Below, piece after piece: positions 1 to 50,796 of a DNA stretch of 50,796 bases. A program made the translations under genes and the position numbers. The stretch spans positions 1-50,796 of the forward strand of contig JALOQJ010000012.1 of the NCBI GenBank assembly GCA_025453445.1, given 5' to 3'. Position 1 is the stretch's first letter. Every line of letters begins with the position of its first letter. The notes under the pieces are model-generated. The model was not told where the DNA came from and made no database searches. It worked only from the letters and a program-made list of their open reading frames with translations. The DNA is from Candidatus Omnitrophota bacterium. Lineage in GTDB: Bacteria > Omnitrophota > Gorgyraeia > Gygaellales > Profunditerraquicolaceae.

Positions 1-976
1 TGCTCAGGCGCAAAAGATGCGCAATATCCCTGATTTTATTGTGCCCGCTGGCAATCTGATAAAGTATGGATAAATACTGCTGGCTGTGTGAAGAATCCAG
101 AAAACGTTTGATATAATTGGAAAATTTCTGGTTCAATATCCCTGAGGATTCAAATAACAGTCCCTCAAGAATATCCCCAAGGTCAGAATACCCGGTTTTC
201 AGCAAAGATTCATTAATCAAATTAAGATAGAACGGGTATCCGCCGGTAAAATGGACGATAAAATTTTTCAAACCGGGATCAAGGCTGAAACCCTGAGCCT
301 GTTTCTTTAAAAATTCCTCGCTTGTTTTGATATCAAACGGCTCAATTTCCATAACCTCAAAATTACCGAAAAGCAAAGATAGATTTTTAGAAAGAATTGT
401 TTTTGCCTTGAATTTCAGGGAACTGATAATGATATACATTATATCTTTCTGCGTCATCAGCAGCTTTGACCATTCAGGATAAAGGTTTTTTACGCCCAGA
501 GATTCCAAATTATGGAATTCGTCAAATATGACCACAGACGGTTTTCCGGTTTCCTGCTTGATGATTTCGCAGAGAGAAAGCAGCTCGCTAAAGATATTAT
601 TTTTCTTCCTTGTTTCAACTAAGCCAAGGATCATCCGGGCTTTCAGAGTTGCCTTGGGGATATATTTTTCCGACTTCGCCAACAGAAAACCAAGGTCTTC
701 TCTTAAAGGAATACCGCTATTAATAAGAAAATTATAAAATAATACCCCGATAAACCTTTTAGCAAAAGAACTTATTGCTTCTGGCCTTACCTGAAGATAA
801 ATAATCAGCACCTCATTATCATAAAAATTATTGAGAAAATTACAGATCAACGAAGTCTTGCCAACCAGCTCATCGCCGACCATGGCGATATTCTGGCGGT
901 AGCCCAGCTTTAAGCCGCTTACGCGCTTTCTTAAAATATCCAGATATTCCTGACGGCCAAAAAATTTATTATCCAT
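1..976 (-). CDS. AAA/archaeal-type ATPase (partial, C-terminus beyond window)
   Basis: The reading frame is open from an ATG at 976 down to base 1, so the C-terminus lies outside the window. I translated it by hand. A P-loop GDELVGKT sits near residues 34-41 and a Walker B-like VVIFDEFHNL near residue 150. The N-terminus FGRQEYLDILRKRV resembles the start of archaeal-type (COG1672-like) P-loop ATPases, which use a GR-x-x-E/L motif ahead of the ATPase core. These proteins often act as STAND-type switches or as adaptors, and the substrate here cannot be inferred. The gene begins 6 nt after the lipoprotein gene ends, so it is probably the distal gene of the same transcript. The ATPase fold is fairly sure; its role is unknown. 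Confidence 0.75.
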   Translation of the reverse strand, partial: MDNKFFGRQEYLDILRKRVSGLKLGYRQNIAMVGDELVGKTSLICNFLNNFYDNEVLIIYLQVRPEAISSFAKRFIGVLFYNFLINSGIPLREDLGFLLAKSEKYIPKATLKARMILGLVETRKKNNIFSELLSLCEIIKQETGKPSVVIFDEFHNLESLGVKNLYPEWSKLLMTQKDIMYIIISSLKFKAKTILSKNLSLLFGNFEVMEIEPFDIKTSEEFLKKQAQGFSLDPGLKNFIVHFTGGYPFYLNLINESLLKTGYSDLGDILEGLLFESSGILNQKFSNYIKRFLDSSHSQQYLSILYQIASGHNKIRDIAHLLRLS

Positions 977-982
977 AGGAAA

Positions 983-1624
983 TTATTCCAGGTAAAAATA
1001 CGGGTTCTGCGGCAAGTGGCCTTTTCTAATTTCAAAATGCAGGTAAGTATCCCTGATTTTAGCAATTGGTACGCCCCGCAAAACAGCATCCCCGCTTTTT
1101 ACCATTAATTGTGAATTCTTTGCGTATACCGTTGACAACCCATCACCATGATCAATAATTACTGTCCTGCCGTAGCCTTTAAAATTAGGGCTGCAGAAAA
1201 CTACCCTGCCTGCACGGGAAGCAAGCACGTCTTTCTCTCCGCTTACGCGGATATTTATTCCCTTGTTCACCATATCGTCAAAACTCTGCCCGAACGAAGC
1301 AATTACTCTGCCTTTTACCGGCCAGATAAAATCTTCCAACCCGGAAGGCATTACAGGCAAAGGCGCTGTTTTTTTCTGACGAGGAATAAAAACCAGCTGC
1401 CCCACCTCAATACTCGTGGCATCAGAAATATGGTTGATGCCAGCTAATTCATCTAAATCTATATCGTACATCTTAGAAATTCTCCAGAGTGTCTGGCCGC
1501 GCTCTACCCGATGATAAATTCCCGGCACACCCGGAGCCACGGGATGCGAAACAGTAACAGGCGCGCTGGCGCAACCGCAAAAATTCAAAATCAATATTAT
1601 TAAAATAATATATTTTAAACGCAT
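983..1624 (-). CDS. LysM-M23 lipoprotein, NlpD-like (catalytically degenerate LytM domain)
   Basis: The product has 213 aa. It opens with a hydrophobic signal and a lipobox-like FCGC (Cys18), then a LysM domain (about residues 37-81, VERGQTLWRIS) and a C-terminal M23/LytM domain (about 99-213). Active M23 enzymes bind zinc through H-x-x-x-D and H-x-H. Here the first site reads NKGIN (Asn120, Asn124) and the second Y-L-H (Tyr194, His196), so most metal ligands are gone. That is the pattern of NlpD/EnvC-type amidase activators rather than peptidases. I chose the ATG at 1624: the frame stays open to 1708, but that extension would be translated out of the tRNA gene and lacks a signal peptide. A GAGGGAGA sequence lies directly before the ATG. 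Confidence 0.8.
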   Translation of the reverse strand: MRLKYIILIILILNFCGCASAPVTVSHPVAPGVPGIYHRVERGQTLWRISKMYDIDLDELAGINHISDATSIEVGQLVFIPRQKKTAPLPVMPSGLEDFIWPVKGRVIASFGQSFDDMVNKGINIRVSGEKDVLASRAGRVVFCSPNFKGYGRTVIIDHGDGLSTVYAKNSQLMVKSGDAVLRGVPIAKIRDTYLHFEIRKGHLPQNPYFYLE

Positions 1625-1659
1625 TCTCCCTCGCACTAAACAAAAACCTAAAAAATCAG

Positions 1660-1730
1660 AGCGGGTGAGCGGAATCGAACCGCCATATACAGCTTGGGAA
1701 GCTGTCATTCTACCACTGAATTACACCCGC
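1660..1730 (-). tRNA. tRNA-Gly (anticodon CCC)
   Basis: Read on the minus strand from 1730, the sequence folds into a full cloverleaf. The 7-bp acceptor stem is GCGGGTG/CACCCGC, the D-stem ATTC/GAAT, and the anticodon stem ACAGC/GCTGT around loop TTCCCAA, which gives anticodon CCC. The T-arm GGCGG-TTCGATT-CCGCT has one G-U pair. The discriminator is U (base 1660), as usual for bacterial tRNA-Gly, and no CCA is encoded. Its 5' ten bases overlap the 3' end of thiC. Confidence 0.93.
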
Positions 1731-3004
1731 GAACATTCCTCCATCACCCTAATCGAACAATATTTTCCGCACATCGTGCAAACATCCGAAAGGTGAGGTT
1801 TTGAAGATACTCTGTATTCTTTTGCTTTATCAGGATCAATAGATAATTTAATTTGTTTTTTCCAGTCGCGTTTTTTGCGAGCCTGAGAAATTGCCTTGTC
1901 CCAGTTAAGAGCGGATTTTACGCCTTTGGCAATATCTCCGGCATGCGCGGCAATCCGGGAAGCAATTACCCCTTGGCGCACATCTTCAACCGACGGATGC
2001 CGCAGGTGTTCGGAAGGCGTAACATAACATAAAAAATCAGCGCCAAAGCTTGCTGCCAAAGCACCTCCGATAGCAGAAGTAATATGGTCGTAGCCGGGCG
2101 CCACATCTGTAACCAGCGGGCCTAACACATAAAACGGAGCCTGCCGGCAAATTTTTTTCTCAAGAGCAATATTTTTTTCAATTTGCTGCAAAGGCACATG
2201 GCCCGGGCCCTCGATCATTACCTGCACTGCTCTTTTGCGGCTGCGTAAAGCCAGTTCACCTAAAATCTTCAGCTCAGAAATCTGAGCTTCATCAGTAGCA
2301 TCTAATACCGAACCCGGGCGCAGGCCATCGCCAAGGCTCAAGGTAACATCATATTTATGAGCAATATCCAGAATGCGGTCAAAATGCTGATAAAATGGAT
2401 TTTCCTTCTGGTGACAATGCATCCAGGCAGCAAGGATTGCCCCGCCGCGGGAAACAATACCTAAAACTCTTTTTGACTGCACCAGCGCCTGCGTGCTTCT
2501 CTTGGTAACTCCGGCGTGTATTGTAAAAAAGTCCACTCCCTCTTTTGCCTGCGCTTCCAGCGTTGACAAAATATCTGCGATATTAAAATTTAAAAAATCG
2601 TGTTTTTTATTTTGAGCAGCAACGGCTATTTCATAAACCGGAACCGTGCCCACAGGCACAGGAGAATGCTTTATGATTTCTCTTCTTATTTTTTGAAGGT
2701 TCCCGCCGACGCTTAAATCCATTACTGTATCTGCACCGTATTTACAAGCAATTTGCAATTTCTTTAATTCAATATTAGTTTCTGATTTATCCGTGGAGGT
2801 GCCGAGGTTGGCATTAATTTTAGTGGTAAGGCCCAGGCCTATGCCGCATGGCCGGGTTATCTTATGCGTATTATTCAGCGGAATGACAATCGTGCCGTTT
2901 TTAACGCACTTTAAGACATATTCCGCGCTCACGCCTTCTTTTACGGCGATTTTTTTCATTAAAGGCGTGGCAATATTTTTATTGGCAAATTCCAGCTGCG
3001 TCAT
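1721..3004 (-). CDS. thiC: Phosphomethylpyrimidine synthase ThiC
   Basis: ThiC is a radical-SAM enzyme that rearranges aminoimidazole ribotide into HMP-P, the pyrimidine half of thiamin. The 427-aa length fits the short form common in anaerobes and archaea. The C-terminal cluster-binding motif CTMCGKYC (Cys409, Cys412, Cys416) is C-x2-C-x3-C, one residue tighter than the E. coli type C-x2-C-x4-C. Core ThiC sequences such as GADTVMDLSVGG and MIEGPGHVP are present. The gene lies 6 nt after thiD2, and no strong Shine-Dalgarno precedes its ATG, so translational coupling is likely. I see no TPP-riboswitch motif in front of it; it is internal to a long operon. Its stop codon lies inside the downstream tRNA-Gly gene. 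Confidence 0.96.
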   Translation of the reverse strand: MTQLEFANKNIATPLMKKIAVKEGVSAEYVLKCVKNGTIVIPLNNTHKITRPCGIGLGLTTKINANLGTSTDKSETNIELKKLQIACKYGADTVMDLSVGGNLQKIRREIIKHSPVPVGTVPVYEIAVAAQNKKHDFLNFNIADILSTLEAQAKEGVDFFTIHAGVTKRSTQALVQSKRVLGIVSRGGAILAAWMHCHQKENPFYQHFDRILDIAHKYDVTLSLGDGLRPGSVLDATDEAQISELKILGELALRSRKRAVQVMIEGPGHVPLQQIEKNIALEKKICRQAPFYVLGPLVTDVAPGYDHITSAIGGALAASFGADFLCYVTPSEHLRHPSVEDVRQGVIASRIAAHAGDIAKGVKSALNWDKAISQARKKRDWKKQIKLSIDPDKAKEYRVSSKPHLSDVCTMCGKYCSIRVMEECSRV

Positions 3005-3010
3005 AATAAT

Positions 3011-3451
3011 TTAATGATGGCGTAGAGCCGGCAGTTTGCCAGCAATTTTTTTTTCAATTTCGTAAACTTCGTACCTGATTTTTTTAAATTGCAGGGCTAA
3101 CTTAGTATTGCTGAGCTTGGAAAATTCTTCCAATACCCTGACAGATTCCTTAACTCTTGCCATATTGGCAAAAAAAATATCATTTAAACTTAAGCGCCTG
3201 AATTCTAATTCCTGCCGGATGCCAAAACCAACGTCTTTAAGGCTATACCTTAGCCTGAGTAACTCAGCCTTCTGCGGCGCCAACTCAAGCGCAGCGTCTA
3301 TTTTATGCCTGATCCCTTTGAGGTTAGCAGTCAAAACGCGGTTATTCAGCAGGAAACGGGTAATCTCTTCGCAAACCCGCAAGCCTTCTTTTGCGCGGTT
3401 AATATTGGCGTCAACAATCCTCTCGATTAAATTATTTTTTGCAGGTTTCAA
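3011..3451 (-). CDS. Stand-alone ThiD2-type HMP-P kinase domain protein
   Basis: The 146-aa protein carries the repeated helical signature RIVDANINRAKEGLRVCEE near residues 11-29 and a related ARVKESVRVLEEFSKL near 97-112. This matches the ThiD2 domain, which in many bacteria is fused to the N-terminus of thiamin-phosphate synthase ThiE and has been reported as a monofunctional HMP-phosphate kinase. Here it stands alone, with no ThiE domain, directly upstream of thiC. Its product would follow ThiC in the pathway (HMP-P to HMP-PP). The ATG at 3451 overlaps the end of hldC by 20 nt. The assignment rests on recognised sequence similarity, not on a search. Confidence 0.8.
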   Translation of the reverse strand: MKPAKNNLIERIVDANINRAKEGLRVCEEITRFLLNNRVLTANLKGIRHKIDAALELAPQKAELLRLRYSLKDVGFGIRQELEFRRLSLNDIFFANMARVKESVRVLEEFSKLSNTKLALQFKKIRYEVYEIEKKIAGKLPALRHH

Positions 3452-3917
3452 TGATTTTTTTAATAATATTTGTAGTGGAGCGGCCGCCGGCTAATTTTAT
3501 TGTTACCACTTTGCCGTTGTTTTTTTTGACAATTTCCGCTCCGACAATTATTTTATCTTTCCAGTCCGCGCCTTTAACCAAAATATCCGGCTTAAGATTT
3601 TTAATTACTTCTAACGGCGTATCCTGATGAAAAATTAGCACAAAATCAACACTTTCCAACGCGGCAATAATATTCGCGCGGTCAATTTCCCCGACCAACG
3701 GGCGTTTCGCGCCCTTAATTCTTTTTACCGAAGCATCGCTGTTAACAGCAACAACCAGGCAATCGCCTTTTTTTCTGGCAGCCTGCAAATACATTACATG
3801 CCCGTAATGCAAAATATCAAAACAGCCGTTGGTAAAAACAACTTTTTTACCTTTTTTTTGCAGGCTACTGATGATTTTTTTTAGACTTGCTAAGCTCTTT
3901 ACTTTTGCTCTTGACAA
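3432..3917 (-). CDS. hldC: D-glycero-beta-D-manno-heptose 1-phosphate adenylyltransferase
   Basis: The 161-aa cytidylyltransferase-fold protein corresponds to the adenylyltransferase half of HldE/RfaE (RfaE2). The nucleotide-binding motif is TNGCFDILHYGH, with HxGH at residues 37-40, and a C-terminal RSTTNII motif is present. It transfers AMP to heptose 1-phosphate, a step toward the ADP-heptose used for the LPS inner core. The kinase half is not in this window, so the activities are split as in organisms with separate HldA and HldC. It overlaps gmhA by 19 nt, and the pair makes sense as consecutive pathway genes. Confidence 0.93.
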   Translation of the reverse strand: MSRAKVKSLASLKKIISSLQKKGKKVVFTNGCFDILHYGHVMYLQAARKKGDCLVVAVNSDASVKRIKGAKRPLVGEIDRANIIAALESVDFVLIFHQDTPLEVIKNLKPDILVKGADWKDKIIVGAEIVKKNNGKVVTIKLAGGRSTTNIIKKIIETCKK

Positions 3918-4477
3918 AGTTCCTGCTCCACGAGTTCACAAATAATATGCCCTACGGTAATGTGCACTTCCTGAATGCGGGCAGTAATCGCTGAAGGGAC
4001 GATAAATGACACATCCGCAAGCTTTGCAATATCCCCTCCGTCGCCGCCAGTTAATGCCACTGTCCTTAGGCCCATTTTTTTTGCTTGCTTAAAGGCTAAA
4101 GCGACATTTTTTGCTTTACCGCTGGTAGAAATCCCGACGATAATATCATTTTTCTGGCTCAGAGCTTCGATTTGCCGGGAGAATACCACTTCGTAACCGT
4201 AATCATTGGCCAGTGAAGTTAATACTGAAGTATTCACGGTCAGGGCAATAGCTGCCAGCGCCGAACGATCCTTCTTAAACCTGCCGATAAGTTCAGCCGC
4301 AATATGCTGGGCATCTGCTGCCGAACCGCCATTACCGAATAAAATTACCTTACCGCCTTTTTTCAGCGATTCGATAAAAAGATCAACGATGTTTTTAATT
4401 TCGCTGATATAGGAACGCAGTATCTCTTCTTTGACCTGTATGCTTTCCAAAAGTATGTCCTGAATCCTATCTCTCAT
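3899..4477 (-). CDS. gmhA: Sedoheptulose 7-phosphate isomerase
   Basis: The 192-aa single SIS-domain protein shows the typical GmhA sequence GNGGSAADAQHIAAEL, the TSGKAKNV loop and a C-terminal IQEVHITVGHIICE. It converts sedoheptulose 7-phosphate to D-glycero-D-manno-heptose 7-phosphate, the first committed step to LPS heptose. Length and motifs are normal for the family. A good ribosome-binding site (AAGGAAGGCGGA) precedes the ATG. The gene is followed by hldC with overlap. Confidence 0.95.
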   Translation of the reverse strand: MRDRIQDILLESIQVKEEILRSYISEIKNIVDLFIESLKKGGKVILFGNGGSAADAQHIAAELIGRFKKDRSALAAIALTVNTSVLTSLANDYGYEVVFSRQIEALSQKNDIIVGISTSGKAKNVALAFKQAKKMGLRTVALTGGDGGDIAKLADVSFIVPSAITARIQEVHITVGHIICELVEQELCQEQK

Positions 4478-4498
4478 TTTTTTTCCGCCTTCCTTAAT

Positions 4499-5533
4499 TT
4501 AGCCGAAGAATACTTTTGCCACATTTTCATAAAGCTCAAGGTCAACCGTTTTCAATGCCTTGACCGCTTCTTCCAAAGGCACGTCAATAATTTTAATCCC
4601 TGCAAGAGCAACCATCTTGCCGAATTTTTTATCTTTGATTAGCTCTACTGCTTTAACACCAAACCGGGTGCCTAAAACGCGGTCAAAAGCAGTGGGAGAT
4701 CCGCCTCTCTGAATATGCCCGAATACGCTCACGCGTGTTTCAAAACCGGTTTTAGCTTCTATCTGCTGAGCCAATGTTTCTCCAATACCGCCTAAGCGCA
4801 CATGGCCAAAAGAATCGAGCTTTTCTTCCTGCAAGACCATCCCGCTTTTTTTAAACTGTGCGCCTTCGGCAACTACAACTATGCTGAAATTCTTGCCGCG
4901 GGCATGCCTTTTTTTCAATATCGCACAAACCTCTTCAATATCAATGGGAATCTCAGGAATCAAAATTACATCCGCGCCTCCGGCAATCCCTGCTTCGAGA
5001 GCAATCCATCCTGCGTGCCTACCCATTACTTCTGCCACAAGGATACGATGATGGCTCTCTGCAGTAGTATGCAGCCGGTCAATACATTCCATAGCAACAT
5101 TAATTGCCGTATCAAAACCAAAGGTATAATCCGTAGCAGACAAATCATTGTCAATTGTTTTGGGTACACCAACGACATTAGACAACCCGTCTTTGTGCAA
5201 TTTAGAAGCAACACCTAAAGTATCTTCTCCGCCAATAGCAATCAAAGCATAAAGCCCGAGTTTTTTAAAATTGTCTTTTACTTTCTGAACATCGCCTTCT
5301 TTTTTGTAGGGATTAGTCCTGCTGGTGCCTAAAATCGTGCCGCCTCTGGGCAATATTCCGGAAACACTATCTATTGTCAACGGTATGGTATTAGCTTCTA
5401 TCAAGCCTTTCCAGCCATCTTTAATTCCGATAATTTCATAACCTTCCAATAAACCTTTTCTCACCGCCGCCCTGATTACCGGATTTAAACCAGGACAATC
5501 TCCTCCACCTGTAAGTATGCCGATCTTTTCCAT
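4499..5533 (-). CDS. pfkA: 6-phosphofructokinase, PPi-type active-site residues
   Basis: The 344-aa phosphofructokinase has the catalytic TIDND motif at 126-130 and a normal group-A fold. The residues that separate phosphoryl donors are Asp104 (in GGEDT) and Lys125 (in PKTIDND). ATP-dependent enzymes carry Gly at both positions, while PPi-dependent ones carry Asp and Lys. The enzyme is therefore predicted to use pyrophosphate, making the glycolytic step reversible and ATP-sparing. A strong Shine-Dalgarno (AGGAGG) lies 10 nt before the ATG. It sits between the amaP and gmhA genes. The symbol names the family, and donor specificity is inferred from two residues. Confidence 0.93.
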   Translation of the reverse strand: MEKIGILTGGGDCPGLNPVIRAAVRKGLLEGYEIIGIKDGWKGLIEANTIPLTIDSVSGILPRGGTILGTSRTNPYKKEGDVQKVKDNFKKLGLYALIAIGGEDTLGVASKLHKDGLSNVVGVPKTIDNDLSATDYTFGFDTAINVAMECIDRLHTTAESHHRILVAEVMGRHAGWIALEAGIAGGADVILIPEIPIDIEEVCAILKKRHARGKNFSIVVVAEGAQFKKSGMVLQEEKLDSFGHVRLGGIGETLAQQIEAKTGFETRVSVFGHIQRGGSPTAFDRVLGTRFGVKAVELIKDKKFGKMVALAGIKIIDVPLEEAVKALKTVDLELYENVAKVFFG

Positions 5534-5553
5534 TTAAACTGTTTCCTCCTTTA

Positions 5554-6153
5554 TTAAATTCTTCCGTAGCCGCCAAAAGGTATTGTCGGCTCCTGCCTGT
5601 CCGTATCTTTCCTCTTCCTATCTTCTGTTGAAATAATTTTGGCAATATGGATTTTGATTACAATTTGCTCCTCTAAGCCAAGCACTTCCTGAATTTTAGA
5701 GCGTGTAATATCCTGCAGCCGGTTGGTCAACTCAGGAATATTAGCTTCAGACCTTAAAACCACCCGCAAATCTACGACAATCCCTTTTTTAGTAGCAATC
5801 ACATCCGGCCTGAGCTCCCTGATTTCCGGCAAAATTCCGGTCAGTCTCTTTATTAAATCTTCAATCGCTGACAAGGCAACCGTAACCTCGCCTGAAGCGG
5901 TATTAAAAGCAACGGTTTTCTCGCGCTGAAACCTGCCTAAAATCAGCTGGGCAAAAGAAAAGCTGATCAAAATCAGTAAGGCGCCGGAAAGCCCGACGAT
6001 AATCCGCGAATTAACGCTCTGCTGCAGATACATCAGCACATCAGTGATATCCTGCAAAGCCAGTAAATTCAAAGAAAACACAATCATAATCAGGCCGATT
6101 AAAATTAAAACGATAGCATAAAATAATATACCTAAAACGTTAAATATGCGCAT
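5554..6153 (-). CDS. amaP: AmaP-like membrane-anchored Asp23 family protein
   Basis: The 199-aa protein has two N-terminal hydrophobic segments (about residues 7-33 and 50-72) followed by an Asp23-like domain that begins near VAFNTASGEVTVALSAIEDLI. This matches AmaP, which anchors Asp23 to the membrane in Gram-positive bacteria. The following gene in space encodes the soluble Asp23 partner and abuts it (6153/6153, stop-start overlap), supporting a complex. The function in Gram-negative candidate phyla is not established; a link to envelope stress is an inference. Confidence 0.8.
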   Translation of the reverse strand: MRIFNVLGILFYAIVLILIGLIMIVFSLNLLALQDITDVLMYLQQSVNSRIIVGLSGALLILISFSFAQLILGRFQREKTVAFNTASGEVTVALSAIEDLIKRLTGILPEIRELRPDVIATKKGIVVDLRVVLRSEANIPELTNRLQDITRSKIQEVLGLEEQIVIKIHIAKIISTEDRKRKDTDRQEPTIPFGGYGRI

Positions 6154-6509
6154 TACTGCCCCCTTTCAATTCCCTGCACGCTAATATTGATGTCTTTAAC
6201 GGAAAGGCTGGTCATCCTTTCAAGAGACGCCCTGACCTTTTCCTGTACTCTGTTCGCCACTTCAGGAATATTAAATTCGTATTTTATCACGATAGGTATA
6301 TCCAAACGCACTTCCTCGTTGCGGTCAATCTCTACTTTGATTGCCGGAAATACCTTTTTGCCGATTGCATCAAAAAAGTTATTTTTAAAATCACCTCCCA
6401 CTCGCTTCACGCCTTCGATTTCCAAAGCGGCAAGCGAAGCAATGGAAGCAATTACATTTTTATGAATTTTAATTACTCCGAAATCAGTGCGGGATTCTTC
6501 ACTATGCAT
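6153..6509 (-). CDS. Asp23/Gls24 family envelope stress response protein
   Basis: The 118-aa soluble protein consists of a single Asp23 (DUF322) domain: GVIKIHKNVIASIASLAALEIEGV near residues 11-34, then the acidic-basic DIPIVIKYEFNIPEVANRVQEKVR segment typical of the family. It overlaps accC upstream (6509) and amaP downstream (6153) by one base each, showing tight translational coupling. Asp23 proteins are abundant membrane-associated factors in Firmicutes; the local pairing with AmaP is conserved here beside the acetyl-CoA carboxylase genes. Confidence 0.88.
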   Translation of the reverse strand: MHSEESRTDFGVIKIHKNVIASIASLAALEIEGVKRVGGDFKNNFFDAIGKKVFPAIKVEIDRNEEVRLDIPIVIKYEFNIPEVANRVQEKVRASLERMTSLSVKDINISVQGIERGQ

Positions 6510-7873
6510 TATTCTGCCTCCGGTTTTTCTTCTTTAAGCATTTTATCCTGCACAAAATGCGTAGATACTTCGCCTTTTAAAAACAGCGGGTTATCCAGTA
6601 ATAATTGGTGAAAATTCACAGTAGTCTTAATCGGCCCAATGATGAATTCATTCAACGCCCTCTTCATCGTCTTAATTGCCTCATCGCGGTTAGCTCCGTA
6701 AGTAATTACTTTAGCAACCAACGAATCATAGTAAGGCGAAATCTGGTAGCCTGGGTAAATATGCGTATCCACGCGCACTCCCGGCCCGCCGGGAAGGTTA
6801 AGCGTCTCGATTTTACCGGGTGAAGGCATAAAATTATTTTCATAATCTTCGGCATTAATACGGCATTCGATAGCCGCACCTTTAAAATGTATATCTTCCT
6901 GCTGCAGGCGCAGTTTTTCTCCGGCAGCAGAACGAATCTGCTCTTTGATTAAATCAATGCCTGTTACCATCTCAGATACCGGATGCTCCACCTGAATACG
7001 CGTATTCATTTCCATGAAATAAAAATTATTCTGGCTATCCAGCAAAAACTCCATTGTCCCGACGCTGCAATAATTGACTGCTTTTGCCGCCTTGACCGCC
7101 AAATCTCCCAGGCGCTTGCGTAATTTACTGTCTACTGCCGGTGAAGGAGATTCTTCAAGTAATTTCTGGTGCCTTCTCTGAATACTACAATCTCTTTCGC
7201 CCAGATGGACGACATGTCCGTGTTTATCAGCTAAAAGCTGGATTTCAATATGGCGCGGTTTTTCAATATATTTTTCAATATAAACGCTGGAGTTGCCAAA
7301 GTTAGCTTCTGCTTCCTGCCGGGCAGTCAGCAGGCTTGAAACAAGGCGGATATCATTATGGCAAATGCGCATGCCTTTGCCGCCGCCGCCGGCAGCAGCC
7401 TTAATAATCACAGGGTAACCGATTCTTTTAGCGACTTTTATTGCTTCTTCTTTATTTTGAATTGTTGCGGCGCTTCCCGGGACAATCGGCAGGCCTGCTT
7501 TAAGTGCTGCAATACGCGCTGCGGTTTTATCACCCATCAATCTAATATTTTCCGCGCTCGGCCCGATAAAAGCAATCTGGCATGACTCGCAAATTTCCGC
7601 AAAATGGGGGTTTTCCGCCAAGAATCCGTAACCAGGATGGATTGCTTCTACATCGGTAATTTCTGCGGCGCTAATAATGGCGGGGATACTAAGATAGCTG
7701 GAGCTACTCTGTGCTGCGCCGATACAGATTGCTTCATCGGCAAAGCGCACATGTAAAGATTCCCTGTCTGCCTGAGAATAAACTGCAACAGTACGTATTC
7801 CCATTTCACGGCAGGCACGGATAATCCGCAGGGCGATTTCGCCCCGGTTAGCAATTAAAATTTTAGAAAACAT
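6509..7873 (-). CDS. accC: Biotin carboxylase subunit of acetyl-CoA carboxylase
   Basis: The 454-aa ATP-grasp enzyme carboxylates biotin on BCCP using bicarbonate and ATP. Family landmarks include the N-terminal [17 protein letters not shown], the glycine-rich ATP loop [10 protein letters not shown] near residue 160, and [15 protein letters not shown] in the active site. The length is normal. The gene follows accB by 6 nt, as in the common accBC operon. The carboxyltransferase subunits accA/accD are not in the window. Confidence 0.97.
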
Positions 7874-7879
7874 TTCGGC

Positions 7880-8311
7880 TTAAAGTGCTTCAATGAGAAA
7901 TAACGGCTGGCCAAATTCCACCGGCTCGGCATTCTCTACAACAACTTCTACGACCTTGCCCTTAATCTCGGATTTAATTTCGTTCATCAATTTCATTGCT
8001 TCGATAATGCAAATAACCTGCCCCGGTTCAATAACCTGGCCTACCTCTATATAGGGAGGCGCTTCCGGAGAAGGCGCACGGTAGAATGTCCCGACCATCG
8101 GTGCCTTGATTTCAATTGAGTTCGATGCCGGCTTCTCGCTAACCGCAGCCACTTCCTGAAGCCTCGGCTCAGCAGAAATCTTCTGCCTTTCCACAATAAT
8201 CGGGCCTCCGCTATGCTCTGCCAAAGAAGACATTTTCTTCAGCTTAATGCGCATACCGTCTTTTTCGATTTCCAATTCCACAAGCCCGTTTTCTTCCATC
8301 AGGCTCAACAT
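7880..8311 (-). CDS. accB: Biotin carboxyl carrier protein, 5' end disrupted by a 58-bp tandem duplication
   Basis: The C-terminal biotinyl domain is intact, with the biotinylation motif IEAMKLMNEI, and the Pro/Ala-rich linker precedes it. The expected start is the ATG at 8393, which has a good Shine-Dalgarno (AGAGGAGAGG) and encodes MNIKEIKEMLSLMEENG. However, an exact 58-bp duplication (8266-8323 and 8324-8381) shifts this frame, and translation from 8393 stops at 8244 after 48 codons. The carrier frame can only be entered inside the second copy, at ATG 8311 (143 aa, weak ribosome site) or a TTG at 8341. Deleting one copy restores a normal AccB. The gene is therefore either mutated, re-initiated, or misassembled. 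Confidence 0.85.
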   Translation of the reverse strand: MLSLMEENGLVELEIEKDGMRIKLKKMSSLAEHSGGPIIVERQKISAEPRLQEVAAVSEKPASNSIEIKAPMVGTFYRAPSPEAPPYIEVGQVIEPGQVICIIEAMKLMNEIKSEIKGKVVEVVVENAEPVEFGQPLFLIEAL

Positions 8312-8381
8312 TTCTTTGATTTCCGATTTCCAATTCCACAAGCCCGTTTTCTTCCATCAGGCTCAACATTTCTTTGATTTC
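8266..8381. repeat. Exact 58-bp tandem duplication in the accB 5' region
   Basis: Bases 8266-8323 and 8324-8381 are identical over 58 positions and directly adjacent; the flanking base differs on each side. The unit covers codons for about EIKEMLSLMEENGLVELEI of AccB. Because 58 is not a multiple of three, it breaks the accB frame. Confidence 0.97.
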
Positions 8382-8410
8382 TTTGATATTCATTCAGGCC
8401 TCTCCTCTTT

Positions 8411-8974
8411 TTAAGCGACCCTTTCCACATAACTGGCGCTGCGCGTATCCACCTTGATCTTATCTCCGGGATTAATAAAAAGCGGGACCTGAATAGTGGC
8501 TCCGGTCTCAATCTCCGCCGGCTTAGTGCCGCTTTTGGCAGTATCGCCTTTGACCCCCGGCTCTGTATGGGTAATTTCAACCTCGATAAAATTCGGCAGG
8601 CTGATATTTAAAAAGTCACCTTTATAAAAATAGGCAGAAACATCCAAATTATCTTTTAAAAATTTAACTTTATCGCCTATATTTTCTTTGGAGATAGCTA
8701 CTTCTTCGTAATTATCAGAATCCATAAAGTGGTAAAGATCGCCGCTGGAATACTGATACTGCAGCTTTCTTTCTTCCACAAAAGCCTCTTCTATTTTTTC
8801 ATCGCCGCGAAAAGTCTTTTCCTGAATACTGTTATTTTTAAGGTTCCTGAGCTTAGCGCGCACAAAAGCCGCTCCCTTGCCAGGCTTAACGTGCTGGCTA
8901 TCCACCACAAGCCAAGCCTCATTTTCCACAAATACTGTTACTCCTACTTTAATTTCATTTATCGAGAGTGACAC
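8411..8974 (-). CDS. efp: Translation elongation factor P
   Basis: The 187-aa protein has the three-domain EF-P layout: an N-terminal KOW-like domain ending in the tip loop VKPGKGAAF, then two OB folds, with the C-terminal NPGDKIKVDTRSASYVER signature. The tip residue is Lys33 (PGKG), the position that is beta-lysylated or otherwise modified in many bacteria, so an EF-P modification enzyme may exist elsewhere. EF-P relieves stalling at polyproline stretches. Its ATG overlaps the upstream peptidase gene by 20 nt, and the pairing of efp with an M24 peptidase and accBC is common in bacteria. Confidence 0.97.
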   Translation of the reverse strand: MSLSINEIKVGVTVFVENEAWLVVDSQHVKPGKGAAFVRAKLRNLKNNSIQEKTFRGDEKIEEAFVEERKLQYQYSSGDLYHFMDSDNYEEVAISKENIGDKVKFLKDNLDVSAYFYKGDFLNISLPNFIEVEITHTEPGVKGDTAKSGTKPAEIETGATIQVPLFINPGDKIKVDTRSASYVERVA

Positions 8975-10013
8975 TGATAACCTCAGCTCCTTTCCTGGTG
9001 ACTAAACAAATATCTTCCAGCCTGATGCCGAATCTTCCCGGCAAATAAATCGCAGGCTCTACAGTAAAAACCATGCCTGCTTTAAGTAAACTCTTCTCTT
9101 TTCCTGATATGTGGGGCGCTTCGTGGACTTCCAAACCGATACCATGGCCTAAACTATGGCTAAAATACCGGCCAAAACCCTTTTTAGCTATATATTGGCG
9201 GCTGGCTGCATCAACTTCGCTGATTTCCACGCCAGGCTTTATCCTGCTGATTGCCCGCTTCTGCGCTGCAAGCACAATATCATAAATCCTTCTTGCTGAG
9301 CTGTTTATTTTACCTGAAAAGAATACCCTTGTCAAGTCGGATTTAAAACCAAGATAATCCACTCCAGCATCAATTAACACCGGCTCACCAGCTTTAATCT
9401 TTCTTTCAGAAGTAAGGTGGTGCGGGTAGCTTGAGTTAGGGCCGGAAGCAACAATAATATCAAAACTGGAGGCATAAGCGCCGTTATACCTGATAAAATG
9501 CTCTAATTCAGCAGCTACCTCAATTTCCTTTCTGCCGGGCGTAATATAGCCCTGAATAAACCTAAAGGCTGCAATGGCAATCTCTATCGCCTTCCTGATT
9601 TTTGCGATTTCTTCAGCAGTTTTTATCTGCCTTAGCTCTTCAACAATCCCATGTGTAGGAATTAATTCTATTCCGTAATCCCAACCCTCCCTGATTTTAT
9701 TGTATTCAGCAAAAGGCAGGTATCTTTCTTCAAAGCCCACGCGGTTAAAGTGAAGCTTCTTACAGGCATCAGCAATGGTTTTAAAAACTGAACCTTTAAT
9801 CTCCAGTAAAGTGCAACCCTTAAGGTTTTTCTTTGCTTCAGTGGTATAGCGGGAATCAGTAATATAAATATTTTTTTGCTTGGAAACTAAAAGATAGGCG
9901 TCGCGGCTGCGGGTATTAGTAAGGTAAGAAATATTCGGCTCGTGGGAAAGAATCAAGCCATCGAGTTTGAGCTTATTTAATTCTTTATAAACTTGTTTGA
10001 TCCGGGGATTCAT
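8955..10013 (-). CDS. M24 family Xaa-Pro aminopeptidase
   Basis: The 352-aa protein has a creatinase-like N-terminal domain and a C-terminal pita-bread M24 domain. The dinuclear metal ligands are visible: Asp in DAGVDYLG, Asp in KSDLTRVFF, His in SHSLGHGIG, Glu in VFTVEPAIY and Glu in IRLEDICLV. These fit Xaa-Pro peptidases of the PepP/PepQ group, which release N-terminal residues before proline or cleave X-Pro dipeptides. It shares 4 nt with aroQ upstream (stop/start overlap) and overlaps efp downstream. Which of PepP or PepQ it is cannot be said from sequence alone. Confidence 0.92.
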
Positions 10014-10453
10014 GATTGCGCATGCAGTAAATCAACCAGCGCCTCAAGGCCTAAAATATAGCTCTGAGGCCCAAAACCCAGTATGGTGCCGCGAGCTACC
10101 GGGCTAATCAGTGATTTATGCCTGAATTTTTCGCGGGCGTAGATATTGGAAAGGTGCACTTCCACTGTTAAAATACCGGAAGCAGAAATAGCATCTCTGA
10201 CAGCAACGCTGGTGTGCGTGTAGGCTGCGGGATTGATCAAAAGAGCATCAAACTTTTTTTTGCCTTTAGTAATCAAATCCACGATTTCGCCTTCGTGGTT
10301 AGATTGTTTTATTGCCAAGCTGACTTTTCTAAGCTTTGCCAGCTTTTTCAGGCTCTGGTTAATCTCATTTAATGTCACTCTGCCATAAACCGCAGGCTCT
10401 CTTGTACCGAGCAAATTGAGATTCGGGCCATGAATAACTAATATTTTCTTCAT
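10010..10453 (-). CDS. aroQ: Type II 3-dehydroquinate dehydratase
   Basis: The 147-aa protein matches the small dodecameric type II dehydroquinase, which acts in the shikimate pathway. Motifs include [13 protein letters not shown], the lid Tyr in AVYG, the [11 protein letters not shown] segment with the catalytic His, and [11 protein letters not shown]. Length is typical. It overlaps the DUF1844 gene upstream by 4 nt and the M24 peptidase gene downstream by 4 nt, so it is part of a tightly coupled operon. Confidence 0.97.
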
Positions 10454-10725
10454 TTTTGCCCACCCTGATTTTTAGCGACATACTGCGTGCGCAATTCATA
10501 CAGCATATTCTCCAGTAATTTACTTTCTTCCGGAGTAAGGTTGCCTTTGGTTTTTTCCTGTAGCATCCCCAAAGTATCGATAATGAACTTTGCCTGCGGC
10601 AAATCTTCTTCTTTTTTATCAGTCATCGGATTATTCATTTCGCCTAAGAAAATCGCTGCCTGAATACCCAAAGTAGTGAGAAAAAATTTAAAATCTGCCG
10701 GGGGTGGAATAAATTTTTCTTCCAT
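10450..10725 (-). CDS. DUF1844 family protein
   Basis: The 91-aa protein has the recognisable DUF1844 core: [19 protein letters not shown] near residues 11-29, then [21 protein letters not shown] near 44-64 and a C-terminal helix. The family is widespread in bacteria and has no established function. The gene is 4 nt after the MEMO-family gene and overlaps aroQ by 4 nt. Confidence 0.85.
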
Positions 10726-10729
10726 GAGT

Positions 10730-11554
10730 TTAGTGAATGGTTATTCCGGCATATCCGACAACACTAGAAGTATCGCCGGTAGAATCGCCGGAAGTCTGAT
10801 ATTTGATTAATTCGCCTTTTTTTGCCCCTAATAATTTTGCGCAAACCAGCATCATGCATACCGGAGCATATCCGCACATAGAAATATTTAAGCCATCTAC
10901 TTCTTCTGTCAACCTATCTTCATCCAGCGCTAAAATTGCCTCAATTGCTCTGGTGTCTTTCGTTTTCGCCTGCTCTTCAGGCTCATAATGAGTCATATCA
11001 GAACTGGCAACAATTAACACTGAGGACTGCAAACCTGAACTCTTTACTGCTACGGCAATTGCTTTGCCAGCTTCTTTTAAATCTGCAAGCTTATCAGACA
11101 TTACAGTAACCGGCACAATCTGAAACGATTTTTTAAAATACTGCAATATCGGCAGCTCTACTTCCAGAGAATGTTCATTCAGATGCGCTAGGCTATCTTC
11201 CTCAAAATATTGTTCGCCTGCCTTAAGGATTTCCCGGGCTAAAGCAGTATTAATTGTAACGCTGCCCAAAGGAGTTTCCCACACGCCTTCTGTCTCTATG
11301 CTGAAATCCGATCCATTGCCAGTATGGTTTGGCCCAAGCAAAATTATTGTATCCTTAATATTAATCCGCGAAACAGTTTCCACTGCCACTCTTCCGGAAT
11401 AAATATACCCTGCATGCGGAAGCATACAAGCAATACAATCATCTTTCTTAAGAGAAGGAACAAGAAATTTTTCTATCAACTTGGCAACCTCTCCTGCAGC
11501 AGCAGGATAAAATTGCCCAGAAACAACCGGTTTTCTGATCTTAGATTTTTCCAT
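10730..11554 (-). CDS. MEMO family protein (AmmeMemoRadiSam system protein B)
   Basis: The 274-aa protein matches the MEMO family, also called AmmeMemoRadiSam system protein B. It begins RKPVVSGQFYPAAAGEVAKLIEKF and continues with AMLPHAGYIYSGRVA and ILLGPNHTG, the conserved His-bearing segments, and ASSDMTHYEPEE. MEMO proteins are structurally related to extradiol dioxygenases and often cluster with AMMECR1 and radical-SAM genes, none of which are here. The biochemical activity in bacteria is not settled. The start overlaps the TIM-barrel gene by 14 nt. Confidence 0.9.
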   Translation of the reverse strand: MEKSKIRKPVVSGQFYPAAAGEVAKLIEKFLVPSLKKDDCIACMLPHAGYIYSGRVAVETVSRINIKDTIILLGPNHTGNGSDFSIETEGVWETPLGSVTINTALAREILKAGEQYFEEDSLAHLNEHSLEVELPILQYFKKSFQIVPVTVMSDKLADLKEAGKAIAVAVKSSGLQSSVLIVASSDMTHYEPEEQAKTKDTRAIEAILALDEDRLTEEVDGLNISMCGYAPVCMMLVCAKLLGAKKGELIKYQTSGDSTGDTSSVVGYAGITIH

Positions 11555-12464
11555 GGAAAGCTTTTTCTAAAATTCTTCTGCTTTCGATTAATTCAACTGC
11601 TGTTGCCGGATGATGCGCCTCAATAACTTTTATCGTCTCAGGCTTTAAATATGGCTCAATTTTAGTAAAATCAATTTCCCCGTTGCTGGGCGCCTGATGA
11701 TCCGAACACCCGGAAACATTATGCAGATGAATTCCCAGCATGTCCCGGGCATATGCCTCAAGATAATCTTTATGCTTATTAAACCCCAGGCGTTCCATTA
11801 TCTCGGCATGCCCTACATCATGCCAATAAAAAATACCCGAGCCTTTGAATTTTTTCAGGATAATACCGATTTCCTCAAAAGCAGGGGTTTCACGATAATA
11901 AAAACGGGTTTCTACACCAAGAAATACGCCGGCTTTATCCGCATAAGAAACAAGCTCTTCAAGGCTTTTTAGCGCAGATGTAAAAAATGGTGCGGATGAT
12001 TTTTTTCTTTCCCTGATTGCTTCATCTCTCAGGCGAATAAATTCCGGAGAATCTTTCCTGCCTTCGGAATAAAAATTAATCAACTGCCGGGTAAAATCAG
12101 GGATTTCCACCCTGCCACTGTGCAAAACCACTGCTTTGGCATTCAGCTGAACAGCAGTTTCAATAGTTTTTTTTGTCAGCGCTACTGCCTTTAGCCGCTC
12201 AGCTTCATCCAAAGAAGCTAACGAATAACAATCAGGCAAAGCCAATTCGCGCGCCAAACCATCTGGTATAGGGCAATAATTATGCAGGCTGGAAACTAAT
12301 ATCTGCCTGTTTTTCACAAGCCCGGCAATATCTTTTACCATCTGAGGCGTCAGATTAAAACTAAGCTCTATCTCTTTAAAACCGAGCGCCTCAATTTCAA
12401 AGACCATATCCCTGCCATTAACGTAACGGAAGGCATTCCACGAGGTTGAGAGTGAAAAACCCAT
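11541..12464 (-). CDS. Sugar phosphate isomerase/epimerase-like TIM-barrel protein
   Basis: The 307-aa protein looks like an AP-endonuclease-2 family TIM barrel of the sugar phosphate isomerase/epimerase type. Features include FSLSTSWNAF at the start, VSSLHNYCPIP, AKAVVLHSGRVEIP, FLGVETRFYYRETP, YWHDVGHAEIM and a C-terminal VIEAHHP, which would supply His, Glu and Asp metal ligands. The substrate is unknown. It lies 7 nt downstream of rpsU and overlaps the MEMO gene, so it is probably constitutively transcribed with them. Confidence 0.75.
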   Translation of the reverse strand: MGFSLSTSWNAFRYVNGRDMVFEIEALGFKEIELSFNLTPQMVKDIAGLVKNRQILVSSLHNYCPIPDGLARELALPDCYSLASLDEAERLKAVALTKKTIETAVQLNAKAVVLHSGRVEIPDFTRQLINFYSEGRKDSPEFIRLRDEAIRERKKSSAPFFTSALKSLEELVSYADKAGVFLGVETRFYYRETPAFEEIGIILKKFKGSGIFYWHDVGHAEIMERLGFNKHKDYLEAYARDMLGIHLHNVSGCSDHQAPSNGEIDFTKIEPYLKPETIKVIEAHHPATAVELIESRRILEKAFHGKI

Positions 12465-12471
12465 CTGAATT

Positions 12472-12636
12472 TTACTTTCTTCCTCTTCTTGCCTTCTTAC
12501 GCTTACGCTCGCTGGGTTTTTCGTAATGTTTGCGTTCGCGCACTTCCTTCAGAATACCTTCAGCTTCGATCTGCCTTTTAAAACGGCGCAAAGCAGATTC
12601 AAATGGTTCGTCTTTCCTTACTTCAATATGCGACAA
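12472..12636 (-). CDS. rpsU: Small ribosomal subunit protein bS21
   Basis: The 54-aa basic protein matches bS21: [24 protein letters not shown], then the Arg/Lys-rich C-terminal tail. I chose the TTG at 12636 as the start. The nearest ATG (12645) sits one base after the AGGAG sequence, too close to use, whereas the TTG is 9 nt from it and gives the family's usual N-terminus. The gene leads a long minus-strand operon and has a near-consensus promoter 26 nt upstream. Confidence 0.93.
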
Positions 12637-12668
12637 TATAATCATCTCCTTTCGTAAACAAGTATGGT

Positions 12669-12697
12669 AATATACCACCGATTATCAGAAGTGTCAA
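12669..12697 (-). promoter_or_regulatory. Sigma70-type promoter of rpsU operon
   Basis: On the minus strand a perfect -35 TTGACA (12697-12692) is followed by a 17-nt spacer and a -10 TATATT (12674-12669). The predicted start of transcription is near 12662, giving a leader of about 26 nt that contains the AAAGGAG ribosome site of rpsU. Confidence 0.8.
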
Positions 12698-12745
12698 TTG
12701 CAAAATACCCCCCTGCCTGCGGGTTAATTTACTTATTCTCGCAGG

Positions 12746-12774
12746 TTGACAAGCTTAAAAAAATATGCTAAATT
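12746..12774 (+). promoter_or_regulatory. Sigma70-type promoter of the diguanylate cyclase gene
   Basis: TTGACA at 12746-12751, a 17-nt spacer, and TAAATT at 12769-12774. The -10 box lies after the first possible ATG (12765), so a transcript from here would start near 12781, almost at the second ATG (12783). The rpsU promoter points the other way, with 48 nt between the two -35 boxes. Confidence 0.65.
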
Positions 12775-12782
12775 TAGAGCTT

Positions 12783-13946
12783 ATGGAAGAACTGAATAAA
12801 CTTAATCAGGAACTGGAACGCACCAAAACAGAACTGGCGATACTCTATGAAATCTCCAATGCTATGCGCACCACGCTTAAGCTGGATGAGATTTTATACA
12901 TTATCCTTACCGGAGTTACTGCCCATACCGGACTTGGTTTTAACCGGGCAATCCTTTTTCTGATTAATGAAAAAGACGGCTTAATCGAAGGAAAAATGGC
13001 TATTGCTCCGGAAAGCGGCGAAGAAGCAAACCGCGTCTGGAGGCGCATCGAGCAGGAACAGATGGATTTGGAAGACTTAATCAGCGCTTACCAGTTTTCC
13101 AAATCAAGCGTAGAATCCGCTTTTAACCAGCAAATCCGCAGAATGAAAATACCTTTACGCGAACAAAACGGCGGGATGCTCGCTTTAAGCGTTTTAGACG
13201 GTATGCCACTAAACTTAAACCGCGAAGCGATCCTTAAATACAGCAACGACCCGATTATACAATTATTAAAGCCTGAGGAGTTAATTGTTGTACCGCTAAA
13301 AGCTAAAGACAAGGTAAATGGAATTATTCTGGCGGATAATTTTGTCACTAAAAAACCGATTACTAAAGACGATGCCCGAATGCTGATTATGTTGGCTAAC
13401 CAGGCGGGCTTGGCAATAGAAAATTCCCAGCTTTATGAAAAAACCGTGCTGCGCAGCCATTCGGATTACCTCACCGAGCTCTGGAACCACGGACATTTCC
13501 AATACCTTTTTCAGGCGGAACTGGAAAAAGCCAAAGCTACAAAAACCCCGCTTACCCTGATAATGATCGATATTGATGATTTTAAAATTTACAATGACCA
13601 GCTCGGCCATCAGGCAGGAGACCAGATCCTCAGAGAATTAAGCACACTTCTGAAAAAACAGTCGCGCAAAATGGATTTTGTTTGCCGTTACGGCGGAGAA
13701 GAATTCACTATTATTCTGCCGCAGACAGATAAAGACGAGGCATTTGCCATTGCTGAAAGGCTGAGACAGGATATTGCCCGTCAGGTTTTTGCCCACGAAG
13801 AGATTTTACCGAACAAAAAATTAACCGTCAGCTTGGGGCTGGCGGCCTTCCCTGCAGACGGAACAACTACTTCCAGTGTAATCAATCATTCCGACAAAAT
13901 GCTTTATCAGGCAAAAAACAAAGGCAAGAATACTACCTGCCGCTAA
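12783..13946 (+). CDS. GAF-GGDEF diguanylate cyclase
   Basis: The protein starts with a short coiled coil (ELNKLNQELERTKTELAILY), then a GAF domain (about residues 20-220) interrupted by a longer insert, then a GGDEF domain with the active signature YGGEEF. The product-inhibition I-site RKMD is placed five residues before GGEEF, as in feedback-inhibited cyclases, so it should make c-di-GMP from GTP. It is the only confident plus-strand gene here. I prefer the ATG at 12783 because the promoter -10 box lies beyond the ATG at 12765, though 12765 cannot be excluded (adds six residues). Its stop overlaps the smc stop by 4 nt. A PilZ receptor gene lies 4 kb away. Confidence 0.9.
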   Translation: MEELNKLNQELERTKTELAILYEISNAMRTTLKLDEILYIILTGVTAHTGLGFNRAILFLINEKDGLIEGKMAIAPESGEEANRVWRRIEQEQMDLEDLISAYQFSKSSVESAFNQQIRRMKIPLREQNGGMLALSVLDGMPLNLNREAILKYSNDPIIQLLKPEELIVVPLKAKDKVNGIILADNFVTKKPITKDDARMLIMLANQAGLAIENSQLYEKTVLRSHSDYLTELWNHGHFQYLFQAELEKAKATKTPLTLIMIDIDDFKIYNDQLGHQAGDQILRELSTLLKKQSRKMDFVCRYGGEEFTIILPQTDKDEAFAIAERLRQDIARQVFAHEEILPNKKLTVSLGLAAFPADGTTTSSVINHSDKMLYQAKNKGKNTTCR

Positions 13947-16900
13947 ACCGGCTCAGTAACCACCTGATCCGGTTCTTTATCTTTTTCTTTCACCTGCTTA
14001 TTCTGAGCAAGCTTAACTGAAACAATCTTAGAAACCCCGGACTGCTCCATAGTAATACCATACATAACAGTGGCATTGGCAATGGTTTTTTTATTGTGCG
14101 TAATCATGATGAACTGCGAATCCCGGGCAAAATCCTGCAGCATCCTGCCAAAACGATCAACATTAGCCTCATCCAATGCCGCGTCTATTTCGTCTAAAAT
14201 GCAGAACGGCGCGGGCTTGATTTTAAAAATAGCAAAAATCAGTGCGATTGCCGACATAGACTTCTCGCCGCCGGAAAGTAAAAGCACATTCTGTAATTTC
14301 TTTCCCGGAGGCCGGCAGATGATTTCTATGCCTGATTCCAACGGGTCGTTCTCGTCAATCAGGAAGACCTGCGCGTCTCCGCCGTTAAACAAAAGCCGGA
14401 AATAATTACGGAATTCCACCTTTACTTTTTCAAAGGTTTCCAGAAACATCTTTTTGGTGGTACGGTTGATCTTCAGGATCGCTTCATGCAGAGAATCCTT
14501 TGCGGTCACTAAATCGTTCTGCTGCTGGGTAAGAAAATCATAACGCTTCTTCAATTCGTCATATTCTTCAATTGCCACTAGATTCACTGTGCCGTAAGAA
14601 TCGAGTTTTTGTTTTAAGGCATCTATTGCCTGAGCCAATTCATCCTCATTAAGCACCGGCTGCTGAAGCACAGGAGTGGTTTCCGCAGAAGTTTCTGACG
14701 CCTCAAAAATCCCTAAAATATCCAGGTCAATTTTATATGCCTGCAGGATCCTGTCTTTTATGTTCAGGTATTTAAAATCCGCGTCTTTATTCTGCATCTG
14801 TAATTCATATACTTTGCCCTTTATTTCATCAAGCTCTTTTTTATCAGCTTCGATTTTTTCAAATACTCCGCCTGATTCAGACATTCTCAATGTAAATTCA
14901 TCCTGCGCCTGATGCAATAACCCGGAGAGCTTCTGAATATCCTGGCTGGCAGCAGTAATTTTATTCTCTAATTCACTAATCTCAATTTTTAAATTGCTCT
15001 GCCGTTCCTGAGCGTCATTAATCTGAATTTTTAAAGCTGCAAGGCTGGACTGGTCCTGAGTTAAGGTATCTTCCAATATTTTTAAAGTTTGCTCGTCGGA
15101 ACTGATACGTTTATTTAATGCTTCCAGTTCGGTTTTTAACTGAGTAATTACCACCAGTGCCTCTTCTTTAAGTTTATTATTGGCGGTAATATTATTCTGC
15201 TCTGCGCTGATCGAATCTTCGCTGGACTCCTCCTCATTTTCTAAAGCCGATAAATCAGCCTGATGAGCAATAATATCCGTTTCCAACACAGATAATGTGC
15301 TGCTGATTTCAGATAATTCTAAAACCAGCAATTCCTCTTCTGATTTTATCTTATTAAACTGCTCCTCTATGGTAGCAAGATAGGCCCTTTTATTGGCAAG
15401 GGCAATCTCCTGATTGTGCAGATTATCCTGTAAGAGAGATAATTCTTTATTTAATTCTTCAATGTGCGCTTCCTTCATCCGTTTAATAATCTTTAGAGAA
15501 TCGATTTTAAGCTCTAATTCCTGAAGCCGTGCATTGATTTTTTCGCTGTTTAATTCAATCGGCTTTGCCTCACCGGAAAATTTAAACCCACTGGCTTCCT
15601 GACCAACATTATCGCTATTAACCTTAATCACCAAGCCGCTGATTTTTTCCTGCGGCAATTTATCAAGGAAAATCACCGCATTCATTGATTCACCAATGCC
15701 TTCATATTCAGTTTTTAATTTTTCCAGGAATTCCTTCTGCGAGATTAAAGACGAACTTTGCCGCTGTAAATTTTCCATATCAGCATCAAGCGATTTTATT
15801 TCAGTAGATGTATCTTCAAGAGCCTTTTTTATTTCGGAGATCTTTGAATTTAAACCGCTAAAGCTTTCTTCCAAACCAGCTACTTCAGCTGTAATAGCAT
15901 TGAGCGAGGCCTGCTGCTGGGTTTTCTCTTCATTAATTTTTAAATTTTCCAACTCCAGCCTTTTTTTACGCGCAAAGCATATCTGCTGTTTGGAAAGCAA
16001 ATCATTGCAGGCATTCTTGGCATGGGAAATTTTTGTCACAAGCTCCATGATGTTTCTTTTTGCCGCGGCGATTATTTCCAAAGAAGATTTAATTGACGCG
16101 GAAATCTGCGTAAGCTCATTATCTTTGGACTTAAAAAGCAGGGTCTTATCTTCTATATTTTTGCTTAAGCCGGCGTATTCTAGCTTAAATGTATTTAATT
16201 TTTCCTCATCCTGTAAAATCCTTTTTTCCAGATTTTCTGTTTGTGATGCGAGGTAAAGCGCAGAAGTTTCCAGCTCAGCAATTCTTTCTTTATTAAAAGC
16301 AATATGCTGACTATCCCTTAAGCCGATATTCTCCAGATTTAAAATTTCGCTCTTTAACTGCGCAATGTTCTCCTCTGAACTTTTCAATTCATTTTGCCGA
16401 CTGGAAATCCCGTCCTCCTGCAGCTTAATCGCATCTATTAGCTCGGCTTCTTTTGCCTCCAAATCTTTTAAATGCCGGGCAATCCCTTCTCTTTCTTTAA
16501 GCAATTCCTCTTTACGTATAATTGCTAAATTAACTTCTTTTGTTTTGAGCTCTTCGAAAACTTCTTTGTAACGCCGGGCTTTGTTCGCCTGACGCTCTAA
16601 TGAACCGATTTGCCTGCGCACTTCGGTAATAATATCATTCACCCTTAAAAGGTTCTGGTCGGTTTCTTCAAGTTTACGGGTGGCTTCTCTTTTTTGTGAT
16701 TTATATTTGGTGATGCCGGCAGCTTCATCAAAAACAAGGCGGCGGTCTTCCGGGCGGGAACTTAAAACAAGGTCAATTTTCCCCTGCTGGATTAAAGAAT
16801 AGCTCTCCGCGCCAATGCCAGTGCCCATTAAAATATCAAGAATATCTTTCAGGCGCACCTGTGTTTTATTTAAAAGGTATTCGCTTTCACCGGAGCGGAA

Positions 16901-17212
16901 GATCCTGCGGGTAATCGCTACTTCGTGATGATCAACATTAAAAAATTTAGTCTTATTATCAAAAGTAAGCGTAACCTCAGCCATGCTTAGCGGCTCTTTG
17001 GTATCTGTGCCGTTAAAAATTACATCCTGCATATCCGAGCCGCGCAGCGCCTTTACCGACTGCTCGCCTAAAACCCATCTTATCGAATCAAAGATATTAG
17101 ATTTCCCGCAGCCGTTTGGCCCGACGACCGCAGTAATGCCGGGTTCAAAATGCAAAGTTGTCTTTTCAGAGAATGATTTAAAACCCACCAGTTCCAATGT
17201 TTTAAAATACAT
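13943..17212 (-). CDS. smc: Chromosome segregation ATPase SMC with a reduced hinge
   Basis: The 1089-aa SMC has an N-terminal head with Walker A GPNGCGKSN (31-39) and Q-loop, two long coiled-coil halves, and a C-terminal head with LSGGEKSM (from about 979) and Walker B CILDEIDAALDEAN. SMC dimers compact and segregate the chromosome together with ScpA/ScpB. The usual hinge (about 150-180 residues) is nearly missing: between coils at about 500 and 560 only some 55 residues remain, starting YEGIGESMNAV and ending before ELNSEKINARL. The conserved GG-rich hinge core is not recognisable. This explains the short length. It is 14 nt downstream of the HTH gene and probably co-transcribed. Confidence 0.96.
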   Translation of the reverse strand: MYFKTLELVGFKSFSEKTTLHFEPGITAVVGPNGCGKSNIFDSIRWVLGEQSVKALRGSDMQDVIFNGTDTKEPLSMAEVTLTFDNKTKFFNVDHHEVAITRRIFRSGESEYLLNKTQVRLKDILDILMGTGIGAESYSLIQQGKIDLVLSSRPEDRRLVFDEAAGITKYKSQKREATRKLEETDQNLLRVNDIITEVRRQIGSLERQANKARRYKEVFEELKTKEVNLAIIRKEELLKEREGIARHLKDLEAKEAELIDAIKLQEDGISSRQNELKSSEENIAQLKSEILNLENIGLRDSQHIAFNKERIAELETSALYLASQTENLEKRILQDEEKLNTFKLEYAGLSKNIEDKTLLFKSKDNELTQISASIKSSLEIIAAAKRNIMELVTKISHAKNACNDLLSKQQICFARKKRLELENLKINEEKTQQQASLNAITAEVAGLEESFSGLNSKISEIKKALEDTSTEIKSLDADMENLQRQSSSLISQKEFLEKLKTEYEGIGESMNAVIFLDKLPQEKISGLVIKVNSDNVGQEASGFKFSGEAKPIELNSEKINARLQELELKIDSLKIIKRMKEAHIEELNKELSLLQDNLHNQEIALANKRAYLATIEEQFNKIKSEEELLVLELSEISSTLSVLETDIIAHQADLSALENEEESSEDSISAEQNNITANNKLKEEALVVITQLKTELEALNKRISSDEQTLKILEDTLTQDQSSLAALKIQINDAQERQSNLKIEISELENKITAASQDIQKLSGLLHQAQDEFTLRMSESGGVFEKIEADKKELDEIKGKVYELQMQNKDADFKYLNIKDRILQAYKIDLDILGIFEASETSAETTPVLQQPVLNEDELAQAIDALKQKLDSYGTVNLVAIEEYDELKKRYDFLTQQQNDLVTAKDSLHEAILKINRTTKKMFLETFEKVKVEFRNYFRLLFNGGDAQVFLIDENDPLESGIEIICRPPGKKLQNVLLLSGGEKSMSAIALIFAIFKIKPAPFCILDEIDAALDEANVDRFGRMLQDFARDSQFIMITHNKKTIANATVMYGITMEQSGVSKIVSVKLAQNKQVKEKDKEPDQVVTEPV

Positions 17213-17226
17213 GAGCCGTCTCCTAT

Positions 17227-17385
17227 TTAGCTTTTGCTGGATTTATCAAGCCAGGCATCAATTTTATCTCTTTTAAAACGCCACTGCCCGACGAGCTTCA
17301 CTGCCGGGATTTTGTGGCCCTTCAGCCATTCATAGATCGTGCGGCGGCTGACCTTTAAATAATCCGCCAAATCTTCGATTGTCAT
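17227..17385 (-). CDS. Excisionase-type (MerR-like) helix-turn-helix protein
   Basis: The 52-aa protein is a single winged-HTH of the excisionase family: MTIEDLADYLKVSRRTIYEWLKG, then IPAVKLVGQWRFKRDKIDAWL. Such small proteins bind DNA and often act as regulators rather than true excisionases; there is no integrase nearby. The ATG at 17385 gives the typical family N-terminus and lies 19 nt after the predicted transcription start; an ATG at 17403 would make an almost leaderless gene of 58 aa. It sits directly before smc. A second protein of the same type leads the 24-30 kb cluster. Confidence 0.82.
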   Translation of the reverse strand: MTIEDLADYLKVSRRTIYEWLKGHKIPAVKLVGQWRFKRDKIDAWLDKSSKS

Positions 17386-17410
17386 CAATCCACTGGTCAC
17401 CATGCAAAAC

Positions 17411-17439
17411 AGTATAAATAAAAATGGGAAATTTGTCAA
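17411..17439 (-). promoter_or_regulatory. Sigma70-type promoter of the HTH-smc unit
   Basis: Perfect -35 TTGACA (17439-17434), 17-nt spacer, and -10 TATACT (17416-17411) on the minus strand. Transcription would start near 17404, one base before the ATG at 17403. Confidence 0.82.
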
Positions 17440-17541
17440 GGAAAATCTTTACATTCTTTGACATATACATGCAGAACGTGTTTAAACGATACAAAACACT
17501 GCTTTTAGCTGTTTTTAACTGCAGAAATTACGGAAGGAAAA

Positions 17542-17853
17542 TTACAGGTTTTCTCTCTCCACTCCGAGGACCTCTTTATCCTCGAAGAGAAATACTGTGC
17601 GATTGATCCTGCCCCGGTCAGGTGCGACGATAAAATAATTATCGCTTTCGAATATCCCGGCTACCGGCGCATGGTTGACCTCGAATATATTGCCATCGAG
17701 TTCTTCTCCGACGCAAATATCAGAGGTAATATATTTCTTGATGCGGCTGTTAAAAGTTCGGACGCTGATTTTTTTGATCTTGGTATCCTTCAAGTGCCAG
17801 CCGGTTGTTTCTTCGGCAAACCTCTTAAAGGCCTCCCTCATCTTTTCATCCAT
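17542..17853 (-). CDS. Hypothetical protein behind an attenuator-like leader
   Basis: The 103-aa protein (MDEKMREAFKRFAEETTGWH...) is soluble and has no motif I recognise; its C-terminal half is beta-rich by eye (NYFIVAPDRGRINRTVFLFED). I chose the ATG at 17853 because AAGGAGGGCGGG lies just upstream; the frame remains open to 17886 but would start inside the terminator tail. The gene can be transcribed only by reading through a strong terminator-like hairpin, since just 24 nt separate that hairpin from the start codon. Neighbours are a PilZ protein upstream and the HTH-smc unit downstream. No function is proposed. Confidence 0.7.
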   Translation of the reverse strand: MDEKMREAFKRFAEETTGWHLKDTKIKKISVRTFNSRIKKYITSDICVGEELDGNIFEVNHAPVAGIFESDNYFIVAPDRGRINRTVFLFEDKEVLGVERENL

Positions 17854-17876
17854 CCCGCCCTCCTTTTTTGAAAATA

Positions 17877-17911
17877 AAAAAAGCAACTCTCCGTAGTAGA
17901 AAGTTGCTTTT
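17877..17911 (-). terminator. Intrinsic terminator/attenuator in the leader of the 17.5 kb gene
   Basis: On the minus strand AAAAGCAACTTTC and GGAGAGTTGCTTTT pair into a stem of about 13 bp (one G-U) with a 6-7 nt loop, followed by a run of seven T. Position between promoter and start codon makes it either the end of a short RNA or a regulated attenuator. Confidence 0.8.
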
Positions 17912-17967
17912 AGTTGATCTTTGCGAATCTCTTCAATTTACCACCCCCTGTAATAGGTGATGGCTTA

Positions 17968-17995
17968 ATTATAGTATTACTTGTAATTATTGCAA
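17968..17995 (-). promoter_or_regulatory. Promoter for the leader upstream of the 17.5 kb gene
   Basis: TTGCAA (17995-17990), 16-nt spacer and a perfect -10 TATAAT (17973-17968) on the minus strand. Transcription would begin near 17961, yielding about 85 nt of RNA up to the terminator hairpin at 17911-17877. Confidence 0.6.
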
Positions 17996-18013
17996 GTAAA
18001 AAATACAGATTTT

Positions 18014-18517
18014 TTAGCTATTCAACAAGTAGTAAAAAGTCTCGATTTTTTTCCGGCTTTGCTCGTCAAATTTAATTAATAATTCGAATTCTTGAGAATT
18101 ATTTTTTCGCGGCCAAACCCGGGATATTTTTCCATCAAAGATTATCCCGCTTTTATTATCCGTATTAAACGACCATTGCAAAGTGACTTCGACCTCCGGA
18201 TGTAAAGATTCTTTGGCTATACATAATAATCCCAATGAACTGATATCAATCGTGCGCACAATAATAGTTTTATTTTCATAAGTCAGAGCAACATAGCTTT
18301 CGAACTCAAAGCGCCGGAATTTCCTATTTTCAATGAAGACGTTTTTATCAATTTTAGCGCAGGCAACTTCCCATTGCCTGCCGTATTTGGCAACCCAATC
18401 AATTGCCGCTGTGCCAAAGCCGATTTCATAGCCCGCTTTTTCACTTTCTATCCACTGATGCTTCCTGATTTCCGCAATGGAACGCGGATCCCTCAAATAT
18501 GGATATGACCCTTTCAC
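18014..18517 (-). CDS. PilZ domain c-di-GMP receptor
   Basis: The 167-aa protein has an N-terminal region of no recognised type (about residues 1-85) and a C-terminal PilZ domain. Both c-di-GMP-binding motifs are present: the RxxxR motif in NRKFRRFEF and D-x-S-x-x-G in DISSLGL. It should bind c-di-GMP and pass the signal to an unknown partner. The start is GTG at 18517, placed 5 nt after a perfect AGGAGG. The gene has its own near-consensus promoter and may be monocistronic. The GGDEF enzyme at 12.8 kb is the only c-di-GMP synthase in the window. Confidence 0.85.
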   Translation of the reverse strand: MKGSYPYLRDPRSIAEIRKHQWIESEKAGYEIGFGTAAIDWVAKYGRQWEVACAKIDKNVFIENRKFRRFEFESYVALTYENKTIIVRTIDISSLGLLCIAKESLHPEVEVTLQWSFNTDNKSGIIFDGKISRVWPRKNNSQEFELLIKFDEQSRKKIETFYYLLNS

Positions 18518-18541
18518 TCCACCCTCCTTTTTGAAGAGTGA

Positions 18542-18569
18542 ATTATATCAACAATTTATTTAATGTCAA
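18542..18569 (-). promoter_or_regulatory. Sigma70-type promoter of the PilZ gene
   Basis: Perfect TTGACA (18569-18564), 16-nt spacer and perfect TATAAT (18547-18542) on the minus strand, followed by a leader of about 18 nt with AGGAGG before the GTG start. Confidence 0.85.
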
Positions 18570-18596
18570 GAGCAGCTGTTTTTTGACTAGTTTTTT

Positions 18597-20786
18597 TTAT
18601 TTGAAGATGGGGAGTTCTACAACGAAGCGGGTGCCGGATTGATAGACGGAATCAAAAGAAATGCTGCCTTTGTGGCCGTCGGTAATAATTTTATTAATCA
18701 CATACAGGCCAAGGCCAGTGCCTTTGCGCGCGGAGATTTTAGTGGTAAAAAATGGCGTAAAAATTTTCTTTAAGTTCTCTTCTTTCATACCCATGCCATT
18801 ATCTTCCACTACAATTTCCAGATGCTCCCCCTTAGGCAAAGTAGAAAATGTAATCTTGCCGCGGAAACCATCTTCTTTAAGTGTAGTGCGGCGTTCAACA
18901 ATCGCGTCATAGGCATTATCAATAAAATTAAAAAAGACCTCCTGCAGCTGGACAAGATTACCTTTGACTTTCGGGATATCTTTGGAAAAATCACGCAGCA
19001 AATCAAATTCATCCAGCTTAACTTTATATTTCACCATATCCAAGGTCCCGTCGATAATCTGATCTAAAGTCAGGGCTTCGAACTTTTCTTCGCCTTTACG
19101 TGTATATTTCATTATACCCTTTACCACTTCCCCGCCCTGCATAACATTTGCCTGAATGCGGTCAAGGGCATGCGAAACAGAATCAATCATTTCTTTAACT
19201 TCCGGAGTGCATTTTGTGGTATCCATTAATTTAATTGTATCTATTGTGTCTCCGGCAATTAAAGACAAGGCATAAAAACGGTTATTTATCTGATGCGATA
19301 ATCCGTCTGCCATGGTTCCGATGGTTGCCATTTTTTCTGCCTGGGCAATCTGTGACTGCATTTCCTGCGCTTCATCATAAAACTGGGCATTCTCAATTGC
19401 CAATGCTGCCTGGCTTGCCAGAACCTGAAAAACATTCAAGTCATCCTCAGTATAAATTTGGCCGGAAAGCTTATCGCCCAACACAATAAAACCCATAAAC
19501 TTATCTTCAAGGAAAATCGGGATGAGCACTGAGGCAGCCAAGAGACGCATATTTTCTTCCAGATGCTGATAAGTGGCATCGCTTGTATCCTCCATCTGGC
19601 GCTTGGCTTCTTCATAAATCAGCGGCTCGCGCTTAAACATCAACCATGCAATCATAGGATTATCAGCGGGTAATTTTGGAAGCGAAATCCTATGCCTGCC
19701 GCGGCTTACCTGCAGAATATATTCATCAGTTTCAGAATGATAAAGATAAACCGCAGCATAAGAAATTTTAACTGTCTTGGTTACAATATGAGTAATTAAA
19801 TTCAGCAGCCTTTGTAAATTCCTGATACTCGTCATTCCGATAGAAGCATGTTTTAAGGTATTCTGATAACGCTTTTGCTCAGCAAGCAAGCGCTCCTCTG
19901 CCTGACGGCTGACATAAATGTAAATAAAAGGCCCGGCCGTGGCTAAAACGGCCATCAACCCCAGAGGGGCTAACCACCATCCCGGGCCTAATATATCAAT
20001 TAACCAAGCTTTCAGCCAAACTGCTAAAGCAAACGGAATACCAAGAACCAAGGTATAAACTGCTATGAATATCCCGGCGCGGGTAATGGCAACGGTAATA
20101 TCCATGAGGCGGTATTTGATCATGGCATAAGCAATAATAAGTGGGTATAACGCAACAAAAAAATTAAGGTATGGATAAATATCTACGCGAAATGCTGGTA
20201 AAAAATTAGCCTCTGCTCCTATCCAGCCAACAATGGAACCTACAATAAAATATTTTAATTGATTACGACGGATACCGCCGGAGGGTTTATATGCCTTTAT
20301 TAATAATAAAAATGAGTACGATAATAATACCCAGTAGAGACATATATAGAATAATAACCAAATCAAGGTCTTATACTTGCTCCAATCAATCCAATAAAAT
20401 TTACCAAATATAAATCTTAAGTCTCTTAAAAAGAACAATGAGTGATTATACCAATTAGAAAGTAAGAAAAATAAAGCTAGCGCATGAATTATTAAAATAA
20501 GGTATTTTCGTTTTAAATTTAAGAACCTAAAAATAAAATGAGAAAAAAATACAGGGACGTATATTGCTCCCGTATAAGCTACTTGCCACCAAAATAAAGC
20601 TAAATTATATTGAGAAATAGACAGACTAGAAAACATGCAGGCTCCTAGCCCCCAAGTCCCTACACTTATAGCAATTCCACTAAACAATCGATTGTTTAGA
20701 CTTCGCCATCCCCTAGACAAAACAAAAATAGCTATGGCAAAATTACTTACTACAGTTAGAATACCTGATAAGAAAAATATGTTCAT
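18597..20786 (-). CDS. 7TM-GAF sensor histidine kinase
   Basis: The 729-aa protein has about eight hydrophobic segments in residues 1-290 (7TM-type histidine-kinase sensor region), a GAF domain (about 320-470), a dimerisation/phosphoacceptor region with His498 in LSHQINNRFYAL, and a HATPase domain with FFNFIDNAYDAI (N box), VEDNGMGM (G1) and GTGLGLYVI (G2). The residue after His is Gln, not the usual Glu. No response regulator is adjacent, so its partner is elsewhere. The start has no clear ribosome site and lies 8 nt after the CrtI-like gene, suggesting coupling. The N-terminal part is AT-richer than the kinase part. Confidence 0.9.
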   Translation of the reverse strand: MNIFFLSGILTVVSNFAIAIFVLSRGWRSLNNRLFSGIAISVGTWGLGACMFSSLSISQYNLALFWWQVAYTGAIYVPVFFSHFIFRFLNLKRKYLILIIHALALFFLLSNWYNHSLFFLRDLRFIFGKFYWIDWSKYKTLIWLLFYICLYWVLLSYSFLLLIKAYKPSGGIRRNQLKYFIVGSIVGWIGAEANFLPAFRVDIYPYLNFFVALYPLIIAYAMIKYRLMDITVAITRAGIFIAVYTLVLGIPFALAVWLKAWLIDILGPGWWLAPLGLMAVLATAGPFIYIYVSRQAEERLLAEQKRYQNTLKHASIGMTSIRNLQRLLNLITHIVTKTVKISYAAVYLYHSETDEYILQVSRGRHRISLPKLPADNPMIAWLMFKREPLIYEEAKRQMEDTSDATYQHLEENMRLLAASVLIPIFLEDKFMGFIVLGDKLSGQIYTEDDLNVFQVLASQAALAIENAQFYDEAQEMQSQIAQAEKMATIGTMADGLSHQINNRFYALSLIAGDTIDTIKLMDTTKCTPEVKEMIDSVSHALDRIQANVMQGGEVVKGIMKYTRKGEEKFEALTLDQIIDGTLDMVKYKVKLDEFDLLRDFSKDIPKVKGNLVQLQEVFFNFIDNAYDAIVERRTTLKEDGFRGKITFSTLPKGEHLEIVVEDNGMGMKEENLKKIFTPFFTTKISARKGTGLGLYVINKIITDGHKGSISFDSVYQSGTRFVVELPIFK

Positions 20787-20793
20787 ATGTCGA

Positions 20794-22224
20794 TTATCCC
20801 TTAGCGCTGACTATAATTTTTGCCGCTTCCCTTCCTGAAAGAGCAACAACAGAAATCCCACTTTGCCCCATGCCATTTGTAACCCAATGACCAGAGAGAT
20901 AAAGATTTTTGATACTTGTCTGGTACGGAAAAATACTTTTACTCGTTTGGGAAGGTAATGCTTGCCATCCAAAAAGAGCCCCATTTCTATTCGAAGTATA
21001 GTTATAGAATGAACGAGGGGTACCTATTACTTTAAGTTCAATTGATTCTGCTAAATCTGGTAACATCCTACTAGCTCTAGTAATAATTTTATTATATAAC
21101 TCATTTTTACTATTTTCCCACATCTTCACAGAAGCATACCTAGCGCCAACGAATATTCTCATAATTCCTTTTCCTGAAGGAACTAGGCTCTTATCAATAA
21201 GTGAAGGAAAGCTACAAAGTAAGTAATCAAAGCTCGGAATCAACTGTTTCTTTTTATCACTTTGAAAATTGTAGCACTTTTCTATATCGTAGGTAGAGAA
21301 AAACCATGTAGTAAAATGTTTCGGTTTTATATTTAATTGCTTCTTAAGGCCCAAGTACACAACAAAGGCAGAATTTGAAATTTTCAATTTATTTACCACC
21401 TTACGTTCATTACACTCGCAGTCTAATAATGTATTAAATGTTAAATGGGCATCAACGTTTGACACTACAAATTTCGATACTATGCATCCCTTATCTTGTA
21501 ATTTTACACCCATCACTTTTTTTTGTTTTGTCATAATTCTCGTTACTCTATTGGACAATAAAAGTACACCGCCGTATTCCCTAAATTTTTCCGCTAATAA
21601 ATCGGGTAAATTCTGAATTCCGCCTTTTGGATAATAGCCACCGTCTAACACAAATTCTTTATAAATAATAGCACCGACAAATCCGGAAGACTGAGAAGAA
21701 GATAACCCAAGGTTCCCAAGCATAGTTGATAAAATTGCTTTCAATTTGTGGTCAGTTAAAAATATATCGAGTAAATCTTGAAAAGTACGATTTCGCAGCT
21801 TAGAATAGAGACTTAAAAAATCTTCATTAATAATTAAATTAAAAAGTCTTTTTATATTTTCTTTCTCTTTGGGAAAATGGGATATTAATTCATTTATCGT
21901 TTTGTTTTGATCCTTTCTTATAAATATTGTTTTATCCGGGGTAATAATTCTATCCGTAGGATCATTCCTAATTAATTTTATCCTATCTAAAAGGTCTAGC
22001 CCTCGTAAAATCTCAGAAAGCACTCCTTTTTCTCTAAGTGACCCTAAATAATGCACCCCCACATCAAATCTATATCCTTGCCTCTCGAACGACGTGCAAT
22101 AGCCGCCGGGTTTATTTTGCTGTTCGACAATAATGACCTTGAGACCGGCTTTGGCTAAGTAGCAGCCGCAAACAAGGCCGCCAATTCCTGCGCCAATAAT
22201 CGCTACATCGTATTTCTCACTCAT
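20794..22224 (-). CDS. CrtI/phytoene desaturase-like FAD oxidoreductase
   Basis: The 476-aa protein has an N-terminal FAD-binding fold (AIIGAGIGGLVCGCYLAKAG, residues 9-28) followed by PGGYCTSFERQGYRFDVG, and a C-terminal LYLSGHWVTNGMGQSGI segment that closes the FAD site. This places it in the phytoene desaturase / carotenoid isomerase / retinol-saturase-like superfamily. No phytoene synthase is present here, so a carotenoid substrate is not supported. The start overlaps the nitroreductase stop by 4 nt. Codon usage is more AT-rich than in neighbours, which may signal transfer. Confidence 0.85.
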   Translation of the reverse strand: MSEKYDVAIIGAGIGGLVCGCYLAKAGLKVIIVEQQNKPGGYCTSFERQGYRFDVGVHYLGSLREKGVLSEILRGLDLLDRIKLIRNDPTDRIITPDKTIFIRKDQNKTINELISHFPKEKENIKRLFNLIINEDFLSLYSKLRNRTFQDLLDIFLTDHKLKAILSTMLGNLGLSSSQSSGFVGAIIYKEFVLDGGYYPKGGIQNLPDLLAEKFREYGGVLLLSNRVTRIMTKQKKVMGVKLQDKGCIVSKFVVSNVDAHLTFNTLLDCECNERKVVNKLKISNSAFVVYLGLKKQLNIKPKHFTTWFFSTYDIEKCYNFQSDKKKQLIPSFDYLLCSFPSLIDKSLVPSGKGIMRIFVGARYASVKMWENSKNELYNKIITRASRMLPDLAESIELKVIGTPRSFYNYTSNRNGALFGWQALPSQTSKSIFPYQTSIKNLYLSGHWVTNGMGQSGISVVALSGREAAKIIVSAKG

Positions 22225-22820
22225 TTAATATACTTTATTGCCTCAGTTAACGGCTTTCTTGGCGAACGACGGCCTTCTTCATCTGCATAGCCAAGAGTTA
22301 AAACCGCTATTAAGTCATCTTTTACGCCCAAAAGCTTATTAATTTCATTCTTAGAGAAAAGTGGCGTATCCAACCAGCAAGAGCCAATACCTAAAGCTTC
22401 TGCTGCAAGAATCATATTCTGAATTGCAGCAGATATCGCAGATAATTCTGCACGCGGAATTATCTCGCCAAAATTATTATAAGCTGCCTTATACTTATTC
22501 TTTAATTTCGCTAAGTCGCCGGAATTATAAATTAAAATTACTGCCGGTGCGCAAGCAATAATCCGCGAGCCGGCGCTTAAAAGAATATTTGCCCCTGCGC
22601 CTAATTTCTTTGATCTCGCAAGCGCAATCTCTGAAATTTTCTTGATTGTAGTTTTTTTGGTGATGACAATAAAACGCCACGGTTGAATTCGCAAAAAACT
22701 CGGCACCGACGGCCCCCAGATTCCGGCTTCAATAATTTTATCGAGTATTTTTTGGGGTATTGGCTTATTTTTATATCTTCTGATCGTGCGGCGGGTTTTG
22801 ATAAGCTTAAGAATATCCAT
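22221..22820 (-). CDS. Nitroreductase family flavoprotein
   Basis: The 199-aa protein matches the FMN nitroreductase family: LIKTRRTIRRYKNKPIP near the N-terminus (phosphate-binding Arg residues), GIWGPSVPSF, AAIQNMILAAEALGIGSCWL and LTLGYADEEGRRSPRKPL near the C-terminus. Such enzymes reduce quinones, nitro compounds or enones; the substrate here is unknown. It overlaps the XRE-type gene upstream by 14 nt and the FAD oxidoreductase gene downstream by 4 nt, so redox genes and the toxin-like pair appear to be on one transcript. Confidence 0.9.
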   Translation of the reverse strand: MDILKLIKTRRTIRRYKNKPIPQKILDKIIEAGIWGPSVPSFLRIQPWRFIVITKKTTIKKISEIALARSKKLGAGANILLSAGSRIIACAPAVILIYNSGDLAKLKNKYKAAYNNFGEIIPRAELSAISAAIQNMILAAEALGIGSCWLDTPLFSKNEINKLLGVKDDLIAVLTLGYADEEGRRSPRKPLTEAIKYIK

Positions 22821-23253
22821 AGCCTTCTTCTATTTTAGAAATCTCAGGCTGCTTAACTTTAGTAAGAAGAGATAACTCATTCTGACTTAATCCCCGTTCA
22901 ACTCTTGCTTGCCTGATCAACATGCCTATTTTTTTGAAAAACAACGATGGCTCCCCTTTTGGCTTTCTCTGCTTGATACCGCGCTTCTCCAAGAGCTGCT
23001 CATAAATTGTCTGCCACCAATCTTTAAAATCAGATTTCCGGTTAATCTTGGACCAATATAATTTTACCCCCGGCCAGGCCTTAATAAAATTATTTTTAGA
23101 AATAAATAAAAAAACCTCCCCGGGCTTGTCGCAACGAGAAAGCAAGGTGACCATGCGTTGGTTAAATTGCGGATGAAGCGGATTTTTCAGTATACTGCAA
23201 GTTTCTTTAAGTGCTCCCTTTTTTAAATCCCAGAAATACTTAGCTATCTTCAT
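22807..23253 (-). CDS. Short XRE-type HTH protein, possible antitoxin (C-terminally abrupt)
   Basis: The 148-aa protein has an unrecognised basic-aromatic region (residues 1-100; e.g. FLFISKNNFIKAWPGVKLYW) and a C-terminal XRE helix-turn-helix (about 105-145; RQARVERGLSQNELS, then VKQPEISKIEEG). XRE domains usually continue for another 15-20 residues after the EEG turn, but here the protein ends four residues later, inside the nitroreductase start. The toxin-like AbiEii gene stops one base before this gene starts. I infer an antitoxin or regulator, possibly truncated. Confidence 0.75.
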   Translation of the reverse strand: MKIAKYFWDLKKGALKETCSILKNPLHPQFNQRMVTLLSRCDKPGEVFLFISKNNFIKAWPGVKLYWSKINRKSDFKDWWQTIYEQLLEKRGIKQRKPKGEPSLFFKKIGMLIRQARVERGLSQNELSLLTKVKQPEISKIEEGYGYS

Positions 23254-23964
23254 TTAGTACATTGCCTCAGCTATAAACTTCTTTATTTCATTCTCTAAAT
23301 ATATAATCATCTGTTGAGAATCGAACTTCTTATCATAAATATCCAAATCAAGCAATCCTAATTTCAATTCCTGACGGGAAAATGACCTGTACCAGTGGAC
23401 CATACCCCGTTGCAGGACTCCAGAAACACTCTTTAAGAATTTATGTAAGGGCATTATCTTCTTAGAGAGGCAATATATATCGAAAATATCCTTTGCCGCC
23501 CTTCTGCCCTGCATAACTTCCCTGCCTATTTCATCAAATTCCGGACGGCTTCCGGTTATTGCCAAAATTTTCTGTAAATATATATTATTGACGCTATAAA
23601 CCCTGACTCCATCAATTTTCTTAATGTCGGGATTTTTAAAAAACAGGTCCTCAACAAAATCAATCTTCAAGGGCCGGCCCGAGCCGCCTAGTGCAAAACT
23701 GTAAAACCGCACTCTTGCTTTATCCGGCAAAAAAAGTTCATTCTCAAGCTTGATTTTTGATTTAGAAACAGTTTTAAGGTTATTTATAATATTCTCTATC
23801 TCAGGCTGCTTGAAGGAAGGCGAAAAAAAATCAAGATCAGCCGAGAATCGGTGCTTTAAATAATAAAGCTCCAGTGCAGTGCCTCCGCAAAGAGCAAAAG
23901 TTTTTGCGCTTTTAGAAAAAACCCTTAATGTTTTTAATTGTAATTCTCTTAGTTTTTTGTCCAT
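23254..23964 (-). CDS. AbiEii-like nucleotidyltransferase (toxin-like)
   Basis: The 236-aa protein belongs to the nucleotidyltransferase AbiEii/AbiGii toxin family. Its active-site pattern is GGTALELYYLKHR (27-39), then SADLDFF with Asp43 and Asp45 as likely metal ligands, and a later KIDFVEDLF aspartate. AbiEii toxins modify tRNA 3' ends or related targets and usually pair with an AbiEi-type antitoxin. The neighbouring gene encodes a different, XRE-bearing protein. It has its own strong promoter and a 16-bp palindrome just before the start codon; no strong ribosome site is visible. Confidence 0.87.
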   Translation of the reverse strand: MDKKLRELQLKTLRVFSKSAKTFALCGGTALELYYLKHRFSADLDFFSPSFKQPEIENIINNLKTVSKSKIKLENELFLPDKARVRFYSFALGGSGRPLKIDFVEDLFFKNPDIKKIDGVRVYSVNNIYLQKILAITGSRPEFDEIGREVMQGRRAAKDIFDIYCLSKKIMPLHKFLKSVSGVLQRGMVHWYRSFSRQELKLGLLDLDIYDKKFDSQQMIIYLENEIKKFIAEAMY

Positions 23965-23965
23965 T

Positions 23966-23981
23966 TTTTAATATATTAAAA
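23966..23981. promoter_or_regulatory. 16-bp perfect palindrome, possible autoregulatory operator
   Basis: The sequence TTTTAATATATTAAAA is its own reverse complement and lies between the predicted transcription start (about 23984) and the AbiEii-like start codon (23964). Its position fits a repressor site used by the paired XRE protein. An AT-only palindrome can arise by chance in such DNA. Confidence 0.45.
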
Positions 23982-23990
23982 CCTATATTA

Positions 23991-24018
23991 AGTATATATT
24001 ATAGCATATAATTGTCAA
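23991..24018 (-). promoter_or_regulatory. Sigma70-type promoter of the AbiEii-like gene
   Basis: Perfect TTGACA (24018-24013), 16-nt spacer and TATACT (23996-23991) on the minus strand. The -35 box lies only 17 nt past the stop of the GMC oxidoreductase gene, and no terminator separates them. Confidence 0.75.
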
Positions 24019-24034
24019 GTAAAATTTATACCTA

Positions 24035-25312
24035 TTATTTAGTCAGAATATTCTTGGCAAACCACTTGGTTAAAGCAATCAGGGTCAAAATCGGCGGAAG
24101 GCCGGGAGCAGAAGCTAGAACACTTGCATCGCAGGCATAAAGGCCTTTCATTTGGGTTTCCAACTGATTATTGACTACTTTACCTATTGCCGCGCTGCCT
24201 CCGGGATGAGCACCTACAGGATTAGTAACAAAAATACTCTTTGGGTTCACCCCGCATTTAATCAGGATTTCTTTTGAGATATCGCTCCCGCGCTTCAATT
24301 TTTTTAAGTCTGCTTCGCTAGGAGCTTTATCCACTCTGCCATTCTGATAAACCCTACCAGTATTATCATCAGCTATTTTAGTCATTACCCCCATTAATTT
24401 ATTCAGCCGGAAAGCATTACAAAGATAACGCGGGGAAACGCCGGAAGAAAAACTAACCAGATTATCCACAAAAGGCGAAATAACAAAGCCTTCACTTGCG
24501 TGAAATTTAGCGCAAACTACAGACATGGTTAATTCCTTCTGCTGATTGAATTCTTTAGATACGCCGTAAGTAACATTAAATAAATCCACAAAAAGATTTT
24601 TGCCTGCTTCAATGCCGGATTTTTGCAAAATAATTGGCGTGCCGATGCCGCCGGCAGCTAAGATGATTTTCCCGGCAAAAAAACTTTGCTTCTTCATCCC
24701 CTTTATTCCTTCAACACCAACAGCCCGGCCATTTTGGCTAATCACTTTATTTACTGAGAATCCAGTAATTAAGCTGTAATTTTGATCCTGCATATCCTCA
24801 AGGCAATCTCTACCGGTCCACTTGGAATAATAAGCGCAACCAATAACGCAATCTCCGCAAGAGGCACATTTACCGCTACTGCTGAATTTAGGCATAGGGA
24901 GCATATCATAGCCTAATTTGTTGGCTTCCTGCATAATCCTCATTGAAGCCTTGCCTATGGTAAGGCCGTTTTGCCTGACACAGCTGTCCTTTTTTGCTTC
25001 TGTTAATTCCTCTTTTATATCAATGCCAAGCTTTGCGCAATCTTCTGTGCTTGGCTCCACAGCATTGCCACAGCTGACTAAGCTTGTGCCACCCACGCCA
25101 AAGCAGCGGTAAATTTTCACCCCTTGCCTACTGCCGATTAAAGCAAGCTTGCGGTCATAAAAAGTAAAAGTGCGTATCAGACTGCCAAGCTTATCAATAA
25201 ACCCGCCTTTTTCAAGAATTAATACTGACTTATCCTTACGCGTCAATTCTCTGGCCAGACTCAGGCCGCACAAACCGCCTCCAACAATAATATAATCGTA
25301 TTCTTTATTCAT
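24035..25312 (-). CDS. GMC-like FAD oxidoreductase with a ferredoxin-like Cys cluster
   Basis: From the ATG at 25312 the protein has 425 aa. An N-terminal FAD fold (YIIVGGGLCGLSLAREL) is followed by the GMC segment RCFGVGGTSLVSCGN, then a Cys cluster at 149-159 (C-x2-C-x2-C-x3-C, GKCASCGDCVIGC) that looks like one 4Fe-4S site. The C-terminus carries the GMC His in GAHPGGSAAIG and LYACDASVLASAPGLPPILT. The frame stays open to 25366, but the upstream part would overlap the SDR gene further. It is the last gene of the acyl cluster and probably oxidises an alcohol or desaturates a bound chain; the substrate is unknown. Confidence 0.83.
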   Translation of the reverse strand: MNKEYDYIIVGGGLCGLSLARELTRKDKSVLILEKGGFIDKLGSLIRTFTFYDRKLALIGSRQGVKIYRCFGVGGTSLVSCGNAVEPSTEDCAKLGIDIKEELTEAKKDSCVRQNGLTIGKASMRIMQEANKLGYDMLPMPKFSSSGKCASCGDCVIGCAYYSKWTGRDCLEDMQDQNYSLITGFSVNKVISQNGRAVGVEGIKGMKKQSFFAGKIILAAGGIGTPIILQKSGIEAGKNLFVDLFNVTYGVSKEFNQQKELTMSVVCAKFHASEGFVISPFVDNLVSFSSGVSPRYLCNAFRLNKLMGVMTKIADDNTGRVYQNGRVDKAPSEADLKKLKRGSDISKEILIKCGVNPKSIFVTNPVGAHPGGSAAIGKVVNNQLETQMKGLYACDASVLASAPGLPPILTLIALTKWFAKNILTK

Positions 25313-26384
25313 CCCAGACCATTTTCTTTGCAAAATATTTAAAAGCCCGCAGCAAATTTTCCTCATTCATCTGCGGAAAAACCAAACCATAGCCTGCCAG
25401 CAAACGACAGGTCTCCTTGGAATTCAGTTTATTATTAAAATTAATTGCCAGAATATTATTCTCTAAAATCGCTTTTTGCGCTGGGCTTAATTTTTTTAAA
25501 TCAAAATCTTTTAAGCTAACTGCCTTAGGCGGATAGGCGTTAATCATTTTACAACCACAATCTATGATTTTTTCAACTAATACCGGCTCTGTAGGGAAAA
25601 GATGATAGTTTTTATTCTGCTCTTTTGTGCGGGAAGAAATCAGGTATATTGCCTCGGCAATATAATCTACCGGCACAAGCCTTAAAAAAGCTCCTTTTAT
25701 TGGCAACTTATCAAATAGCCCCAAGTTACACAAAGAAAGCAGCTGGTAAATATTATTAAACTTCAATACCTTGCCGGTTTTGGAATGGCCAATAACAATC
25801 GGCGGACGGAAAATATCTATCCAGAGGCCTTTTTGGCGGTATTTATTGGCGGACTTCTCTGCTTCAAATTTACTCTGCTCATAAGTAGTCCTGAATCTTT
25901 GACCGAGATCAAGATCATTTTCTTTAAATTCACCCTGATAATCGCCATAAATATAGGCAGTGCTAATATGATTTACTTTTAATAAAGCCCCCTGCTTTTT
26001 ACATTCTTCTGCAAATTCCAAAACCCGCTCTGTGCCGATAACATTTACTGCCCTAATCGGTAGAAGCAGCCAGTTAAAATTAATTACTGCTGCAAAGTGG
26101 TATATTTCCTCAACCTCTGTGCATAATTTCTTTAATGTTTCCTGATCCAGGCCAAGGTTTTTCTTGGTGATATCGCCTTTTAGAACAATTAAATTATCCA
26201 TTGCCGAAGATTTTGTATCCCAAAGCTTCAGGGCCTCGCGCACCCGTATATCAGCACTTAAATTTCCTTTATCGCGTGCCAAAGCATAAACTTTATGCCC
26301 GTTTTCCAAAAATATCTTAGATAAATACGAACCTAAGAGCCCGGTAGCGCCTGTAATAAAAATTGTCCTTAATTTATTCGCCAT
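25305..26384 (-). CDS. NAD(P)-dependent SDR / thioester-reductase-like protein
   Basis: The 359-aa extended SDR has the GATGLLGS nucleotide-binding loop (about residues 12-19) and the active-site trio: Ser141 in ISTAYIYG, and Tyr168 and Lys172 in YEQSKFE. Together with VNVIGTERVLEFAEEC and FRPPIVIGHSKTGK this resembles the thioester-reductase/fatty acyl-CoA reductase branch (NAD_binding_4). It could reduce an acyl thioester to aldehyde or alcohol, or a keto group. I chose the ATG at 26384, one base after the KS stop, over a TTG at 26399. Confidence 0.82.
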   Translation of the reverse strand: MANKLRTIFITGATGLLGSYLSKIFLENGHKVYALARDKGNLSADIRVREALKLWDTKSSAMDNLIVLKGDITKKNLGLDQETLKKLCTEVEEIYHFAAVINFNWLLLPIRAVNVIGTERVLEFAEECKKQGALLKVNHISTAYIYGDYQGEFKENDLDLGQRFRTTYEQSKFEAEKSANKYRQKGLWIDIFRPPIVIGHSKTGKVLKFNNIYQLLSLCNLGLFDKLPIKGAFLRLVPVDYIAEAIYLISSRTKEQNKNYHLFPTEPVLVEKIIDCGCKMINAYPPKAVSLKDFDLKKLSPAQKAILENNILAINFNNKLNSKETCRLLAGYGLVFPQMNEENLLRAFKYFAKKMVWDE

Positions 26385-26385
26385 T

Positions 26386-27591
26386 TTAATTTGCCCCAAA
26401 AACTACGCAGCAATTATTACCACCAAAAGCAAAGCCGTTATTCAGGCAATATTTAGCAGGGATTTTTCTTGCAATATTAGCAACACAGTCAACATCGCAT
26501 TCCGGATCAGGAGTTTTAAAATTAATCGTCGGAGGAACAATGCCGTTTTTGATTGCTAAACAGCAAACAATCGCCTCCAAAGCAGATGCCGCACCCATAG
26601 TGTGGCCTAACATTGATTTGATAGAACTTGCCGGCGTATTATTTTTACCGAATAATTCCCTGATTGCTGTTGCTTCTTCTTTATCATTCTGCACTGTGCC
26701 GGTGCCATGCGCACTAATATAATCTATATCCTCTACGGACAGGCCTGAATTAATGATTGCTTTCTGCATTGCCATCTTAATCCCGTCTCTTTTGGGTGCT
26801 ACCATGTGATATGCATCGCAGGAAAGGCCATAGCCAAAAACTTCAGCATAAATATCCGCACCTCTTTTAAGAGCGTTTTCTTCTGACTCAAGTATTAAAA
26901 TTCCGGCGCCTTCGCCTAAGAGCATGCCTTTTCTCTCTTTATCAAAAGGCTTACATTCCTCCTGCGCCATGGCGTATAATTTCTGAAACCCCTGGAACGC
27001 CACACGGGAAAGCGCCTCAGCGCCTCCCACAATTGCCATATCCAACTCCCCGCTTCTAATCAGGTCATAGCCATAGCTAACAGCATAATTTCCGGCAGCG
27101 CAGGCATTGGGGAATAATAAATTAACCGGGCTTTTTAGCCTGAAAAAATAGCCGATATTACGCGGGATAGAAGGTGAAAAAGCATTCAAAAGCAGAGTAG
27201 AAGTAATCTCATCCGGCTCTTCCCTTAAAAGCTTGGCTACGGAAAAATCCAAAACATTTGCCTCAGCCATGGTTGTGCCGATAATTACTCCGGGTGCTTT
27301 ATTTTTTAATTCGGGTAAACTAATTTTAGCGTCTTTCAGGGCAAGCTTAACAGCTGCAATGGCAAAGCAAGATGCCCGACCAAAAAATTTGATTAATTTT
27401 TTTGGGATAAATTCAGCAGAATTAAAATTTTTTATTTGTCCGCCGTTGTGGCGCTTGAAATGGGCAGTATCAAAAAGATCGATTTTTCCGATACCTGATT
27501 TACCTTTGGTCAAATTCTCCCAGAAGGAATCATTATCCAGCCCTAAAGAAGAAATTACACCCAAACCAGTAACTACAACTTTTCTTTGCAT
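26386..27591 (-). CDS. Beta-ketoacyl-ACP synthase, catalytically complete (KS-alpha-like)
   Basis: The 401-aa FabF-type thiolase-fold protein retains the complete catalytic set: Cys164 in PNACAAG, His295 in SAHGTGT and His330 in MLGHTMGAA, plus Lys325. It should extend an acyl chain on ACP by decarboxylative Claisen condensation. It pairs with a second KS-like protein (27864-29102) that has lost these residues, with an ACP gene between them. The layout recalls KS-alpha / chain-length factor / ACP sets of type II polyketide and related systems, but it may also serve a specialised fatty acid. Confidence 0.95.
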   Translation of the reverse strand: MQRKVVVTGLGVISSLGLDNDSFWENLTKGKSGIGKIDLFDTAHFKRHNGGQIKNFNSAEFIPKKLIKFFGRASCFAIAAVKLALKDAKISLPELKNKAPGVIIGTTMAEANVLDFSVAKLLREEPDEITSTLLLNAFSPSIPRNIGYFFRLKSPVNLLFPNACAAGNYAVSYGYDLIRSGELDMAIVGGAEALSRVAFQGFQKLYAMAQEECKPFDKERKGMLLGEGAGILILESEENALKRGADIYAEVFGYGLSCDAYHMVAPKRDGIKMAMQKAIINSGLSVEDIDYISAHGTGTVQNDKEEATAIRELFGKNNTPASSIKSMLGHTMGAASALEAIVCCLAIKNGIVPPTINFKTPDPECDVDCVANIARKIPAKYCLNNGFAFGGNNCCVVFGAN

Positions 27592-27596
27592 AGGTA

Positions 27597-27845
27597 TTAA
27601 AGCAGCTTCTCCAGCAAGTCGTAAACATTTTTCAGGCAGGTAACCTTGGGGATATCGTCTTCCGGAATAATCACTTTGTATTTTTTCTCAATGCTGGCTA
27701 CGATTTCCAAGGCCATCATACTGTCAATGCCTAACTCTTCGACAAATTTTGCTTCTTCTTTTAAGTCTTTTACCGGAATATGCGCCATATCTGCGATGAT
27801 TTTCCTTACTTCCTTCTTCACTTCGCTAAAGTCTTTTTTCGGCAT
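27597..27845 (-). CDS. Acyl carrier protein
   Basis: The 82-aa helical protein has the phosphopantetheine attachment serine at Ser42 in the motif ELGIDSMMALEIV, where canonical ACP has DSLD. It sits between the two KS-type genes, 5 nt before the active KS, so it is likely the dedicated carrier for this cluster rather than the housekeeping ACP. A phosphopantetheinyl transferase is not encoded here. Confidence 0.95.
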   Translation of the reverse strand: MPKKDFSEVKKEVRKIIADMAHIPVKDLKEEAKFVEELGIDSMMALEIVASIEKKYKVIIPEDDIPKVTCLKNVYDLLEKLL

Positions 27846-27863
27846 ATTGCTTCCCCCTTTTCA

Positions 27864-29102
27864 TTAGTTGAATTTATATTTCTCCAAGATGCAAGCGCTG
27901 TTATAGCCGCCAGGCCCAAAAGAAGTAACCAATGCCAGTTTGATATTCTTTTTGCGGGCCTTATTCGGGACACAATCAAGATCACAATCCGGATCTTTTG
28001 TTTTATAATTAATCGTTGGGGGAATAATTCCCCGTTCCATTGCTCCGATACAAGAAGCAATCTGCAAAGTTGATGAGGCGGAAAATGTTTCACCAAGCAT
28101 AGATTTAATTGAACTCACCGGCAACTTATCCAGATGCCTGCCGAAGATTTTCTTTAAAACCCGAGCTTCAGTCTTATCAAGGCCAGATGAAGAATTGGCA
28201 CAACTGGAAACATAGTCTATCTCAGCCGGGCTTATTCCTGATTTATCCAAAGCTGCAATAATTGCTTTTTCCAGGCCTTCTCCGGTCAGAGCAATCCTGC
28301 CCATCTTAGAAGCATCAAAAAAACTACCAATGCTTTTAATTCTGGCAAAAATTTTTGCCTTATGCGCCTTAGCCTCTGATTCTTTTTCAACGCAAAAAAC
28401 CGCCGCAGCCTCTCCTAATACCGGGCCATTCCTTCTTTTATCAAAAGGGCAACTTAATGCCTCGCCTTTAAGGCCGGCCATATAACCTAATTTATGAAAG
28501 GCAAAAAATAAAGATGCTGTCAGAGCATCTACTGCCCCACAGATAACCTGTTTTGCTTTTGCCGTATCCAAGGCAATAAGCGCATACCTCAACGCCTCCA
28601 TACCTGAGGTATAGCCGCTGCTTACAGTAGCATTAAATCCGCGGATGCCAAAAGCAATGGAAACCTGCGATGATACGGCATTAATTACTGTCGAGGGGAA
28701 AAGCGCAGGACTGGCAAAATCTATTCCTTCTTTGAAGACCTCGCGGTCGAATTCCACAATTGACCAGAGGTGAGTAAAAGTCGTGCCGGTGGCAACGCCG
28801 ATATTATTTGTATTTTCAGGAGAAATTTTTAATCCCGCGTCTTTTAGCGCCATTGACGCAGCAGATAATAAAAAGAGCGTGCCTCGGTCAAGATTGCGCA
28901 AACTTTTTAATTCCAGGAACTTTTTAGGATCAAAATTTTTTATTTCCGCGGCTATACGCACAGGAAATTTTTTCGCTTCAAAAGAAAAAATTTCAGAAAC
29001 TCCACTCCTGCCTTTTTCCAATGCAGTCCAAAAATGATCTTTACCTATGCCATTGGCAGCCACTACACCTAAACCTGTGATCACCGCGTCATGATTATGC
29101 AT
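27864..29102 (-). CDS. KS-like protein lacking the catalytic triad (chain-length-factor-like)
   Basis: The 412-aa thiolase-fold protein aligns along its length with the neighbouring KS, including VITGLGVVAANG, SIKSMLGE and the PPTINYKTKDPDCDLDCVPN segment. All three catalytic residues are replaced: the Cys position is Tyr164 (SSGYTSG), the first His position is Cys301 (SSCANSS), and the second is Glu338 (MLGETFS). This is the pattern of a non-catalytic partner such as a chain-length factor, which shapes the chain tunnel in a KS heterodimer. Classical CLFs have Gln at the Cys position, so this is a divergent one. It follows the AAR-like gene by a 1-nt overlap. Confidence 0.9.
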   Translation of the reverse strand: MHNHDAVITGLGVVAANGIGKDHFWTALEKGRSGVSEIFSFEAKKFPVRIAAEIKNFDPKKFLELKSLRNLDRGTLFLLSAASMALKDAGLKISPENTNNIGVATGTTFTHLWSIVEFDREVFKEGIDFASPALFPSTVINAVSSQVSIAFGIRGFNATVSSGYTSGMEALRYALIALDTAKAKQVICGAVDALTASLFFAFHKLGYMAGLKGEALSCPFDKRRNGPVLGEAAAVFCVEKESEAKAHKAKIFARIKSIGSFFDASKMGRIALTGEGLEKAIIAALDKSGISPAEIDYVSSCANSSSGLDKTEARVLKKIFGRHLDKLPVSSIKSMLGETFSASSTLQIASCIGAMERGIIPPTINYKTKDPDCDLDCVPNKARKKNIKLALVTSFGPGGYNSACILEKYKFN

Positions 29103-30127
29103 TATAATATGGGCGCCTCAGGCACCCAGACTTCAAATCCGTGCCTTGTGGCAATGTCAGCAATTTCTTCCATCTTGTCCAGATTAATACTTTCGCCTAA
29201 AGAATAATTTGAAAGCTTCCCTTCCCATAATAAAAGCATGGTTTCCGCCAAAGACGCAGGAATAATACCTGCGGGTAATCCGGTATTGATATTAAGCCTG
29301 ACAGGTTTAGGTATTTTTATTAATCCTGCCCTGACTACGGTAATATCCTGGCGGCTCTTTGCTTTTGCGGTAAGCGAGCCGGATACTGATGCATCACAAA
29401 GAATCGTATTTGGCCTGAGGCTGGTTATGTCCAATTCAGCCTCCGGAATATCATCGGAAAAAATTACTATATCCGCATCCCTGACAGCCCTGGCAGTGCT
29501 GATATGCACAGCTACTCCTGTTTCCGGATTAAGCTGGGGAATAACTTCTTGCAGATGCTTAAGCTTAAATTCCAACTCCGGGTGGCTATTTAAGGTAATC
29601 TTAGCAGCATAGCCGGATAATTTACGGCTGCATAAAGAGCCAATGGCAGAGGCAGCATTTATTATCGCGACATGAGAACGGCTTAAATCAAGCTGTTTGA
29701 TTTTTGCCATACGATAAATTGCCTCAAACGCCGACCATGCAGCATAAGTACTGCCGCTGGTAACCGGAATTTTCAGGCCCCTGATAGCAGTATAGCCTTT
29801 ATCACAGAAAAGCGCGGCATAACCGCCAAGTCCTAAAATAGCAGCTCCTGATTTCTGGGCAATTGAACCGGCAGAAATTATTCTTTCCATTGCCTCCAAA
29901 GACTCTTTATAGGTATGGCCAATAATCTCCGGCAGGACGATAAAAAAACCCTGCGCTGATTTTGCCCTGCCACCAGAAGGAAGATTTTTGACTTTATAAA
30001 CGATAAAAGGCCAGGTGCGCTTAAAAAATAATTTTAAGATAAACCGCGGAATGAAGCGGATGAAAAAAGAGAAATTTCTCAGTTGTTTAACATTTATAGG
30101 ATGGATTAAATAAGCAAAGGTTTTCAT
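29102..30127 (-). CDS. Acyl-ACP-reductase (AAR)-family-like protein with altered active-site residues
   Basis: The 341-aa protein resembles cyanobacterial long-chain acyl-ACP reductases (COG5322-like): AILGLGGYAAL, PVTSGSTYAAW, a Rossmann segment near 153-170, and a C-terminal AETMLLLWEG ... KMEEIADIATRHGF that closely follows AAR. AAR converts acyl-ACP to aldehyde using NADPH through a Cys thioester. By eye that Cys falls at Ser292 (IPASLAET), and the glycine-rich loop is NAASAIG rather than GATGDIG. The protein may therefore have a changed or non-redox role. Its ATG overlaps the HTH stop (TGATG). Confidence 0.78.
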   Translation of the reverse strand: MKTFAYLIHPINVKQLRNFSFFIRFIPRFILKLFFKRTWPFIVYKVKNLPSGGRAKSAQGFFIVLPEIIGHTYKESLEAMERIISAGSIAQKSGAAILGLGGYAALFCDKGYTAIRGLKIPVTSGSTYAAWSAFEAIYRMAKIKQLDLSRSHVAIINAASAIGSLCSRKLSGYAAKITLNSHPELEFKLKHLQEVIPQLNPETGVAVHISTARAVRDADIVIFSDDIPEAELDITSLRPNTILCDASVSGSLTAKAKSRQDITVVRAGLIKIPKPVRLNINTGLPAGIIPASLAETMLLLWEGKLSNYSLGESINLDKMEEIADIATRHGFEVWVPEAPIL

Positions 30128-30345
30128 CAGAATAAAGTTACCTGCCGGCGCTCTTTGCCTTCGCTGTTATAGGCTAACTTTTCTTTAATCCAGCGCTCGA
30201 TGTATTTTTTATGGAACCGCCAGTCTGTGCCGATTTTAAAAGCTGGGATTTTACCCTCACGGGCATATTTGTGCACAGTCAAAGGATGCAGATTAAGATA
30301 GTCAGCAACTTCTTTAGTTGTCATGATTTCTTTTTCTTTTACCAT
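30127..30345 (-). CDS. Excisionase-type HTH regulator leading the acyl cluster
   Basis: The 72-aa protein has the same winged-HTH form as the protein before smc: TTKEVADYLNLHPLTVHKYAREG, then IPAFKIGTDWRFHKKYIERWI. It begins at ATG 30345 with AAGGTGGAAAT as a good ribosome site. It is the first gene of the 24-30 kb cluster and is translationally coupled to the AAR-like gene (TGATG). I infer a dedicated regulator of the cluster, probably autoregulatory; the family also includes phage excisionases, but no phage genes are near. Confidence 0.85.
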   Translation of the reverse strand: MVKEKEIMTTKEVADYLNLHPLTVHKYAREGKIPAFKIGTDWRFHKKYIERWIKEKLAYNSEGKERRQVTLF

Positions 30346-30381
30346 ATTTCCACCTTTTTTAGCATGTTTTAACTTATCATA

Positions 30382-30410
30382 TGTATACTAGCAAAAGTGT
30401 AGTTTGTCAA
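30382..30410 (-). promoter_or_regulatory. Sigma70-type promoter of the acyl gene cluster
   Basis: Perfect TTGACA (30410-30405), 17-nt spacer and TATACA (30387-30382) on the minus strand. Transcription would start near 30375, with a leader of about 30 nt ahead of the HTH gene. It lies just after the terminator of the upstream operon. Confidence 0.8.
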
Positions 30411-30422
30411 TAAAAAAGAGAT

Positions 30423-30459
30423 AAAAAAACGTAGGGGACGTTTAGACGTCCCCTACGTT
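30423..30459 (-). terminator. Intrinsic terminator after the lipoyl carrier gene
   Basis: A perfect 14-bp stem (30428-30441 with 30446-30459) with a 4-nt loop, followed on the minus strand by seven T. It separates the lipoate/TCA operon from the acyl cluster promoter. Confidence 0.93.
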
Positions 30460-30477
30460 GTGGATAACTCCGTTTAT

Positions 30478-30708
30478 TTATTCAATAATACCTAAAACTT
30501 CGCCGGGATGAACAGTATCACCTTCGCTTAAGATAATCTGAATCAGTGTTCCTGCAGCTGGGCTGGGCAGGTTAAAGGTAGCTTTGTCTGTGGTTATTTC
30601 CACAAGGTCGTCCTTTTCATTAACTTTCTCCCCTTGCTGAAAATACCAGTAAGAAACCGTGGCTTTTTCAATTCCCTCGCCTAATTCAGGTAAAATTACC
30701 TTTGTCAT
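30478..30708 (-). CDS. Stand-alone lipoyl-domain protein
   Basis: The 76-aa protein is a single lipoyl (biotinyl/lipoyl) domain with the attachment lysine Lys42 in ITTDKATF, and the start KVILPELGEGIEKATVSYWY typical of E2 components. Unlike E2 it has no catalytic or subunit-binding domain. It may be a mobile lipoyl carrier or part of a split dehydrogenase complex. It overlaps lipB by 4 nt and follows lpd two genes upstream, which fits joint lipoate metabolism. Confidence 0.9.
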   Translation of the reverse strand: MTKVILPELGEGIEKATVSYWYFQQGEKVNEKDDLVEITTDKATFNLPSPAAGTLIQIILSEGDTVHPGEVLGIIE

Positions 30709-31367
30709 AACACCCTCCCTCCAGCTAAAATAGAGCCAGGCTCAATTTTGCTTATAAATAGCTCTGACCCCATTTTTGAAATATCGCTTATTTCGATATT
30801 TCTGCCTAAAATTGTTTCCAAAGAAGTCAAATTTACATCCATGCCGCATGCGCGGATTAAATTAAAATTATCTAAGTCAGCGGCTTTAACATTGATGCTT
30901 AAACCGTGAAAACTGATCCAGCCCCTGATGGCAATACCGACGGAGCATATTTTTGCTTCTCCTACCCAAACTCCGGTTTTTCCTTCAATCCTTCTTCCTT
31001 CTACCCCGAAATCAGATAGCAGATCAATTACTACTTCTTCAAGCAAACGCAAGAACCAATGGATATCTTTTTTAAAGTGTGCTAAATTAACTACCGGATA
31101 AATTATCAGCTGGCCGGGGCCGTGATAAGTGACATCCCCTCCCCGGCTGGTTTCAAAAACGGATATTCCCCGATTAACTAATTCTTCCGCGGGAACAAGG
31201 ATATTTTTTTTATTCGCCTGCCTACCACAGGTAATTACCGGATAATGCGAGCAAAGAATTAAAGCAAACTGCGGCAAGCCGCTTTCAACAGCCTTAAAAA
31301 CTTCCTGCTGAAAAACAAGCGCTTTTTGGTAGTCAATCAGACCTAAATCAAATACTTCAAAGCTCAT
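30705..31367 (-). CDS. lipB: Octanoyltransferase LipB
   Basis: The 220-aa enzyme moves octanoyl groups from ACP to lipoyl domains in the first step of lipoate synthesis. The motif RGGDVTYHGPGQ (His82), the catalytic Lys139 in GEAKICSVGIAI and Cys174 in RACGMD are all present. The overlap with the lipoyl-carrier gene (4 nt) suggests that this carrier is its acceptor. LipA, needed for sulfur insertion, is not in the window. It overlaps lpd by 4 nt. Confidence 0.96.
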   Translation of the reverse strand: MSFEVFDLGLIDYQKALVFQQEVFKAVESGLPQFALILCSHYPVITCGRQANKKNILVPAEELVNRGISVFETSRGGDVTYHGPGQLIIYPVVNLAHFKKDIHWFLRLLEEVVIDLLSDFGVEGRRIEGKTGVWVGEAKICSVGIAIRGWISFHGLSINVKAADLDNFNLIRACGMDVNLTSLETILGRNIEISDISKMGSELFISKIEPGSILAGGRVL

Positions 31368-32611
31368 TTTAAAGCGTCATGAATGGTTTCTGATAAAGTC
31401 GGGTGGGCAAAAATGGTGTTTTTTATCTGGGCCGCAGTCAATTCTGAAGATAAGGCAAGCGTAAAAATCCCGATTAACTCCGTGGCGCGCGGCCCGATAA
31501 TTGAAGCACCTAATATTTTATCTGTACGTTTATCCGTAATTATTTTAATGAATCCCTCTGTTTCATCCAGAATGCGTGCCATACCGCTGGCTAAAAAATC
31601 AAATTTATTTATTTTAATATCAAAACCATTGTTTTTTGCCTCGGATTCCTTTAACCCGACGCTTGCTACTTCCGGGTCAGTAAAAATACAGCTTGGAACA
31701 TTTGCGCTGCTGTATTTTTTTGCTGAATTAGGGTGTAGAATATTTTCTATTACCATTTCTCCCTGATAAGCAGCGTAGTGAGCCAGCATCAATTTTCCAA
31801 TGCAATCGCCGGCAGCATAAATACTCGGTGTCGCAGTCCTAAGAAAATCATCTACGCTGATTTTCTCTTCAGGTCTCCTGCCGACACACACTAAAATACA
31901 ACTATAATTATCTACATTAATACTTGCCGCATCTATGTTTGTATTTACCTTAATTCCTTTTTTCTTTAAAGCAAGCTCCAGCTTCTTTGCTACTTCCGGC
32001 TCCTCGCTGGGCAAAAGCTGCGGAAGTTTTTCTGCGATTGTAACTTCGCTTCCCAGGCTTGAAAAAAGAGTTGCGAATTCGCAGCCAATAACTCCTCCGC
32101 CGATAATTAATAAAGACTTAGGGATTTCTTTTAAATTAAGAATATCATCACTGGTAAGGATTTTTTTCCCGTCGAACTTAAAACCAGTTAACTCAATTGG
32201 CTTTGAACCGCTGGCAATCAGGATATGTTCCGCCTCAATTATCTTACCTCCGGTTTCCAAGGTATGTTCGCCAACGATTTTTGCCTCAGCCTGAATAACA
32301 TCCACGCCTTTAAGCAAAAATTCCATGCCCTGGCGCAACTGAGAGATGATTTTATCTTTTCTTGCCTGAATCTCGAGAAAATTAACTTTAGCCTCTGAAA
32401 TAGTAATGCCGAAATTTTTTGCTTTTTTAGAGAGATTGCAGACTTTTGCTGACTGAAGCAGTACTTTGGTAGGAATACAGCCGCGGTTTAAGCAGGTACC
32501 GCCGATTAAATCTTTCTCAATCAGCGCTACTTTTAATCCGGCAACCTGAGCCTTTTTTGCGGCATTAAACCCGGCCCAACCTGCGCCGATAATCGCTAAA
32601 TCATAACGCAT
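31364..32611 (-). CDS. lpdA: Dihydrolipoyl dehydrogenase (short form)
   Basis: The 415-aa flavoprotein has the FAD loop IIGAGWAGFNAA, the redox disulfide C-L-N-R-G-C (Cys40, Cys45), the NAD loop IIGGGVIGCEFA, and the C-terminal FAHPTLSE with the catalytic His-Glu pair. It is about 50 residues shorter than typical enzymes, apparently through trimmed loops around the NAD domain (between KGIKVNT and DDFLRT). It reoxidises lipoyl groups on E2/GcvH-type carriers. It sits between mdh and lipB and shares their orientation with tight spacing. Confidence 0.93.
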   Translation of the reverse strand: MRYDLAIIGAGWAGFNAAKKAQVAGLKVALIEKDLIGGTCLNRGCIPTKVLLQSAKVCNLSKKAKNFGITISEAKVNFLEIQARKDKIISQLRQGMEFLLKGVDVIQAEAKIVGEHTLETGGKIIEAEHILIASGSKPIELTGFKFDGKKILTSDDILNLKEIPKSLLIIGGGVIGCEFATLFSSLGSEVTIAEKLPQLLPSEEPEVAKKLELALKKKGIKVNTNIDAASINVDNYSCILVCVGRRPEEKISVDDFLRTATPSIYAAGDCIGKLMLAHYAAYQGEMVIENILHPNSAKKYSSANVPSCIFTDPEVASVGLKESEAKNNGFDIKINKFDFLASGMARILDETEGFIKIITDKRTDKILGASIIGPRATELIGIFTLALSSELTAAQIKNTIFAHPTLSETIHDALK

Positions 32612-32616
32612 ATCTT

Positions 32617-33537
32617 TTAAGCGGTTATGTTATCGTATTGCGACTTAAGGTTATCAGCAGACCTGAAAAGTATTTCTTTTTCTTCTCTGGATAAATCCAG
32701 CTCAACAATCTGTTCGATACCATTTCTGCCCAAGCGGCAGGGAACGCCCAGAGAAGCATCTTTGATGCCGTATTCACCGTTTAAGCATGCCGAAACAGTA
32801 ATGGTGCGTAATTCATTTTTTGCGATTGCTTTAACAATATCGGCAATCGCTGCTGACGGAGCAACATAGGCACTACCGCTGCCAAAAAGAGCAACAATCT
32901 CTGCCCCGCGCTGGACTGTCCGGTCTATTAGAACTTTAATTTTATCTTCGCTTAAAAATTCATCCAAAACAACGCCCTTAATATTGCTGAAGCGCGCCAA
33001 AGGAAGCATGCCTTCGCCATGAATGCCGATCACCATCGGCTCAATATCAGTTACGGGAATTTTTAATTCCTGAGCAATTAAATTGGCAAATCGTGATGCA
33101 TCAAGGCTTGAACCCATGCCAAATACGCGGTTCTTTTTAAACCCAAGGGTTTTAGAAACAAAATAGGTCATCAAATCCAGCGGATTAGTCACGATTACCA
33201 CTACTGCATCAGGCGCATACTCTTTAATTCCACTACAAACCCCTTTTAAAACTACAGCATTCTTATTGGCTAAATCTTCGCGGGTCATTCCCGGCTTGCG
33301 CGCAAAACCCGCAGTAATTACCACAATATCAGTTCCTTCTACTGCTCTGAGTTCATTTGTGCCGATAACAGAATAATTCATTTTTAAAAGATGGCGGGCA
33401 TCATCCATGTCAAAAGCCTTTGCCTTGGCAAGGCCTGGCGCGACATCAATTAAAATAACCTCCCCAAGCCTTTCCTGAGCAAGCCGCATCGCTGCTAAGC
33501 CGCCTACATTACCGCCACCGATAATAGAAATCTTCAT
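32617..33537 (-). CDS. mdh: Malate dehydrogenase
   Basis: The 306-aa NAD-dependent L-malate/lactate dehydrogenase-type protein has the nucleotide loop [10 protein letters not shown], the substrate loop [13 protein letters not shown] with the Arg residues that select malate, [11 protein letters not shown], and the HGEGMLPL active-site His region. The multiple Arg residues in the loop favour malate over lactate. It overlaps icd by 4 nt and forms a compact TCA gene group with the aconitase-type subunits. Confidence 0.93.
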
Positions 33538-34616
33538 CTTAATTTTTTTATAATTGCATCTGCCATTTCGCGCGTGCCCACTGCACTTGGATCATCGCGA
33601 TGCGGCTTTAAATCATAAGTAACAGATACACCTTCTGCCAAAACTTCTTTTACGGCATTCTCCAGATCATCCGCGGCTTTAGATTCCTTAAGGTACCTTA
33701 GCATCAGCACTCCGGATAAAATCATTGCCGTGGGATTAATTTTATTTTGCCCGGTGTATTTCGGAGCTGAACCATGCACTGCTTCAAACACCGCCAGCTC
33801 ATCTCCGATATTCGCGCCCGGAGCAACACCTAAACCGCCGACAAGCCCGGCGCATAAATCAGACAGTATATCGCCATAAAGATTGGGCAACACCAGGCAA
33901 TCATAATTGTGCGGCTTTTGCACCAGCTGCATACTCATATTATCAACTAATGCTTCATCAAAAGCTACCCTGCCCTCGTATTCTTTTGCAACTTCGCGGG
34001 CAATTTTTAAGAATAACCCGTCGGTAAATTTCATAATGTTGGCTTTCTGGACACAGGTGACTTTTTTACGATTATATTTTAAGGCGTATTGAAAAGCAAA
34101 CCTGACAATGCGCTCTGAGGCAAACTTAGAGATCGGCTTAATAGAAATCCCGGAATCCTGACGGATAGATTTTTTGCTGTATTTTTCGATTTCCGAAATC
34201 AGCATTTTGGTCTCGGGCTTTCCTTCTTCGAATTCAATGCCGGCATACAAATCTTCACTGTTTTCCCTGATGATTACTAAATCTATATCTTTGTAATGGC
34301 TCCTTACACCTGTATATGATTTCAACGGCCGCACGCAGGCATATAAATCCAAGGCCTGCCTGATTGCCACATTAACCGAGCGAAAACCCGTGCCGATAGG
34401 AGTAACCATCGGGCCTTTTAATGCAACTTTATTTTTCCAGATTGACTCTAAAACGCTTTCCGGCAGGAGGTCGCCGAATTTTTCCAAAGCAAGCTGGCCG
34501 GCAATTACTTCTTCCCATTCGATTTTTACGCCCGTTGCATCAATACACCTTCTGGCTGCCTGAGTTACTTCAGGGCCAATGCCATCGCCGGAAATTAAAG
34601 TTACTTTGTGGCCCAT
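33534..34616 (-). CDS. icd: Isocitrate dehydrogenase (decarboxylating)
   Basis: The 360-aa protein belongs to the isocitrate/isopropylmalate dehydrogenase family. The isocitrate-specific pattern is visible: Ser80, Asn82 and Arg86 in [10 protein letters not shown], Arg96 in CVRP, and [14 protein letters not shown], which resembles E. coli Icd more than Leu[17 protein letters not shown] marks the nucleotide site; the cofactor (NAD or NADP) cannot be fixed by eye. It follows the aconitase-type small subunit immediately, so its substrate is likely made by that enzyme. Confidence 0.9.
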
Positions 34617-35117
34617 TTAAACTTTTAACTCCCCGTATTTTTTATAATAATTAATAATCCCGCCTTCCTGCAATAATTTCTGCATGAATTCCGGCAGGGG
34701 GCTGATTGTAAATTCCGTATTTTTACTTAAGTTCTTTACTAAACCACGGTTAAAATCTATCTTGAGCTCATCTCCTTCATCTATTTTATCCGTATCCAGC
34801 TCGATTAACGGCAAGCCGATATTAAAAGCATTGCGGTAGAAAATCCGTGCAAAAGACTTTGCCAAAACCGCTGTAATACCCGCTGCCTTGATAACCAGCG
34901 GCGCCTGTTCACGCGAAGATCCCATGCCGAAATTACTTCCTGCTACAATTACAGATTTACCGGGTGAAATTTTCGTAGGAAAAGCCGGGTCAATATCCTC
35001 CATAATATGCTTTGATAACTCCGTAATATCGGTTATGGAAAATTTGTAACGGCCGGAAATAATAAAATCCGTATTGATATTATCAGCTAATTTTATTGCC
35101 TTGGCTGTCAGTTCCAT
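34617..35117 (-). CDS. Aconitase/isopropylmalate isomerase-type small subunit
   Basis: The 166-aa swivel domain resembles LeuD-type small subunits: LADNINTDFIISGRY at the start, then VAGSNFGMGSSREQAPLVIKAAG. These subunits complete the active site of a separate large subunit (here 36188-37441). They act on isopropylmalate, homoaconitate or citrate; next to icd and mdh, citrate to isocitrate is plausible. The large subunit gene is not adjacent: pilT lies between them. Confidence 0.9.
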   Translation of the reverse strand: MELTAKAIKLADNINTDFIISGRYKFSITDITELSKHIMEDIDPAFPTKISPGKSVIVAGSNFGMGSSREQAPLVIKAAGITAVLAKSFARIFYRNAFNIGLPLIELDTDKIDEGDELKIDFNRGLVKNLSKNTEFTISPLPEFMQKLLQEGGIINYYKKYGELKV

Positions 35118-35120
35118 GGG

Positions 35121-36167
35121 TTAAAGCTGTTTAAACTCGTCTGGGTTTTTAACTTTGGACATTGCCGTATCGAGAGTAACTATGCCCTGCTGAAATAATT
35201 CCTTCAGGCATTTATCCATTGTCTTCATGCCATATTGGCTGCCGGTTTGTATAAGCGTAGGTATCTGCTCAATTTCTGCTTCACGAATAAGGTTTCTGAT
35301 ACCGGGAGTAGCAATCATTACCTCTGTCGCAAGCACCCTTCCCTGGCCTGATGCCCGGGGTAATAACAACTGCGACATTACACCCTGCAGGCAGTCTGCA
35401 AGCTGCAATTTAACCTGCTGCTGTTGATGCGGAGGAAAAACATCAATAATCCTCTGAATAGTCTGCGGCGCATCCGGAGTATGCAGGGTCGCCAGGACCA
35501 AATGGCCGGTTTCTGCGGCAGTAAGTGTAGTGGAAATTGTTTCCAGATCGCGCATTTCACCTACGACAATAACATTAGGATCCTGACGCAAAGTATGCTT
35601 TAAAGCATCAGCAAAAGAACGCGTATCTGCGTAAACTTCTCTCTGCTTGACAATGCTCTTTTTATTAATATGAATAAATTCTATCGGATCCTCGATACAA
35701 ACCATCAGGCATTCTTTTTCACTGTTGATTAAATCAATAATTGCCGCCAAAGTTGTGGTTTTACCCACGCCCGTAGGCCCGGTAACCAAAACTAAACCAT
35801 TTGGCCTGCGTGCTAAATCAATAGCTATCGGAGGTAACCCTAAATCTTGAATAGTAGGGATTATCAGGGGGACCCTGCGGAAAGCCGCTTCAACCACTCC
35901 TTTTTGCAGATGCACATTTACCCTGAATCTGTCAAGGCTTGGCAAAGCAAGAGAAAAATCTAATTCCAATTCCTGTTCGAATTTTTCTTTCTGAGGGTTG
36001 GTTAAAACACTGTAGATTAATTTCTTTAAATCGTCTTTGCTTAAAGAAGAAATGCTGGTGCGGTGCAGTTTACCGTCGATACGCAAAACCGGCGGCTCGT
36101 TTTCCGTGAGGTGCAAATCTGAGGCCTGTTTTTCGATACACAATAATAATAAATCCCTGATCTCCAT
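35121..36167 (-). CDS. pilT: Type IV pilus retraction ATPase PilT
   Basis: The 348-aa protein is a PilT-type secretion ATPase: N-terminal ASDLHLTENEPP, Walker A GPTGVGKTT, an Asp box in CIEDPIEF, Walker B VIVVGEMRDLETI, and the His box ETGHLVLATLHT. It drives pilus disassembly and twitching motility at the inner membrane. No other pilus genes are nearby; it sits inside a metabolic operon, 3 nt before the small-subunit gene and 20 nt after the large-subunit gene. A PilU-like role is possible. Confidence 0.95.
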   Translation of the reverse strand: MEIRDLLLLCIEKQASDLHLTENEPPVLRIDGKLHRTSISSLSKDDLKKLIYSVLTNPQKEKFEQELELDFSLALPSLDRFRVNVHLQKGVVEAAFRRVPLIIPTIQDLGLPPIAIDLARRPNGLVLVTGPTGVGKTTTLAAIIDLINSEKECLMVCIEDPIEFIHINKKSIVKQREVYADTRSFADALKHTLRQDPNVIVVGEMRDLETISTTLTAAETGHLVLATLHTPDAPQTIQRIIDVFPPHQQQQVKLQLADCLQGVMSQLLLPRASGQGRVLATEVMIATPGIRNLIREAEIEQIPTLIQTGSQYGMKTMDKCLKELFQQGIVTLDTAMSKVKNPDEFKQL

Positions 36168-36187
36168 TCGCGCCTCCTCAATTTTGT

Positions 36188-37441
36188 TTATAAATACTTG
36201 CGTGGATCGGTAATTTTACCTGTGATTGCCGATGCCGCTACTGTTGCCGGAGATGCCAGATAAATAAATGCGCTGGGATTCCCCATCCTGCCCTTAAAAT
36301 TCCTGTTTGCCGTAGAAATAACTTTTTCTCCGTCGGCAGGGATACCGTTATGCGTGCCGACGCACGGCCCGCATCCAGGAGCAACAATCACTGCCCCGGC
36401 TTTGATAAATGTATCCACAAGCCCAAGCTTTAATGCCTGCTGGAAAATACTGCGTGAGCTGGGAGCAATAATCAGCCGCATACCAGAAGCTACCTTTTTC
36501 CCTTTTAATACCGCAGCTGCAATTTTTAAATCCTGCAGCCTGCCGTTAGTACAAGTACCAAGAAAAGCTTGCTGGATAACTGTCCCTTTTAAGCTATCTG
36601 CGTTTACCGCGCTATCTACGCTATGCGGACAGGACACCTGCGGTTTTAACTTAGAAATATCGTATTCTAAAGTTTTTGCATAAACTGCATCTTTATCGGC
36701 AATCACCGGAGTAATCTTTTCTTTTCCTTTGATTCTCGGCTTTAACCAGGCAATAGTTTTTTTATCTACCGGCATAAAACCTGCCTTAGCACCCATCTCT
36801 ACTACCATATTGGAAATAGTAAAACGGCCGTCCATATCTAACTGATCAATTACCGAGCCGCAAAATTCTATAGCCTTATAGGTAGCGCCGTCTGCGCCAA
36901 TATCTGTTATTATATAGAGTATTATGTCTTTTGCAAATATTCCTTTAGGAATTTTACCTTTAACGATAATTTTAATAGTCTCCGGCACCTTCAGCCAATT
37001 CCTACCTGTTGCCAAAGTAATCGCCAGATCAGTTGATCCTACGCCGGTAGAAAAAGCACCTAGTGCGCCATAAGTACAAGTATGGGAATCCGCGCCAAAA
37101 ACTAAGTCACCAGGGAGGACTTCCCCTGACTCAGGAATAACCTGATGGCATACACCGCAGCCAATATCATAAAGCATTGTTTTATAATTTTGCGCGAAGT
37201 CGCGCATTTTTTTATGTACTTTGGAAACGCCTTCGCTGGGAGAAGGAGCGCTATGGTCGATAACCATGCAAAATTTAGCCTGCAATCCCGCAAGGCCCAA
37301 TTCTTTAACCCTGTCGATAATAATAGAAGACGTACCGTCCTGGCCAAAGGCAAAATCAATTTTGCAAATAGCAAAATCGCCGGCCTTTAAACTACGACCG
37401 GCATGTGCGCTTAAAATTTTCTCTGCAATTGTCTTACTCAT
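36188..37441 (-). CDS. Aconitase/isopropylmalate isomerase-type large subunit
   Basis: The 417-aa protein matches LeuC-type [4Fe-4S] dehydratase large subunits. Cluster Cys residues appear in FLGTCTNGR and GCGPCVGTHNG, with substrate-site segments IDHSAPSPSEG and FGADSHTCTYGALGA. The adjacent icd suggests use as aconitase rather than in leucine synthesis, but this is an inference. Its partner small subunit is encoded after pilT. Confidence 0.9.
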   Translation of the reverse strand: MSKTIAEKILSAHAGRSLKAGDFAICKIDFAFGQDGTSSIIIDRVKELGLAGLQAKFCMVIDHSAPSPSEGVSKVHKKMRDFAQNYKTMLYDIGCGVCHQVIPESGEVLPGDLVFGADSHTCTYGALGAFSTGVGSTDLAITLATGRNWLKVPETIKIIVKGKIPKGIFAKDIILYIITDIGADGATYKAIEFCGSVIDQLDMDGRFTISNMVVEMGAKAGFMPVDKKTIAWLKPRIKGKEKITPVIADKDAVYAKTLEYDISKLKPQVSCPHSVDSAVNADSLKGTVIQQAFLGTCTNGRLQDLKIAAAVLKGKKVASGMRLIIAPSSRSIFQQALKLGLVDTFIKAGAVIVAPGCGPCVGTHNGIPADGEKVISTANRNFKGRMGNPSAFIYLASPATVAASAITGKITDPRKYL

Positions 37442-37445
37442 AGCT

Positions 37446-38621
37446 TTAAAGTTTATTCACCCAAACTTCCATTTTATCCAATCCTTTTTTCAACTGATCC
37501 ATGCTCGTGGCAAAGCTGATACGCATATAATCATCCCTGCCAAAACCATCGCCCGGAATAACTGCAACTGCCATTTCATCCAGCAGCCGGCCGGCAAAAA
37601 CCGAGGAGGTAAGTTTTGTTTTAGAGATTCCGCAAAAAATATAAAACGCGCCTTCAGGTTTAATATAGGTCAGTTTTTTTATTCCTGCCAGCCTTTGAAC
37701 GGCATAATCCCTGCGCTTCTGAAATTCCCGGCACATATTTTTAGAAAATTCATCTCCTGCCTTTAAAGCAGCGACTGCCGCCTTTTGAGCAATTGAAGTA
37801 GGATTAGAAGTAGAATGATCCTGTATCTTAGAAATCGCATCAATTACATCCTGTGGCCCGGCAAGATAACCAATCCTCCAGCCAGTCATAGAATGGCTCT
37901 TAGAAAGCCCATTTACCGTAATGGTCAGGTCGTAAATCTCCTTGCTTAAGCCAGCGATAGATACATGCTTTAAATTATCAAAAATTATTTTTTCATAAAT
38001 CTCATCGGAAATCACAAAAACTTTGTGCTCTACGCAAACCTTAGCTATTTTCTTCAGCTCCTCGATGGTATAGACGCAACCCGTAGGATTAGATGGGCTG
38101 TTAAGAATGAGGATTTTAGTTTTAGCGGTAATATATTTTTCTAAATCCTTAAGCGTAATTTTAAAGTTATTCTCTGCTAAGGTAGGAATAAAACGCGGAA
38201 TACCTTCGGCAAGCCTGACCATTTCCGGGTAGCTTACCCAATATGGAGAAGGAACAAGCACCTCCTCGCCTTTATTAATTAAAGCAAAGACAGAGTTAAA
38301 AATACTGTGCTTGGCTCCGCAGGAAACTACTATTTGGCTGGGTGAATAGGCAAGCGAGTTATCGTTTTTGAATTTTTCTACGATAGCGCTCTTTAATTCG
38401 GGAATTCCGGTAGTAGGAGTATATTTGGTAAATCCTACCTTTATTGCTTCAATTGCGGCATCTTTAATAAAATCCGGAGTATCAAAATCAGGCTCACCCG
38501 CCGCAAAGCTTACAACGTCCACTCCTTCGGATTTTAATTTTTTTGCCTTGGAGGTAATCGCAAGCGTTGAAGAAGGATTGACTTTTTTCAGGCGTTCAGC
38601 GAGCCTTGTGTCTATCCGCAT
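37446..38621 (-). CDS. Class I/II pyridoxal-phosphate aminotransferase (aspartate type)
   Basis: The 391-aa enzyme looks like a bacterial AspB-type aminotransferase: FAAGEPDFDTPD at the start, SPSNPTGCVYT, and the Schiff-base lysine in VNGLSKSHSMTGWRIGYL. It would exchange the amino group between aspartate and 2-oxoglutarate. The gene is 3 nt after rplQ and 4 nt before the aconitase-type gene, so it may join the ribosomal transcript to the metabolic operon. Confidence 0.92.
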   Translation of the reverse strand: MRIDTRLAERLKKVNPSSTLAITSKAKKLKSEGVDVVSFAAGEPDFDTPDFIKDAAIEAIKVGFTKYTPTTGIPELKSAIVEKFKNDNSLAYSPSQIVVSCGAKHSIFNSVFALINKGEEVLVPSPYWVSYPEMVRLAEGIPRFIPTLAENNFKITLKDLEKYITAKTKILILNSPSNPTGCVYTIEELKKIAKVCVEHKVFVISDEIYEKIIFDNLKHVSIAGLSKEIYDLTITVNGLSKSHSMTGWRIGYLAGPQDVIDAISKIQDHSTSNPTSIAQKAAVAALKAGDEFSKNMCREFQKRRDYAVQRLAGIKKLTYIKPEGAFYIFCGISKTKLTSSVFAGRLLDEMAVAVIPGDGFGRDDYMRISFATSMDQLKKGLDKMEVWVNKL

Positions 38622-38624
38622 GTT

Positions 38625-39194
38625 TTAAAGCGAATCACTTTTTTTCTTAAAAATATTCTTAATACCCCCTAAAAATTTCTTATCGGGCTTTTTACTAACC
38701 GGATGCTTCTCTTCTTTTACGGCTGTTTCAGTTTTTGGCTTATGCTCTTCATGCACCGGCTCTTTTCCTGCTTCAGGCTTGGCAGTTTCATCGGCCTGCA
38801 CGGCTTTTACTTTTTTGATTTTTTTATAGTCTTTTTTCTTAATCTCAGTAAGTTCAAAAATCACTACCTCAGCATTATCTCCGCGACGCCTACCAAGGCT
38901 CATAATACGCGTATATCCGCCGACTCTTTTGGAAAAACGCGGGGCTATCTCGTTAAAAAGTAAAGCCACTAAGCTATGATCGCCCAGTATACTAAACGCC
39001 TTTCTTCTCGCGGTTAAAGTATTGTCTTTGCCCAGGGTAATAAGTTTTTCCGCCATAGGCCTGACTGCTTTTGCGCGCGCCTTTGTAGTTTTAATGCTCT
39101 GATTAATTAAGAGACTTCTGCTTAAACTCTTTAACGTTGCCTCATGCCAGCTGGTAAACCGGTTGAGTTGATGCCTTGATTTTTTATGCCTCAT
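38625..39194 (-). CDS. rplQ: Large ribosomal subunit protein bL17 with charged C-terminal tail
   Basis: The first about 120 residues are a normal bL17 (MRHKKSRHQLNR, then RRGDNAEVVIFEL). A Lys/Glu/Pro-rich tail of about 70 residues follows, ending KFLGGIKNIFKKKSDSL. The tail is unusual for bL17 and is probably disordered. It is the last gene of the ribosomal protein region, 3 nt after rpoA. Confidence 0.97.
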   Translation of the reverse strand: MRHKKSRHQLNRFTSWHEATLKSLSRSLLINQSIKTTKARAKAVRPMAEKLITLGKDNTLTARRKAFSILGDHSLVALLFNEIAPRFSKRVGGYTRIMSLGRRRGDNAEVVIFELTEIKKKDYKKIKKVKAVQADETAKPEAGKEPVHEEHKPKTETAVKEEKHPVSKKPDKKFLGGIKNIFKKKSDSL

Positions 39195-39197
39195 AGG

Positions 39198-40190
39198 TTA
39201 AGCTTTCTTTAATTTTCTCGGGTCTACCTGCATGCCTAAAACAAGCCCCATGCTTGCAAGAAGCTCCTTGATTTCTGTTAATGATTTTTTACCGAAATTC
39301 TTAAAACCCAACATCTCGTCTTCGTTCTTTTTCACTAAGTCTGCGATCACCCTAATATTGGCTTCCCTCAAACAATTAGAACTCCTTACCGAAAGTTCAA
39401 GTTCCGATATAGGCAGCCTTAATTTTTCGTAGAGCGCGATTTCTTCTTTTGTCATTTCTAATTCTGCTTCTTCTTCCTCTTCGGGTAACTGGCCGAAACT
39501 AACAAAGATATCCAAATGCCGCTGCAGTATATTGGAAGCATACAAAAGCGCATCCTTGGGAGAAATCGAACCATTGGTAAATATTTCCACAATCAGTTTA
39601 TCGTAGTCCGTGCGCTGCCCAACGCGGGTATTTTCGGTATAAAAATTAACTTTTCTAACCGGGCTGAATATTGAATCTATGGGGACAGTGCCGATAGTCT
39701 GATCTTCTTTTTTATTCTGTTCCGCCGGGACATAACCGCGGCCTTTACCGACTTCCATTTCAAGGCGGAATTTAATATCTTTGGTAAGTGTAGCAATATG
39801 CAAATCCGGATTAATAATCTCTATTGTCTCGTCGGTTTCGATATCACTGGCCTTGATTTCGCCTTTTCCCTCTTTCTCGATGTAAATCGTTTTGGGAATT
39901 TTAGAATGCGAATTCAAAACAAGGTTTTTGATATTCAGGATAATTTCCGTGGTATCTTCCATTACCCCGGCAATAGTAGAAAATTCGTGCTGCACACCAT
40001 GGATTTTTACGCTTGTCACAGCGCTTCCTTCGATAGAAGAAAGTAAAACCCTGCGCAGGGAATTGCCTAATGTTACGCCATAACCTCTTTCGAAGGGTGC
40101 TGCGGAAAACTTACCATAAGTATTTGTGTAGGTTGCTTCGTCGCATTCAAGCCTTTTCGGTAGCTGAAAATCTCTCCATTTTATGCCCAT
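39198..40190 (-). CDS. rpoA: RNA polymerase alpha subunit
   Basis: The 330-aa subunit has the alpha-NTD dimerisation and assembly region (FERGYGVTLGNSLRRVLLSSIEGSA) and a C-terminal domain with RSSNCLREANIRVIADLV and FGKKSLTEIKELL, which contacts promoter DNA and activators. A linker rich in Glu joins them. It lies between rpsD and rplQ as in the classical alpha operon. Confidence 0.98.
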   Translation of the reverse strand: MGIKWRDFQLPKRLECDEATYTNTYGKFSAAPFERGYGVTLGNSLRRVLLSSIEGSAVTSVKIHGVQHEFSTIAGVMEDTTEIILNIKNLVLNSHSKIPKTIYIEKEGKGEIKASDIETDETIEIINPDLHIATLTKDIKFRLEMEVGKGRGYVPAEQNKKEDQTIGTVPIDSIFSPVRKVNFYTENTRVGQRTDYDKLIVEIFTNGSISPKDALLYASNILQRHLDIFVSFGQLPEEEEEAELEMTKEEIALYEKLRLPISELELSVRSSNCLREANIRVIADLVKKNEDEMLGFKNFGKKSLTEIKELLASMGLVLGMQVDPRKLKKA

Positions 40191-40228
40191 CTATTTCCTC
40201 CCTTAACTTAAAAACTGGATAAAATCCC

Positions 40229-40858
40229 CTACTTTGAATACAATTCTACGATCAACTGCTCCTGAATGGTGCTTGAGATATCTTCTTTTTCCGGCAACCT
40301 GATGACTTTTGCCTTTAACCCTGCTACATCGAACTCCAGCCACGACGGGACAGTCCTGTCTTTACTGAGTTCCAAATTATCTTTAATTTTTTTGCCGGCT
40401 TTTTCTTTTGCCTTTATTTCAATAATATCGTTTTTATCGATGAGAAACGACGGAATATTCACTCGTTTTGAATTTACATAAACAAAGTTATGACGGACTA
40501 CCTGCCTTGCTTGGACTCGGGAAATTCCCAGGCCAAGGCGAAAAATTACATTATCCAACCTTCTTTCCAAAAGCTGTAGCAACACCTTACCAGTAACACC
40601 TTTTGTTTTGGACGCAGTCTTAAAATAAAGGCGGAATTGTTTCTCTAAAACTCCGTACATCCACTTTACTTTTTGCTTCTCCCTCATCTGCAGGCCATAG
40701 TTGGAAAGTTTCGACCTTCTGCCTTCGCCGTGTTGGCCGGGAGCAAACGCCCTTTTGGTCATGGCGCATTTTTCAGTGTAACATTTTGTGCCTTTTAAAA
40801 ATAATTTTTCTAATGCACGACGGCACAGCCTGCAAGTAGCTTCTGTATATCGGGCCAT
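40229..40858 (-). CDS. rpsD: Small ribosomal subunit protein uS4
   Basis: The 209-aa 16S-binding protein has an N-terminal zinc-binding set of Cys residues (ATCRLCRRA, then KCYTEKC) and the S4 RNA-binding domain RRLDNVIFRLG. uS4 nucleates 30S assembly. The zinc form is one of two uS4 variants found in bacteria. It lies 4 nt after rpsK and 38 nt before rpoA. Confidence 0.98.
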   Translation of the reverse strand: MARYTEATCRLCRRALEKLFLKGTKCYTEKCAMTKRAFAPGQHGEGRRSKLSNYGLQMREKQKVKWMYGVLEKQFRLYFKTASKTKGVTGKVLLQLLERRLDNVIFRLGLGISRVQARQVVRHNFVYVNSKRVNIPSFLIDKNDIIEIKAKEKAGKKIKDNLELSKDRTVPSWLEFDVAGLKAKVIRLPEKEDISSTIQEQLIVELYSK

Positions 40859-40862
40859 TTAC

Positions 40863-41252
40863 TTATACTCTCCTTTTCTTTTTCGGGCGGCAACCATTAT
40901 GCGGGATAGGAGTTACATCCCTGATTGAAGTCACTACCAAACCTGCTGCCTGTAAAGCCCTGATTGCCGATTCACGGCCGAATCCCGGGCCTTTAACCTG
41001 CACTTCAATTTCTTTCAAGCCGATTTCCTTGGCCTTCCTGGCTGCATCCGTAGCTGCTACCTGCGCGGCAAAAGGAGTGGATTTTTTCGAGCCGCCGTAA
41101 CCAACGATACCAGGAGCAGACCATACCAGGCAATTGCCCTGCTTATCAGTGATGGTAATAATCGTATTATTAAAGCTTGCCTGAATATGGGCAATACCAG
41201 AAGTAATCCCCTTGGCAATCTTTTTCTTCTTAACTTTTTCTTTTGTAGCCAT
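40863..41252 (-). CDS. rpsK: Small ribosomal subunit protein uS11
   Basis: The 129-aa platform protein has the conserved [18 protein letters not shown] near residue 19 and the C-terminal [18 protein letters not shown]. It is 49 nt after rpsM and 4 nt before rpsD in the standard alpha-operon order. Confidence 0.98.
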
Positions 41253-41301
41253 TAAATTCTATCCTCCTTGATTTCGGCGTGACTCTGACGTTTACGCCGA
41301 T

Positions 41302-41724
41302 TTATTTTCCCGCAGGCTTTGCCGCAGGCGCCTTCTTTGCTGGTGCCGCTTCTTTCTTAATTACTGCCATTCCGCCTTTACGCGGGCCTTTACGTGTCCT
41401 GGAATTTGTACGCGTGCGCTGCCCCCTGACCGGAAGGCCTTTTTTATGGCGCATGCCTCTGTATGAACCGATATCCATCAGGCGTTTTATATTCTGGGAA
41501 ATTTCCCGGCGCAGGTCACCTTCGACTTTAAAAGTTGCTTTCTGCAGAAATGCCGTAATACGGGAAATTTCTTCGTCAGTTAAATCTTTGGCGCGCTTAG
41601 CCGGATCAATCGCGGTTTCCTTAAGGATCTTATTGGAAAGCGCCCTTCCTACTCCGTATAAATAAGCAAGCGAAATCTCCGTCCTTTTTTCTTTGGGAAT
41701 ATCCACACCTAAAATTCTTGGCAT
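41302..41724 (-). CDS. rpsM: Small ribosomal subunit protein uS13
   Basis: The 140-aa protein carries the usual [12 protein letters not shown] start and the basic [19 protein letters not shown] segment of the 30S head. An Ala/Lys/Pro-rich tail ([15 protein letters not shown]) extends the C-terminus beyond typical uS13. It follows rpmJ by about 25 nt. Confidence 0.98.
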
Positions 41725-41749
41725 ATTTTCTTAAACTCCTTCTTAAATA

Positions 41750-41863
41750 CTAACCCTGCCTCTGCTTGTGCTTGGGATTGGAACAAATAACCCGCACTAC
41801 GCCCCTACGCCTAATAATTTTACATTTATCGCAAATTTTCCTGATTGATGCTTTTACTTTCAT
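41750..41863 (-). CDS. rpmJ: Large ribosomal subunit protein bL36
   Basis: The 37-aa protein, short enough to be easily missed, reads [20 protein letters not shown] and ends [13 protein letters not shown]. Cys11, Cys14, Cys27 and His32 form the zinc ribbon of the C+ type. Its ATG overlaps the infA stop region by 4 nt. Confidence 0.97.
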
Positions 41864-42081
41864 CCCTTCACCCTAAAAGTTATCCTGCCGCGTGTCAAAT
41901 CATACGGAGAAAGCTCCAATTTTACTTTATCGCCGGGCAGGATCCTGATAAAATTCATGCGCATTTTCCCCGAGACATGCGCCAGCACAATATGGCCGTT
42001 CTCCAATTGCACTCTGAACATAGCGTTGGGGAGCGCTTCTGCTACTACACCCTCGGTCTCAATTAAATCTTCTTTTGCCAT
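41860..42081 (-). CDS. infA: Translation initiation factor IF-1
   Basis: The 73-aa OB-fold protein matches IF-1 ([20 protein letters not shown], then [17 protein letters not shown]). It binds the 30S A site during initiation. It sits between map and rpmJ, a standard neighbourhood. Confidence 0.98.
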
Positions 42082-42086
42082 TTAAA

Positions 42087-42830
42087 TTATTGTGTAAGAA
42101 TCTCTGCGCCATTATCGGTAATCGCTATCGTATGCTCAAAATGCGCACTTGGCAGGTGATCCACAGTTACCGCTGTCCAGCCATTTTCAAGAATTTCCGT
42201 CTCCCAGGTGCCCATATTTACCATTGGTTCAATCGCCAGGACCATGCCGCTTTTTAAAACCGGGCCGCTATGAGGCAGGCCGAAATTCGCTATCTCCGGC
42301 TCCTCGTGCAGAGCTTTGCCTATACCGTGGCCGACAAACTGCCTGACTACCGAAAAACCATGCCTTTCAGCGTAGTTTTGAATCGCGTAAGATATGTCCC
42401 CTAAATGATTTTTCGGCCGAGCCTGTTTTATGCCTTCAGAAAGAGCATTCTTTGTTGCTTCTATTAATTTCTTTAACCCGGGATTTATTTTTCCCACCCC
42501 GACCGTGATAGCAGCGTCTGAAAAATACCCCTGGTATATTATTCCTATATCGAGGCTGAAGATATCGCCTTCTTTTAACTTTCTCTCGCTTGGTATGCCA
42601 TGCACCACTTCTTCGTTTACCGAAGCGCAGATACTTGCCGGATAGCCTTTGTAGCCCTTAAAAGCAGCTTCAGCATTTTCTTGGCGGATTAAATCTTCTG
42701 CCAGCTTGTCAATTTCTGATGTGCTAATTCCCACACCCACGGATTCCCTTAAACGCCGCATTACTTTAGCTAAAATTTTTCCCGATGCCCTGAGTAACTC
42801 TAGATCTTCCTTAGACTTCAAGGGAATCAT
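42087..42830 (-). CDS. map: Methionine aminopeptidase, type I
   Basis: The 247-aa M24 enzyme removes the N-terminal Met from nascent proteins. Metal ligands are present in SLDIGIIYQGYFSDAAIT (two Asp), FVGHGIGKALHEEP (His), LAIEPMV (Glu) and near FEHTIAITDNG (Glu region). Length fits the short bacterial type I form. It lies between adk and infA with small gaps. Confidence 0.97.
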   Translation of the reverse strand: MIPLKSKEDLELLRASGKILAKVMRRLRESVGVGISTSEIDKLAEDLIRQENAEAAFKGYKGYPASICASVNEEVVHGIPSERKLKEGDIFSLDIGIIYQGYFSDAAITVGVGKINPGLKKLIEATKNALSEGIKQARPKNHLGDISYAIQNYAERHGFSVVRQFVGHGIGKALHEEPEIANFGLPHSGPVLKSGMVLAIEPMVNMGTWETEILENGWTAVTVDHLPSAHFEHTIAITDNGAEILTQ

Positions 42831-42835
42831 TTTTG

Positions 42836-43477
42836 TTATTTTGCTAAACGGATAATCTCATCCAGCACTACACCTGCATCCAAATCCGCGTTAATGCGCT
42901 CTAATTTACCTTTCGCTTCGTAATATTGAATCACCGGCGCTGATTCTTTTTTATATACATCAAGGCGCCTACGAATAGTTTCTTCTTTATCATCGCTGCG
43001 CTGATAAAGGCTGCTGCCGCATCCATCGCAAACCATGTTTATCTTAGGCGGCATATTCGTGATATGAAAATTTGCCCCACACTTGCTGCAAACCAATCTT
43101 CCGGAAAGGCGCTGAATAATTACTTTTTCAGTCGAATCCAGATAAACCGCAAGGTCAATCATCATTTTATTATCACGCAGCATAGCGTCCAGTGTTTCTG
43201 CCTGAGCGATAGTGCGGGGAAAACCATCCAAAATAAACCCGTCTTTTACGTCCGCTCGAGTAATTCTTTCAATGAGCATTTTACTGACTAATTCATCAGG
43301 GACCAGCGCGCCCTTATTCATGTAACCTTGCGCTTCTTTACCTAATGCAGTGTCCTTTGATACATTCTGGCGTAACAGGTCTCCTGTAGAAATATGCGCC
43401 AGTTTCAATCTTTTAGCGAGTTCCTTTGCCTGTGTTCCTTTTCCTGCGCCCGGCGGCCCCAATAATACAATCTTCAT
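42836..43477 (-). CDS. adk: Adenylate kinase (zinc-LID type)
   Basis: The 213-aa kinase has the P-loop LGPPGAGKGTQAK and DGFPRT motif. Its LID carries a zinc-binding Cys4 set (CSKCGANF, then CDGCG), typical of thermostable and Gram-positive-like forms. It interconverts ATP + AMP and 2 ADP. The start overlaps the secY stop by 1 nt. Confidence 0.98.
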   Translation of the reverse strand: MKIVLLGPPGAGKGTQAKELAKRLKLAHISTGDLLRQNVSKDTALGKEAQGYMNKGALVPDELVSKMLIERITRADVKDGFILDGFPRTIAQAETLDAMLRDNKMMIDLAVYLDSTEKVIIQRLSGRLVCSKCGANFHITNMPPKINMVCDGCGSSLYQRSDDKEETIRRRLDVYKKESAPVIQYYEAKGKLERINADLDAGVVLDEIIRLAK

Positions 43478-44841
43478 TATCTTCTTCCCTTGATCCTGCC
43501 GCCCTTGATAAATCCTTCGTAATGATGCATCAATAAATGCGATTCCAGCTGCTTTATGGTATCCAGCATAACACCTACAACAATTAATATACTTGTGCCG
43601 CCGGCAAAAGAAGCAACCAGATAGGGAACCTTAAGCCAAGCCATAATCAAATCCGGAAAAATTGCAATAAAAGCAATAAATAAGGCTCCGGCAAGAGTAA
43701 CTCTGGTCATGACAAAATCTAAAAATTCCGCGGTGGATTGACCCGGCCGCACTCCCGGAATAAAACCACCGTATTTCTTCATATTCTCCGCCAAATCAAG
43801 CGGATTAAAAACAATCGCCGTATAAAAATAACAAAAGAAAATTATCAAAAGAGCATAAACAACCGAGTATAAAACATGACCCCTGATTAACCCCTGCGCC
43901 AGTGCCTGAAATTTAGGGCTAGGGATAAATGATGCCAGAGTTGCCGGGAAAAGAATAATTGATTGCGCAAAAATAATCGCGATAACCCCTGCTGTATCAA
44001 CCTTAAGCGGAATATAAGTGCTCTGCCCGCCGAAAATTTTTCTGCCCACAATACGCCTGGCATACTGTACAGGAATCTTACGCTGCCCCTGTGTAATCAT
44101 GATTACCGCGAACACTACTGCGACAAAAAATACTGCCATGATTACAAGCGTCACCGGCTGTATCTGGCGATGCGCAGCATTACCGGGTGAAATCAGCAAA
44201 AATAACTGATGCACTGCGGCAGGAATACGGGAGATAATACCGGCAGTGATAATTAAAGAAATACCATTGCCAATACCTCTTTCCTGTATTTGCTCGCCCA
44301 ACCACATGATAAACATCGTGCCGGTAGTAAGAGTAAGCACAGTAAGCAACCGGAACCCCAAACCCGGATGCAAAACTATTTTCAACCCCTCAAAACGCGC
44401 CGGATTCTCCAGCCACAAGGCGATGAAAAAAGACTGAACTATCGAAAGAACGACTGTCCCATAACGGGTAAATTGATTAATTTTTTCATGGCCTGCCTTG
44501 CCTTCTTTGGCAATCTTCTCTAAGGCCGGTATTACCGCAGTCAAAAGCTGCAGGATAATCGAGCTTGAGATATAAGGCATAATCCCCAGGGCAAAAATAG
44601 TTAAGCGCTCCATAGCGCCACCGGAGAACATGTTAATTATGCCAAAGAGTGCCCCGCCCTGAGTTTTAGAAATTCGTGTAAAAAATTCCGCCAGAGCTGC
44701 CCCATCGATACCGGGCGTAGGCAAGTAACAGCCAATGCGGTATATAGCAATCAGCGCCGCAGTAATAATCAGGCGCTTCTTTAAATCCGGAATCTTAAAA
44801 CAATTAGCCAGAGGGCTAAGGTTAAACGTTTCCGTCAACAT
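43477..44841 (-). CDS. secY: Protein translocase subunit SecY
   Basis: The 454-aa protein has ten hydrophobic segments and SecY signatures such as IYRIGCYLPTPGIDG and GLGLGNGIS-like GIGNGISLIITAGI, RKIPVQYARRIVG and the plug region. It forms the channel of SecYEG in the inner membrane. Its ATG lies 20 nt inside rplO. Confidence 0.98.
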   Translation of the reverse strand: MLTETFNLSPLANCFKIPDLKKRLIITAALIAIYRIGCYLPTPGIDGAALAEFFTRISKTQGGALFGIINMFSGGAMERLTIFALGIMPYISSSIILQLLTAVIPALEKIAKEGKAGHEKINQFTRYGTVVLSIVQSFFIALWLENPARFEGLKIVLHPGLGFRLLTVLTLTTGTMFIMWLGEQIQERGIGNGISLIITAGIISRIPAAVHQLFLLISPGNAAHRQIQPVTLVIMAVFFVAVVFAVIMITQGQRKIPVQYARRIVGRKIFGGQSTYIPLKVDTAGVIAIIFAQSIILFPATLASFIPSPKFQALAQGLIRGHVLYSVVYALLIIFFCYFYTAIVFNPLDLAENMKKYGGFIPGVRPGQSTAEFLDFVMTRVTLAGALFIAFIAIFPDLIMAWLKVPYLVASFAGGTSILIVVGVMLDTIKQLESHLLMHHYEGFIKGGRIKGRR

Positions 44842-45397
44842 TTATGATTTCTGTTTTACCGCCTGCTTTTTGAATCTTGTCAATAGCGCCTTTAGAAAAA
44901 GCATGGGCCTGAACTGTCAAAGGATTTTTCAATTCTCCGTTGCCTAAAATTTTTACAGCTTTGGCTCTATCTTTAATCAAGCCTTTTTCTTCCAAAAGAA
45001 CCAAAGTAATCACTGCGTCTTTAATGTTTTTCAACGAATCTAAATTTACAATCTGGAATTCTTTTTTAAAAACCGACGTAAAACCGCGCTTGGCAATCCT
45101 GCGGATAAGCGGAGTCTGCCCTCCTTCGAAGCCGGCATAAAAATCGCGGCCCGACCGGGAAGTCTGGCCCTTGCTTCCACGAGTAGAAGTTTTTCCGTGG
45201 CCCGAGCTGGAACCCCTGCCTAAAAGTTTTTTAGGTTTATGCGCGCCATACGGAATCTTTAAATTGTGTAAACCCGCCACAGCTTCCGCCTGATGCGCCG
45301 CCTTCTTGGGTTTATGCACCCTTGGCTTTACCACAGATTTTGCTGGCGTTTTTTTTGCTGCTGCTGTTACCTTCTTTTTTATGATTTTCTTTTCCAT
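44822..45397 (-). CDS. rplO: Large ribosomal subunit protein uL15 with basic N-terminal extension
   Basis: The uL15 core starts near residue 43 with LHNLKIPYGAHKPKK, then GRGSSSGHGKTSTRGSKGQ. Before it are about 40 Lys/Ala-rich residues, an unusual N-terminal extension that may bind rRNA. The gene follows rpsE directly; rpmD (uL30), normally between them, is absent. Confidence 0.97.
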   Translation of the reverse strand: MEKKIIKKKVTAAAKKTPAKSVVKPRVHKPKKAAHQAEAVAGLHNLKIPYGAHKPKKLLGRGSSSGHGKTSTRGSKGQTSRSGRDFYAGFEGGQTPLIRRIAKRGFTSVFKKEFQIVNLDSLKNIKDAVITLVLLEEKGLIKDRAKAVKILGNGELKNPLTVQAHAFSKGAIDKIQKAGGKTEIINVDGNV

Positions 45398-45401
45398 ATC
45401 A

Positions 45402-45854
45402 TTATTTTAAATTTTTTAAACCGTCGACAGTTGCTTTGATTACATTAATCGGATTATTTGACTGCAGGCACTTAGTCAGGATATTTTTTATCCCTGCTGC
45501 TTCGCAGATAGCCCTTACCGGGCCGGCAGCAATAACTCCGGTTCCTTCTGAGGCAGGCTTTAACAAAACTTTTGCTGCTCCGAATTCACCGATAATTTCA
45601 TGAGGAATAGTTGTTCCTTCCATAGTAACCCGGAAAAGGTCTTTCTTTGCCTTAGTCAGGCTTTTACGAATCGCATCCGCGACTTCATTAGCTTTCTCGA
45701 GAGCAAAACCTACACGGCCCTTTGTATCGCCGACAACAACCAGGGCGCTGAAATGAAGCTTTTTACCACCCTTAGTTACTTTTGTGACGCGGTTAATCGA
45801 AATAACTTTTTCGATCATATCCGATTGCTGCTGTTCGATATTTAATGGACGCAT
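45402..45854 (-). CDS. rpsE: Small ribosomal subunit protein uS5
   Basis: The 150-aa protein has the double-stranded RNA-binding-like fold: [22 protein letters not shown], then [18 protein letters not shown]. It functions in the 30S body and in accuracy. It lies between rplR and rplO. Confidence 0.98.
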
Positions 45855-45855
45855 C

Positions 45856-46194
45856 TTAAAACTCTAACCCCCCTTTTCTTAAAGCATCTGCAAATGCCTT
45901 AACCCTGCCATGGTATAAATAACCTGCGCGGTCAAAAATAATTTTAGTGACGCCTTTTTCTTTTAAAACCTTGGAAAAACTTTCACCTAAGATCGCCGCG
46001 GATTTAATATTGCCGCATGGGGTTTTAGCGCAAACGGAACAAAGAGTTAAATTATTCGTATCATCAACTACCTGCGCGAAAATATTCCTCAGGCTGCGCC
46101 GTACAACCAGGCGCGGTATTTCTTTGGTCCCGTGCATTCTTAAACGTATACGTTTATGCCTTTTTAATCTGGAAAGTTCTTTTTTATTTTTCAT
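45856..46194 (-). CDS. rplR: Large ribosomal subunit protein uL18
   Basis: The 112-aa 5S rRNA-binding protein begins with the basic [20 protein letters not shown] and ends with [24 protein letters not shown], both typical. It is adjacent to rpsE (1 nt gap). Confidence 0.98.
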
Positions 46195-46198
46195 AAGT

Positions 46199-46750
46199 TT
46201 ATCCGCCCTTACCGGTAGCCTGTGCCTTACCGACTTTCTTCTTCACGTGTTCTCCGACAAAACGCACGCCTTTACCCTTATAAGGCTCAGGCGGATAGAT
46301 AGCGCGGATTTCCGTGGCCACCTGTCCGATTTTTTCTTTATCAATACCCCTAATCACAAGTTGTGTAGGCTTGGGGGCTTCTATCTTAATTCCTTCGGGT
46401 ATAGGATAATTTACCGGATGAGAAAAACCAAGCGCTAAAGTCAGTTTATTGCCCTGCACCTGCGCCTTAAAACCTACACCGATAATTTCCAGTTCCTTAA
46501 CGAAACCTTCGGTTACGCCTTGAATCATACCGACCATTAAAGCACGATAAAGCCCATGCAAAGATTTGTCCAATTTTGAATCGCCTGCACGCTGGAGAAA
46601 TCCCTGCCCGTCTTTAGTTTCAAAAGTGATCCGGTAAGATATCGGGCGTGTCAGTTTACCCTTGGGCCCTTCTACATGCATAAACCCATCTTTAACTTCC
46701 ACTTTTACTTCTTTGGGTATGGTAATTGCTTTTTTGCCTAACCTGGACAT
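46199..46750 (-). CDS. rplF: Large ribosomal subunit protein uL6
   Basis: The 183-aa protein has two similar domains; SRLGKKAITIPKEVKVEV is the typical start and PEPYKGKGVRF the conserved C-terminal rRNA-binding motif. It follows rpsH by 9 nt. Confidence 0.98.
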   Translation of the reverse strand: MSRLGKKAITIPKEVKVEVKDGFMHVEGPKGKLTRPISYRITFETKDGQGFLQRAGDSKLDKSLHGLYRALMVGMIQGVTEGFVKELEIIGVGFKAQVQGNKLTLALGFSHPVNYPIPEGIKIEAPKPTQLVIRGIDKEKIGQVATEIRAIYPPEPYKGKGVRFVGEHVKKKVGKAQATGKGG

Positions 46751-46759
46751 TTTTATTCC

Positions 46760-47155
46760 TTACCAGATATAGGCGATTACTTCTCCGCCTAAACCTGATT
46801 CTCTTGCTTCTTTATCGGTTAAAATACCTTTTGATGTTGAAATTATTGCAAGGCCCCTTCCTCTTAATACTGAAGGCACCTTCCCGTGCTTAACATAGAT
46901 GCGCAAACTCGGACGGGATATGCGCTTGATATTTTTAATTGCCGGCTTATCATATACATACTTAAGATAAATCCTGAAAATCCCCTGCTTTTTATCTTCG
47001 ATTAATTTAAAGGTTTCGATATAGCTTTCTTTCTGCATAATCTCCAGCACTGCTTTAATAGTACCGGAAGCCGGCACATCGGCATTTTCTTTACCCGCCA
47101 TAACGGCGTTGCGTACTATCGTAAATGCATCTGCCAGCAAATCTGTCCTCGACAT
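46760..47155 (-). CDS. rpsH: Small ribosomal subunit protein uS8
   Basis: The 131-aa protein binds the 16S central domain; DLLADAFTIVRNAVMAGK is the typical start and ISTSKGILTDKEARESGLGGEVIAYIW the conserved end region. It is 22 nt after the uS14 gene. Confidence 0.98.
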   Translation of the reverse strand: MSRTDLLADAFTIVRNAVMAGKENADVPASGTIKAVLEIMQKESYIETFKLIEDKKQGIFRIYLKYVYDKPAIKNIKRISRPSLRIYVKHGKVPSVLRGRGLAIISTSKGILTDKEARESGLGGEVIAYIW

Positions 47156-47177
47156 TTATATTATCTCCTTAAAATTT

Positions 47178-47363
47178 CTACCAGCTTGCCTTTTTTACTC
47201 CAGGGATAAGGCCGCCCCAGGCTAATTCCCTGAAGCAGATACGACAAAGCTTAAACCTGCGCAGATATCCTCCTGACCTGCCGCAAAGCGAGCAGCGGTT
47301 ATATTTGCGCGTTGAAAATTTAGCGGGTCTCTTCCACCGGGCGATTTGTGAATGTTTAGCCAT
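47178..47363 (-). CDS. rpsZ: Small ribosomal subunit protein uS14, zinc type
   Basis: The 61-aa uS14 is the short zinc-binding form, with Cys pairs in CSLC and CRIC. I chose the ATG at 47363: AAAGGAATAAA precedes it, and the family normally starts MAKHSQI-like; the frame stays open upstream to 47396 but would overlap rplE. Confidence 0.96.
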
Positions 47364-47364
47364 T

Positions 47365-47919
47365 TTATTCCTTTGACTCCTTAAAAGGCATGCCAAATAA
47401 CCTTAACAATTCTCTTGCCTGTGCTGTGTTTTTGGCGTTTTTAATCACGAAAGTTATATCCATACCCTGTGCGCGGGTAATTCTATCGTATTCAATTTCA
47501 GGAAATATCGTCTGTTCTGGCAGGCCCATGGTATAATTACCGGCCTTATCAAATGAATTATCCGGAATTCCTCTGAAGTCGCGAATACGCGGCATCGCCA
47601 CGTTAATTAGCCTGTCCATAAATTCATACATCATCACCCGTCTTAAGGTAACTTTACAACCTATGGGTAAACCCTGCCTGATTTTAAAATTCGCGATAGC
47701 TTTTTTCGCACGGCGCATAATCGGCTTCTGTCCTGTAATCATGGATAATTCTTCCATCGCCTTATCTAAAATTTTTATATCCCCGATTGCTTCGCCTACC
47801 CCCATATTCACTACAATTTTATCCAAATGAGGTACAGCAAAACGGTTCTTTAAAGAAAACTTTTCCATCATCTTAGGGATAATTTCTAATCTGTATTTTT
47901 CAAGTAGTCGCACGCTCAT
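47365..47919 (-). CDS. rplE: Large ribosomal subunit protein uL5
   Basis: The 184-aa 5S rRNA-binding protein shows [14 protein letters not shown] and [19 protein letters not shown]. It has normal length and lies between rplX and the uS14 gene. Confidence 0.98.
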
Positions 47920-47920
47920 A

Positions 47921-48232
47921 TTAAATAGCTTCCTTGCAAGATTTACAAAACCGTGTTTTCGTCCCGTCTTTTAATTCTTTGATTCCTACTCTTACCGCTT
48001 TGCTGCAATGTTTACAGACCATCATTAAATTAGAAAGCGCAATTGACATCTCAACCGATACAACGCCTCCTTGCTGATCCTGCTGCGTGCGGCGCTTGTG
48101 TTTCTTGACCATATTTATACCTTCGACAATTGCCCGTTTCTGAGCGCCTAAAATGTTAATTACTTTGCCTTTTTTGCCCCGGTCTTTGCCTTTTATTGCC
48201 TGAACTGTGTCGCCGCGTTTAATCTTAAGCAT
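47921..48232 (-). CDS. rplX: Large ribosomal subunit protein uL24 with zinc-ribbon-like end
   Basis: The 103-aa protein has the KOW motif (KRGDTVQAIKGKDRGKKGKV) and a C-terminal half with two Cys pairs, CKHC and CKSC, which could bind zinc. It helps start 50S assembly. Its start codon shares one base with the rplN stop. Confidence 0.97.
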   Translation of the reverse strand: MLKIKRGDTVQAIKGKDRGKKGKVINILGAQKRAIVEGINMVKKHKRRTQQDQQGGVVSVEMSIALSNLMMVCKHCSKAVRVGIKELKDGTKTRFCKSCKEAI

Positions 48233-48600
48233 TAAATGACCTCCGGAGCTAGAGATATAATTTTAGTAAAATTCCTCTCCCTTAATTCTCTGGCAACGGG
48301 CCCGAAAACGCGCGTGCCCCGCGGGTTAGACTGGGCATCAATAAAAACTACTGCGTTACGGTCAAACCTCAAAATCGAACCGTCGGGACGCCTAATCGGC
48401 TGCTTGGTCCTGACGATTACCGCCTTAGCAACTTCCCCTTTTTTAATTGCCGCATCAGGGCTGGATTCCTTGATATTCACATTAATAGTGTCGCCTATTT
48501 CGGCATGCTCGCAATTTTTCTTGCCTAAAACCCCGATAAAAGAAGCTTTCTTGGCACCGGTATTATCAGCTACATCTAAAATTGACCTGAGTTGAATCAT
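48232..48600 (-). CDS. rplN: Large ribosomal subunit protein uL14
   Basis: The 122-aa protein begins [20 protein letters not shown] and ends [12 protein letters not shown], both diagnostic of uL14, which lies at the subunit interface. It shares 4 nt with rpsQ. Confidence 0.98.
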
Positions 48601-48878
48601 TTTACCTCTTCCTTAATCTCAATATGTGAAGCTGCGGCTTTTTTTACTATTTCAGAAATTCTCCAGCGCTTATCTTTGGATAACGGACGGGTTTCTACTA
48701 TGCGCACAGTATCACCGATTTTAGCAAGGTTATTTTCATCATGGGCTTTAAACTTATTAGTCCTTTTCACGATCTTGCCATATTTGGCATGCTTAGTCAG
48801 ATGCATAACTTTTACTACTCGCGTCTTCTGCATTTTATCGCTGGTAACTAACCCGACAAAACTTTTTCTCTTACCCAT
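48597..48878 (-). CDS. rpsQ: Small ribosomal subunit protein uS17
   Basis: The 93-aa OB-fold protein contains [20 protein letters not shown] and [18 protein letters not shown], as expected for uS17. It overlaps rpmC by 8 nt and rplN by 4 nt. Confidence 0.98.
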
Positions 48879-49092
48879 TGGTTTTCTCCACGCCTGCCGG
48901 CGAGGCAGGTTTTTTTTCGTTTAATAATGTCTTAACCCGGGCAATATCTCTTTTTATTAAGGAAAACATATGCGGCTTGTCAACGCGGCCCGAGTAGCGC
49001 TGAGAATTCATTTTGAACAAATCTTCGCGCAATACCTTTTCCTTTTGGATTAATTCGTCTTTTGATAGTCCACGTAAATCTTTAATCTTCAT
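48871..49092 (-). CDS. rpmC: Large ribosomal subunit protein uL29
   Basis: The 73-aa helical protein starts [20 protein letters not shown] chose the ATG at 49092, which gives this standard start, over an upstream start inside rplP. A tail [12 protein letters not shown] follows the core. Confidence 0.96.
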
Positions 49093-49093
49093 C

Positions 49094-49510
49094 TTATTTG
49101 TGCACCCTTGTGACAAACTTTGTTTTTAACGGTAATTTGTAAGCAGCCAGCCTAAAGCAATAACGGGCATATTCCTCAGGGACTCCTCCCAGCTCGAATA
49201 AAATTTTGCCCCTTTTAACTACGACTACCCAATGACTAAGGTCGCCCTTACCTTTGCCCATACGTACTTCTGCCGGCTTTTTAGTAATAGGCTTATCAGT
49301 AAAAATCCTGATCCACATCTTACCGCCTTTATGCAGCTGACGGGCCAAAATTACGCGTACTGCCTCTACCTGGTTATTTCTGATCCATCCGTTCTGTAAT
49401 ACTTTTAAACCGAATTCTCCGAAAGCCAATTCCGCGCCGGTTGTGGCAATACCCCTGCGATCACCTTTTTGTAAGTTACGATACTTGATTCTTTTGGGCA
49501 TCATTACCAT
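49094..49510 (-). CDS. rplP: Large ribosomal subunit protein uL16
   Basis: From ATG 49510 the protein is 138 aa: [20 protein letters not shown], with the [20 protein letters not shown] segment of the peptidyl-transferase region. The frame stays open upstream to 49546, but that would overlap rpsC; an AAGGA lies 10 nt before 49510. Later ATG codons at 49504 and 49501 are also possible. Confidence 0.96.
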
Positions 49511-49511
49511 T

Positions 49512-50170
49512 TTACACTGATCCTTCCGGCTGCTCTGCTGCTGCAAGTTTTGCTGCCACCGGGTTTACACCTTTGGCTATTAATATATCGCCTTTATAAA
49601 TCCAGACCTTAATTCCGATCAGGCCGTAAGTAGTAAAGGCTTCTGTAAAACCATAATCAATATCAGCGCGCAATGTTTGCAATGGGATTTTTCCCTGCCT
49701 GTATGTTTCTGTACGGGACATTTCTGCGCCGTTTAACCTTCCGGATGACATGATTTTAATACCTTTAGCACCTGCGTTCATCGACTGTTCGATGGCGCGT
49801 TTGACTGCACGGCGGAAAGCTACTCTTTTTTCAATCTGAAAAGCTACGTTCTGCGCAACTAACTGCGAGTCCAAGCCGGGATTTTTTACTTCTTCTATAT
49901 CGATAGATACTTCGGCTTTTTGTCCGTTCCGTGGCGGCCGATGATAATCCCGGGCCGTGCAGATAAAATACGCACCTTTATCCGGTCAGCGAGCCTTTCA
50001 ATAATTACATTTGCTACGGCAGCATGCTTAAATTTCGCCTTAACATGTTTCCTGATTTGATAATCCTGCTCAATGAAACGGGGATAATCCTTAGGATTGG
50101 CAAACCAACGGCTGTGCCAAGTCCTGATAAAACCAATTCTTAGTAATAACGGACTAACTTTATGACCCAT
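49512..50170 (-). pseudogene. rpsC: Small ribosomal subunit protein uS3, frame broken by an apparent 34-nt deletion
   Basis: Two parts in different frames together make uS3. The N-terminal part (from ATG 50170) is normal through [17 protein letters not shown] and then runs into a stop near 49905. The C-terminal part resumes with [23 protein letters not shown] and continues normally to the stop at 49512. In intact uS3 about 17 residues separate these points; here only 17 nt do. About 34 nt appear to be missing, which also shifts the frame. uS3 is essential, so a sequencing or assembly fault is a serious possibility. Confidence 0.9.
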
Positions 50171-50173
50171 AAA

Positions 50174-50512
50174 TTATTCTCCTGCTTTTAAATCTAATTC
50201 TATGCGTATATGCGACGTGCGTTTTTTTATCGGTGCTGCCCTGCCAAATGCCGCTGCCTTAAACCTTTTCCATGCAGGCCCAACATCACAGATGATCCGT
50301 GAAACATATAACTGTTCCGGATTAAAACCTTTTACTTTGGCATTTGCAATTGCCGAATCCAATATCTTGATTAAATATTCTTTTGGCCTTTTATTTAGGG
50401 AAACCAAAATCGCTCTCGCAGAAAGTGCGTCTTTACGCCTGATCAGATCCATTACCTGCCTGACCTTAGTCGGCGTAATCCTTAAAAATTTTCCTTCAGC
50501 TTTAACTATCAT
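50174..50512 (-). CDS. rplV: Large ribosomal subunit protein uL22
   Basis: The 112-aa tunnel protein has RITPTKVRQVMDLIRRKDAL near the start and FKAAAFGRAAPIKKRTSHI with the tunnel loop. Its ATG shares one base with the stop of rpsS (TAATG). Confidence 0.97.
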   Translation of the reverse strand: MIVKAEGKFLRITPTKVRQVMDLIRRKDALSARAILVSLNKRPKEYLIKILDSAIANAKVKGFNPEQLYVSRIICDVGPAWKRFKAAAFGRAAPIKKRTSHIRIELDLKAGE

Positions 50513-50796
50513 TATGTCTTCTCAACTGCTTTCTTAGCTTTTACGCCGCCGTGCTTCCTGAAAATTCTTGAGGGAGAAAATTCACCCATCTTATGGCCGA
50601 CCATATTTTCCGTAACAAAAACCGGAATATGTTTGTGGCCGTCATAAACGGCAAAAGTAAACCCGACAAAATCAGGTATAATCGTTGACTGACGGGACCA
50701 GGTTTTTATCGCCTGGCGCTGGCCGGCACGCCTTGCCCTGTCAACTTTTTTGATTAATTTCTCTTCAACAAATGGGCCTTTTTTTAATGAACGCGG
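50512..50796 (-). CDS. rpsS: Small ribosomal subunit protein uS19 (partial, start codon outside)
   Basis: I translated the frame that runs off the window edge: [20 protein letters not shown], then [18 protein letters not shown], ending VEKT. The 94 residues lack only the initiator Met, because uS19 usually starts [10 protein letters not shown]. It precedes rplV as in the S10 operon, so the window edge cuts this operon. Confidence 0.97.

Follow-up and report, generated by a model that had tools for sequence, protein, structure and literature searches.

A recurrent leader element of Omnitrophota, probably an ampC-like attenuator

A leader and terminator before a small gene

The window, as we call the whole stretch of DNA analysed here, covers 50,796 nucleotides from a Candidatus Omnitrophota bacterium. 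Its minus strand encodes P0001, a protein of 103 residues without a match in Pfam or NCBIfam and with a poor predicted structure (mean pLDDT 60.5). The neighboring genes encode PilZ, HTH and SMC-like proteins. Upstream of P0001 we located the following features.

18014..18517, minus strand: PilZ-domain gene directly upstream (PF07238, E 1.8e-07)
17990..17995, minus strand: −35 element TTGCAA, from sequence and promoter scan
17968..17973, minus strand: −10 element TATAAT, from sequence and promoter scan; transcription start expected near 17961
17940..17964, minus strand: 5′ hairpin with arms GCCAUCACCU/AGGGGGUGGU, the 3′ arm of which buries the leader Shine–Dalgarno (SD) sequence
17944..17949, minus strand: leader SD AGGGGG, from sequence, at the position of the conserved SD of model R1 (see below)
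17910..17936, minus strand: leader ORF with TTG start, eight codons, (M)KRFAKIN, and stop TAA; from sequence, with comparative support
17879..17911, minus strand: intrinsic terminator hairpin, 14 pairs and a loop of 5, with a helix that covaries across matches
17872..17878, minus strand: T run of the terminator, from sequence
17858..17865, minus strand: SD of the downstream gene, AAGGAGGG, from sequence
17542..17853, minus strand: downstream gene P0001, 103 aa, family of unknown function, from the ORF and homolog searches

The first-pass annotation of this DNA had proposed a promoter with a start near 17961, a leader of about 85 nt that ends in a strong hairpin with a T run, and a following gene too close to leave space for a second promoter. 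We found each of these elements. The two hexamers of the promoter are separated by 16 nt and agree with a sigma-70-like consensus at 10 of 12 positions. Promoter matches at such a score are not significant alone (6 versus 4.6 ± 2.0 in shuffles, 2 kb), and the assignment is supported by the −35 spacing in the family of related leaders. The support beyond chance for the arrangement in the window is comparative, and as judged from sequence it comes from homologs and from recurrence throughout the phylum. Near-perfect sigma-70-like promoters were also seen at 18569-18542 (minus strand, 12/12) before the PilZ gene, and at 17439-17411 (minus strand, 11/12) before the HTH gene.

The 88-nt leader RNA folds with −28.6 kcal/mol (z = −5.3), a value equaled by none of 200 shuffles. 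Because the SD and the ATG (17853) of P0001 come about 22 nt after the T run, there is no space for another promoter behind the terminator. Transcripts of the PilZ gene, if any, would run into the same terminator. A generic terminator scan found few strong terminators in the window. One of them, a perfect 14-pair hairpin at 30459-30420 (minus strand) between two genes, is apparently an ordinary gene end.

The annotation had overlooked the short ORF (17936-17910) with its own SD. This frame reads TTG-AAG-AGA-TTC-GCA-AAG-ATC-AAC-TAA. TTG is a weak start codon, and folding of the leader leaves the SD with a mean unpaired probability of only 0.19. The TAA abuts the terminator stem at its base: the stop ends at 17910, and the GC-containing core of the hairpin (GCAACTTTC..GAGAGTTGC) begins at 17907.

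Homologs of P0001 and recurrence of the leader

Of 107 other genomes in the host's family, 6 encode a homolog of P0001. A profile search of a phylum sample found the protein in 6 of 384 genomes, of which five belong to the host's family (the host included) and one, a weaker match, lies elsewhere in the class. All six homologs keep the arrangement, so that a promoter-like site, a leader, an SD-preceded short ORF and a terminator stand upstream of all seven P0001-family genes. The leader peptides of these orthologs differ (MKRFAKIN, MRILKDFR, MRVQKRKI, MKKPIINEIHKAIL), and the terminator-to-gene distance also varies. In five of the seven leaders a stem buries the SD (unpaired probability 0.14-0.38); the other two have values of 0.54 and 0.73. 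In L011, L013 and L015 the ORF upstream of the P0001 ortholog is one that we take to be etfA. In L017 another such leader precedes a gene that is presumably mscS.

The element recurs far beyond the P0001 family. A terminator-type pattern, GCAAYYYYY..RRRRRTTGCYTTTTT, matched 27 of 105 family genomes, usually once each, and its reversed control matched none in the same genomes. By eye, most of the matching places resemble leaders, not gene ends. From an alignment of 18 leaders we then built the model R1; its seed was picked via the terminator, which makes the conservation of the terminator sequence partly circular. R1 matched 61 of 108 genomes of the host's family at E ≤ 0.05 and 44 of 108 at E ≤ 1e-4, with E-values that are rough and per genome, some chance genome matches expected at 0.05, and counts at E ≤ 1e-4 tallied by hand from the match tables. 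In the phylum sample R1 matched 88 of 285 genomes, and 16 genomes outside the family at E ≤ 1e-4. The L015 leader (G026), which was absent from the seed, was recovered at E 2.4e-7. In G107 (L010) the arrangement is present by eye, yet it is not among the R1 matches. The host genome carries one strong copy. The best R1 match in 50 kb of phage T4 scored 18.1 bits versus 63.2 for the window, and a search of viral contigs with the consensus pattern gave no match.

A covariance search of the window leader against Rfam returned no family at the gathering score; the 27 matches at E ≤ 10 all fall far below it. The leaders of the best relatives have no overlapping Rfam match either. As far as the searches of the window and its relatives reach, the element is matched by no family of Rfam 15.

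We aligned 118 R1 matches and analysed 102. The 16 that were dropped comprise the two matches in L156, a weak second match in L092 and, for the rest, matches to the same hairpins that are partial or on the opposite strand; L143, with two more hits, was left out of the aligned set. The common core runs from a −10 box through a small hairpin with AAAGGAG or AAAGAGG to ATG RGG TTT AAA TAG and an A/T-rich linker, followed by GGCAACTCTC-TAAAA-GGGGGTTGCC, a T run and the gene. A weak AU helix in the linker is a candidate from the consensus alone. A −35-like hexamer (at least 4/6) is found at a spacing of 15–19 nt in 61% of the 89 usable hits (of 102), versus 11–29% at other spacings.

These leaders are linked to gene starts. 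An SD-preceded ORF follows within 200 nt at 73 of the 102 hits, within 60 nt at 50 and within 30 nt at 35, as counted by one script, and 29 hits have no such ORF within 200 nt. A second script placed an SD-preceded ORF on the same strand within 60 nt at 51 of 102 hits, versus 4 of 28 among the remaining terminators of these stretches. The first-pass annotation had offered, among its options, an attenuator that must be read through for the gene to be expressed, and this option is well supported. The downstream proteins are diverse. A Pfam scan of 60 of them listed 25 families, among them PEGA (4/60), PAS, peptide methionine sulfoxide reductase, carbamoyl-phosphate synthase, GGDEF, class 3 lipase, LpoB, Cas3-HD and ORF6N; many proteins had no family. 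Directly after two of the terminators (L011, about 1390-1450, and L039) we noted tiny Cys/Lys peptides, MCKSCGCSPKKKAKKKKKK and MCKTCAAHKAKPKKKKKK.

Reading frame and RNA structure of the leaders

The comparative evidence says that the leader ORF is translated, on the grounds of start-codon exchange, avoidance of early stops, the position of the stop and in-frame fusions. Among the 85 rows that were not part of the seed, the start column holds ATG in 55, GTG in 8, TTG in 8, another triplet in 12 and gaps in 2. Over all 101 aligned rows with letters, 14 have no start codon at this column. For the 86 rows with a start codon we shuffled the letters between start and stem 1000 times. Stops in codons 2–4 occur in 4 of 86 rows versus 25.7 ± 4.2 in the shuffles (minimum 14). 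Frames of exactly four codons occur in 31 of 86 rows versus an expected 6.7 ± 2.4 (maximum 17), and they end on TAG (20), TAA (10) or TGA (1). Rows outside the seed behave in the same way, with early stops in 4 of 71 (21.3 expected) and four codons in 24 of 71 (5.6 expected).

In 86 of 86 rows the stop falls within the last 18 nt ahead of the stem, inside it or past it. In the four-codon form it is mostly found 9–12 nt before the stem. The frame passes beyond the terminator in 12 of 86 rows. In L101, L108, L117, L139 and L147 the leader frame is free of stops and extends, without a shift of frame, across the terminator into secreted-type proteins whose N-termini resemble signal peptides, which places the terminator within the signal-peptide region. 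The products at L101, L108, L117 and L139 (four genomes) and at L147 comprise proteins of 77–104 aa with repeated LEYNxxTGLW and one 465-aa protein. As read from the alignment, signs of this kind indicate that selection acts on a reading frame and not on an aptamer.

Covariation in homologous leaders, which the first-pass annotation had named as a check, is evident in the terminator. All 11 of 11 pairs of the helix covary with changes on both sides across the 118 aligned matches; the helix is 95.4% paired, and 108 cells have both sides changed versus 35.4 in shuffles. The arms of the SD hairpin also match each other. Strong stems form in 40% of cases with the leader's own partner versus 23.5% with permuted partners, a result reached in 0 of 5000 permutations (10 of 5000 for the mean score), under a definition of the arms that was picked after the result of a first test. 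That earlier test, which did not include the final letters of the SD, gave a weaker result (20 of 2000 permutations for the mean score and 52 of 2000 for strong stems). Both were confined to hits in which the SD is clear (65 of 102). In most leaders outside the P0001 family the SD is accessible, with a median unpaired probability of 0.755 (n = 62), though only 26 of these 62 usable hits show it as a clean hairpin loop. Comparison among these genomes has shown the parts of the leader, their recurrence, selection on the start codon, on the absence of early stops and on the position of the stop, and two covarying elements, the terminator and the SD hairpin.

A classical antiterminator is not evident in these leaders. 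Pairing of the upstream region with the 5′ arm of the terminator yields −4.84 kcal/mol versus −5.00 kcal/mol for permuted partners, and 182 of 200 permutations are as good. We also rejected an antiterminator or pseudoknot in which the SD loop or the leader ORF pairs with the 5′ arm: over the three regions 182, 155 and 100 of 200 permutations were as good.

A ribosome as the probable switch

The reading that we favor, and consider rather probable, is that the leader acts in cis as a translation-gated transcription attenuator, in which a ribosome on the tiny ORF would keep the terminator from forming. RNA polymerase would start at the leader promoter and by default end at the hairpin about 85 nt on. 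A ribosome that binds at the leader SD and translates the ORF early enough would, on reaching the stop codon, cover or abut the 5′ arm of the terminator. The hairpin could then not close, and the polymerase would read through into the gene. In this way, gene output would report how easily a ribosome can start on the leader, be it through the supply of free ribosomes, through growth or through opening of the SD hairpin. From this arrangement we infer that the hairpin is blocked by the ribosome and that the signal is translation capacity. In the window the default state is probably OFF because the leader SD is buried in a hairpin, and P0001 is probably transcribed only while a ribosome is busy on the tiny frame.

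Given such short leaders, ribosome loading and the polymerase should be in a race that determines readthrough, and a device built on such a race would sense initiation capacity. The same shortness would demand very rapid loading of the ribosome or a pause of the polymerase. In the commonest form, with the stop 9–12 nt ahead of the stem, the ribosome would merely abut the stem. Passages of PMC4824070 report that an E. coli terminator which follows a stop codon by a few bp is almost silent, since the terminating ribosome covers about 10 nt past the A site. One series described there has termination of about 0.12 at 17 bp and full termination only beyond 30 bp, and another has 0.8 at 18 bp, so that the effect depends on sequence (PMC4824070).

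The closest known system is the attenuator of E. coli ampC. Jaurin et al. (1981, Nature 290:221) reportedly described it as a ribosome-based mechanism with readthrough that rises with growth rate, and the ampC leader is said to have been proposed as a sensor of initiation capacity. We know of no other single-gene case of such start–stop logic. In the E. coli MG1655 sequence we read the ampC leader as ATG TAA, 4 nt, GGCCCGCC-TAT-GGCGGGCC-GTTTT and the ampC ATG, that is, a promoter-driven minimal frame 4 nt before an intrinsic terminator with the gene start soon after. The window has the same layout, with its own promoter, a short leader, an intrinsic terminator and a gene start right after, and its leader start codon and stop come immediately ahead of the terminator. 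In contrast to ampC, the Omnitrophota frames mostly comprise 4–14 codons and have a clear SD that is often part of a small hairpin, and the element stands at many unrelated genes throughout the phylum. The two share no sequence homology, and R1 has no match in the ampC stretch. The ampC attenuator and its growth-rate result are described in citing passages of PMC3660660 and PMC9241650.

Other attenuators share some of these features. Those of pyrBI and of the trp/his type also have a translated leader ORF before an intrinsic terminator, but the Omnitrophota leaders have no regulatory codons and no detectable antiterminator. Their stop-to-stem distance is mostly 9–12 nt or less, whereas the amino-acid attenuators treated in passages of PMC4824070 hold the terminator more than 20 bp from the stop. 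The uORF attenuators of bmrCD, vmlR and topAI, which sense translation stress, likewise combine a short ORF with premature termination before a gene, as described in parts of PMC4191407, PMC9226507 and PMC12121999; the 25 families that the scan of 60 downstream proteins listed include none for resistance. Classical leader-peptide attenuation exemplifies an opposite or peptide-specific logic, in which a stalling peptide or a ribosome on the leader ORF alters folding so that translation favors termination, or in which a drug or amino acid causes stalling and thereby releases the gene. A short translated ORF ahead of a terminator is typical of this class, and selection on the frame is clear. The peptides of orthologs differ, however, by eye they contain no run of one amino acid, and the antiterminator pairing on which such switches rely did not stand out from permutations. 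We consider this logic unlikely here. Less likely still is a trans-acting small RNA of about 85 nt that lies ahead of the gene by chance. The first-pass annotation had allowed for a small RNA, and the promoter and terminator of its own, the strong fold and the conserved core fit that option. But the linkage to gene starts, which is much rarer at other terminators, points to action in cis; conservation falls on SD, start, frame and stop, and this genome has one strong copy.

An ordinary 3′ terminator of the PilZ gene that leaks into P0001, next to a chance promoter and ORF, appears equally improbable. PilZ ends at 18014, about 100 nt ahead of the hairpin, and promoter-like matches are common by chance, but the same arrangement stands before P0001 orthologs with a different upstream gene (L011, L013 and L015) and before unrelated genes, and the ORF statistics are strong. 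A metabolite riboswitch, be it GEMM or an unlisted class, is the least credible of these explanations and in our view highly improbable. The leader is controlled by a terminator, a PilZ gene is adjacent, and the letters ACAGGG, GCAAAG and CTAAA that had suggested a GEMM c-di-GMP riboswitch to the annotation are indeed present. Their identity as GEMM motifs did not hold: no GEMM model is among the Rfam matches even at E ≤ 10, and GCAAAG and CTAAA are codons and the stop of the short reading frame. The riboswitch reading as a whole also fails for want of an alternative antiterminator pairing and of a conserved aptamer, the conserved columns being SD, start codon, stop and terminator, and the downstream genes are unrelated.

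We conclude that the window holds a member of a recurrent Omnitrophota family without an Rfam match, and that this family is best understood, on comparative grounds, as an ampC-like attenuator. Literature searches listed no paper on such leaders in Omnitrophota. A broader proposal, which we offer tentatively and would not yet call probable, is that one portable cassette of promoter, SD hairpin, four-codon minigene and terminator may serve as a phylum-wide sensor of free ribosomes for many unrelated, often envelope-type genes. The subclass with a buried SD may add a second gate, and the signal peptides of some genes may have taken up the cassette. If the attenuator reading is true, readthrough gated by a minigene would be a general regulatory device that recurs in a large, mostly uncultured phylum, and the element would mark translation-coupled genes in genomes for which there are no genetics.
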